Assembly (NCBI GenBank): GCA_003554865.1
Contig: PWHJ01000034.1
Location: 1 to 37,470 of the forward strand
Direction: 5' to 3'
DNA from: Bacteroidota bacterium
Lineage (GTDB): Bacteria; Bacteroidota; Bacteroidia; Bacteroidales; PUMT01
Length of the DNA: 37,470 nucleotides
Made by a program: the position numbers and the translations under genes. The first letter of the stretch is position 1. Each line of letters opens with the position of its first letter. This document shows, in pieces, positions 1-37,470 of this stretch. The notes under the pieces are model-generated. The model saw only the letters and a program-made list of their open reading frames with translations, had not been told where the DNA came from and did not search any database.

Positions 1-851
1 TTGATCGTAGCCTTACCTTTTGATACCTGAAGCTGGGTTTCCGGGGATGAACCGAAAAGCTTGAAATCCATATAATCAAAAAAGAAAAGGTATGGCGAAG
101 GGTTGATGGACCTGAGGGCCCTGTAAACATTGAATTCGTCTCCGTTAAACCTCCTGCTGAATTGCCTGGAAAAAACTATTTGCATAAGATCACCCTTTTT
201 GCAGTGTTCTATTCCTTTTGCTGCCATCTCCATATACTGACCGGGCGAGATATTGGTCTGTTCGTCCCCGTTAATACGGAAGGGGAAGGTGGCGGGATTG
301 CGGTTTGCAAGAAGGGAGAGCACCTTTTCGCTCTGAGGCGTATGTTTCCCGTCAAGGAATTCATGTATGGCCAGGGTGTCGTTGAAATGGTTGAAAGCTA
401 TCACCAGCTGGTAAAGGTCGTATTTTATAAGAGGAATGGGATCTTTGTCTTCATAGGGGTTCTGGATATTTACATTATCGAAATAGTTGACAGCATCGTA
501 TGATGTGTATCCGAAAATCGGGGATACAAAGCCCGGGGCGTTTTCTTCAGTGTTTTGGGCCGAGTTGAGGAACTTGTCCAGCAGCTTCACGGGGTGTCCT
601 ACACCTCTGAGCTTTATCCGCTCCGACACCTGCATATCCTTTCTTATAAGCGCCTTGTTATTGAGTATTTCTATGCCGGTAAGGGGTTTAAGGCATATAA
701 AGGAGAATGCTTCATGCCTTGAGCTGTAGTCGGTACACTCAAGTAAAAGAGCCTGCGGGAAGAAATCTCTCAGCCTGAGGTATATCCCCACAGGTGTAAA
801 GGTGTCTGATGGCAGGTGAGTTGTTGTTCTTTTCAGCTTTACCGTGTCCAT
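1..851 (-). CDS. trpE: Anthranilate synthase component I, 5' part (cut by window edge)
   Basis: This enzyme makes anthranilate from chorismate using glutamine-derived ammonia, the first committed step of tryptophan synthesis, in the cytoplasm with TrpG. About 283 codons are visible, roughly 60% of a usual TrpE; the chorismate-binding catalytic core lies past the left edge. Recognisable stretches are the N-terminal feedback-site region (LLEC, residues 36-39), FGYTSYDAV, GDLMQIVFSRQFSR and the INPSPYLFFF / FGSSPE block. The start at 851 is the first ATG after the leader terminator (about 30 nt away) and gives a family-like N-terminus. It is the first structural gene after a Trp-rich leader peptide and terminator, so regulation by attenuation is inferred. 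The feedback motif has Cys where enterobacterial enzymes have Ser (LLES). PabB is an alternative, but the Trp leader argues for TrpE. Confidence 0.94.
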   Translation of the reverse strand, partial: MDTVKLKRTTTHLPSDTFTPVGIYLRLRDFFPQALLLECTDYSSRHEAFSFICLKPLTGIEILNNKALIRKDMQVSERIKLRGVGHPVKLLDKFLNSAQNTEENAPGFVSPIFGYTSYDAVNYFDNVNIQNPYEDKDPIPLIKYDLYQLVIAFNHFNDTLAIHEFLDGKHTPQSEKVLSLLANRNPATFPFRINGDEQTNISPGQYMEMAAKGIEHCKKGDLMQIVFSRQFSRRFNGDEFNVYRALRSINPSPYLFFFDYMDFKLFGSSPETQLQVSKGKATI

Positions 852-881
852 ATATTTTTAATTTATGTTATGTACAAATAC

Positions 882-913
882 AAAAAAAGCCCGCTTGTGT
901 GCCAAGCGGGCTT
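882..913 (-). terminator. Intrinsic terminator of the trp leader
   Basis: A perfect 10-bp stem (AAGCCCGCTT / AAGCGGGCTT, 904-913 with 887-896) with a 7-nt loop is followed by a run of U. It lies about 30 nt before the trpE start, in the right orientation to stop transcription before trpE. Confidence 0.92.
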
Positions 914-987
914 AGAATATTCTGTTTTTAAATCAGGGTTGCATTCACAGAAGGCCTGGCACGAACCGGGTATGTTCGTTGTGCCAG
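882..987 (-). promoter_or_regulatory. Transcription attenuator of the trp operon
   Basis: Three alternative pairings can be drawn in the minus-strand RNA. The 1:2 hairpin pairs CTGGCA plus CGAAC (982-987, 974-978) with GTTCG plus TGCCAG (962-966, 956-961), with a 3-nt bulge. The 2:3 antiterminator pairs GTGCCAGGC (954-962) with GCTTGGCAC (899-907): nine pairs, one of them G-U. The 3:4 terminator is at 887-913. The Trp codons overlap strand 1 and the last sense codons overlap strand 2. Stalling for lack of charged tRNA-Trp would free strand 2 to pair with strand 3 and allow read-through; unhindered translation to the stop would cover strand 2 and allow termination. The pairings are seen; the mechanism is inferred from the enterobacterial trp model. 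Confidence 0.88.
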
Positions 988-1019
988 CACCATGTATGAA
1001 TGTAAAATATATTGCTCAT
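945..1019 (-). CDS. trpL: trp operon leader peptide (24 aa, Trp-Cys-Trp)
   Basis: A 24-codon ORF runs from an ATG at 1019 to a TGA at 945-947. It has Trp codons at positions 10 and 12 (genomic 990-992 and 984-986), and ends Val-Pro-Gly-Leu-Leu. A purine-rich AAGGAAG lies about 8 nt before the ATG, which is unusual for this phylum and supports translation. The two rare Trp codons sit on the 5' arm of the first leader hairpin, and the last codons overlap its 3' arm, as expected if ribosome position selects between hairpins. The peptide itself probably has no function beyond being translated. Its size is below usual gene-calling limits. The assignment rests on codon content, hairpin geometry and the trpE gene directly downstream; expression is inferred. 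Confidence 0.88.
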   Translation of the reverse strand: MSNIFYIHTWCWHNEHTRFVPGLL

Positions 1020-1042
1020 AGGTTATGCTTCCTTTTGACTTG

Positions 1043-1050
1043 CAAATATA
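1043..1050 (-). promoter_or_regulatory. Candidate promoter -7 box for the trp leader
   Basis: TATATTTG matches the Bacteroidota -7 consensus TAnnTTTG exactly and lies 24 nt before the leader ATG. The -33 region is only T-rich, without a clear TTG. It sits 35 nt past the tilS stop. An A-run/T-run pair directly after tilS might be a weak terminator, so some read-through from tilS is possible. Confidence 0.65.
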
Positions 1051-1085
1051 ACAGTTTTATTTATTAATGAAAAAAAGTCTTTTTT

Positions 1086-2411
1086 TTATTCTTTTACCTC
1101 GGCCATATATACCCGGGAAGTATGGCCGGTTATCCTGAAGCGGTTGTCAATGCGGTGTCCCACAATCCAAACTATCTTGTCGCCCGATGCAAGTATCCAT
1201 ACTGATTCCTTTTCGAAAAGGGAGAACTTGTTATCGATGAAAAAATCACTTAACTTTTTTAAACCGCTCATGCCCAAAGGCTGAAAGTAATCACCCTGCT
1301 TCCATTTCCTCAAAATCAGGGGAAAATGCAACAACTGTGCATCAAGGCATGCAATATTGGGATCGCGGGGTATTTGAAAACCGGGATACATTTGAAAATT
1401 TGAGAATTCCATGTGCAGCGGATCCTTGATACTGCTTGTTTGCTCATCTATGTAGTAAAGATGACTTTCCCGGTTTTTCAGCGGGGCTATGTAGAGGTGA
1501 GTGCGGTCTTTCACAAGCCGGTGCGTGGGTGAGAAAAACTGCTTACCGGGCGGCCCCCCAAGGGACTCAATGATATCGGGAATCTGCAGTGAGGAAAAGT
1601 TCCACTTTTTCAGAAACTCATAAAGGTAAGCATGCAGAGGCTCCAGCATAAGCAATCCGGAAATGTTCAGTGCCTGCTGGCTGCCGGCTTCGGAGTATAT
1701 ACTGTGAAATTTTTCCTCAATTGCCCGGGTGTATATTTTTTCCGTATCCTTTAGTTTTTGGGTGTTTTCATGTACAGTATCAATAAAAGCGGGGTTGATT
1801 TTTTCCATTTCCGGAATGATACGGTGTCTTATACGGTTCCTGTCGTATTTGACCTCCCGGTTACTGCTGTCGGTTCGAAAGGGAATCTTTTCACTTGAGG
1901 CAAACTCTTCAATCTCTTCCCTTGAGGCAAAAAGGAGTGGTCTTACAACCTCCCTGCTTTTTGTTCCCATCCCGGTAAGTCCCCTGATACCGGTCCCCCT
2001 GCTTATGTTCAGCAAAAAGGTCTCTGCCAGGTCGTTTTTGTTGTGAGCTATGGCTACAACCCTGATTCCCTGCTGCTTTAAAAGAGATGAGAACCACTCG
2101 TACCTCAGCTCCCTTGCAGCCATCTGAAGTGATATGCCTTTGGTTTTGGCATGGTCGGATGTGTCGAATTTTTTGGTGAAAAACTCAACATTATTCTCCC
2201 TGCAGTATTCTTTTACAAACTCCTGGTCTTTGTCGGATTCTTCCCCCCGGAGTAAAAAATTGCAATGGGCTGCTACTGGCCTGAACCCTCCCTGAAGGAA
2301 AAGCTTCAGCATTACCATCGAGTCAACTCCTCCGCTGACGGCAAGAAGGACCTTTTCGCGTTTTGCGAAAAGTTTTTCCCTTTTTATAAAATCGATGAAT
2401 TTCTCCAGCAT
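1086..2411 (-). CDS. tilS: tRNA(Ile)-lysidine synthase
   Basis: TilS ligates lysine to the wobble cytidine of the CAU-anticodon tRNA-Ile, using ATP, so that it reads AUA instead of AUG. It is essential in most bacteria and cytoplasmic. The 441-residue length fits the long TilS form. The N-terminal PP-loop ATPase motif SGGVDS is at residues 26-31, HNKNDLAET is a conserved block of the synthetase domain, and the C-terminal RKWKQGDYFQPLGM segment is typical of the TilS C-terminal domain. The ATG at 2411 places the PP-loop at the usual distance. The gene lies 31 nt downstream of the M14 peptidase on the same strand, so co-transcription is possible, and the trp leader promoter starts just past its stop. 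Confidence 0.95.
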   Translation of the reverse strand: MLEKFIDFIKREKLFAKREKVLLAVSGGVDSMVMLKLFLQGGFRPVAAHCNFLLRGEESDKDQEFVKEYCRENNVEFFTKKFDTSDHAKTKGISLQMAARELRYEWFSSLLKQQGIRVVAIAHNKNDLAETFLLNISRGTGIRGLTGMGTKSREVVRPLLFASREEIEEFASSEKIPFRTDSSNREVKYDRNRIRHRIIPEMEKINPAFIDTVHENTQKLKDTEKIYTRAIEEKFHSIYSEAGSQQALNISGLLMLEPLHAYLYEFLKKWNFSSLQIPDIIESLGGPPGKQFFSPTHRLVKDRTHLYIAPLKNRESHLYYIDEQTSSIKDPLHMEFSNFQMYPGFQIPRDPNIACLDAQLLHFPLILRKWKQGDYFQPLGMSGLKKLSDFFIDNKFSLFEKESVWILASGDKIVWIVGHRIDNRFRITGHTSRVYMAEVKE

Positions 2412-2442
2412 ATAATATTACATATTATAAAATTTGTGCCGG

Positions 2443-4203
2443 TCATTCCATTTCAATGTTGCCTGTCTGTTTTATCCTTGCAACAGGATAACGCCTGTAG
2501 GTTTTCTCAAAGTAGGGTGAATTCTCATAAATAAAATTGTATTGTGCTCTTGCATTTTTTGCAAACTCTTCATCCAGGCTGCGCTTTCTTTGAAATTCCT
2601 CTTTCAGCTCAGGGTTGTTTTCAAGCAGCTGCTTTGCAATACTGTCAAAGTGTACGGGTGAATAATACTCTATACGGTTAAGTATGGGATCGAAAAAGTT
2701 CCACCGGAAAAAGGAGTCTGCACCCTGCGGCTCGAGGGTCTGAACAATATAGTTGTTGGCAGGCTGGTTCGTTTTAACTATATAGTCGCCTTTGTAATAG
2801 TCAATCTCTTGTATCTCTTCGCTCACCTCTATATCCGAATGGGGGTATCTTCCGCTGATGACCCTTGTGCTTGTTGTGTAATCGTTTATATAGTATACCC
2901 CGACCTTAAGGGTGGTGTCTCTTGCAAGGCGTTTCATTTCAACATTGGCAGCCTTAAGGCGATTTACAACTTCATCCCAACCCTGGGGAATTAAGTATGC
3001 CGCCGGTGCTTTTACCTGGCGGAGAGGCTTGTAGTGCTTGAAATATGGTATCTGTTTGGTGTATGGTTTCTCCCGGTCATAATAGCGCAGCTGTTGCCCG
3101 GTTACATCACTTGTTCTGGATCCTGTTTCATACCCCCTGAAAGTAATGGTATCATAACGTGTGGTATCCAGTTGCCACCGGAGAGTGTAAGTTGACTTGT
3201 TTTTTGTTTCTTTTCCGGCTTTTTCCCTTACCCTGCCTATTTCATTGTGATTGGCACCGGTGAAGGCGGTAACCGAGACAAGAAAATGATATGTTGACAA
3301 TACTCTCTCGTGGTAGGGTTTAAGCATGTGTGATTCGACCATGAAGCTGATTGTGTTGAAAAGGGATGTATATCCGCTCGAGTATCTTGGGTGGTCCATG
3401 AACCCGACAATGCCGTTACGGGGATCGCCCCTGTAAGATTGTACATAGGGTATCATCTCATAGCCGGTTTCCTCCATCATTTCGTAAAGCTCCGGGTTCA
3501 TCTCACCTTCCATGTAGGAGGCCACCGCGGGGTGCAATTTGCTTTGCTGTGTGGGGATAAGTGTTATCACATAAGGATAGTCGGCCCCGTTGGTTGTGTG
3601 TGTGTCAATAAAGATATCTGGCTGCCATTTGTTGAATATTTCATAAAAGGAGCGGGTGTTGCGGGTGTCCATTTTTATAAAGTCGCGGTTCAGGTCATAA
3701 TTCCGGGCATTGGCCCTGAAGCCCTGTTCTTCAGGACCTTTTTGATTGGCGCGGTGGTGAGGGCTCCGGTTTAAAAATCCCCCGATACTGTATACCGGAA
3801 TTATGCATATTACGGTATTGTCAAGGTGGCGGGCAAGGTTGTCACGGTTGTTGAGAATACCGTCGGCAAACTTTAAACTGGCATCCACGCCGTTGGGCTC
3901 TCCTGCATGTATGGCATTGTTTATCATAATTATGCGTTTTGAGGAGTTTTCAGGGGATTGTGGAGAAAAATCCCCGTTTGACGATATTACAAAAAGATGC
4001 AGGGGCTTTCCCGTATCTGTCTTCCCGTAAGTGATCAGTTCAGCTTTTTCGTGTTTGCCGGCCATGTATTCATACATGGAGATCACCTCACTGTAAGACG
4101 GCGTGCGGTTGTTCATGTAGTCGAGACTAACCTGTGCTGTCAGGCTAACTGTTCCCTGAAGCAATATCAGGGAGAAAACAATGGAAAGTGCTTTTTTGAT
4201 CAT
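2443..4203 (-). CDS. Exported M14-family zinc carboxypeptidase
   Basis: A 586-residue protein with an N-terminal signal peptide (basic start, hydrophobic stretch to about residue 22, likely cleavage after LTA). The M14 metal site is visible: H99 and E102 in HAGEPNG and H202 in DTHTTNG. NRDF near residue 172-175 corresponds to the substrate-binding Asn-Arg, and E290 in FMVESH is the likely catalytic Glu. The family cleaves C-terminal residues from peptides, or sometimes cell-wall peptides; the substrate here cannot be told. It acts outside the cytoplasm. The roughly 270-residue C-terminal part after the catalytic domain is unassigned. tilS follows after 31 nt, and the upstream gene ends with its own terminator. 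Confidence 0.9.
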   Translation of the reverse strand: MIKKALSIVFSLILLQGTVSLTAQVSLDYMNNRTPSYSEVISMYEYMAGKHEKAELITYGKTDTGKPLHLFVISSNGDFSPQSPENSSKRIIMINNAIHAGEPNGVDASLKFADGILNNRDNLARHLDNTVICIIPVYSIGGFLNRSPHHRANQKGPEEQGFRANARNYDLNRDFIKMDTRNTRSFYEIFNKWQPDIFIDTHTTNGADYPYVITLIPTQQSKLHPAVASYMEGEMNPELYEMMEETGYEMIPYVQSYRGDPRNGIVGFMDHPRYSSGYTSLFNTISFMVESHMLKPYHERVLSTYHFLVSVTAFTGANHNEIGRVREKAGKETKNKSTYTLRWQLDTTRYDTITFRGYETGSRTSDVTGQQLRYYDREKPYTKQIPYFKHYKPLRQVKAPAAYLIPQGWDEVVNRLKAANVEMKRLARDTTLKVGVYYINDYTTSTRVISGRYPHSDIEVSEEIQEIDYYKGDYIVKTNQPANNYIVQTLEPQGADSFFRWNFFDPILNRIEYYSPVHFDSIAKQLLENNPELKEEFQRKRSLDEEFAKNARAQYNFIYENSPYFEKTYRRYPVARIKQTGNIEME

Positions 4204-4284
4204 AAAACTGTTTTATATATTAGACACTGTTTCGTTGGCTGATCGGGGTATTTGTTTTTTTATACAAGCGGGGTGTCTATATAG

Positions 4285-4312
4285 AAAAAGCAGCCCGGTG
4301 TAACCGGGCGCC
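4285..4312 (-). terminator. Intrinsic terminator after the small HTH-like gene
   Basis: On the minus strand GCCCGG-TTACA-CCGGGC is followed by TGC and a short U run. It lies between the stop of the small gene at 4392 and the start of the M14 gene at 4203, so the latter probably has its own promoter. Confidence 0.7.
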
Positions 4313-4391
4313 TTTGTAGTTAGAGGTTAAGCGATAAAATGAAAGCAATTTACGGGCAATTTTTAATTGTTTCCCGGAAAAAGGACTTGGT

Positions 4392-4646
4392 TCAGTTATT
4401 TGACTCGTTTTCAAGTATTTCCTTTGCCATGTCTAGTATGGTGGTATCTTCAAGAAACACTATTCCGCCGTTTGGTCCTTTTTCCAGATGTATGCCCACA
4501 CTTTCGCCTTCGTTGTAATTTGCGCCTCCAAAATAATTTCTTACTGTTTCAACATTAAGGTTCAGCTCTTCTGCAATTCTGCCCATTGTTCCGTCTGGCA
4601 GACTGTCTTTGATCTTGCGCAATTCATTGAAAGTGATGGTAGTCAT
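4392..4646 (-). CDS. Small HTH-like putative DNA-binding protein (84 aa)
   Basis: I choose the ATG at 4646 (MTTITFNELR...). The in-frame start at 4727 adds 27 residues that look like leader sequence and would cover a candidate operator. The N-terminal half has a helix-turn-helix-like pattern (MGRIAEELNLNVETVRNYF, about residues 21-39), the sort of element that tests for a conserved tRNA-like or DNA helix. The C-terminal half has an acidic helix. Such short proteins are commonly labelled DNA-binding in this phylum, but I know no defined function. The gene stands alone, with a terminator behind it and a short inverted repeat upstream (4683-4701) that could be an autoregulatory site. Confidence 0.75.
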   Translation of the reverse strand: MTTITFNELRKIKDSLPDGTMGRIAEELNLNVETVRNYFGGANYNEGESVGIHLEKGPNGGIVFLEDTTILDMAKEILENESNN

Positions 4647-4682
4647 ACTTATTATATTTAGGTTTTCAGAAACTGAATTTAG

Positions 4683-4701
4683 TTGGTATAAAATTAACCA
4701 A
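4683..4701. repeat. Inverted repeat upstream of the HTH-like gene
   Basis: TTGGT and ACCAA are separated by 9 AT-rich bases, 37 nt before the chosen start. On the minus strand it overlaps a possible TTG (-33) element with TAAATTCA about 17 nt further on. It could be an operator; the arms are short enough to occur by chance. Confidence 0.4.
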
Positions 4702-4768
4702 TTACTTTTGTGAAAAGAAATTTTCAAAGGACAAATTTTTCTTTTTTAGCAAAAGATTCCCTGATTAC

Positions 4769-6202
4769 TTATTCTTCATCCTTAACTACATAAATTTGCC
4801 CGGTTTCAAAATTTATAACTTTTACCTCCTCGCCCTTTTCAATAAAGCCAACAAGGGATTTTGCATCATAAAGCTCTCCCTCAACCTCCACCTTGCCCGA
4901 AGGCCTCAGAGACGTATAGGCCTTACCGGTACTGCCTACTATATCCCTGTAATGGTAATCCACACCTATATAACCCTCTTCTTTTTCCTGTTTAGAATCG
5001 AGCACAAGGTGTGAAAAGAGGCTTGTTGTAAGCAGCCTCCTGCTCATGTAAATGGAGAAGGAGAGAGCAATGAAGGAGCTGAACACAACGAGGAAAATTG
5101 CCCTCACTACAGCCCTCGCGCCGGCGCCTTCAAACTCGAACACCACGCTGTCTACCATGCTCAGTGAAAGACCGGTGACCATCATTACCAGTCCGGCAAT
5201 CCCGGCCACTCCGAAACCGGGTATGGCAAAAATCTCCACAGCCAGAAGGATTATTCCTGCAACAAAGATCACAATCTCCCAGTTTTGGGCAATCCCTTCA
5301 ATATACAGGGGTGCAAAATAAAGTATTGCGGCTGCAATTGCCGCACCTGCAGGAAAACCTATCCCCGGTGTCTGAAGTTCAAAATACAATCCCCCGATTA
5401 TTATCATTATAAGCACACCTTGTACTATCGGACTGATAAGGAATCCGATAAATCTTTCCAGGCCGGTAGGCTGGTATTCGACAATCTCGTAGTTTTCGAT
5501 CCCGGATTTTAAAAGCACTTCCTCAACACTGCCGGCAAGCCCTTCGCTATAATTGTTCTCCATTGCCTCTTCGGCGGAAAATGTGAGAACTTGTCCGGCC
5601 TCCACAATACCGGGTATTTCCAGGCGGGGATCCACCATTGCTTCGGCAATGGCCGGATCGCGCCTCCATTTTAAAGTGGTGTCGTTATCGGTGATGATTG
5701 TATCCCTGCCGTGAGATTCTGCGGTTGTCCTCATTACGGCACGCATAAAGGACTGGTGTTTGTCGGGAGCCTCCGCACCTGAGGCGTCTACAACCGTTGC
5801 CGCCCCCATGCTTCCACCGGGGCGCATGTAAATCTCCCCGGCGGCAATGGCAATGAGTGCTCCTGCCGATATAGCGTTGTTGTCGACAAAGACGGTAACG
5901 GGAATCCTGCTGTTCATGATCCTGGTACGTATCGAATCTGCAACCTGCACCATGCCGCCGTAGGTGTTCATGTGTATAATTATGTGATCGGCGTTAAGTT
6001 CTACGGCTTCCTGAAAGCTTTGTTGCGTCTGCCGCCACATGCCCGGCATTATATCATCTTTCATGTTAAATTTGTACACCAGCTTTTCCTCCACTGTACC
6101 TTCTTCCGGGGTTTCATTGGCGGTCAGGAGTCCGGGTACCAGAAACAGGATTAAAGCCAGTGATAGAAAGGATATTCTTTTTAAACGTCTGTTTTTGCTC
6201 AT
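4769..6202 (-). CDS. NfeD-family membrane-bound ClpP-class serine protease
   Basis: A 477-residue protein with three parts. There is a signal peptide (hydrophobic residues about 10-28), then a ClpP/crotonase-like protease domain with the likely catalytic Ser112 (NNAISAGA) and Lys148, then about four to five membrane helices (roughly 250-380), then a C-terminal OB-fold NfeD domain (GSTGKAYTSLRPSGKVEVEG). The family is linked to membrane-protein quality control and is often paired with a SPFH/flotillin-type protein; no such partner is adjacent here. Length and order fit the long NfeD1b form. It is read divergently from purB across a 246-nt spacer. Confidence 0.9.
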   Translation of the reverse strand: MSKNRRLKRISFLSLALILFLVPGLLTANETPEEGTVEEKLVYKFNMKDDIMPGMWRQTQQSFQEAVELNADHIIIHMNTYGGMVQVADSIRTRIMNSRIPVTVFVDNNAISAGALIAIAAGEIYMRPGGSMGAATVVDASGAEAPDKHQSFMRAVMRTTAESHGRDTIITDNDTTLKWRRDPAIAEAMVDPRLEIPGIVEAGQVLTFSAEEAMENNYSEGLAGSVEEVLLKSGIENYEIVEYQPTGLERFIGFLISPIVQGVLIMIIIGGLYFELQTPGIGFPAGAAIAAAILYFAPLYIEGIAQNWEIVIFVAGIILLAVEIFAIPGFGVAGIAGLVMMVTGLSLSMVDSVVFEFEGAGARAVVRAIFLVVFSSFIALSFSIYMSRRLLTTSLFSHLVLDSKQEKEEGYIGVDYHYRDIVGSTGKAYTSLRPSGKVEVEGELYDAKSLVGFIEKGEEVKVINFETGQIYVVKDEE

Positions 6203-6448
6203 TTTGGTATATATTGCTTGCCGGGAAGAATGTGCTTTTGCCCCGGCGAATGTTTACTAAAATGTAACGTTTGACCAGTACAAAATTAATATAACAAACC
6301 TTATTTAGCCCGAAGAGCTGTAAAATAATTATTAATTTTCATATTTCTCTTAATTATATTTCTAATTTTGTGCTCTCGTGGGTCAGGCTCATCTTTTAAA
6401 TAACGTCAAATTCTTTGACAAAAAATACAAACACTTAACTTATACTGA
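6203..6448. promoter_or_regulatory. Divergent promoter region between nfeD-like gene and purB
   Basis: This AT-rich spacer holds exact TAnnTTTG boxes in both directions: TAATTTTG at 6363-6370 on the plus strand, about 79 nt before purB, and TAATTTTG at 6281-6288 on the minus strand, about 79 nt before the nfeD-like gene. Neither has a convincing TTG at the -33 spacing. No coding potential is seen. Confidence 0.45.
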
Positions 6449-7798
6449 ATGGAAATAAAAACGCTTACTGCCATTTCACCTGTTGACGGCCGCTACAGGC
6501 GTAAAGTGGACGAACTGGCGCCATTTTTTTCCGAATTTGCGCTGATCAGATACAGGCTTCTTGTTGAAGTTGAGTACTTTATAGCTTTGTGCCAATTGCC
6601 TTTGCCCCAGCTTAAGGATTTTGACCAGGGGCTGTTCCCGGCTCTGAGGGATATTTACGGGGAATTTTCCGTTGAAGAGGCGGGAAGGGTCAAGGAGATC
6701 GAAAAAAAGACCAATCACGATGTGAAAGCTGTTGAGTATTTCCTCAGGGAAAAATTTTCCCCGCTCGGGATTGACAGCTACAGGGAGTTCATACACTTCG
6801 GCCTGACCAGTCAGGATATCAACAACACCGCCATACCTCTTCTTTTCAGGGATTCGCTGGAGAACGTCTATTACCCCCTGATGGAAGAGCTGACAGGTAA
6901 ACTCTGCAACCTCTCCCTTGAGTGGGCTGACATTCCTATGCTTGCCCGAACTCACGGTCAGCCTGCATCGCCTACCAGACTCGGCAAGGAGGTTCGGGTA
7001 TTTTACGAGAGGCTTAAGACACAGCTGGAGCTTCTCAGGTCTGTTCCCGTTACAGGCAAATTCGGGGGGGCCACGGGAAATTTCAATGCTCATTACGTAT
7101 CTTATCCGGAAATCGACTGGCCCGCTTTTGCCGACGGGTTTGTGGGGGAACTCGGACTAAAACGGGTGGCGGTTACCACCCAGATTGAGCATTACGACAA
7201 TTTTGCCGCCATGTTTGACGCTATGAAACGCATCAACAACGTGATGGTTGATATGGACAGGGATATGTGGACATATATATCAATGGAGTATTTCATTCAG
7301 GATATCAAAAGCGGTGAGACAGGCTCTTCGGCAATGCCGCACAAGGTTAATCCGATCGATTTTGAGAATTCCGAGGGGAACCTCGGTATTGCCAATGCCC
7401 TGCTGGAGCACCTTGCATCAAAGCTTCCCGTTTCACGCTTGCAGAGGGATTTGACCGATTCTACAGTTTTGAGGAATACAGGGGTGCCCGTGGCACATAC
7501 CATAATAGGTGTAAAATCGTTGATAAATGGGCTGAAAAAAGTGAAGGTCAACAGGGAAGCAATTGAAAATGACCTGAATGCCAACTGGAGCATTATTGCC
7601 GAAGCGGTGCAGACAGTGCTGCGCAGGGAGGGGTACCCGGAGCCTTACGAAAAGCTCAGGGACCTTACCAGAACGGGCGAAAAGGTTACAAGTGAGATAT
7701 TTGCCGAATTTATTCAAAACCTTGATATAAAACCTGAAGTGAAGGAGGAATTGTTGAAAATATCACCTTTTAATTATACAGGGATGAAGTTGTATTAA
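6449..7798 (+). CDS. purB: Adenylosuccinate lyase
   Basis: PurB catalyses two steps of purine synthesis: SAICAR to AICAR plus fumarate, and adenylosuccinate to AMP plus fumarate. It is a cytoplasmic homotetramer. The 449-residue protein begins with the TAISPVDGRYRRKV block of the E. coli-like subgroup. TSQDINNTA and ARTHGQPASPT carry the conserved active-site residues, and the superfamily signature GSSAMPHKVNP lies near residue 295. Both length and N-terminus fit the ATG at 6449. The ABC exporter gene follows after 24 nt, probably in one transcript ending at 9688-9714. Confidence 0.97.
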   Translation: MEIKTLTAISPVDGRYRRKVDELAPFFSEFALIRYRLLVEVEYFIALCQLPLPQLKDFDQGLFPALRDIYGEFSVEEAGRVKEIEKKTNHDVKAVEYFLREKFSPLGIDSYREFIHFGLTSQDINNTAIPLLFRDSLENVYYPLMEELTGKLCNLSLEWADIPMLARTHGQPASPTRLGKEVRVFYERLKTQLELLRSVPVTGKFGGATGNFNAHYVSYPEIDWPAFADGFVGELGLKRVAVTTQIEHYDNFAAMFDAMKRINNVMVDMDRDMWTYISMEYFIQDIKSGETGSSAMPHKVNPIDFENSEGNLGIANALLEHLASKLPVSRLQRDLTDSTVLRNTGVPVAHTIIGVKSLINGLKKVKVNREAIENDLNANWSIIAEAVQTVLRREGYPEPYEKLRDLTRTGEKVTSEIFAEFIQNLDIKPEVKEELLKISPFNYTGMKLY

Positions 7799-7822
7799 AG
7801 GTGTAAAGATTTAGGAAAGATA

Positions 7823-9643
7823 ATGAAGCATCTGGGAAAAGTTTTGCAGTTTTTATTGCCTTACTGGCGGAAGGGAACACTTAATGTGGTGTTCAACCTT
7901 TTGTCGGCTGTATTTGCCATTTTTTCCGTTACAATGGCAATACCCTTTCTGGGTATACTCTTTGAAAATGAGCCGCTTGTAACCTCGGTCGATGAGTTTA
8001 CCCTCTCTGCGGATTCGGTTAAGGAGCATTTCAATTATCACATAAGCCAGGTGATAATAACCGAAGGTAAAACAGCCGCTCTTATATATCTGAGTATCCT
8101 TATCGTTTCAATGAGTTTTTTAAAGAATGTGTTCCACTATCTTGCCCTTTACTTCCTTGCCCCTATAAGGAACGGGGTGGTCAGGGATGTACGCAATCTG
8201 GTTTATGCAAAGGTTTTGTCCCTGCCTCTTTCATATTTTACCGAATCCCGCAAGGGGGATATTATATCGAGGATGACAGGCGATGTGCAGGAGATAGAAA
8301 ATTCCATTATCAACTCCCTTGAAATGTTGTTCAGGGATCCCATAACAATTGTAATATATATTGCAGTGCTCTTTTATATGAGCGTACCCCTTACCCTTTT
8401 TGTTATGATACTCCTGCCCCTGAGCGGCTTTATAATCGGAAGGATAGGAAGGACATTGAGGCAGACTTCGCTGAGGGGGCAGAAAAAGCTGGGTGTTCTA
8501 CTCTCTTTTATTGAGGAGACCCTTGGCGGTCTTCGCATTATCAAGGCCTTCAATGCGGAGGAAAAGGTTCATGGCCGTTTTGAGAACACTAACAACCTGT
8601 ACACCAGGATAATGACCAAAATGCACCGGAGAAGATACCTTGCCAGGCCTGTTAGCGAGTTTCTGGGTACAACCGTTATGGTTGCCATTATGGTCTACGG
8701 GGCTACGCTGGTGCTGGCCGGGGTGGGTTCACTCACTTCTCAGGCATTTATCGGTTACCTGATGCTGTTTTATCTTATTATAGCCCCTGCTAAAGGTTTT
8801 ACAACCGCCTTTTACAATTTGCAGAGGGGCATGGCCTCGGTAGATCGTATCCAGGAGATCCTGGATGCACAAAACCATATTGTTGAAAAGAAAAATGCTC
8901 ACCCGATCTCCGATTTTGAAAAATCCATAGAGTACAGAAATGTGTGGTTCGCTTATGATCATACAGATGTTTTGAAAAATATAAACCTGAAGATAGAAAA
9001 GGGGAAAACAATCGCCCTTGTAGGCCAGTCAGGTTCCGGCAAATCAACACTGGCCGATCTGCTTCCGCGATTTTACGATATTCAAAGGGGCGAGATATTA
9101 ATAGACGGGGTGCCGATAAAAGATTACAAGATTGTTGATCTGCGCAATTTGATGGGAAATGTGAACCAGGAGCCCATACTTTTTAATGAATCGTTTTTCA
9201 ACAATATAGCTTTTGGAGTGAATAATGTGACCGAGGAGGATGTGGTTGCAGCCGCGAAAGTAGCCAATGCCCATGATTTTATTATAAACACCAGTCACGG
9301 TTACTACACCAATGTGGGAGACCGCGGTGACAAGCTATCCGGGGGGCAGCGTCAAAGGCTCAGCATAGCCCGTGCTGTGCTTAAAAACCCGCCGATTATG
9401 ATACTCGATGAGGCGACTTCCTCGCTTGATACAGAATCGGAGAGACTTGTACAGGAGGCGCTTTCCAAGCTTATGAAAAGCCGAACGTCGGTTGTGATAG
9501 CCCACAGGCTTTCGACCATCAAGTTTGCCGATGAGATATGTGTAATGCATGAGGGGGAGATAGTTGAACGCGGCAGGCATGATGAGCTTATAGCCAAAAA
9601 AGGTTACTATAAAAGGCTTCACGATATGCAGATCTTTTCCTGA
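7823..9643 (+). CDS. MsbA-like ABC exporter (fused permease-ATPase)
   Basis: A 606-residue half-transporter. The N-terminal part (about 1-330) has six predicted membrane helices of the type-1 ABC exporter fold. The C-terminal ATPase has Walker A GQSGSGKST near residue 401, signature LSGGQRQRLSIARA near 505, Walker B MILDEAT near 526 and the switch His in VIAHRL. It would work as a homodimer in the inner membrane. The resemblance is to MsbA-type lipid A flippases and related multidrug exporters; the substrate cannot be fixed from sequence. Its stop is followed by a strong terminator. Probably co-transcribed with purB, without an obvious functional link. Confidence 0.9.
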   Translation: MKHLGKVLQFLLPYWRKGTLNVVFNLLSAVFAIFSVTMAIPFLGILFENEPLVTSVDEFTLSADSVKEHFNYHISQVIITEGKTAALIYLSILIVSMSFLKNVFHYLALYFLAPIRNGVVRDVRNLVYAKVLSLPLSYFTESRKGDIISRMTGDVQEIENSIINSLEMLFRDPITIVIYIAVLFYMSVPLTLFVMILLPLSGFIIGRIGRTLRQTSLRGQKKLGVLLSFIEETLGGLRIIKAFNAEEKVHGRFENTNNLYTRIMTKMHRRRYLARPVSEFLGTTVMVAIMVYGATLVLAGVGSLTSQAFIGYLMLFYLIIAPAKGFTTAFYNLQRGMASVDRIQEILDAQNHIVEKKNAHPISDFEKSIEYRNVWFAYDHTDVLKNINLKIEKGKTIALVGQSGSGKSTLADLLPRFYDIQRGEILIDGVPIKDYKIVDLRNLMGNVNQEPILFNESFFNNIAFGVNNVTEEDVVAAAKVANAHDFIINTSHGYYTNVGDRGDKLSGGQRQRLSIARAVLKNPPIMILDEATSSLDTESERLVQEALSKLMKSRTSVVIAHRLSTIKFADEICVMHEGEIVERGRHDELIAKKGYYKRLHDMQIFS

Positions 9644-9687
9644 CAAGCCCAGCTGAAATTAAAAACCCTTGAGTTTATAAGTTTTTT

Positions 9688-9714
9688 GCAGCCCCTCCCG
9701 GGACTGCTTTTTTT
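9688..9714 (+). terminator. Intrinsic terminator after the ABC exporter
   Basis: GCAGCCCC (9688-9695) pairs with GGGACTGC (9700-9707), one G-U pair, 4-nt loop, followed by seven T. It closes the purB-ABC transcript just before the convergent tRNA genes. Confidence 0.88.
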
Positions 9715-9738
9715 GCAGGTTGTCCCTGCAATGTTTTG

Positions 9739-9825
9739 CGGAGAGAGAGGGATTCGAACCCCCGGACCCCAAAAGGGGTCAACGGTTTTCGAGACCGCCC
9801 CGTTCGACCGCTCCGGCATCTCTCC
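9739..9825 (-). tRNA. tRNA-Ser (anticodon CGA)
   Basis: This is an 87-nt class II tRNA. The acceptor stem GGAGAGA pairs with TCTCTCC and is followed by discriminator G; the 3' CCA is not encoded (next bases CAA). The anticodon arm GCGGT-CTCGAAA-ACCGT puts CGA at 9789-9791, reading UCG. A long variable arm (TTGACCCC...GGGGTC) and a T arm with GGTTCGAATCC complete the serine type. It lies 54 nt after the second tRNA-Ser gene on the same strand, and a terminator-like hairpin sits almost against its 5' end. Confidence 0.97.
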
Positions 9826-9827
9826 TG

Positions 9828-9861
9828 AAAAAAAAAGCAGAAGATTAAAATGCTCTTCTGC
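9828..9861 (-). terminator. Terminator-like hairpin between the two tRNA-Ser genes
   Basis: On the minus strand GCAGAAGA (9854-9861 complement) pairs perfectly with TCTTCTGC, with a 9-nt loop, and is followed by nine T (9828-9836). It looks like the intrinsic terminator of tRNA-Ser(UGA), yet the T run ends only two bases before the 5' end of tRNA-Ser(CGA). Confidence 0.8.
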
Positions 9862-9879
9862 CCTTTGCTTTTTTCTTTG

Positions 9880-9966
9880 CGGAGAAAGAGGGATTCGAAC
9901 CCCCGGACCCCGTGAAGGGTCAACGGTTTTCAAGACCGCCGCATTCGACCACTCTGCCATTTCTCC
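9880..9966 (-). tRNA. tRNA-Ser (anticodon TGA)
   Basis: This is an 87-nt class II tRNA. Acceptor stem GGAGAAA pairs with TTTCTCC, discriminator G, CCA not encoded. The anticodon arm GCGGT-CTTGAAA-ACCGT places TGA at 9930-9932, reading UCA and, with modification, other UCN codons. The long variable arm (TTGACCCTTCACGGGGTC) and T arm are nearly identical to those of the neighbouring tRNA-Ser(CGA), suggesting an old tandem duplication with anticodon change. A perfect TAnnTTTG box lies 6 nt upstream. Confidence 0.97.
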
Positions 9967-9971
9967 GGTTG

Positions 9972-9979
9972 CAAAAGTA
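9972..9979 (-). promoter_or_regulatory. Candidate -7 box for tRNA-Ser(UGA)
   Basis: TACTTTTG matches TAnnTTTG exactly and ends 5 nt before the mature tRNA 5' end, so transcription may start at or next to the tRNA itself. No clear TTG is seen at -33. Confidence 0.5.
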
Positions 9980-10187
9980 AAATTATTTTTTCAGAATAGA
10001 AAAAACTATGTACAAAAAGAGTTTTAGCCTGTTTTTTTCTCAAATTATTGAACGTACGAAGCAAAAATTTATTGGATTTTTGAATTAGCCGGTACTCTTT
10101 TGCGTGAATTTAAACATGCATTTCAGTTACTTTATTGATAAAAAACGTAAATTTATCAATAAAAGCCCATTTTTCTTTGCGTTGTAT

Positions 10188-10217
10188 TTGACATACCTGA
10201 TAAATGCCCTATATTTG
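10188..10217 (+). promoter_or_regulatory. Promoter of the HU gene
   Basis: TTG at 10188-10190 (within TTGACA) and TATATTTG at 10210-10217 are separated by 19 nt, matching the Bacteroidota TTG-n19-TAnnTTTG promoter very well. The 5' untranslated region would be about 45 nt. The rest of the 300-nt spacer from the tRNA genes to HU (9967-10266) is AT-rich, and beyond this promoter and the tRNA -7 box I see nothing in it. Confidence 0.8.
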
Positions 10218-10266
10218 TCTATTATGATCCTTTTTCAATGATTTATTAACTTTTAAAATTACAGTT

Positions 10267-10539
10267 ATGAACAAGGCGCAACTTATTGACTCAATTGCAA
10301 GGAACGCAAACCTGACAAAAGCGGACGCTAAAAAGGCTATTGACGCTTTTGTTGAAACAACAACAGATTCTTTAAGAAAAGGTGAAAGGGTTGCTCTGGT
10401 GGGCTTTGGCTCATTCTCCCTTTCAAAAAGAAACGCAAGGACCGGAAGGAATCCCCAAACCGGTAAACCTATTACTATTGCTGCCAAGAATGTTGTAAAA
10501 TTTAAGCCCGGCAGCGAACTCAGCAGTATGGTGCAATAA
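10267..10539 (+). CDS. HU-family DNA-binding protein
   Basis: A 90-residue histone-like protein that binds and bends DNA as a dimer and packs the nucleoid. The N-terminal helical part begins MNKAQLIDSIA; the central signature GFGSFSLSKRNARTGRNPQTG (about residues 47-67) and the Pro-containing DNA-binding arm (RNPQTGKPI) followed by KNVVKFKPG match HU rather than IHF. The length is exactly that of the family. It is monocistronic, with a strong promoter and its own terminator, in keeping with high expression. Confidence 0.96.
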   Translation: MNKAQLIDSIARNANLTKADAKKAIDAFVETTTDSLRKGERVALVGFGSFSLSKRNARTGRNPQTGKPITIAAKNVVKFKPGSELSSMVQ

Positions 10540-10557
10540 TTTCCAAAAAAATCATTA

Positions 10558-10597
10558 TTAAAAAGGGGCATCTTTATATTGGTGCTCCTTTTTTTTA
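10558..10597 (+). terminator. Intrinsic terminator after HU
   Basis: AAAAGGGGCA and TGCTCCTTTT form an imperfect stem across a short AT loop, followed by eight T (10589-10596 region). It separates HU from the methyltransferase gene. Confidence 0.75.
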
Positions 10598-10622
10598 TAC
10601 TAACTGGAAAAATTTTGCTTTT

Positions 10623-11321
10623 ATGGACAACTCGCTGATTGATTATTTATCACAATTTGTTAGTACCCGTCGCAGGGATTTGTTCAACCGTATTGTACAA
10701 ATGCGTACCCGCTATCTTACGGTTGCCATTGAAGATGTTTATCAGCCTCACAATGCAAGCGCAGTTATGCGCACCTGCGATTGCCTTGGAGTCCAGGATG
10801 CCCATATTATAGAAAACTACAACAGGTTTGAGGCAAATCCCGAGGTGGCACTTGGTGCCTCCAACTGGCTCACCATTCATAAATACAATTCCCCGGGTGA
10901 CAATACACTTGAGGCTGTAAAAGAGCTGAAAAGAAATAATTACAGGATTGTTGCCACCACTCCCCACCACAGTGAAGTGATGCTTGATGATTTCGATCTG
11001 GAAAAGGGAAAGGCCGCTTTTTTTTTCGGAACGGAAAAGGAAGGCCTGTCAGATTCTGCAATGAAACATGCCGATGAATTTTTACGTATACCGATGAGAG
11101 GTTTTACCGAGAGCTTCAATATTTCGGTTTCTGCGGCTATAATATTGTACCGTCTTACTGAAATACTCCGGAGTTCGGAGATTGAGTGGCAACTTACACA
11201 GGAGGAAAGAGAGGGGGTGCTGCTTCAGTGGCTCAGAAATACAATAAAAAGCTCCGATTTGCTTGAGAAAAAGTTTTATGAGAAAAAACAGGGCGACACA
11301 AACAAGGAGAAAGATTTTTAA
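10623..11321 (+). CDS. TrmH-family (SpoU) RNA 2'-O-methyltransferase
   Basis: A 232-residue cytoplasmic SPOUT methyltransferase that would transfer a methyl from SAM to a ribose 2'-OH in RNA. The conserved motifs are in order: motif 1 QPHNASAVMRTCD near residues 42-54 with the catalytic Arg, motif 2 FFFGTEKEGLS near 135, and motif 3 IPMRGFTESFNISVSAA near 156-172, which forms the SAM-binding knot. Architecture and the MRTCDCLGV start resemble TrmH, which modifies G18 of tRNA, more than the rRNA enzyme RlmB, so tRNA is the likely substrate. No terminator is obvious behind it. Confidence 0.88.
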   Translation: MDNSLIDYLSQFVSTRRRDLFNRIVQMRTRYLTVAIEDVYQPHNASAVMRTCDCLGVQDAHIIENYNRFEANPEVALGASNWLTIHKYNSPGDNTLEAVKELKRNNYRIVATTPHHSEVMLDDFDLEKGKAAFFFGTEKEGLSDSAMKHADEFLRIPMRGFTESFNISVSAAIILYRLTEILRSSEIEWQLTQEEREGVLLQWLRNTIKSSDLLEKKFYEKKQGDTNKEKDF

Positions 11322-11358
11322 AATATTTTATAACCTTGGCTTTTAAAGGGAATAAACC

Positions 11359-11389
11359 TTGATTTTAATATAAAAATGGCATATATTTA
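11359..11389 (+). promoter_or_regulatory. Candidate promoter of the LytTR regulator gene
   Basis: TTG at 11359-11361 and TATATTTA at 11382-11389 (one mismatch to TAnnTTTG) are 20 nt apart. The predicted transcript would begin near 11395, before the chosen start at 11429. Confidence 0.5.
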
Positions 11390-11428
11390 CCTTCCCTTTG
11401 ATTGCTTTTAACAAGAAGGGTATTGTTA

Positions 11429-12151
11429 ATGCAAACCGAAGAAATGAATTGCATAGTAATAGACGATGACAAGCTCTCAAGGCGTATACTCAAAGAGTAT
11501 ATACAAAAGGTTGACTTTTTGAACCTGATGGAGTCGTTTGACAATGCCGTGCAGGCTATCAATTATATGAAGCAGGGCAAAGAGGTTGACCTTATATTCC
11601 TGGATATTGAAATGCCCGAGATGTCGGGTCTGGAGTTTCTGGATACACTGAAAAAAACGCCCCAGATCGTAATTGTCTCCTCAAAGGAAAATTATGCCCT
11701 TGATGCATTCGAATATGATGTGGCCGACTACCTTCTGAAGCCTTTTGTTTTCGGAAGGTTTTACAAGGCTGTTGACAAGGCGCAGAACAATCATCTTAAA
11801 TCGGCAGTTTATTCCGGTCAGAAAAATGAGATATTCATCAAGAAAAACTCATCGCTTATCAAGCTCAGGTATGATGATATCCTTTGGGTAGAGGCTCTTG
11901 AAAATTATGTTATAGTAAGCACCTACAACGAACGCTATACTATACATTTTACCATGAAGGCCATTGAGAAAAAGTTGCCTGCCAGCAGGTTCATTCGTGT
12001 ACACCGTTCATATATAGTAAATATCGGCAATATCAATGTCATTCAGGACAATCTTCTGATTATCCCCATAAACGGAGGGGTAAAAACTATACCCATAGGT
12101 AAATCCTACAAGGAAAACCTGATGAATGATCTCAATCTTATGATGAAGTAA
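11429..12151 (+). CDS. LytTR-type response regulator
   Basis: I choose the ATG at 11429 (240 aa, MQTEEMNC). The longer reading frame starts with TTG at 11402 and adds nine unconserved residues; MNCIV at 11444 is another option. The receiver domain has the acidic pocket at D12-D14, phospho-acceptor D59 in FLDIEMPEMSG and K104 in LLKPF. The LytTR DNA-binding domain follows from about residue 140 (FIRVHRSYIVN signature). Proteins of this kind are phosphorylated by a membrane LytS-type histidine kinase and bind direct repeats at promoters. No kinase gene is adjacent, so the partner is elsewhere. The aminotransferase gene follows after 15 nt. Confidence 0.9.
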   Translation: MQTEEMNCIVIDDDKLSRRILKEYIQKVDFLNLMESFDNAVQAINYMKQGKEVDLIFLDIEMPEMSGLEFLDTLKKTPQIVIVSSKENYALDAFEYDVADYLLKPFVFGRFYKAVDKAQNNHLKSAVYSGQKNEIFIKKNSSLIKLRYDDILWVEALENYVIVSTYNERYTIHFTMKAIEKKLPASRFIRVHRSYIVNIGNINVIQDNLLIIPINGGVKTIPIGKSYKENLMNDLNLMMK

Positions 12152-12166
12152 TTTCTGTTTTTTATT

Positions 12167-13357
12167 ATGTCATCTTTTCGAGGGTTATTTTTCGAACATC
12201 TTGCACAGACATCTGAATCACCTTCAGGTCTTGAAGTCGAAAAGGCCGAAGGAGTGTATCTTTTCACCCCGGAAGGGGAAAAAATTATTGATCTTATTTC
12301 CGGAATTTCCGTAAGCAATGCAGGTCACGGTAATCCCGAAATTGTTGAAGCGATAAGGGAACAAGCTTCAAAAAGTCTTCATATTATGGCATACGGGGAG
12401 TATATCCAACCCCCTCAGGTAAAGCTTGCCGCCAGGCTCTCGGAGCTGCTCCCCGGTGATCTTGCATCGGTTTTTTTTGTTAACAGCGGAAGTGAGGCTG
12501 TTGAAGGTGCCCTGAAGCTTGCAAAGCGTTACACCGGACGCTGTGAAACGGTTGCCTTCAATAACTCTTACCACGGCTCCACACACGGTGCCATGAGCGT
12601 TTCCTGCGGACAATCTTACGGGCGGGCTTTCAGGCCTCTTTTGCCGGGAACAAGGTTTTTGAATTTCAACGATTTGAGCGGATTTTCAAATATCACCCCT
12701 TCCGCGGCATCTGTTATTGTTGAGCCGGTGCAGGGAGAGGCGGGTGTTATTCCGCCCGAAGGGGATTTTTTGCAAAAGTTAAGGGAGCGTTGTGATGAAA
12801 CCGGGACTTTGCTTATATTTGACGAGGTGCAAACCGGGTTTGGCCGCACGGGAACTCTCTTTGCCATGGAAAAGTACGGGGTTGTACCCGATATAGTTGT
12901 ATTGGCCAAAGGCCTGGGCGGGGGAATGCCCCTTGGAGCCTTTGCCTCTTCACCGGAAATAATGAGTGTGCTGAAGAAAGATCCCGCGCTGGGTCATATA
13001 ACCACGTTCGGCGGACATCCGGTCAGCTGTGCAGCCTCACTTGCATTTTTGGATTATCTTACCCGGGGACGTATTTATGAAGAGGCGGCCGGGAAAGGTG
13101 AGCTGTTTAAAAAATTGCTCCACCATGAGGCAATAAGGCAGGTCAGGGGTGACGGACTGTTTCTGGCAATGGAGCTGGGTGACGGGGATCTGGTTAAGAA
13201 AGCACTTAAAATTGCACTTGAAAAGGGAGTGGCGGCCGACTGGTTCCTGTTTGACGAAGGGTCTGTAAGGATAGCCCCGCCGCTTATTATAACTGAGCAG
13301 CAGATCAGAAGCGCTGCGGGAATTTTGGTCGAATCAATCGATCAGGCTTTAAAGTAA
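12167..13357 (+). CDS. Class-III PLP-dependent aminotransferase (ArgD/GabT-like)
   Basis: A 396-residue fold-type I PLP enzyme. Phosphate-binding SGSEA is at 107-111, the cofactor-ring Asp219 in LLIFDEVQTGFGRTG, and the Schiff-base Lys248 in VLAKGLGGGMPLG. Class-III enzymes move amino groups from omega-amino compounds such as acetylornithine, ornithine, GABA or succinylornithine to 2-oxoglutarate. Length and general character are close to acetylornithine aminotransferase, but no arg genes are near, so the substrate is open. It sits 15 nt behind the LytTR gene and 23 nt before an unknown exported protein, so the three are probably one transcript. Confidence 0.85.
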   Translation: MSSFRGLFFEHLAQTSESPSGLEVEKAEGVYLFTPEGEKIIDLISGISVSNAGHGNPEIVEAIREQASKSLHIMAYGEYIQPPQVKLAARLSELLPGDLASVFFVNSGSEAVEGALKLAKRYTGRCETVAFNNSYHGSTHGAMSVSCGQSYGRAFRPLLPGTRFLNFNDLSGFSNITPSAASVIVEPVQGEAGVIPPEGDFLQKLRERCDETGTLLIFDEVQTGFGRTGTLFAMEKYGVVPDIVVLAKGLGGGMPLGAFASSPEIMSVLKKDPALGHITTFGGHPVSCAASLAFLDYLTRGRIYEEAAGKGELFKKLLHHEAIRQVRGDGLFLAMELGDGDLVKKALKIALEKGVAADWFLFDEGSVRIAPPLIITEQQIRSAAGILVESIDQALK

Positions 13358-13380
13358 ACGTTTAAATATAAAAGAGTTAA

Positions 13381-14241
13381 ATGCGGATTATTTGTTTGTT
13401 AATTTTTATATTGTGTACATTGACGGCAAGAGCTGCAGACGGTTGTGACAGTCTGAAGCTGGCTGGTTATGAGGAACGGCTGCAGGAGAAATTCTCGGAG
13501 CTTATGAGGGGCACCACCGAAAGTGAAAAACTTGAGACTTCAGAGGATATAAAGGAACTTTTCGGCCGGGCGCTTAAATACCCTGAGTCTTTCGCATACC
13601 CCTTTGATTCGCTTGATTATGCAGGCAGGGCGGTTTCATCAGACAGTCTTGTTTCTGTTTATACATGGAACATCCCGCTGGGGAGTTCAAACAATTATTA
13701 CGGGGGGCTTGTGCAGCACAGGAAAGACACCCTGGCTGCTCCGGATATATATTTTCTCCGCCACGAGCCTTATAATGGAGAGGATTTTGAGAATACAAGC
13801 TTAACGGACTCCCTCTGGTACGGAGCGCTTTATTATCAGATCGTTCCCGTTGACACCGGTGACAGGAGGCTTTATACGGTAATCGGACTTGACCTGAATG
13901 ATTTTTACACCAACAGGAAAATAATTGACCTGCTTTTTCTGGAAGATGGAGAGGTTAAATTTGGTGCTCCCCTGTTTGAGAAAAAGGGAGAGCTGCAGAA
14001 AAGAGTTGTATATGAGTATTCCTCAAGGGTGGTGATGCATTTGCGTTACCACGGGGATATTAATAAGATAGTATGTGATCACCTCTCACCTCCCGATGAG
14101 CGATACAGGGGACAATACCGTTATTACGGTCCCGATTTGTCTTATGACGGGTTTGTATTTGAAGAGGGCGTCTGGAAACATTTGACTGAAATTGACGTTT
14201 TGATAAGAGATAAGCCTGAAGAACCTGAGAAACTTGAATAA
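13381..14241 (+). CDS. Unknown exported protein (286 aa)
   Basis: I do not recognise a family. The first 18 residues form a typical signal peptide (hydrophobic core, cleavage after ARA), so the mature protein is periplasmic or surface exposed. The body is rich in Asp, Tyr and Glu and has predicted alternating beta-type segments (IYFLRHEPYNGEDF, LWYGALYYQIVPVD, YTVIGLDLNDF); it ends in an acidic, proline-containing tail. A single Cys follows the signal peptide by a few residues (about 22), not in a lipobox. It lies 23 nt after the aminotransferase gene and 74 nt before the M24 peptidase. A 7-bp inverted repeat overlapping its stop (14237-14261) could be a weak terminator. Confidence 0.8.
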   Translation: MRIICLLIFILCTLTARAADGCDSLKLAGYEERLQEKFSELMRGTTESEKLETSEDIKELFGRALKYPESFAYPFDSLDYAGRAVSSDSLVSVYTWNIPLGSSNNYYGGLVQHRKDTLAAPDIYFLRHEPYNGEDFENTSLTDSLWYGALYYQIVPVDTGDRRLYTVIGLDLNDFYTNRKIIDLLFLEDGEVKFGAPLFEKKGELQKRVVYEYSSRVVMHLRYHGDINKIVCDHLSPPDERYRGQYRYYGPDLSYDGFVFEEGVWKHLTEIDVLIRDKPEEPEKLE

Positions 14242-14315
14242 CCTTAATAATTCGGGTTATTGAAGCCTAAATAAAATTAATGACCCAGTAATTTGTTAAC
14301 CTACAACCTTGAAAT

Positions 14316-15794
14316 ATGAAGAATAAGTATGTTGCTATAATTATTGCAGTGGCTGCCATTGCGGTAATTGTAATTTACAATTTTTCCATTAGCTCGGCAG
14401 ACAGGGAAAAATCAATTGTTCTCCACGAGGATTTCATATATGAAGACCCGCCCGGGAGTTTCGACAGGGAAGTGTTTGCCGACAGGCGTGATGAGATGAT
14501 GGATAAAACCGGAGAGGGGGTTGCCGTAATTTCTGTGGCTGCAGGAGATGACTTTTTTTACCTTACCGGATTTGAAGAGCAAAGAGGTACCGCCGTAATA
14601 ATTAATTCCGGTGATGAGCGTAAGTTCAAGATGTTTGTCCCGCCCAGGCAACCCCACCAGACTTTGTGGTATGGTGAAGTCCACGGAGTGGAGGGAGCTG
14701 TTGAAAAGTTCGGCGCAGATACTGCCTATCCCCTGGAGTCCCTAAGGGAAGAGCTTTCGGAGTTGCTTGAGGGGCAAGAGAGAATTTTTATTCATTCAAA
14801 TGACAGCGGTACGATGTACACAGTAAGGCAGGTTCTGGGCGAGACGGCAGCAGATGGCGAGATTGTCGAATTTGAGCCTTATATTCATGAGATGCGGGTT
14901 ACAAAAGATAAATGGGAGATAACCCAGCTGAGGCATTCTGTTGAAGTTACTGCCAGGGCTCACAGAAGAGCAATGAAAACTGTTCAGCCCGGGCAAAAAG
15001 AGTATGATGTGCAGGCGGAGATAGAGTATGTATTTAAAAAGAACGGACTTGAGCCGGGATTTCCCTCAATTGTGGGGTCCGGACCAAATGCCACGGTTTT
15101 GCATTACAGGGACAATGACCGTGAAATGAAGGAGGGAGACCTGCTGCTGATGGATGTTGGTGCGGAAAGCAAGGGAGGTTATGTTGCCGATGTTTCAAGG
15201 ACTATACCCGTTAACGGCAAATTTTCTCCTGAGCAGAAAGAGCTTTACGAGCTGGTTCTTAAAGCAACCGATGAAGCCATTGAGCTTATGACCCCGGGAA
15301 ACAGGATGCTGGACTGCCACCACAGGGCTACGGAGATTTTGACCGATGGACTATATGAGCTTGGACTTATAACCGATACCACAAAATGGTGGCAGAAGCG
15401 TTTTTATGTCCATTACCGCAAAAACCATTATATTGGCCTTAATGTGCATGATGTAGGCAGCTACGGGGATTTTGACCCGGACGACCGTGACAGTTATCTT
15501 CTTAACAGGGATGTGAGGGGAAGGAAAATTGTACCCGGCATGGTTATGACAATAGAGCCCGGTATTTATCTCGATGAAGGAAGACTGGATCATTTGTATG
15601 AGATTTTCGGTGATGAGGTGGACAAGGAAGAGCTGGATGCCTTTGCGGAAGAGGTCAGGCCTGTTTACGAGAAATATGCAGGAACGGGTATTCGCATAGA
15701 AGACGATATACTTATCACTCTTGACGGTAATGAAAACCTGTCAAAAAACGCTCCCAGAACAGTTACAGAAATAGAAAGGCTGATGAGCCGATAG
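14316..15794 (+). CDS. M24-family Xaa-Pro aminopeptidase-like protein
   Basis: A 492-residue protein with an N-terminal hydrophobic stretch (residues about 5-24), a signal anchor or uncleaved signal, so it is likely exported or membrane tethered; usual aminopeptidase P is cytoplasmic. The N-terminal creatinase-like domain (about 55-190) precedes the pita-bread catalytic domain. The five metal ligands are visible: Asp near 279 and 291 (LMDVGAESKGGYVADVSRT), His near 377 (NVHDVG), Glu near 413 (TIEPGIYL) and Glu near 461 (GIRIEDD). It would remove N-terminal residues before proline using two Mn or similar ions. The gene is followed by a hairpin at 15844-15879. Confidence 0.9.
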   Translation: MKNKYVAIIIAVAAIAVIVIYNFSISSADREKSIVLHEDFIYEDPPGSFDREVFADRRDEMMDKTGEGVAVISVAAGDDFFYLTGFEEQRGTAVIINSGDERKFKMFVPPRQPHQTLWYGEVHGVEGAVEKFGADTAYPLESLREELSELLEGQERIFIHSNDSGTMYTVRQVLGETAADGEIVEFEPYIHEMRVTKDKWEITQLRHSVEVTARAHRRAMKTVQPGQKEYDVQAEIEYVFKKNGLEPGFPSIVGSGPNATVLHYRDNDREMKEGDLLLMDVGAESKGGYVADVSRTIPVNGKFSPEQKELYELVLKATDEAIELMTPGNRMLDCHHRATEILTDGLYELGLITDTTKWWQKRFYVHYRKNHYIGLNVHDVGSYGDFDPDDRDSYLLNRDVRGRKIVPGMVMTIEPGIYLDEGRLDHLYEIFGDEVDKEELDAFAEEVRPVYEKYAGTGIRIEDDILITLDGNENLSKNAPRTVTEIERLMSR

Positions 15795-15843
15795 GCAGGC
15801 TTCCCCGGAAAAATACCAATGTAACCTTTTAACGGCAGGAATT

Positions 15844-15879
15844 AAGGGTGCGATGACTATTTGTCAGTTTGGCACCCTT
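15844..15879 (+). terminator. Possible terminator before htpG
   Basis: AAGGGTGC (15844-15851) and GCACCCTT (15872-15879) form a perfect 8-bp stem with a 20-nt loop that includes GAC-TATTT-GTC. The following T content is weak, so efficiency is uncertain. Confidence 0.5.
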
Positions 15880-15930
15880 GTATTTCTTTGGCATATACTT
15901 TGAAATGAATTTTGGATAAATAATTAAATG

Positions 15931-15944
15931 TTTAACCGGTTAAA
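15931..15944. promoter_or_regulatory. 14-bp palindrome before htpG
   Basis: TTTAACCGGTTAAA is a perfect palindrome ending 11 nt before the htpG ATG. Its position suggests an operator or a start-site structure. I do not recognise it as a known heat-shock element (it is not a CIRCE sequence). Confidence 0.45.
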
Positions 15945-15955
15945 TAAAAAGCGCG

Positions 15956-18001
15956 ATGCAGAAAGGCAAAATAAATGTAAAAGCGGACAATATTTTCCCC
16001 ATAATTAAAAAGTTCCTTTATTCAGACAGCGAGATTTTTTTAAGGGAGCTTGTATCAAACGCCGTTGATGCGACCCAGAAGCTGAAAACCCTGGCATTGT
16101 CAGGCGACTTTAAAGGAGAGCTGGGCGATCTGACCATAAGGGTCTATCTTGACACGAAAAATAAAACAATAACTGTATCTGACCGGGGAATAGGAATGAC
16201 AGGCGAGGAGGTTAAAAAGTACATAAATGAGATAGCGTTTACAAGTGCCGAGGAATTCCTTGAAAAATACAAAGACCAGGCCGAGAATATTATAGGTCAT
16301 TTCGGACTTGGCTTCTATTCCACGTTCATGGTTGCAAAGCAGGTTGACATTATCACCAGGTCATACAAAAAAGGATCCAGGCCGGTAAAATGGTCATGCG
16401 ACGGAAGTCCGGAATACACCCTTGATGAGGCGGAGAAAGAATCCAGAGGCACCGATGTTGTAATACATGTTGACAAAGAGTCAGAAGAGTTTCTCGATGA
16501 GAACCGGATACTGGGTCTTCTCAATAAATACTGCAAATTCCTGCCGGTTGAGATTGCCTTCGGCAAGGAGAAGGAGTGGAAAGACGGTAAGGAGGTAGAA
16601 ACCGACAAGGACAGGATAATAAATAATACCCAGCCTGCCTGGACGCGTAAGCCTTCTGAGCTGAAAGAGGAAGATTATCTTGAGTTTTACAGGGAACTTT
16701 ACCCCTACAGCGAGGATCCCCTCTTTCACATACACCTGAATGTGGATTATCCCTTCAATCTTACAGGTATTCTCTATTTCCCCAAGATCAGAAAGAATAT
16801 CGAGATACAGAAGAACAAGATACAACTATACTGCAACCAGGTATTCGTTACCGATTCTGTTGAGGATATAGTGCCGGAATTCCTTACCCTGCTTCACGGG
16901 GTTATAGATTCGCCAGATATACCGCTTAACGTTTCAAGGAGCTATCTTCAAAGCGATTCGAATGTGAAGAAGATCTCGGCACATATTACAAAAAAGGTTG
17001 CCGATAAGCTGAGTGAGATTTTCAAGAAGGACAGGAAGGAGTTTGAAAAAAAATGGGATGATCTGAAGGTTTTTATTCAGTATGGCATGCTTACCGAGGA
17101 GAAGTTTTATGAAAAAGCCCAAAATTTTGCCCTTTTTAAAAACACCGAAAACAAGTATTTCACATTTGATGAATATGAAAAGCTAATAAAAGAGAATCAA
17201 ACTGACAAGGATGGCAACCTGGTATATCTTTATTCAACCGATGTTGAAAAACAGTATGCCTTCATTGAAGCGGCCAAGTCTAAGGGATACGACGTACTTG
17301 AAATGGAGGGTCAGCTTGATACGCATTTTATTAATCATCTTGAGACCAAGTTTAAGGATTCCCGTTTTGTAAGGGTTGACGCCGATGTAGCCGATAATCT
17401 TATACAGAAGGAGGAGTCAAAAGAATCCAGGCTGACCAAAGAGCAGCAGGATGATCTCTCGGAGGTTTTCCGCAGTCAGTTGCCCGAGACGCCCAATTTC
17501 AATGTTGTCTTTGAAAGTATGGATGAAAGTGATAATCCGGTAATAATTACCCAGTCGGAGTTTATGCGCCGGATGAAAGATATGGCCGAGCTTAGCGGGG
17601 GAATGGGTTTTTACGGCGATATGCCAGAAAATTTCAACCTTGTTGTTAATTCCAACCATGAGCTGGTTCAACGTATTGCCAGGGAAAAGGATGAAGCTGT
17701 CGGTGATGAGCTGAAAAAAATATCTGAAAAGTTAAACCCTCTTGAGCAAAGTAAAAATGAGCTTGAAAAAGCCAATGAAAAAAAGAAAGAGGAGGAGGTG
17801 GCTCAGGCCGACAGGGACCGTCTTGATGAGCTGAAAAAGAAGATTGAGGAGCTTCAGGGTAAGCGAAAAGAGATACTTGCCGGTTTCGGCAGGGAGAACA
17901 AGCTTGTAAAGCAGCTTATAGATCTGGCATTGTTGTCAAACAACATGCTCAAAGGTGAGGATCTTACAAAGTTTGTAAGGCGAAGTATCGACCTTATATA
18001 G
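15956..18001 (+). CDS. htpG: HSP90-family chaperone HtpG
   Basis: A 681-residue cytoplasmic ATP-dependent chaperone. The N-terminal GHKL ATPase has the catalytic Glu/Asn helix (ELVSNAVDA, about residues 26-34), the DRGIGMT adenine-binding motif near 75-81 and GHFGLGFYS near 115-123. The middle domain has SRSYLQSD with the conserved Arg. The C-terminal part is charged and predicted coiled (ELEKANEKKKEEE), longer than in E. coli HtpG (624 residues), a length usual for this phylum. It has its own strong terminator. A palindrome precedes the start, suggesting specific control, for example by heat; this is inference. Confidence 0.96.
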   Translation: MQKGKINVKADNIFPIIKKFLYSDSEIFLRELVSNAVDATQKLKTLALSGDFKGELGDLTIRVYLDTKNKTITVSDRGIGMTGEEVKKYINEIAFTSAEEFLEKYKDQAENIIGHFGLGFYSTFMVAKQVDIITRSYKKGSRPVKWSCDGSPEYTLDEAEKESRGTDVVIHVDKESEEFLDENRILGLLNKYCKFLPVEIAFGKEKEWKDGKEVETDKDRIINNTQPAWTRKPSELKEEDYLEFYRELYPYSEDPLFHIHLNVDYPFNLTGILYFPKIRKNIEIQKNKIQLYCNQVFVTDSVEDIVPEFLTLLHGVIDSPDIPLNVSRSYLQSDSNVKKISAHITKKVADKLSEIFKKDRKEFEKKWDDLKVFIQYGMLTEEKFYEKAQNFALFKNTENKYFTFDEYEKLIKENQTDKDGNLVYLYSTDVEKQYAFIEAAKSKGYDVLEMEGQLDTHFINHLETKFKDSRFVRVDADVADNLIQKEESKESRLTKEQQDDLSEVFRSQLPETPNFNVVFESMDESDNPVIITQSEFMRRMKDMAELSGGMGFYGDMPENFNLVVNSNHELVQRIAREKDEAVGDELKKISEKLNPLEQSKNELEKANEKKKEEEVAQADRDRLDELKKKIEELQGKRKEILAGFGRENKLVKQLIDLALLSNNMLKGEDLTKFVRRSIDLI

Positions 18002-18021
18002 TCTTTTACCACTTTTTGCAT

Positions 18022-18060
18022 AATGCCCGTCAAAAAATATGTGACGGGCATTATTTTTTT
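18022..18060 (+). terminator. Intrinsic terminator after htpG
   Basis: AATGCCCGTCA (18022-18032) pairs perfectly with TGACGGGCATT (18042-18052), 11 bp with a 9-nt loop, followed by a T run. Confidence 0.92.
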
Positions 18061-18098
18061 ACGTACAATTAAAGTAAATTTGATTTAGATTGTACGTA
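18060..18098. repeat. 10-bp inverted repeat upstream of the PorT-like gene
   Basis: TACGTACAAT (18060-18069) and ATTGTACGTA (18089-18098) are perfect inverted copies 19 nt apart, 25 nt before the start codon. The position, between the htpG terminator and the next gene, suggests an operator or a 5' UTR hairpin. Confidence 0.5.
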
Positions 18099-18122
18099 CC
18101 TTTTTAAGGCAAAATTTATAAA

Positions 18123-18761
18123 ATGTACAAAACTGCCGTTTTGTTTTTATTTTTCCTGACCTTTTCCCTGTGGGATGCAAGTTCGCAAAAGCATCCCCAG
18201 TTCAGCCATATCGGAGCGGGTGGGGGAGTTAATTTTGCAGGTATAAGAGGAGGGGGGAATTATGACAGCTTTGATAAAAATATCGGGGTTAATATTGGAT
18301 TTAAAGGAAATTACTCCTTTTCCGATCTTTTTTCACTGGGAGCTGAGGTTTGTTTTGAACAAAAAGGTGCAGTTGACGAGGCTTTCGATATTAATACCAA
18401 CCTTTCCTATCTGACACTTCCCTTTTATATTAAATGGGGCCTGGGTGATAAATCCAGATTTTTTCTTATATCCGGCGTTTATGGCTCATATTTGTTAAAT
18501 GCGGTGAAAAAAGGAGAGAAGCGTGTTGATGGACGCTATGTTTCAGTAAATGATGATTTGTCAGACAGTTTCAGATCATATGATGCCGGGATAGTTCTTG
18601 GTGGCGGAGTAATGGTTGAGCTGAACTGGGATTTTGATTTTTTCGTCTCTGTGCGCACAGGTTTCGGAATTCCCGATATATCGGAAAACCAGCCCTGCAA
18701 ACCGAAAAACTACCATTTTGGAGTCAACCTGGGATATATATATTATATAGGTTTCAGATAG
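18123..18761 (+). CDS. PorT-like outer-membrane beta-barrel protein
   Basis: A 212-residue protein with a signal peptide (residues about 1-20, cleavage after SS in DASSQ) and a run of amphipathic beta strands rich in Gly and aromatic residues (HIGAGGGVNFAG, IGVNIGFKGNYSFS, FGVNLGYIYYIGFR). It ends in an aromatic-rich final strand with terminal Phe-Arg, as in outer-membrane barrels. This matches the small 8-strand outer-membrane barrel family (PorT type) common in Bacteroidota. Function is unknown: structural, adhesion or secretion support are all possible. It stands alone between the htpG terminator and a convergent gene 4 nt away. Confidence 0.85.
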   Translation: MYKTAVLFLFFLTFSLWDASSQKHPQFSHIGAGGGVNFAGIRGGGNYDSFDKNIGVNIGFKGNYSFSDLFSLGAEVCFEQKGAVDEAFDINTNLSYLTLPFYIKWGLGDKSRFFLISGVYGSYLLNAVKKGEKRVDGRYVSVNDDLSDSFRSYDAGIVLGGGVMVELNWDFDFFVSVRTGFGIPDISENQPCKPKNYHFGVNLGYIYYIGFR

Positions 18762-18765
18762 GAGG

Positions 18766-19287
18766 TCAGAACAGCTCCCTTATCTCCTTTTTCAGATGAT
18801 CTTTTGCCGTTTCCACCGGTGATTCTTCCGCTTCCATAATATTGTCAAGAATAGCTTTGCTTAGGTTCATTGAAGGTGAATCGGGATTGACACTTGAGGC
18901 GGATACATTGATTATCTTTATCAGGTTTGATTTTGCATTTTGAACCACGTTCCAGGCCTGCGGACTTATATATATCTGCTGAGAGAGGTTATGGTCAAAT
19001 TCTGTGCGTATTTCCGAAAGCAGCTCATTTTGAAGCTGCCTGCTGTTCATTCCTTTTTTATTGACCCGCAACAGCAGGGATTCGGGAGAAATGCGCTCCA
19101 GGAGCAATATGATACGCTCATAGGCCTGCAGTCGTATGGGTATGGTGAATTGCTCGCTTTTGAGATTGTACTCATACCTTAATTTTTTTTCCTCTTTATC
19201 AAGAAATTTTTTCAGTATCGCGTAAGCGGTCAGAAATACCACAAGAGAGGGTATTACATATTTGAGTATTTCCAAAAAGTCACTCAT
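18766..19287 (-). CDS. Membrane-anchored conserved protein of unknown function
   Basis: A 173-residue protein with one membrane helix near the N-terminus (residues about 8-25) followed by a positively charged segment (KKFLDKEEKKLR), so the body is cytoplasmic. The rest is predicted helical, with no catalytic motif I can see. It resembles a small family found mostly in Bacteroidota with no assigned role. It converges on the PorT-like gene (4-nt gap) and diverges from the aspartate aminotransferase gene, so it has its own promoter in 19288-19416. Confidence 0.78.
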   Translation of the reverse strand: MSDFLEILKYVIPSLVVFLTAYAILKKFLDKEEKKLRYEYNLKSEQFTIPIRLQAYERIILLLERISPESLLLRVNKKGMNSRQLQNELLSEIRTEFDHNLSQQIYISPQAWNVVQNAKSNLIKIINVSASSVNPDSPSMNLSKAILDNIMEAEESPVETAKDHLKKEIRELF

Positions 19288-19356
19288 ACTACCCGTTTTT
19301 GTTATGCAATATTAAATAAATTATTTTTTAAATTGTAACTTTATGTTTTTATTTAA

Positions 19357-19379
19357 TTACCGCTGTATTGCTGCGGTAA
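19357..19379 (+). repeat. Hairpin in the leader of the aspartate aminotransferase gene
   Basis: TTACCGC and GCGGTAA form a 7-bp stem with a 9-nt loop, 38 nt before the start codon. It could be a 5' UTR hairpin or an operator. A TAACTTTA box lies just upstream as a weak -7 candidate. Confidence 0.4.
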
Positions 19380-19416
19380 ATTTCAACTGTTATAAATAAA
19401 CTAAATAAGTGAACTT

Positions 19417-20610
19417 ATGGAAAATGTATCTAATAGGATCAAATTACTTGCCGATTCACAGACTCTTGCAATGAGTCAGAAAAGCAAGGACATGCAGGCA
19501 CAGGGGATTGATGTTATCAATCTGAGCGTGGGGGAACCCGATTTTTTCACCCCGCCACATGTTAAGGAAGCGGGCAAAAAGGCAATTGACGATAATTTTT
19601 CTTTTTATGCTCCTGTTCCCGGTTATCCGGAACTCAGAAAAGCAATATCTGAAAAGTTTAAAAATGAAAACGAACTGGATTATTCGCCCGATCAGATAAT
19701 TGTATCCAACGGTGCAAAGCACTCTATTGCTAATACGCTTATGTGCCTGTTAAATGACGGTGACGAGGTGATTGTTCTCTCTCCCTACTGGGTAAGTTAC
19801 GTGGAGCTTGTAAAGCTTGCAGGCGGGAAGAATGTGGTGCTTGAGGCCGGTATTGAAAACGACTTCAAGGTTTCGGCCCGGGAGATTGAAGCTGCGATAA
19901 CCCCAAAGACCAAAGCTTTAATGATATGCTCCCCGAGCAATCCCACCGGAAGCGTGTATTCAAAAGAAGAGCTGAAGGCTATTGCCGATGTGCTTGCAAA
20001 GCATCCCGGCATTTTTGTTATATCGGATGAAATATATGAGCATATAAATTATGTGGGCAAGCATGAAAGTATCGCACAGTTTGAGAATATACATGACAGG
20101 GTAGTGGTTGTTAACGGCGTTTCAAAAGGATATGCAATGACAGGCTGGAGGATAGGCTATATTGCGGCTCCCCTGTGGATTGCAAAAGCGTGCAACAAGC
20201 TTCAGGGGCAATTCACTTCCGGGGCTTCTTCAATTGCACAGAAAGCATCAACCGCTGCTCTTTCGGGTGACAATTCTTATACCGAAAAGATGAAAGAGGC
20301 CTTTAAAAGGCGCCGTGACCTGATGGTTAAAAACCTAAGCCAAATTGAAGGGGTAAAGGTAAATGAGCCTGAGGGTGCATTTTATGTTTTCCCGGATATA
20401 TCATATTATTTCGGAAAATCGGACGGCAACAGAACGATAAGCAATGCATCCGACTTTTGCTTTTATATCCTCGAGGAGGCACATGTTGCATGTGTTACAG
20501 GTGAAGCTTTCGGTGCACCCAATTATGCAAGATTATCTTATGCAACATCTGATGAAAAACTCGAAGAAGCGCTCAAAAGGATAAAAACTGCATTAAGCAA
20601 GCTTTCATAG
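19417..20610 (+). CDS. aspC: Aspartate aminotransferase (class I, PLP)
   Basis: A 397-residue fold-type I aminotransferase, cytoplasmic homodimer, interconverting aspartate and oxaloacetate with glutamate and 2-oxoglutarate. Active-site residues are in place: N175 in SPSNPTG, D204 and Y207 in SDEIYEH, the PLP lysine K237 in VNGVSKGYAMTGWR and the phosphate Arg245. The C-terminal substrate Arg is in NYARLSYA. The sequence type is the Ib group seen in Bacteroidota and Thermus, which may also use prephenate or other acids. It stands alone and ends at a bidirectional terminator. Confidence 0.92.
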   Translation: MENVSNRIKLLADSQTLAMSQKSKDMQAQGIDVINLSVGEPDFFTPPHVKEAGKKAIDDNFSFYAPVPGYPELRKAISEKFKNENELDYSPDQIIVSNGAKHSIANTLMCLLNDGDEVIVLSPYWVSYVELVKLAGGKNVVLEAGIENDFKVSAREIEAAITPKTKALMICSPSNPTGSVYSKEELKAIADVLAKHPGIFVISDEIYEHINYVGKHESIAQFENIHDRVVVVNGVSKGYAMTGWRIGYIAAPLWIAKACNKLQGQFTSGASSIAQKASTAALSGDNSYTEKMKEAFKRRRDLMVKNLSQIEGVKVNEPEGAFYVFPDISYYFGKSDGNRTISNASDFCFYILEEAHVACVTGEAFGAPNYARLSYATSDEKLEEALKRIKTALSKLS

Positions 20611-20626
20611 GCATTATGGGCCAAAC

Positions 20627-20661
20627 AAAAGGGCTGTCTCAAAATGGGGCAGCCTTTTTTT
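20627..20661. terminator. Bidirectional intrinsic terminator
   Basis: GGGCTGTCTC and GGGGCAGCC form an imperfect stem flanked by AAAA on one side and a run of seven T on the other. It lies between two convergent genes and could serve both. Confidence 0.75.
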
Positions 20662-20665
20662 ACCC

Positions 20666-21046
20666 CTATTTTACCCTCTCTTTTATTATGGAGTTAACCC
20701 TGGAGGCAACATGCTCATTGTCAATGGGTTTGTTTATGTAGTCAATCGCACCGAGCCTCATTGATTCGCTCATATCGGCTGAGCATTTTTTGGCCGTCAG
20801 CATTATCACGGGAATATGTTTCATCTCTTTGTCCGAGAGTATGATCTTCAAAACCTCCATTCCGTCCATTTCAGGCATCATAACATCCAGAAGCACCAGG
20901 TCGGGGCCGATTTTGCGGATCATATCAAGTCCTTCGCTGCCGCTGGAACTCATAAACACTTTATGTCCTTCATTTTCAAGGACATTTTGAAGGAGCATGT
21001 TGCTAACATGCGAATCGTCAATTAGCAGGATTTTTTTTTGTTCCAT
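20666..21046 (-). CDS. Single-domain response regulator (CheY-like receiver)
   Basis: A 126-residue protein that is only a receiver domain. The acidic pocket D10-D11, phospho-acceptor D54 (LVLLDVMMPEMDG), T84 and K106 (YINKPID) are all present, so it should accept phosphate. There is no output domain and no nearby kinase or chemotaxis gene, so it would act through protein contacts, for example in a phosphorelay or with a motility or gliding component. Divergent from the YihY gene. Confidence 0.92.
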   Translation of the reverse strand: MEQKKILLIDDSHVSNMLLQNVLENEGHKVFMSSSGSEGLDMIRKIGPDLVLLDVMMPEMDGMEVLKIILSDKEMKHIPVIMLTAKKCSADMSESMRLGAIDYINKPIDNEHVASRVNSIIKERVK

Positions 21047-21157
21047 TTTCAGCGGCTTAAAAATTTAACAGAATTTAAAGCAATATAAGCAAAAGTATAA
21101 AAAATCCAATTCAGATAAAATAAATTTAATCCCGGTGTTTTTTTATAAAAATTGACG

Positions 21158-21165
21158 TAGGTTTG
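21158..21165 (+). promoter_or_regulatory. Candidate -7 box for the YihY-like gene
   Basis: TAGGTTTG matches TAnnTTTG exactly. It overlaps the alternative TTG start at 21163, so transcription would begin downstream of that codon, which decides for the ATG at 21196. Confidence 0.5.
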
Positions 21166-21195
21166 TATTGGTATACAACAGTTAAAAACATTATT

Positions 21196-22524
21196 ATGTA
21201 TAACTGGCTAAAAAAATTTATCAGGTTTGCAACAGTGGATATCTGGAGAGTATCCCTTGATCAGTTTTCGTCAAAAAAGGCTTTCTTTATCAGGCAGTTA
21301 AGGATATTGATGCTGGCTTTGAGAGGTTTTAGCGAGGACAAGGTGCAGCTGCGCGCTACTGCCCTCACTCTTTACACCCTTCTTGCAATAGTGCCTGTGC
21401 TGGCTGTAGCTTTTGCCGTTTCACAGGGGTTCGGACTGGAAAATTACCTGGAGCGTGAGCTTGCCACTGTTTTTGCCGGCAGGGAAGAGGTGCTGGAGTG
21501 GATGCTCAGTTTTTCAAGATCACTGCTTGAGGCTACAAGAGGCGGCGTAATGGCCGGTGTCGGTATGGTCATCCTTTTCTGGTCAATCATGAAAGCGCTG
21601 GGCCATATAGAAAACTCCTTCAACGAGATTTGGCAGATACGTCAGCAAAGATCATTTACAAGGCGCTTTGCCGATTATTTTTCACTTGTTTTTACCGCTC
21701 CAATATTGCTGGTACTTTCCGGGGGGGCTATAGTTTTTCTGGAAACACGCATCGAATATGTGAGTCAGAACCTGGAGGTGCTGGGTTTTTTGAGCCCGGT
21801 TCTCATGTTTGTTGTAAGGCTTATACCTTATTTGCTGATATGGACATTGCTTACACTTCTCTACATGATAATGCCCAATACCAGGGTAAAATTTTCCTCG
21901 GCTCTGATTGCCGGGATTATTGCCGGAACATTGCTTGTTCTTGTTCAGTGGGCATATGTATACTTTCAGGTAGGCGTATCCAGATACAGTGCCATATACG
22001 GCAGTTTTGCCGCCCTGCCCCTGCTGATTATCTGGATGCAGGTCAGCTGGCTGGTTGTTTTGTTTGGGGCAGAGATATCCTTTGCCAACCAGAACCTCGA
22101 GCATTATGAGTTTGAAACCGAGTCGCTCAATATGAACGAATACAACAGGCGCCTTATAATAATGAACATTGTTCACCTGCTGGTGAAAAACTTTGAAAAC
22201 TCAGCTCCCCCTTATACGGCAAAACAGGTGGCCGATGATTTAAAAATGCCCGTAAGACTGGCAAGAGATCTTCTCTATGAACTTTCTCAGGCGGGAATAA
22301 TCTCCCCGATAAAGATGAAAGAGGACAAGGAGACCGCTTATCAGCCTGCCGTGGATATAAATAAAATAACACCCAAATATATAATAGACAGCCTCGAGGG
22401 TCACGGTATGAACGTGCTGATGGTAAAAGATAGCAGGGAAGTTGAGGAGCTTGACAAAGTGCTGAAGTCCTTTAACAAAGCCCTCGAAAAATGTCCCGAA
22501 AACAAGCTGCTTAAGGATATATAG
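21196..22524 (+). CDS. YihY/BrkB-family inner-membrane protein
   Basis: Taking the ATG at 21196 gives 442 residues; the in-frame TTG at 21163 is rejected because a -7 box overlaps it. About six membrane helices occupy residues 60-315, with family blocks ATALTLYTLLAIVPVLA, FNEIWQIRQQRSF and SAIYGSFAALPLLIIWMQ. An extra C-terminal cytoplasmic part of about 120 residues has a winged-helix look (YTAKQVADDLKMPVRLARDLLYEL), like a MarR/IclR-type fold. The family was once called RNase BN in error; its true role is unknown, with transport or envelope functions proposed. Its stop codon touches that of the convergent copA. Confidence 0.88.
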   Translation: MYNWLKKFIRFATVDIWRVSLDQFSSKKAFFIRQLRILMLALRGFSEDKVQLRATALTLYTLLAIVPVLAVAFAVSQGFGLENYLERELATVFAGREEVLEWMLSFSRSLLEATRGGVMAGVGMVILFWSIMKALGHIENSFNEIWQIRQQRSFTRRFADYFSLVFTAPILLVLSGGAIVFLETRIEYVSQNLEVLGFLSPVLMFVVRLIPYLLIWTLLTLLYMIMPNTRVKFSSALIAGIIAGTLLVLVQWAYVYFQVGVSRYSAIYGSFAALPLLIIWMQVSWLVVLFGAEISFANQNLEHYEFETESLNMNEYNRRLIIMNIVHLLVKNFENSAPPYTAKQVADDLKMPVRLARDLLYELSQAGIISPIKMKEDKETAYQPAVDINKITPKYIIDSLEGHGMNVLMVKDSREVEELDKVLKSFNKALEKCPENKLLKDI

Positions 22525-24735
22525 CTACTTGTCAATTTTTGCCTTTTTCAGCCTCAAACTGTTGCCGACTACCGAAACTGAACTGAAAGCCATTGCAGCT
22601 CCGGCTATCATAGGGTTCAGGAGCAATCCGGTAAAGGGATACAACACCCCCGCAGCCACGGGAATACCGATTGTATTGTAAATGAAAGCCCAGAAAAGGT
22701 TCTGATGTATGGTCTTCACGGTTTTGCCCGAGAGGATCACAGATGTTACGATTTTATCTATGTCGCCTTTGATAAGGGTTATTTCGGCGCTTTCCATTGC
22801 AATATCGGTGCCCGTTCCAATGGCAATACCCACATCGGCCTGTGCAAGCGCCGGGGCGTCATTTATCCCGTCGCCTACCATGGCAGTCTTTTTCCCTTTT
22901 TTTTGAAGCTCTTTTACATATTCGAGCTTGTCCGGGGGCAGCACATTTGCCCTGTAATTTTTTATTCCCGCCTGGGTGGCTATTGCTTCGGCCGTAGATT
23001 CATTGTCACCGGTTAACATATGCACTTCAAGCCCCATTTCCTGAAGCCGTTTCACTGCAGCGGCCGAGGTTTCCCTTATCCTGTCTGCTATTTCAGCAAC
23101 CGCAACAACACTTCCGTTACATGCAAGGTAAATTACCGTATTGGCACTTGCCTTCATTGAACGGGTTTTTTCCTTCAGTGAAGAGGAAATATTAGCGCCA
23201 TCTTCTTCAATGAGCTTATGGCTACCTGCTGTCCATTGCCTTTCTCCCTGTTTTGCGGTTACACCTTTCCCGGTTATGCTTCTGAACTGAGTCACCTCAG
23301 TTCTTTTTACTCCCTTTTCAGAAAGGTAATCGACAACTGCCCTGCCCAGGGGATGTTCAGAAAGGTTCTCCATTTCCATAAGTACCCCGGGAGCCTCTTT
23401 AGCGGCTTTATGGTTCTCGTCGACAAAAAAGCCGGTCACCTGAGGATTCCCGAGCGTAACAGTGCCGGTCTTGTCCAGCACTATGGCATCCAGCTTATGA
23501 GCAGTTTCAAGGCTTTGTGCATCGCGCACAAGAATACCGTTTTCCGCACATTTGCCTATGCCTGTTATGATTGCTGTCGGGGTTGCAAGTCCGAGTGCAC
23601 AGGGACAGGCTATTATAAGCACCGTTACAGAGGTTATTACAGCATAGCTTAAAGCGGGAGGGGGACCGAAAAAGTACCAGACCGAAAAGCTTATCAATGC
23701 TATTACTATAACTACCGGCACGAAAACAGAGGCCAATTTGTCGACCGTCCTTTGTATTCTTGCCTTGCTCCCCTGGGCTTCCCGCACCATGCGGATAATC
23801 TGAGACAACATTGTATCGGCTCCAACCTTTTCCGCCTTGAACCTGAAGCTTCCCGTGGTATTGACGGTAGCCCCTATAACCTTGTCGCCTTCCCTTTTTA
23901 GGGAGGGAACCGGCTCCCCGGTTATCATGCTTTCATCCACATATGAATTGCCCGATATCACTGTGCCGTCAACCGGTACCTTTTCACCCGGTCTGACTAT
24001 CACTTCATCTCCCGGTGTTACCTGCCCGGAAGGTATATTCTGCTCTTTGCCATCACGAATGATCCGGGCGGTACTTACCCTGAGGCCCATGAGCTTCTTA
24101 ATGGAACCGGCTGTCCTTGACCTGGCTTTTTCTTCCAGGTAGCGGCCAAGGAGTATAAGGGCAATTATAACGGCGGCGGCTTCAAAGTAGACATGCGGTT
24201 GCAGTCCGCGCTCAATAAGGTACCGGGGAAAAAAAGTGTTGAAAGTGCTGAAAATAAAAGCAGAGCCTGTACCTATGGCAACAAGGGTATCCATGTTTGA
24301 CTGCAGGTGGCGTGCCTTTTTCCATGCATTTACAAAGAACTGGCGTCCGAAAACAGTAATAATGGGAAGGGTAAGAATGAACATTATCGGATGGGCATAT
24401 GGTGCATCCATGAAAAACATGCCGTAGACAAAGACGGGGAATGCAAAAACAATTGCCGCGATCATATTGTTCCTGAGAGAAATCAGCTTTTTCTCTTCTG
24501 CCTCCTCTTTTTCTTCTTCCCCTTTGGCCAGAGAGTAGCCGATCTTTTTGAGCTCGTTGCTCAAGCGTTCAAACCCGGTAAGCTTTGGGTCATATTCAAC
24601 AAGTATACTCCCTGTGGCGTAGTTTACCTGTGCCGAGTAAACCCCTTCAACCCGGGAGATAAAACTTTGTGAAGCACTTGCACATGCCGCGCAGGTCATT
24701 CCTTCAACCCTCCATGTTTCCCTTACAACACCCAT
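22525..24735 (-). CDS. copA: Cu(I)-exporting P1B-type ATPase
   Basis: A 736-residue copper pump of the inner membrane. One N-terminal heavy-metal domain carries GMTCAAC (C15, C18). The actuator motif TGEP lies in the segment [12 protein letters not shown], the membrane CPC metal site is near residue 377, the phosphorylated Asp is near 420 (DKTGT), SEHPLG holds the HP pair, and [11 protein letters not shown] the hinge. The last helices hold FIYNTIG and [11 protein letters not shown], the Asn, Tyr-Asn and Met-Ser-Ser type residues of the Cu(I) P1B-1 subgroup. It would export excess copper. The stop of the chaperone gene overlaps this start by one base (TAATG), so the two are translationally coupled. 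No copper-responsive regulator is adjacent. Confidence 0.95.
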
Positions 24736-24944
24736 TACACCTCCTTTGCGTTAAAGCCTGCTTCCGCAACCAGTTCCTCTATTTCACGTGCGGTGATATT
24801 GTTACCTTCTACGGTGAGAATTTTTTCATTACTTTCAAGGTCAACATCCCATTTTGATATTCGCTTTTCATTTTCAAAAATCCTGCTTACGGCGGCTTTA
24901 CAACCGTTGCACTCGATGTTCGTTTTGAATTTAAGCTGGCTCAT
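24735..24944 (-). CDS. Heavy-metal-associated (CopZ-like) metallochaperone
   Basis: A 69-residue ferredoxin-fold metal-binding protein, the usual HMA length. The binding motif is ECNGC (C12, C15), a variant of the common MxCxxC with the Met replaced. It would carry Cu(I) in the cytoplasm and hand it to the N-terminal domain of CopA, whose gene follows with a one-base overlap. The ATG at 24944 is the only start giving the full domain. The divergent acyltransferase gene shares the 138-nt upstream region. Confidence 0.9.
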
Positions 24945-25030
24945 ATTTAAGATAGTTTTATTTATATACGTGGTTTATTATATAACAAAAAAGGCTCCTT
25001 ATTGTTTATGCCGCAACAAAACTATAAAAA

Positions 25031-25060
25031 TTGCCATTTCAAAAAAAAGCTTTATATTGG
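25031..25060 (+). promoter_or_regulatory. Candidate promoter of the acyltransferase gene
   Basis: TTG at 25031-25033 and TATATTGG at 25053-25060 (one mismatch to TAnnTTTG) are exactly 19 nt apart, giving a 5' UTR of about 15 nt. Confidence 0.55.
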
Positions 25061-25082
25061 GGTAGACAAATAAAACTTAAAG

Positions 25083-25976
25083 ATGAGCAGAACATCTGAT
25101 TTAGTTGATTCGCATATTTATTTATCGTCCAATCAGGCAGTTACCAAATATGTAGATCTGCAGGAGATCATCAATGAAAGGGAGAGTGTATTTTTGAAAC
25201 GCCTGCCACGTTTTATTGTAAGGCTTCTTGAAAAGATCATCCATCAGGATGAAATTAATACCCTTCTTAAAAAATATGAGGGTTGTAACGGTCAGGATTT
25301 CATTTGGAAAATGATCTCTGAGCTTAATATTAACCTGAAGGTTGAGGGAGAGGAGAATCTTCCCGCTCAAAGCAGGTGTTTTATTGTTGCAAATCATCCC
25401 TTCGGCATAGCTGACGGACTTGCAATTACATCAATAGCCTCAAAAAAGTACGGCGGGTTCAAATCGATAGGCAACGATGTTTATTACTATATTCCCAATC
25501 TCAGGGACAATATTGTGGCCGTTAACGTTTTTGGCAAAAGCAACAGGGAGTATATTCTCAAAGCACTCGATGAGCTGAAGAGCTCCGATGCACCTGTAAC
25601 GCATTTCCCCGCCGGACTGGTTTCCCGTTTGCAAAAAGGGAGGGTCCGCGATAAGCCGTGGCACAAAAGTCTTATTTCAAGGTCAATTTCAACGGAAAGG
25701 CTGGTAGTGCCGGTTTATTTCCATGGGAGGAACTCACTGCTTTTTTATTCCCTGTTCCTTATAAGAAAGCTTTTTCGTCTACCCTTGAATATAGAGCTGA
25801 TACTTCTTCCGCACGAATTCTTCCGCAAACGCAACAAAACAATCAGGGCCAGGATAGGTAAGCCCATTCACTGGCAACGCTTCGATGCGAGTCTGACCCA
25901 CTACCAGTGGGCGCAAAAGGTAAGGGAGTATGTCTATAAAATGGGTAAAACCAAAGGGGATCCGCCCCCTTTTTAA
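25083..25976 (+). CDS. Lysophospholipid acyltransferase-like protein
   Basis: A 297-residue PlsC-superfamily protein. The catalytic motif NHPFGIADG (H105, D111) has the five-residue spacing seen in the OlsA/hemolysin-like branch, and FPAGLVSR near 180 corresponds to the FPEG substrate motif. No clear membrane helix, so probably membrane associated. It could acylate lysophosphatidate, or the O-position of an amino-acid lipid as GlsA does in Bacteroides; the N-acyltransferase partner GlsB is not beside it here. The gene is followed at 25984 by the his promoter and diverges from the copper pair. Confidence 0.85.
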   Translation: MSRTSDLVDSHIYLSSNQAVTKYVDLQEIINERESVFLKRLPRFIVRLLEKIIHQDEINTLLKKYEGCNGQDFIWKMISELNINLKVEGEENLPAQSRCFIVANHPFGIADGLAITSIASKKYGGFKSIGNDVYYYIPNLRDNIVAVNVFGKSNREYILKALDELKSSDAPVTHFPAGLVSRLQKGRVRDKPWHKSLISRSISTERLVVPVYFHGRNSLLFYSLFLIRKLFRLPLNIELILLPHEFFRKRNKTIRARIGKPIHWQRFDASLTHYQWAQKVREYVYKMGKTKGDPPPF

Positions 25977-25983
25977 AAAAATT

Positions 25984-26013
25984 TTGTGGTTAAAATTAAA
26001 TTGTTTATTATTG
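25984..26013 (+). promoter_or_regulatory. Promoter of the his operon leader
   Basis: TTG at 25984-25986 and TATTATTG at 26006-26013 (one mismatch to TAnnTTTG) are 19 nt apart. The start of transcription would fall near 26020, about 16 nt before the leader ATG. Confidence 0.62.
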
Positions 26014-26035
26014 CAGTCATTAAAGAGAAAAGATA

Positions 26036-26098
26036 ATGTACACACTTGCTGCACATACGGGTCATTTTCATCATCATCACCATACCGGAATGAAATGA
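26036..26098 (+). CDS. hisL: his operon leader peptide (20 aa, seven His)
   Basis: An ORF of 20 codons begins at the ATG at 26036 and stops at TGA 26096-26098. His is at positions 7, 10 and 12-16, so five consecutive His codons and seven in total out of 20. AAAGAGAAAAGAT before the ATG is purine rich. The peptide is the sensor of a histidine attenuator: the ribosome would stall on the His run when charged tRNA-His is scarce. It lies between a promoter and a terminator upstream of hisG, and its codons overlap strand 1 of the leader RNA. It is shorter than usual gene callers allow. Composition alone makes chance unlikely. Confidence 0.93.
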   Translation: MYTLAAHTGHFHHHHHTGMK

Positions 26099-26176
26099 TA
26101 CCCCTGTGCAGAATATATTGAGCTTAAAAAAACGAACTAAAAAAAGGCCTGCAAATTCTGCAGGTCTTTTTTTTTT
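26049..26176 (+). promoter_or_regulatory. Transcription attenuator of the his operon
   Basis: Strand 1, CTGCACA plus GGGT (26049-26055, 26059-26062), pairs with strand 2, ACCC plus TGTGCAG (26100-26103, 26105-26111), enclosing the His run. Strand 2 can instead pair through TGCAGAAT (26107-26114) with ATTCTGCA (26155-26162), an 8-bp antiterminator that would break the terminator stem at 26146-26166. A ribosome stalled on the His codons covers strand 1, so the antiterminator forms and the operon is read; otherwise the terminator forms. Pairings are seen; the mechanism follows the enterobacterial his model. Confidence 0.9.
26146..26176 (+). terminator. Intrinsic terminator of the his leader
   Basis: GGCCTGCA (26146-26153) pairs with TGCAGGTC (26159-26166), one G-U pair, 5-nt loop, extended by A-T pairs, followed by ten T (26167-26176). 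It ends 14 nt before the hisG start. Confidence 0.95.
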
Positions 26177-26190
26177 AAATGCAATTATTT

Positions 26191-27045
26191 ATGAGACTAA
26201 AGCTTGCCCTGCAAAAATCAGGAAGGTTAAGTGAAAAATCCCTGGGCATAATCAGCGAGGCCGGTATAAGCCTTACAAACGGTGCCGGAAAACTTGTATC
26301 AAAGGCCGGCAATTTTCCTCTTGAAGTTATGTACCTGCGGGATGACGATATTCCCGGGTGCGTTTCCGACGGAGTTGCCGATGTTGGAATAGCCGGTGAA
26401 AATATAGTGACCGAAAAAAACAGGCCCCTTGAAACTGTTGAAAAACTTGGATTTGCCCGCTGCAGGCTTTCCCTTGCCGTGGACAGGTCGGTTGACTACA
26501 GGGGAACCCAATTTTTCGAGGGAAAGCGTATAGCCACCTCTTACCCCCTTATTCTCGGCAGATTTCTCAGGGAAAACGATATAAACGCCGAGATACATGA
26601 AATTAACGGATCTGTTGAAATTGCCCCGGCCATAGGCTTCTCCGATGCCGTATTCGATATTGTAAGCACCGGGAGTACACTGATGGGTAACGGACTAAAG
26701 GAGGCAGAGACGGTGATGCGTTCACAGGCGGTTATGGTGGCCTGCAGGGAGCTTTCTGATAATAAAAGGAAAATACTTGGGGATTTGCTTTTTCGCCTCC
26801 GGGCTGTGCTTAAAGCAAAAAACAACAAGTATATACTGCTTAACGCACCCAATGAAAAGCTTGATACCATAGCAGATATCCTTCCCGGAATGAAAAGTCC
26901 GACCGTGATGCCCCTTGCAAAGCAGGGTTGGAGTTCGGTACATTCGGTTGTAAGTGAGGAGGAGTTTTGGGAAGTTATAGACAGGCTTCGTGATGCAGGG
27001 GCACAGGGTATCCTTGTTATACCCATTGAAAAGATGATAGTGTGA
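26191..27045 (+). CDS. hisG: ATP phosphoribosyltransferase (long form)
   Basis: HisG joins ATP and PRPP to make phosphoribosyl-ATP, the first and feedback-controlled step of histidine synthesis. I choose the ATG at 26191 (MRLKLALQKSGRL, the family N-terminus, 284 aa); an ATG four codons earlier at 26179 is possible but sits almost on the terminator T run. The catalytic domain has ALQKSGRLSEKS and the PRPP loop region FDIVSTGSTLMGNGL. The C-terminal ACT-like regulatory domain (about 215-284, GAQGILVIPIEKM) shows this is the long HisG that binds histidine itself and needs no HisZ. It is the first gene behind the attenuator. Confidence 0.96.
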   Translation: MRLKLALQKSGRLSEKSLGIISEAGISLTNGAGKLVSKAGNFPLEVMYLRDDDIPGCVSDGVADVGIAGENIVTEKNRPLETVEKLGFARCRLSLAVDRSVDYRGTQFFEGKRIATSYPLILGRFLRENDINAEIHEINGSVEIAPAIGFSDAVFDIVSTGSTLMGNGLKEAETVMRSQAVMVACRELSDNKRKILGDLLFRLRAVLKAKNNKYILLNAPNEKLDTIADILPGMKSPTVMPLAKQGWSSVHSVVSEEEFWEVIDRLRDAGAQGILVIPIEKMIV

Positions 27046-27115
27046 CAGCCTGTGTGGTTAACAAAAAAATAAAAACAAAATTGCCGCTAATTAATAATAA
27101 CAAAAATATAAGCCA

Positions 27116-28438
27116 ATGTTGAAAAAAATTGTACACCCCCCAAAAGAGAAATGGCCTGAGCTGGCGAAAAGGCCTGTGCTCGACACCGGGGAACTGGAAA
27201 GTCAGGTTCGCGACATAATGACTGAAGTAAGGGACGGAGGCGACCGTTCGCTGCTTTATTACAGGGATCTTTACGACAGGGCTTATGGAAATGGCCTGGA
27301 AGTCCCGTTTGAGGAGATGGAAAAAGCCGGTGATGAACTGAGTTTTCAGCTGAAAGATGCCATTAATCTGGCGGCGCGAAATATTGAGAAATTTCACAAA
27401 GCTCAAATGCCCCGGGATATAAATGTGGCTACCATGGCGGGTGTTACCTGCTCGCGTAAATGTCTTCCGCTGGAAAAGGTTGGGCTTTATGTACCCGGTG
27501 GTACGGCTCCTTTGTTTTCCACTGTTTTGATGCTTGCTATACCGGCAAGGATTGCAGGCTGCAGGGAGATAACCGTATGTACTCCCCCCGGTGAGAACGG
27601 CAAGGTGCACCCTGCCATTCTCCATGCTGCCTTTATTTCGGGTGTTACATCCCTTTACAGTGTGGGCGGGGCACATGCCGTTGCTGCAATGACTTTTGGA
27701 ACGGAGACAATCCCGGCGGTCGACAAGCTGTTCGGACCGGGAAACCAGTATGTGACCATGGCAAAGCAGGCGGCTTCTATGTGGGGAACGGCTATCGACC
27801 TGCCAGCGGGACCCTCGGAGCTTGCAATAATAGCAGACACCGGCTCAAACCCCGATTTTGTCTCGGCCGACATACTCTCCCAGGCAGAGCACGGACCCGA
27901 CAGTCAGGTTATACTTACTGCAACAACACAGGAGGTGTTAACCCCGGTTTTTGGGTCCCTGAAAAGGCAACTTCAAAAACTGCCCAGATACAATACCATT
28001 GTGAAATCACTTGAGAACTCGATAGCGCTGGTGTTTGAAGATTATAACACCCTTATGGAGTTTATAAACCTTTACGCTCCCGAACACCTTATAATCAGTA
28101 CGTCAAATTACAGGGAGCTTCAAAGGAATGTAAAAAATGCCGGAACTGTGTTTCTCGGCCGTTTCACTCCTGAAAGCACCGGAGATTATTCTTCAGGGGC
28201 AAACCATACCCTTCCCACCAACGGTTTTGCTAAAGGATGGAGCGGGGTGGATCTGGAGAGCTTTATGAAAAGGGTCACTTTTCAGGAGGTTTCCTCATCC
28301 GGCCTTCCGCTGGTCGGGGAAGCGGCCGAAACGATGGCTTTGGCGGAAGGACTGGATGGACATGCACTGGCTGTGAGTGTCAGGCTTGACCACATTAAAA
28401 ATTCATTGCAGAGACCATGGGAACCGTCTATTCACTGA
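27116..28438 (+). CDS. hisD: Histidinol dehydrogenase
   Basis: HisD carries out the last two steps of the pathway, histidinol to histidine, with two NAD and a zinc ion. The 440-residue length is typical. Visible motifs are YVPGGTAPLFSTVLMLAIPA (about 125-144), the signature GPGNQYVTMAK near 205, the EHGPDSQV zinc/active-site Glu-His near 260, and SAGANHTLPT near 365. Active as a cytoplasmic homodimer. It starts 70 nt after hisG; its end overlaps hisC by 22 nt, suggesting translational coupling. Confidence 0.97.
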   Translation: MLKKIVHPPKEKWPELAKRPVLDTGELESQVRDIMTEVRDGGDRSLLYYRDLYDRAYGNGLEVPFEEMEKAGDELSFQLKDAINLAARNIEKFHKAQMPRDINVATMAGVTCSRKCLPLEKVGLYVPGGTAPLFSTVLMLAIPARIAGCREITVCTPPGENGKVHPAILHAAFISGVTSLYSVGGAHAVAAMTFGTETIPAVDKLFGPGNQYVTMAKQAASMWGTAIDLPAGPSELAIIADTGSNPDFVSADILSQAEHGPDSQVILTATTQEVLTPVFGSLKRQLQKLPRYNTIVKSLENSIALVFEDYNTLMEFINLYAPEHLIISTSNYRELQRNVKNAGTVFLGRFTPESTGDYSSGANHTLPTNGFAKGWSGVDLESFMKRVTFQEVSSSGLPLVGEAAETMALAEGLDGHALAVSVRLDHIKNSLQRPWEPSIH

Positions 28439-29454
28439 TAAGAGAAAATATAAGGGAGCTGGAGCCATACAGTTCGGCCGGTGAAGAATTCAGCGGCGAG
28501 GCCCCTGTAAAGCTGGATGCCAATGAAAATCCCTATGGACGGAAGCTCAACAGGTACCCGGATCCTTATCAGTTAAAACTAAAGGAGAAAATAGCGGAGG
28601 CAAAAGATATCAGTGCCGGTATGATCTTTGCCGGTAACGGGAGCGATGAGGTGATTGACCTTATTATAAGGCTGTTTTGTGAACCGGGCAGGGACAATGT
28701 TCTCAGTATCAGTCCCACATACTCCATGTATGAAGTATTGTCGGCAATTAACGGGGTAGAGTTCAGAAAAGTGATGCTGAACGGGTGTTTTGACCTGGAT
28801 GTTGATGCAATGGTGAAAGCCGCTGACAGTAGCACGAAAGCCGTTTTTCTCTGTTCGCCCAATAACCCCACAGGCAACCTTCTCAGCAGGGAAAAAATCC
28901 TGGAGCTCGCGCGGGGTATTTCAGCTCCCGTGGTGGTTGACGAGGCATATATAGATTTTGCAAAAAGTGAAGGGATGCTCCCTGAGCTGAAAAGCCTGAA
29001 CAACCTTATTATAATCCGAACCTTTTCCAAAGCATGGGGAAAAGCCGGTATACGCCTGGGGGTTGCTTTTGCGGATAGCGCGATTGTCAGTTCACTCAAC
29101 AGGATCAAGCCCCCCTACAATGTTGGCACCCCTGCAATTGAAAAAGCTCTGAAAACTTTAAATAAACCCCGGCGGGTGGCAGCGGTTGTAAAAAAGATTA
29201 TAAATAACAGAAATATGCTTGAAAAAAAGCTTCCCTTCTATAGCTTTGTTAAAAAAGTTTTCCCCTCTGATGCCAACTTTTTGCTTGTAAGGGTTGATGA
29301 TGCACCCTCCCTGTACCGTCACCTTGCCGGCCGGGGGGTGATAGTAAGGGACAGGTCATCGCTGCCCGCCTGTGAAAACTGTTTGCGAATATCGGTTGGA
29401 ACACATTTTGAAAACCGCCGGTTGCTGAGAGCTTTGGATAAATACGATAAATGA
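28417..29454 (+). CDS. hisC: Histidinol-phosphate aminotransferase
   Basis: HisC transfers the amino group of glutamate to imidazole acetol phosphate. A 345-residue class-II PLP aminotransferase. LDANENPYG near residues 33-41 is the family N-terminal block, NNPTGN carries the Asn, VVDEAYIDF the Asp and Tyr, and TFSKAWGKAGIRLG near residue 200 the PLP lysine and Arg. The start ATG overlaps the hisD end by 22 nt; this start keeps the usual distance to LDANENP. hisB follows after 7 nt. Confidence 0.96.
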   Translation: MGTVYSLIRENIRELEPYSSAGEEFSGEAPVKLDANENPYGRKLNRYPDPYQLKLKEKIAEAKDISAGMIFAGNGSDEVIDLIIRLFCEPGRDNVLSISPTYSMYEVLSAINGVEFRKVMLNGCFDLDVDAMVKAADSSTKAVFLCSPNNPTGNLLSREKILELARGISAPVVVDEAYIDFAKSEGMLPELKSLNNLIIIRTFSKAWGKAGIRLGVAFADSAIVSSLNRIKPPYNVGTPAIEKALKTLNKPRRVAAVVKKIINNRNMLEKKLPFYSFVKKVFPSDANFLLVRVDDAPSLYRHLAGRGVIVRDRSSLPACENCLRISVGTHFENRRLLRALDKYDK

Positions 29455-29461
29455 GTTATAT

Positions 29462-30592
29462 ATGGAAAAAAAGAAAGCAATTTTTCTTGACAGGGACGGC
29501 ACTTTGATTGTAGAGCCGCCCGATACCCATCAGGTTGATTCTCTTGATAAGCTTGAATTTTTGCCCGGGGTCTTCCGCAACCTTCACCTGATAGCCTCCC
29601 GGCTTGAACATGAGTTGGTTATGGTGACCAATCAGGACGGGCTGGGTAAAGCTGCCTATCCGGAGGAGACATTCCGCCTTGTTCAGTCAAAAATGGTGAA
29701 AGCCTTTAAAAACGAAGGTGTCTGTTTTAAAGATGTGCTGGTCGACCGCTCCGTGGCCTCAGAGAATAAGCCGACCAGAAAGCCCGGCACCGGCTTGCTT
29801 ACCGGATATATGAAAGGAGATTATGATCTGGGTGGAAGCTTTGTTATTGGTGACAGGCTGACCGATATTGAACTTGCCCGAAACCTGGGGGCCATGGGGA
29901 TTTTGATAGGTGAGCCTTCAAGGAAGGAGGAGGTTGAGCGGTCGGGACTTGAAGATCATTGCGTTATGATAGCTCAAAGCTGGGATGATATTGCCTCTTT
30001 TTTGGTTTTTCCCCCTCGAGAAGCTACTTTGAGCCGCCAAACAGAGGAGACCGATATTTTTGCCCGGTTGAACCTTGACGGCACGGGAAGGGGGGATATA
30101 TCGACGGGACTTGGTTTCTTGGATCATATGCTGGAGCAGATACCGGTACATTCAGGCTGTGATCTGACACTAAAAGCAAAAGGAGATCTTCACAGGGACG
30201 AGCATCATACAATTGAGGATGCGGCAATTGTACTTGGAGAGGTTTTCAGGAAGGCTCTGGGGGAAGGGGGTGGAACTGAGCGTTACGGTTTCGTTTTGCC
30301 AATGGATGAGGCTCTTTGTACTGCGGCACTCGATTTTGGAGGCAGGGCATGGCTTGAGTGGGATGCAGGGTTCAAAAGGGAAAAGATAGGGGATGTGCCA
30401 ACGGAGATGTTCCCCCACTTTTTCCGCTCTTTTTGTCAGCATGCACGCTGCAATCTCCACATAGAAGCAAAGGGAGAGAACGAGCATCACAAGGCAGAGT
30501 CAATTTTCAAATGTTTTGCAAGGGCTATAAAATTGGCGGTAAAAAGAGATAATCTGCAAAAGAGGCTGCCCACAACAAAGGGTCGCTTTTAA
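29462..30592 (+). CDS. hisB: Bifunctional histidinol-phosphatase / imidazoleglycerol-phosphate dehydratase
   Basis: A two-domain enzyme of 376 residues. The N-terminal HAD phosphatase (about 1-165) has DRDGTL (D10, D12), TNQDG and the GDRLTDIE metal site, and removes phosphate from histidinol phosphate. The C-terminal dehydratase (about 185-376) has GFLDHMLEQ, DEHHTIEDAAI and NEHHKAES, the metal-binding His clusters. Fusion is the E. coli-type arrangement, found also across Bacteroidota. It lies 7 nt after hisC; a 74-nt gap precedes the chosen hisH start. Confidence 0.97.
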   Translation: MEKKKAIFLDRDGTLIVEPPDTHQVDSLDKLEFLPGVFRNLHLIASRLEHELVMVTNQDGLGKAAYPEETFRLVQSKMVKAFKNEGVCFKDVLVDRSVASENKPTRKPGTGLLTGYMKGDYDLGGSFVIGDRLTDIELARNLGAMGILIGEPSRKEEVERSGLEDHCVMIAQSWDDIASFLVFPPREATLSRQTEETDIFARLNLDGTGRGDISTGLGFLDHMLEQIPVHSGCDLTLKAKGDLHRDEHHTIEDAAIVLGEVFRKALGEGGGTERYGFVLPMDEALCTAALDFGGRAWLEWDAGFKREKIGDVPTEMFPHFFRSFCQHARCNLHIEAKGENEHHKAESIFKCFARAIKLAVKRDNLQKRLPTTKGRF

Positions 30593-30666
30593 ATACAAAT
30601 GGTGGCTTTTAAAAATAAAAAATGATCAGGCCCCTGCCTGGTCCGCCCTGGAAGAATGTGACGATC

Positions 30667-31254
30667 ATGGGAAAAGAAAATATTGTTATATTAAAATATA
30701 ATGCGGGAAATATCTCATCGGTTTACTCAGCACTTAAAAGGCTTGGGATAAATGCACTTATAACGGGAGATAAAGAGAGGATAAGAAGTGCCTCAAAGGT
30801 AATATTTCCCGGTGTAGGCGAGGCTTCATCAACTATGGCGTATTTGAGGTCAAACGGAATGGACAGGGTGATTTCGGGACTTAAACAGCCTGTTCTGGGC
30901 ATATGCCTGGGGATGCATTTGTTATGCTCTTTTTCCGGGGAGGGCGGCACAACCGGAATAGGTGTTTTCGATGAAGAAGTCAAAAGATTTGTTACCGGCA
31001 AGGTGCCCCATATGGGCTGGAACAGTGTGAGTGGACTAAAGGGGCCTCTTTTCGAGGGTACAGTTTCGGGAACCTATTTTTACTTTGTTCACAGCTATTA
31101 TGTGCCGCCCGGTGAATACTCCGTGGCAGAGAGTAATTATGGGATCAGTTTTGCCGCGGCAATGCAGAGGGATAATTTTTTTGCCACACAGTTCCATCCG
31201 GAAAAGAGTGGTGATGAAGGTGAAGAAATACTAAAACGTTTTATTCAGCTATGA
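30667..31254 (+). CDS. hisH: Imidazole glycerol phosphate synthase glutaminase subunit
   Basis: HisH hydrolyses glutamine and passes ammonia to HisF. I prefer the ATG at 30667 (MGKENIVILKYNAGN, 195 aa), because HisH proteins begin directly with the first beta strand and YNAGN and are about this long; an in-frame ATG at 30622 adds 15 residues of proline-rich, unfamily-like sequence. Class-I amidotransferase triad: C80 in LGICLGMH, and His and Glu in QFHPEKSG near the end. The last codons overlap the hisA start by 4 nt (ATGA), so they are coupled. Confidence 0.95.
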   Translation: MGKENIVILKYNAGNISSVYSALKRLGINALITGDKERIRSASKVIFPGVGEASSTMAYLRSNGMDRVISGLKQPVLGICLGMHLLCSFSGEGGTTGIGVFDEEVKRFVTGKVPHMGWNSVSGLKGPLFEGTVSGTYFYFVHSYYVPPGEYSVAESNYGISFAAAMQRDNFFATQFHPEKSGDEGEEILKRFIQL

Positions 31255-31973
31255 TTGAAATAATACCTGCAATTGACCTTATTGAGGGAAAATGTGTACG
31301 CCTGGAGCAGGGCTGCTTCAGGCGCAAATCGATTTACGGTGCCGATCCTGTGGATATGGCCCGGTGGTTTGAGGATAACGGATTCCGCCGTCTTCATCTG
31401 GTTGATCTGGACGGGGCCGGGGAGGGGAAAATGAGAAACCTTCATATAATGGAGAAAATTGCCTCGGCAACTTCGCTTGTGATAGATTATGGAGGGGGAC
31501 TTAAAACGAGGGAGGATGTAGCTAGTGTCTTCAATGCAGGTGCGGCAATGGTTTGCATAGGCAGTATGGCGGTGAAAAACCGCGGGGAGTTTCAAAAGGT
31601 GCTCTCGGGGTTTGATCCCGTCAATCTCATACTTGCATCGGATGTAAAGGACGGACATATTGCCGTTGCCGGCTGGAAAGAGGAGAGTGGTGTAGCTTTG
31701 AATGATTTTATAAGGCAAAATATTGATTCGGGCATCAGCAAGGTTATGTGTACCGGCATATCAAGGGACGGGACTTTAGAAGGCCCGGATATGGAACTTT
31801 ACAGTCAGGTAACCCGCGATTTTCCCGAACTCTTTGTGATTGCCGGCGGGGGAGTTTCATCTGCCGCCGATATAGAGAGACTTGATGAGCTCTCTTTGTC
31901 GGGTGTAGTTGTGGGCAAAGCTTTTTATGAGAACAAAATTAAAATGAGCGATATAAAAAAATATTTACACTAA
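31251..31973 (+). CDS. hisA: ProFAR isomerase
   Basis: HisA opens the ribose ring of ProFAR by an Amadori rearrangement to PRFAR. A 240-residue TIM barrel. The catalytic Asp of the first strand is in [14 protein letters not shown] (D8), and the second Asp is in [23 protein letters not shown] near 165-176 is the second half-barrel phosphate motif. [13 protein letters not shown] closes the phosphate site. Its start overlaps hisH by 4 nt and hisF follows after 9 nt. Confidence 0.96.
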
Positions 31974-31982
31974 TACCTTATT

Positions 31983-32738
31983 ATGCTGGCCAAAAGAATA
32001 ATTCCATGCCTTGATGTAAAAGACGGGATGGTAGTCAAGGGGGTTAACTTCAAAGATCTTGCAGATATAGGCGACCCTGTTGAGCACGGGGCGATCTATT
32101 CGGCTCAGGGTGCCGACGAGCTTGTTTATCTTGATATTACCGCAACTTATGAAAAACGAAAGTTGCTGACCGGTCTTGTTGGGAGAGTCGCGCAAAAGAT
32201 CTCCATTCCCTTCACTGTCGGCGGCGGGGTAAATAATATTTCCGATGCTGAAATTTTGCTTGATTCAGGGGCAGACAAAATATCCATCAATTCAGCCGCG
32301 CTGAAAAACCCTGATATAATTAACAATATTGCGCGGTTGTTCGGCAGCCAGTTTTTGGTTGTAGCCATTGATGCAAGGAAACAGGACCAGGGGTGGCAGG
32401 TTTACAGTCATGGCGGCAGAACAGCCACGGGCAGGGAATTATTTCAATGGGCCGAGGAGGTACAGGAGAGGGGGGCCGGTGAAATACTTTTTACCTCGAT
32501 GAATCATGACGGAACAAAGAAAGGCTATCCATGCGAAACCCTTGCGGCCTTGTCTGAGAAAATTTCCGTGCCCCTTATAGCCTCAGGGGGAGCCGGCAAA
32601 CCAGAGCATTTTGCCGAGGTCTTCACCCTGGGAAAAGCCGATGCCGCTCTGGCAGCAAGTGTATTTCATTACAAAGAGATAGATATACCGGAACTTAAAA
32701 AATATTTAAATGAGAAAAACATACCGGTCAGATTATAG
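31983..32738 (+). CDS. hisF: Imidazole glycerol phosphate synthase cyclase subunit
   Basis: HisF makes imidazole glycerol phosphate and AICAR from PRFAR and ammonia supplied by HisH. A 251-residue TIM barrel with catalytic D11 in [15 protein letters not shown] and D130 region in [10 protein letters not shown], plus the phosphate motifs VGGGVNN and [11 protein letters not shown]. The AICAR released is also recycled into purines, the pathway of PurB elsewhere in this window. Its end overlaps hisIE by 29 nt. Confidence 0.97.
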
Positions 32739-33348
32739 TCCGCCCCCCGATTTTGAGAAGGGCGGGGGATTGATACCTGCAATAGTTCAGGATGCTTTAC
32801 AGGGAGATGTCCTTATGCTGGGATATATGAACCCTGCGGCACTGGAAGAGACCGAAAGGTCGGGCAGGGTCACATTTTACAGCCGCTCAAAAAAACGCCT
32901 GTGGCAAAAGGGTGAGACAAGCGGCAACTTTCTGGAGGTTGAAAGTATCCGGACAGATTGTGACGGGGATGCTTTGCTGGTGAAAGCTATACCCGCCGGG
33001 GTGGTTTGTCATTCGGGAGATCAAAGCTGCTTCGGAGATACAAGTCGGCCTGGAACAGGTTTTTTAGGTGAACTGGATGCACTGGTACATCGCAGGAAAA
33101 GTGATATGCCGGAGGGATCCTATACTACCGAGCTTTTCAGGGAAGGCGGGGACAAAATAATTCAGAAAACCGGGGAGGAGGCGATCGAGATGATAATCGA
33201 AGCAAAGGGGTCCGACAGGCAACGCTTTCTGGAAGAGGCAGCCGACCTTGTTTATCATCTCACTGTTCTGCTTGCCGCTAATAACTCCTCTCTTGCGGAG
33301 CTTTCAGGTCTTCTTGAAAAAAGGCACAAAAAAAAAAGCCGGGGTTGA
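32710..33348 (+). CDS. hisIE: Phosphoribosyl-AMP cyclohydrolase / phosphoribosyl-ATP pyrophosphatase
   Basis: A fused enzyme of 212 residues for steps 2 and 3 of the pathway. The N-terminal cyclohydrolase (about 1-115) has [16 protein letters not shown], the metal-binding DCDGDA and the Cys pair in [10 protein letters not shown]. The C-terminal pyrophosphohydrolase (about 120-212) has [20 protein letters not shown] and [10 protein letters not shown], a MazG-like Glu cluster. The start ATG lies inside the end of hisF (29-nt overlap). The last 15 bases, including the stop, are repeated directly behind the gene (33353-33367). It is the last gene of the operon; I see no good terminator behind it. 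Confidence 0.96.
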
Positions 33349-33367
33349 AGACAAAAGCCGGGGTTGA
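33334..33367 (+). repeat. 15-bp tandem direct repeat over the hisIE stop
   Basis: AAAAGCCGGGGTTGA occurs at 33334-33348, ending in the hisIE stop codon, and again at 33353-33367, a 19-nt period. It looks like a short tandem duplication. Confidence 0.85.
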
Positions 33368-33556
33368 TTACCCTTGTGGAGGACCACCCGACAGAGATTT
33401 TGGGAAAAAAGTTAAATAAGCTACGGGCAATGACCCCTGTGGAGTGTCATCAGACAAGGATCTCGCGAAACAGGTGGGGGAGGCCGCGGCAAAGAACCGG
33501 GCGGGGACGGGAAAGTTAAAATATTCATTTTAAGATGACAGGTGGTTAATTTTTTA

Positions 33557-33564
33557 TATTTTTG
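33557..33564 (+). promoter_or_regulatory. Candidate -7 box in the spacer after hisIE
   Basis: TATTTTTG matches TAnnTTTG; GATGAC about 19 nt upstream resembles a -33 TTGAC. A transcript starting near 33570 would begin with the first inverted repeat, and not with a gene of useful size; a 13-codon ORF at 33566 is all it would carry early on. Confidence 0.4.
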
Positions 33565-33568
33565 TATG

Positions 33569-33619
33569 AACCCCCATCAGCTAAAGCTCACAAAGAAACA
33601 TATATAAAGCATGGGGGTT
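33569..33619 (+). repeat. Long-loop inverted repeat 1
   Basis: AACCCCCAT (33569-33577) and ATGGGGGTT (33611-33619) are perfect inverted copies with a 33-nt loop. Confidence 0.7.
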
Positions 33620-33631
33620 GACCTGCGGTCG

Positions 33632-33681
33632 ATTTCACATGTAAACAAATCATTTTTAGGGGTCTTTAATGAATGTGAAAT
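33632..33681 (+). repeat. Long-loop inverted repeat 2
   Basis: ATTTCACAT (33632-33640) and ATGTGAAAT (33673-33681) are perfect inverted copies with a 32-nt loop, 12 nt behind repeat 1, with the same size and spacing. Confidence 0.7.
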
Positions 33682-33767
33682 TCATACAGCCAAAAGAGAT
33701 AAACTTAATTGACATTCTATAATAACTTGTTGAATATTAGTTTAATTAATTAACCATATTTGTACGC

Positions 33768-35102
33768 ATGAGCCCAAAATATTTACTACCGGCATTATTG
33801 TTTCTGATTGCTTTTTCCGTTCTTGCCTATTGCAACAACGGTGAAGTATCCGAAACCGAACAACTGATAGATTATTTCAATGAAAAAGCCATCCAATTAG
33901 AAGATGAGCAGGACCTGGACGAGCTTGTTCATATGGCCGGGGAGAGGGACCTGGTATTGCTCGGGGAGGCAAGTCACGGTACAACAGATTTTTACTCCTG
34001 GCGGGCATCCATCTCAAAACGGCTCATAGAGGAGAAAGGCTTTTCATTTATTGCCGTTGAGGGGGATTTTGCAGCATTATATCACTTGAATAAATATGTC
34101 AAGGATCTGCCGGGTGCTGCCGGTTCAGCCGAAGAGGTTGTGCGGGAGTTTGACCGGTGGCCCGAATGGATGTGGGCCAATGAAGATATTGTAGATCTTG
34201 CCGAGTGGATGCGCGAATACAATGAAGGGCGCGAAAGTGGCGATATGGCCGGTTTTTACGGTATGGACGTTTACGGTCACTGGGAAGCAATGGAAGATCT
34301 TGACAATTATATAAGGGATTACCTGCCCGATTACCGTGAAAAGGCCCAGGAGAAACTTATGTGCTTTGCCTCATACACAGATGAGCATGATTATGCAAGA
34401 GCGGCGGCCAGGGGTCAGGTTGATTGCAGTGAAGAACTTAAAGGTGTTGTGGAGCTTCTAAAGGATAACTCCTCAAGATTGAAGGAAGAGAGTGAAAGGG
34501 AGTATTTCAGGGCTAAGCAAAATGCATATGTAGTAAAGAACGCGGAGGATTTTTACCGTCTTGCCCCCGTTGATGACAACGAGTCCTGGAACAGCCGTGC
34601 AACGCATATGTGGAGAACGGTGCAGCGGATTGCCTCTTACCGGGGAGAGGGAGCAAGGGGCGTCGTATGGGCGCACAATACCCATATAGGCGATGCCCGC
34701 GCCACCTCAATGCATGATGAGAACAGGGTTAATATAGGCGCTTTAAGCAGACAGGAAATGGGCAGGGAAAATGTATTTTCAATTGGTTTCGGCACTTACA
34801 CCGGCACAGTTGCTGCCGGAAGCTCCTGGGGATCACGTATGGAAATAATGGAACTTCCCGAAGGCAGGGAGGAGAGTTATGAGTATATTTTAGGATCTGT
34901 TGATTTGGAGCAGTATTTTTTGATTTTTGACCAGGATGACCGTGATCATGAGCTGTTAAGTGAACGTCGCGGTCACAGGGCTGTTGGTGTTGTTTACAAT
35001 CCGGTGCATGATGCCGGGAATTATGTCCCGACTGTTCTTCCCGAGAGATATGATGCATTTATTTTCATAAGGGAAACCTCTGAGCTGCAGCTGGTAAGAT
35101 GA
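33768..35102 (+). CDS. Exported erythromycin-esterase-family protein
   Basis: A 444-residue protein of the EreA/EreB-like fold. Family motifs are LGEASHGTTDFY (about 65-76, with the catalytic-site Glu and His), FIAVEGDF near 105, and WAHNTHIGD near 303. The N-terminus has a hydrophobic stretch ending LAYC (C22), a signal peptide or a weak lipobox (Tyr before Cys is unusual), so it is likely exported or a lipoprotein. True erythromycin esterases are cytoplasmic, and most members of this wide family have unknown substrates, so macrolide resistance should not be assumed. A CATATTTG box ends only 6 nt before the ATG, which would make a nearly leaderless mRNA. Confidence 0.88.
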   Translation: MSPKYLLPALLFLIAFSVLAYCNNGEVSETEQLIDYFNEKAIQLEDEQDLDELVHMAGERDLVLLGEASHGTTDFYSWRASISKRLIEEKGFSFIAVEGDFAALYHLNKYVKDLPGAAGSAEEVVREFDRWPEWMWANEDIVDLAEWMREYNEGRESGDMAGFYGMDVYGHWEAMEDLDNYIRDYLPDYREKAQEKLMCFASYTDEHDYARAAARGQVDCSEELKGVVELLKDNSSRLKEESEREYFRAKQNAYVVKNAEDFYRLAPVDDNESWNSRATHMWRTVQRIASYRGEGARGVVWAHNTHIGDARATSMHDENRVNIGALSRQEMGRENVFSIGFGTYTGTVAAGSSWGSRMEIMELPEGREESYEYILGSVDLEQYFLIFDQDDRDHELLSERRGHRAVGVVYNPVHDAGNYVPTVLPERYDAFIFIRETSELQLVR

Positions 35103-35108
35103 ATGCCG

Positions 35109-35375
35109 CTAATTTTTAACGTTGTTGGCCAGCAACTTAATTCCGTAAGCAAAGGCTGCCAGGAACATAACCCATAAGAAGCCAGACTCAAAGGCAAAGA
35201 TAAGTGCAAGAGCCGTGCTTATAACCGAAAAGCACCCGTTTATCCCCCATGCCCAGGGCACAAGCGACTCATTCCGTGAAGAGAGTGTTTTGAGTCCAAG
35301 CGGGAAGGGTATTCCCATAAAAAAGGCAGGCGGGGCTATCAGTCCGATTGAAAGGTAAAGGCGTTTGATCATCAA
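35109..35375 (-). pseudogene. C-terminal fragment of a spermidine-synthase-like membrane protein
   Basis: An 88-residue ORF with about three hydrophobic segments. The stretch FFMGIPFPLGLKTLSS followed by VPWAWGINGCFSVIS resembles the last membrane helices of large proteins that combine transporter-like helices with a spermidine-synthase-type methyltransferase domain. Those proteins are several hundred residues long, and nothing upstream supplies the missing part: the exported PCMT gene ends 14 nt before this start. It is most likely a decayed remnant, although a short free-standing membrane protein cannot be excluded. It converges on the erythromycin-esterase-like gene. Confidence 0.6.
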
Positions 35376-35389
35376 GATTTTTTTCAGAG

Positions 35390-36094
35390 TTATTCCTCAC
35401 GTGTGAAAGGAACAAAGTTAACGGGCATAACCCTTTCTGTGTAGATCTCGTCTCCCCTTTTTTCCACAAGCATAAGGTTTTGCGTCATATAGGCGGAACC
35501 GACCGGAACTATCATTTTCCCTCCGTCTTTGAGCTGTTCAACAAGGGGTGAGGGTATGTCTTCGGGTGCAGCCGTTACAACTATGGCGTCAAACGGGGCA
35601 TGTTCTTCCCATCCATGGAATCCGTCCCCGATTTTCACCTCCACATTGTCATAGTTAAGATCCTTTAGCAAATCCCTGGCCGTTTCACCCAGCTCGGGGA
35701 CAATTTCTATGGTGTATACCTCGTCCACGATCTCGGCCAGAACGGCTGCCTGGTATCCCGAACCGGTGCCAATTTCAAGCACCCTGTAGTCAGCTCCGGG
35801 ATCGATCAGCTCGGTCATATAAGCTACAATGAAAGGCTGGGATATGGTTTGCCCTTGCCCGATAGGAAGCGGGCTGTCTTCATATGCCCTGTGGCGCCTG
35901 GCCTCCGGAACGAAAAGGTGGCGTTCGACATTTCTCATTGCCTCGATCGTGGCTTCATGACTGATACCTCTGGCAACGATCTGGGTTTCAACCATATTCT
36001 CTCTTAGCTCTTTATAATCCTGTGCGAAGCCGGTGCCCGCAGAGAATAATATAAGCGCTGTTATTGCAAACGATTTGAAAATTATTGGCTTCAT
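35390..36094 (-). CDS. pcm: Exported protein-L-isoaspartate O-methyltransferase
   Basis: A 234-residue PCMT-family protein that would methylate isoaspartyl residues in damaged proteins to start their repair, using SAM. MVETQIVARGI (about 34-44), PIGQGQTISQPFIVAYM near 77-93, the SAM-binding VLEIGTGSGYQAA near 105 and IVVTAAPEDIP near 170 are all family blocks. An N-terminal signal peptide (about residues 1-24, cleavage after GFA) places it outside the cytoplasm, which is odd because SAM is cytoplasmic; exported PCMTs are nevertheless often predicted in bacteria. Followed by a membrane-protein fragment. Confidence 0.92.
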   Translation of the reverse strand: MKPIIFKSFAITALILFSAGTGFAQDYKELRENMVETQIVARGISHEATIEAMRNVERHLFVPEARRHRAYEDSPLPIGQGQTISQPFIVAYMTELIDPGADYRVLEIGTGSGYQAAVLAEIVDEVYTIEIVPELGETARDLLKDLNYDNVEVKIGDGFHGWEEHAPFDAIVVTAAPEDIPSPLVEQLKDGGKMIVPVGSAYMTQNLMLVEKRGDEIYTERVMPVNFVPFTREE

Positions 36095-36151
36095 ATCAAT
36101 TTGTTTTAAATATGTAAAATATAAAAAACCTGAAATTCTGCAAAAATCTTT

Positions 36152-37255
36152 CTAAAAAGAGTACCCGACCCCCCATTCAACAACTTCAGCTACTGCCCTG
36201 TGGGCAATAAGTGAAACATTTACCATAGAATTTTCCGTAATGTAATAACGCAGCCCCAGGCGCTGATAATATGGCTTTGGAGGATTAATCTCATGAGGCA
36301 GGTAAATTCCCAGATTTTTTACTATTGCCAGATTTTCAAAAAGCAGTTCATGAGATATGTAAATCCCATTTCGCAGGGTTTTGATAAATGTATCAGGCTT
36401 GTTCTGACTGGCCAGCTCTTCAGAGACTTTTGAATTGTAAAAAAAATCGAACCCGGCTCCCCAGCGCTGAACATGGTTAAGCTTTTGCGTGAGGTTAAAT
36501 GAAAAAGTTTGTACGTTGTAATTAGGGTCCCCCTCTTTGGGCTGCATAACACCGCCGGCCAATAACATGGTAAACCCGGTTTTTTTTTTCTCCGGCTGAT
36601 CAGGAGGTTCCCTGTGGTAGCTGATATCGGGGTAAAAATTGTATCTTAATGCCACCGAGGTTTTAAAAATGTTCAGTCCCCTGTTAGGTTTCCTGAAAGC
36701 CCCGTTGGAAAAATGTGCCAGTCCACCGCCCGCACTTAAGCTCAAATGATCACTCAAAGAGAACTTCAAGTGCGCTCCCAGGTTAAAATAAACATTTAAA
36801 GGTGTGCTGACAGCTAAATTTTCAGGGTTATCCTCCGGGTCGTATATATTGCTGAAATAACCGACTCCGGTTGCCAGTCTGATCAGAAAGCTGATATCCT
36901 TACTTCTTGTGAGGCAGAAATTTACGTAGCCGAAACCCGAGACTGCCGTTCCGAGCGAGGGATCTGCAAAATCAAATATTGCAGTCCCCCCGCCGTAGGA
37001 GGGAAAATTATATTCGTATTCCCATGCTTTCTCTCCGGTTGTTTGTTTCCCGATATTTATCTCAAAGGAGGGGAATTTTTGCCAGGCGAATGTTTCAAGG
37101 TCATCAGAATGGGCCCAGATTGTAGCATAGTTAAATACCGGGCGTATGTAAAAAGATTGGTTGGGGGAGTGTGAAATATTTCCCGCAAATCCGGCAGGAG
37201 TTGCAACTAAACAGATAAAAGCCGTAAAGATGGCCATATTGGCAATTTTACCCAT
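36152..37255 (-). CDS. PagL-like lipid A 3-O-deacylase / acyloxyacyl hydrolase family protein
   Basis: A 367-residue protein with a signal peptide (cleavage after about residue 24, GFA). Near residues 175-190 is AHFSNGAFRKPNRGLN, the His-x-Ser-Asn motif of PagL, where His and Ser form part of the catalytic triad; repeated aromatic beta strands around it suggest an outer-membrane barrel. The protein is about twice as long as enteric PagL, with an extra C-terminal barrel part (residues about 230-367). It would remove the 3-O acyl chain from lipid A. The downstream pcm gene lies 57 nt away on the same strand. Specificity is inferred from the motif only. Confidence 0.85.
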   Translation of the reverse strand: MGKIANMAIFTAFICLVATPAGFAGNISHSPNQSFYIRPVFNYATIWAHSDDLETFAWQKFPSFEINIGKQTTGEKAWEYEYNFPSYGGGTAIFDFADPSLGTAVSGFGYVNFCLTRSKDISFLIRLATGVGYFSNIYDPEDNPENLAVSTPLNVYFNLGAHLKFSLSDHLSLSAGGGLAHFSNGAFRKPNRGLNIFKTSVALRYNFYPDISYHREPPDQPEKKKTGFTMLLAGGVMQPKEGDPNYNVQTFSFNLTQKLNHVQRWGAGFDFFYNSKVSEELASQNKPDTFIKTLRNGIYISHELLFENLAIVKNLGIYLPHEINPPKPYYQRLGLRYYITENSMVNVSLIAHRAVAEVVEWGVGYSF

Positions 37256-37450
37256 AATTTACAGCAAAATTAATTTCCGGTTAAAAAATTTGGCACAAGC
37301 TGACTAGAAAACTTTTGCCGGTTGTCAGGGATAAAAATATGGTTCTTTTTTAACTTGAAAAAGTAAAATAAAAACAAGGAAAAGTGATGTATTTTGTTTA
37401 TATTTAAGTCGTTACACAAATAACACAAACAAAAAAACACCACTTTTCAG

Positions 37451-37470
37451 ATGAAAAATACAAAGAAAAA
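37451..37470 (+). CDS. Start of a gene cut by the right edge
   Basis: ATG at 37451 opens a frame of six codons (Met-Lys-Asn-Thr-Lys-Lys) to the end of the window, a basic start as in signal peptides. The 195-nt region before it (37256-37450) is AT-rich with TATATTTA at about 37409 as a weak -7 candidate. Nothing more can be said. Confidence 0.4.

Follow-up and report, generated by a model that had tools for sequence, protein, structure and literature searches.

The stretch of DNA analysed here (37,470 nucleotides, hereafter the window) belongs to a Bacteroidota genome with a 3.2-Mb assembly in 243 contigs. At its start lies trpE, truncated at base 1 where the contig ends, whose protein matches TIGR00564 across residues 15–281. 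The 234-nt gap between trpE and its upstream neighbour tilS contains, on the minus strand, the whole leader region, the parts of which are listed below from upstream to downstream (the promoter box, the Shine-Dalgarno-like motif and the U-tract as read from the sequence only; the arms of the outer 1:2 stem and strand 1 from folding and pair counts).

1086–2411, minus strand: tilS, upstream neighbour on the same strand as trpE
1043–1050, minus strand: predicted leader promoter box, TATATTTG
1028–1033, minus strand: AGGAAG, Shine-Dalgarno-like, ahead of the leader ATG
945–1019, minus strand: leader peptide ORF MSNIFYIHTWCWHNEHTRFVPGLL, 24 codons, Trp at codons 10 and 12
995–1002, minus strand: outer 5′ arm of hairpin 1:2, pairing with 949–942
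974–991, minus strand: strand 1 (inner), starting on Trp codon 10
953–966, minus strand: strand 2 region, of which 962–954 pairs with strand 1 or strand 3
942–949, minus strand: outer 3′ arm of hairpin 1:2
899–907, minus strand: strand 3, antiterminator partner of 962–954, made up of the upper terminator 5′ arm and its loop
887–913, minus strand: 3:4 terminator hairpin, 11 bp, arms 913–903 and 897–887, 5-nt loop
882–886, minus strand: terminator U-tract past the stem
3–851, minus strand: trpE, anthranilate synthase component I, the presumed regulated gene

The same order of tilS, leader and trpE, then followed by two ORFs resembling trpG and trpD, was read by eye in the same genus. The original prediction held that a 24-codon leader with Trp at codons 10 and 12 precedes trpE, and such an ORF is indeed present at 1019–945, running from an ATG at 1019 to a UGA stop (947–945) on the minus strand and carrying Trp10 at 992–990, Cys11 (UGC) at 989–987 and Trp12 at 986–984. 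Upstream of it, TATATTTG at 1050–1043 matches TAnnTTTG, the consensus of the –7 promoter box in Bacteroidota.

All elements of the enterobacterial scheme that had been claimed for this locus were found on the minus strand. Strand 2 (962–954, GUGCCAGGC) coincides with leader codons 20–22, i.e., the last leader codons overlap it as proposed, and its pairing with GCUUGGCAC at 907–899 yields the predicted 9-bp 2:3 antiterminator. The 3:4 terminator was also recovered, albeit with 11 bp instead of 10 bp, while the 1:2 hairpin proved to have the inner stem starting from the Trp codons but to extend further than thought, with an extra outer stem of 8 bp (1002–995/949–942). The U's run to 882 and trpE starts from 851, in agreement with the anticipated spacing of about 30 nt.

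Folding of 882–1025 returned a single long 1:2 hairpin plus the terminator (–47.5 kcal/mol, z = –5.55), and the terminator fold had a z of –5.61. When the 234-nt gap was shuffled 5000 times with dinucleotide composition preserved, a terminator arose in six shuffles, a W(x)W leader ahead of it in none, and none also gave a 9-bp 2:3 helix. Scanning the window and the loci then collected for this signature revealed a few other sites (i.e., window position 10382 on the plus strand, L020 at 975 and L024 at 2481); since these are plainly no trp leaders, the signature is rare, yet not exclusive to real leaders.

We take this element to attenuate transcription of the trp operon by way of a translating ribosome, with a probability of roughly 0.93, and a mechanism of the enterobacterial kind appears well supported by comparison with relatives; the promoter, the stalling, cellular termination and a Trp response are what we infer from it. 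Transcription would begin upstream of the leader, with a ribosome following RNA polymerase and translating the 24 codons. When charged tRNA-Trp is ample, the ribosome would reach the UGA and cover strand 2, upon which 3:4 would pair and transcription would terminate before trpE. With charged tRNA-Trp in short supply, the ribosome would stall at codon 10 or 12, barring strand 1 from 1:2 pairing, and strand 2 could then capture the emerging strand 3 while polymerase continues into trpE. If the leader were left untranslated, the 1:2 hairpin would retain strand 2 and the terminator would form.

The partition function of the nascent RNA, made to just past the terminator loop and with the ribosome footprint masked (at assumed footprint sizes), was computed for each of these states. 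Upstream pairing of the terminator 5′ arm had a probability of 0.62 when the ribosome was stalled at the final Trp codon, of 0.01 when it was at the stop and of 0.01 in ribosome-free RNA; the same script gave 0.69, 0.00 and 0.13, respectively, for E. coli K-12 trpL. At equilibrium, the complete leader favored the terminator in every state (0.97–0.98 for the window and 0.98–0.99 for E. coli trpL). Since the terminator wins at equilibrium even with a stalled ribosome (0.97, against 0.98 for E. coli trpL), antitermination must be kinetic.

Conservation of the element was scrutinized in an alignment (A1) of 14 close leaders, i.e., that of the window and those of 13 relatives. In the 2:3 helix, 97.6% of the cells were paired and three of the nine pairs had changed on both sides, while slid controls reached at most 40.0% and 3 of 500 shuffles (which ignore kinship) matched the percentage. 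For the 3:4 helix, 100% of the lettered cells were paired, with double changes in 4 of 11 pairs, slid controls of up to 66.7% and none of 500 shuffles, kinship again being ignored. The whole 1:2 hairpin was 67.4% paired (0 of 500 shuffles, kinship ignored), and its inner, outer and apical parts 82.9%, 58.3% and 46.4%, respectively. In the window itself, strand 2 and strand 3 have changed together from U-A to C-G (columns 60 and 135), with a matching C in strand 4 for the terminator (columns 135 and 141). The three stems for which the original prediction had proposed a covariation check are therefore all kept, as mutually exclusive helices, by paired substitutions, the outer 1:2 stem being the weaker part. 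It had also named lack of conservation in close relatives as grounds for rejection, and both the Trp codons and the stems turned out to be conserved. Together with the nascent-RNA pattern, which is as in E. coli trpL, the conserved leader, near-adjacent Trp codons and three helices uphold the mechanism that had been put forward.

The middle codon of the Trp-Cys-Trp stretch deserves separate attention, since a UGC at codon 11, between both Trp codons, might mean that the leader senses cysteine in addition to tryptophan. In all 13 close relatives, however, the same leader position reads Trp-Trp-Trp (UGG UGG UGG), with Trp at the position of codon 11, against UGG UGC UGG in the window. Moreover, the C of codon 11 and a G replacing A in strand 2 are changes of the window only (columns 30 and 62) that pair with each other in 1:2, so that the additional C-G pair accounts structurally for the step from UGG to UGC; in 2:3, the pairing with U is kept by this strand 2 G. 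To judge from this alignment, Trp-Cys-Trp is the species' own local variant of Trp-Trp-Trp, and the simplest reading would be that a spare Trp codon was lost and 1:2 pairing gained. The UGC could also be an assembly error. Cysteine sensing seems very unlikely. In two leaders of the same class from other orders (L144 and L145), Trp-Leu-Trp replaces the Trp run, so a Trp-x-Trp arrangement is not unique to the window.

The hairpin might alternatively be merely the terminator of tilS, which lies upstream on the same strand and whose transcription it would stop too, with the short ORF arising by chance. This is highly improbable given that conservation extends to the leader ORF, to its Trp codons and to strand 2, that strand 2 covaries with strand 3, that none of the 5000 shuffles reproduced the arrangement, and that in other relatives such a leader is followed by trpB or a TrpB-like gene. 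An attenuator that binds a protein (TRAP-like) or a tRNA (T-box) and has no ribosome as sensor is scarcely credible, as Rfam revealed no T-box in the window at gathering thresholds and the conserved part is a translated Trp run.

Attenuation sensed by a translating ribosome also agrees with covariance models from which the window had been left out or in which it was approached from afar. Model R1 (13 relatives, window excluded) scored the site at 50.6 bits (E of 6.7e-10), and model R2, built on 20 more distant, order-level leaders, ranked the window site first with 38.6 bits (E of 1.1e-7). Of 393 genomes of the order, 106 had an R1 match at an E of 0.01 or less, a number that is not to be read as a count of attenuators because several inspected loci lacked a convincing Trp leader (L113, L119, L120, L124 and L125, among the 24 inspected loci L104–L127). 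RNAalifold on the 20 order-level leaders predicted the terminator as the sole structure.

The next-best site of R1 in the window (16.3 bits) was the leader of a predicted his attenuator, in which MYTLAAHTGHFHHHHHTGMK (26036–26098, plus strand) is followed by a terminator at about 26143–26169, directly before hisG (26179). Of 30 relative loci inspected by eye, 24 have short ORFs with His runs ahead of hisG, with two in series in three genomes (G054, G028 and G047). PMC9723704 mentions a flavobacterial hisG 5′ element without Rfam hits.

A second trp leader was found in the window's own assembly (G000:C75, 120–266, minus strand; locus L105), with peptide MTTQFRMYNFWWWHNGINHCVKHCLPPGDI and 81.6 bits with R1. 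The start of a group II intron (RF02001) lies immediately past its terminator, at the contig end. It may stem from contamination (4.3%) or represent another trp locus of this genome.

Among 60 related genomes, TrpE was matched in 33 at an E of 1e-20 or less, and 32 of these carried a short ORF in which two to four Trp codons lie near-adjacent, followed by a hairpin, ahead of trpE or of a cluster starting with another trp gene. Twenty-eight of the 32 were recognized by script, three (G001, G002 and G006) by further methods and one (G033) by eye; the terminator script had initially missed the three because their U-tracts are interrupted, and a second method found their hairpins. The remaining relative (G007) has only 101 nt between trpE and the contig end. 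Within family f1, the leader was present in 12 of 13 trpE-bearing genomes. Two further arrangements were observed, i.e., serial Trp-run leaders upstream of trpE with a terminator each (G021, L016 at 2591–2695 and 2452–2508, minus strand), and a Trp-run leader plus terminator before a TrpB-like PLP enzyme (NF009057) instead of trpE (L045, L047 and L049, from G054, G059 and G028, respectively).

In a sample of the phylum, 163 of 198 genomes had a TrpE match, and upstream stretches were taken from 20 genomes of other orders within the class and 20 of other classes, chosen by stepping down the listed matches. A W-leader with terminator was present in 19 of the 20 former and 11 of the 20 latter, against 0/20 and 0/20 in the reverse-strand control. 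A plasmid search with a TrpE fragment yielded nothing of use.

The locus displays what is generally expected of a trp attenuator, i.e., an ORF with near-adjacent Trp codons, predicted to be translated, before a trp gene, an intrinsic terminator between leader and first gene, and exclusive helices with covariation. Attenuators in some Bacteroidetes/Chlorobi were reportedly already noted by Vitreschak in 2004. The suggestion that a trp leader of this form would be new to the phylum does not hold, as it is already covered by Rfam family RF01692 ('Bacteroidete tryptophan peptide leader RNA'; Weinberg 2010) and by PMC6414381. Weinberg 2010 lists Bacteroid-trp as a cis-regulatory motif of Bacteroidetes, PMC6414381 (2019, on Flavobacterium) describes its structure as E. 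coli-like and places it ahead of the F. psychrophilum trp operon, and PMC9723704 (a 2021 flavobacterial transcriptome) gives strong indications that amino-acid operons are preceded by leader-peptide attenuation. The F. psychrophilum attenuators of the latter study share the phylum and the position of such clues before amino-acid operons with the window, but the 5′ elements named in its accessible part are those of pheA and hisG, not trp. In the literature searched on leader peptides and attenuation, the accessible portions contained no experimentally shown trp attenuator in Bacteroidetes. The attenuator is real, but its kind is already known in Bacteroidota.

Like E. coli trpL, the element has three hairpins that exclude one another, a strand 1 that opens with two Trp codons, a strand 2 that pairs with strand 3 and a similar nascent-folding behaviour, but its peptide counts 24 instead of 14 codons with Trp-Cys-Trp instead of Trp-Trp, an extra outer 1:2 stem is present, and strand 2 lies inside the leader ORF. 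Comparison with the Rfam Trp leader model, also proposed as a check, turned out negative in that RF00513 scored the window at 27.4 bits, below its cut-off of 41 (E of 0.00087 in a 251-base search), and had no match in a search of the window's own genome. At gathering thresholds, the Rfam scan of the window listed two tRNAs only, these being a pair of genes close together (9739–9825 and 9880–9966, minus strand), and a permissive scan added RF00513 below its cut-off and many chance families.

With RF01692, the window shares the phylum, the genes, the Trp-run leader ahead of trp genes, the long 1:2 hairpin reaching from ahead of the Trp codons to beyond the stop, and the terminator 5′ arm just downstream; the RF01692 model, in contrast, ends at strand 3, without the antiterminator. 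The window stays below the cut-off score of this family, being unlisted between 840 and 1090 at E up to 10, and its own genome was also without a match. Nevertheless, homology can be traced via intermediates, as the 20 leaders of R2, which ranks the window site first, include those of three genomes above the RF01692 cut-off. Only 3 of 60 relatives pass that gathering cut-off (49 bits), which is therefore narrow, and the matches above it in scanned loci (L034 and L035) overlap the Trp-run leader. At E up to 10, RF01692 gave many off-target matches, and the loci L052–L054, L056, L058, L060, L062 and L063 collected from its matches were no trp leaders upon inspection.

The window differs from most order-level leaders in the register of its antiterminator, with strand 2 pairing with strand 3 and the loop rather than with the loop and strand 4. 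The 14 close leaders, drawn from the window's family plus two allied genomes, all have a best strand-2 helix that involves the upper terminator 5′ arm, of which three to five bases are used, plus the loop. Elsewhere in the order, most leaders have strand 2 at the stop codon of the leader or close to it, with the loop and upper 3′ arm as its target; among the 20 order-level leaders, 17 avoid the 5′ arm and use the loop and/or the 3′ arm (the exceptions being L019, L026 and L028). In alignment A3, 75.0% of the cells of the loop plus strand 4 helix were paired (2 of 500 shuffles reached this, and slid controls at most 48.8%), next to 90.6% for the terminator. When the register was tested against single-base shuffles of the segment upstream, the best helix was at chance in several of these 20 leaders (L017, 114 of 300; L018, 147; L020, 255; L026, 219). 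Given these chance-level single-sequence helices, it remains a tentative lead, at somewhat below even odds, that the Bacteroidota hold one old trp attenuator lineage with a rewired antiterminator, in which the window's family is in the enterobacterial 2:3 register. The difference between both registers is possibly the part that is new.

The window is a well-supported, unannotated example of an attenuator whose curated model finds few cases, so that such leaders stay unannotated. Among the sampled Bacteroidota, trp leader-peptide attenuation is widespread, including in other orders and some other classes. If the lineage with a rewired antiterminator is real, it would offer a natural series in which one switch alters its exclusive pairing while sensor and output are kept, and the comparison yields an alignment for testing how an attenuator shifts its antiterminator register.

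Follow-up and report, generated by a model that had tools for sequence, protein, structure and literature searches.

Attenuation of the his operon by a histidine-rich leader peptide is classic in enteric bacteria. For a long time, most descriptions of leader-peptide attenuation in general came from Proteobacteria and Actinobacteria, and cases in Firmicutes followed later: histidine leader peptides have been predicted in bacilli 5' of hisS and hisZ (PMC2965389) and in three lineages of Firmicutes 5' of his operons (PMC9413887). A survey from 2013 proposed a gamma-proteobacterial origin of amino acid attenuators, with few transfers (PMC3766115), and in a survey of his genes across the superphylum the only mention of attenuation is in the general introduction (PMC8305728). 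For Bacteroidota, the closest description is that of Guerin et al. 2021 (PMC9723704), who mapped the transcriptome of Flavobacterium psychrophilum; the main text reports strong clues of leader-peptide attenuation 5' of amino acid operons and, ahead of hisG, a structured 5' element that is conserved and has no Rfam match.

Here we analyzed the region upstream of hisG in contig PWHJ01000034.1 of a Bacteroidota bacterium, of which the whole stretch of 37,470 nucleotides is referred to as the window. With the attenuator of E. coli and Salmonella (RF00514), the window leader has in common a leader peptide with His codons, alternative hairpins, a terminator, the position 5' of hisG and an eight-gene operon in the same gene order, whereas it differs in having a Bacteroidota promoter, a shorter layout, no Rfam match and an antiterminator that appears to use the terminator loop and 3' arm. 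The leaders predicted in Firmicutes (PMC9413887; PMC2965389) likewise contain at least 3-5 His codons and an attenuator, terminator and antiterminator predicted by comparison, but they belong to another phylum, are narrowly distributed (17 genomes) and have no detectable sequence relation to the window. The F. psychrophilum element (PMC9723704) lies in the same phylum, upstream of the same gene, and is conserved in its family; it comes, however, from another class of the phylum, and the main text describes no His leader strands.

The comparison with the Rfam His leader that the initial annotation proposed did not place the window in that family. RF00514 (cut-off 49 bits) gave no match in the window at gathering score, was not among the matches listed up to E 10, and was found in 0 of 60 genomes of the window's order; the same search matched E. 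coli and Corynebacterium glutamicum, with one control genome above the cut-off. The best permissive Rfam match, Thr_leader (RF00506), was rejected at 29.1 bits against a cut-off of 55, the codons being His and not Thr or Ile, and so were the many other permissive matches in the window, which were at chance level and had only the terminator in common. The window leader would work like the enteric his attenuator and is not a member of the Rfam His_leader family. Its earlier description as a compact version of the enteric leader is thus apt as an analogy; it does not extend to membership of the Rfam family or to the partner of the antiterminator, which appears to be a different one in the window.

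Leader ORF, promoter and terminator upstream of hisG

The elements of the leader and the genes behind it are collected in Table 1. As claimed in the initial annotation, a leader ORF of 20 codons with seven His codons, five of them consecutive, precedes a full his operon: NCBIfam assignments identify the eight genes (26179-33348) as a complete hisGDCBHAF(IE) set in the enteric gene order. Translation of hisG probably begins at the ATG at 26191 and not at 26179, since alignments with HisG relatives begin only near residue 5-7 of the annotated ORF and since 26179 abuts the T run of the terminator. Beyond the operon, short repeated motifs occur in a non-coding stretch just 3' of hisIE (33335-33480; gccggggttga twice, and cccttgtggagga / cccctgtggagtg) and resemble a small repeat element, and an erythromycin esterase family protein is encoded at 33768-35102 (PF05139, E 2e-106; far under the NCBIfam EreB cut-off).

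Table 1. Coordinates of the leader elements and his genes in the window
Feature	Position	Strand	Remarks
-33 element TTTG	25983-25986	+	TTG = 25984-25986; sequence reading
-7 element TATTATTG	26006-26013	+	one mismatch to Bacteroidota consensus TAnnTTTG
Leader peptide ORF	26036-26098	+	20 codons + TGA at 26096-26098; codes MYTLAAHTGHFHHHHHTGMK
Other leader His codons	26054-26056 and 26063-26065	+	read from sequence
Five consecutive His codons (12-16)	26069-26083	+	predicted stall site
Strand 1	26049-26062	+	pairs with strand 2; swap test z -8.2 in the window's class
Strand 2	26100-26114	+	26100-26111 pairs with strand 1; 26107-26114 = antiterminator strand
Predicted antiterminator partner	26155-26162	+	terminator loop + start of 3' arm (ATTCTGCA)
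Intrinsic terminator	26139-26176	+	15-bp hairpin 26139-26173 + T run
hisG	26179-27045	+	TIGR00070, TIGR03455
hisD	27116-28438	+	TIGR00069
hisC	28417-29454	+	TIGR01141
hisB, bifunctional phosphatase/dehydratase	29462-30592	+	NF003937
hisH	30622-31254	+	TIGR01855
hisA	31251-31973	+	TIGR00007
hisF	31983-32738	+	TIGR00735
hisIE, bifunctional	32710-33348	+	NF002747

Six of the seven His codons (codons 7, 10 and 12-16) are CAT and one is CAC. When the 250 nt 5' of hisG were shuffled with dinucleotide composition preserved, an ORF with HH and at least seven His arose in 0 of 5000 shuffles, and one with at least four His in 13 of 5000. The promoter proposed earlier, of the TTG-n19-TAnnTTTG-like form, is likewise present: 19 nt separate TTG from TATTATTG, and 99 of 163 loci have an exact TAnnTTTG no more than 60 nt 5' of the leader ORF, compared to 7% of shuffles.

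The stem described between strands 1 and 2 around the His run was recovered as 7 bp (26049-26055/26105-26111) plus 4 bp (26059-26062/26100-26103), with a pairing probability of 0.99 for the 7-bp part in the unobstructed leader. The terminator 3' of the leader ORF, also part of the earlier description, has a hairpin of -18.8 kcal/mol with the loop AATTC and a T tail until 26176; it is missing from a simple terminator scan of the + strand, whereas folding does recover it. The 8-bp antiterminator that was said to use strand 2 exists as well (26107-26114 with 26155-26162); the initial annotation does not mention that strand 2 pairs here with the loop and 3' arm of the terminator instead of the 5' arm. 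Folding of the whole leader beats that of dinucleotide shuffles (z -5.2, 0/200).

Taken by itself, the terminator is a strong one, and a glsA-like gene on the same strand ends upstream of the leader at 25976. The terminator might do no more than end upstream transcription or insulate the operon, the His-rich ORF being an unrelated small gene or a product of chance. A separate GC-rich hairpin with a T run, located at about 25955-25974 and 5' of the leader, could however mark the end of the preceding transcript, and the shuffles speak against a chance origin of seven His codons. In addition, a His-rich ORF lies directly 5' of the terminator in 163 loci, and strands 1, 2 and the terminator are matched within genomes (see below). 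We consider an insulator or a chance ORF extremely improbable.

His-rich leaders and matched strands in relatives

Loci of hisG were found via HisG in 60 relatives, in 80 named genome contigs, which are mostly from Chitinophagaceae with other Bacteroidota, and in 294 genomes of the window's order; upstream regions were retrieved for a further 80. Altogether, 204 hisG loci, including that of the window, had enough upstream sequence. A short ORF with at least four His, including HH, within 250 nt 5' of hisG was present in 166 of the 204 loci, compared to 1.4% of shuffles. When the same kind of criterion was applied to ATG-started ORFs for each amino acid, His was found in 164 loci, Lys in 17, Leu in 14, and every other amino acid in fewer than 10. 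A terminator follows the leader ORF in 163 of 183 loci. His-rich ORFs are thus found 5' of hisG in most relatives, near and distant. Typical leaders are MNIYTHHHHHTLPKG, MKQFAHIHHHHILPIG, MRFYSRHRVHHHHHHLSG and MLIISATVHHYHHHHSNGME; their flanks vary freely while His is retained (CAT 702, CAC 163), and the stop codon adjoins or falls within strand 2 in the window and most relatives.

Among the 100 loci L112-L211, no His-rich ORF was found in 15, one of which has only 88 nt of upstream sequence. The hisG loci without such an ORF include L148, L155, L159, L167, L173, L174, L190, L193 and L199. Since roughly 15% of hisG loci in the order lack the leader ORF, the attenuator would have been lost, replaced or moved in some lineages. 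Conversely, two complete His-rich leader ORFs in tandem, each with its own terminator, were observed in L018, L019, L112, L116, L119, L127, L132 and L150; in L018, for example, MRTIKAHTALHHHHHHLNGMEK lies at -361 and MKLHTVHHLHHHHWAGIPLWKCCSMP at -154. Read from sequence, these tandem leaders upstream of hisG are predicted his attenuators in series.

Covariation was assessed without alignment by a swap test, in which the pairing of strands from the same genome is scored against that of strands exchanged between genomes. For each locus, we scored how well strand 1 pairs with strand 2 and how well strand 2 pairs with each terminator arm. Across the 95 loci of the window's order, both the 1:2 stem (z -12.6) and strand 2 with the terminator 5' arm (z -12.4) were matched within genomes. 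Thus, the absence of His-rich ORFs and of alternative stems in near relatives, which the initial annotation named as refuting, was not borne out, and the covariation check proposed there supported the attenuator. In Chitinophagaceae, the antiterminator is nearly constant, GGUAGGC pairing with GCUUACC of the 5' arm, and therefore offers little variation to test (swap test p 0.046); in many members of the family GGUAGGC includes the UAG stop codon of the leader. The leader peptides of L032-L111, which are mostly from Chitinophagaceae, have a conserved C-terminal LPxG. This motif is probably an RNA signal: CUUACC...GGGUAG resembles the terminator arm GGCUUACC as a mimic, and the antiterminator strand GGUAGGC contains the stop codon.

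A structured leader and a terminator 5' of hisG would look alike if the leader ORF were real and the choice between the hairpins were made by an RNA-binding protein or by a metabolite-binding fold, such as a riboswitch or a T-box-like element. Three observations argue against such control. No T-box or riboswitch family was found in the window at gathering score; the His-codon run is conserved while other sequence changes, whereas a ligand-binding RNA would conserve its own bases; and the ORF ends beside or inside strand 2 in the window and most relatives. Control by a protein or a ligand is accordingly rated very improbable.

Partner of the antiterminator strand

The window belongs to a class of 30 loci, itself included, whose terminators have a TTTGCAG/CTGCA-type stem. 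Within this class, the 1:2 stem is matched within genomes, and so is strand 2 with the loop and 3' arm of the terminator (z -3.7, p 0.0002; median p 0.003 when each family is represented by a single genome). Pairing between strand 2 and the 5' arm does not differ from chance in the class (p 0.32), and a single antiterminator rule of that kind for all loci was rejected on this ground. For strand 2 of the window, its own terminator is the best of the 30 partners. Furthermore, the loop and strand 2 covary: they read AUUC/GAAU in the window, UUCC/GGAA in L009, AUCC or UCC with GGA in L118 and L127, and AUAC/GUAU in L124 and L149.

These results suggest that in the window and related families the antiterminator may form against the terminator loop and 3' arm, with the loop as a toehold, so that a strand-4 type of his attenuator would coexist with a strand-3 type in one order. 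When the sister genus g2, which clearly uses the 5' arm, is included, the 3'-arm swap test weakens to p 0.0525. Because g2 was set aside only after this weakening had been seen, we hold the variant claim with moderate confidence.

It is conceivable, if somewhat doubtful, that attenuation works and that the window nevertheless forms its antiterminator between TGCAG of strand 2 and CTGCA of the 5' arm, in which case the 8 bp formed with the 3' arm would be incidental. Elsewhere in the order, strand 2 as a rule pairs with the 5' arm (z -10.6 outside the window's class and the sister genus). Such pairing can form earlier in transcription, and a 5-bp version exists in the window, but there it is no better than in shuffles (p about 0.2), as it is at chance in the class. 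The p of 0.05 obtained for the 3' arm with the sister genus included also fits this reading, whereas the 3'-arm pairing of the window is the stronger one (-11.9 versus -7.4) and is matched within genomes. The model below uses the arrangement with the loop and 3' arm.

Predicted switching and significance of the probable attenuator

The behavior of the leader was followed by partition-function folding of growing transcripts, in which all RNA as far as the leading edge of the ribosome is taken as hidden. When the ribosome is stalled at the His codons, the probability of the antiterminator is 0.93-0.94 and that of the terminator 0.00-0.01 at 3' ends 26162-26164, the terminator overtaking later. 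With the ribosome covering the RNA up to 26110, the terminator reached 0.97 at 3' end 26164; without a ribosome, the 1:2 stem reached 0.99 and the terminator 0.97 at 26164. This result is sensitive to the footprint assumed, because an edge at 26107 instead of 26110 still allows the antiterminator to form briefly. In full-length RNA at equilibrium, the terminator is always favored (0.98) and, therefore, the switch has to be kinetic. Without a pause of the polymerase, the window antiterminator stays ahead for only about 2-4 nt; an antiterminator of the 5'-arm type would keep its lead for longer, since that arm is made first.

In the proposed mechanism, transcription would start just 3' of 26013 and a ribosome would translate the 20-codon leader. 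When charged His-tRNA is scarce, the ribosome would stall in the run of five His codons and cover strand 1, leaving strand 2 free to pair with the nascent loop and 3' arm, so that the terminator would be pre-empted and the operon transcribed. When histidine is plentiful, the ribosome would reach the TGA and cover strand 2, and the terminator would form and presumably end transcription. Without a ribosome, the 1:2 stem would form, and the terminator too.

What was observed or computed here comprises the leader ORF and how widely it is conserved, the strands and how they match within each genome, and the dependence of folding on ribosome position; from these we infer that the window leader is very probably a ribosome-mediated transcription attenuator of the his operon that responds to histidine. 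Judged by its sequence, this his attenuator is solid and has phylogenetic support, and its principle is an ordinary one. The attenuator type is known and has a precedent in the phylum in F. psychrophilum (PMC9723704), the only direct one found in a literature search that most subscription papers lay outside. In the mainly open literature covered, no earlier description was found of the breadth of the distribution, the antiterminator families or the tandem copies.

Our results suggest that a His attenuator is the usual arrangement 5' of hisG in a large order of Bacteroidota and in Chitinophagaceae, and that it is invisible to the Rfam His_leader model. If the attenuator works, transcription and translation must be coupled at these leaders; to our knowledge, such coupling is not established for Bacteroidota. 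Two features deserve to be followed up: the putative strand-4 antiterminator and, in relatives, the attenuators in tandem. If the former is real, the strand-4 and strand-3 types would be natural paired variants of one switch. Over 160 natural variants, among them tandem copies and both antiterminator layouts, could provide material for testing how such a switch evolves.
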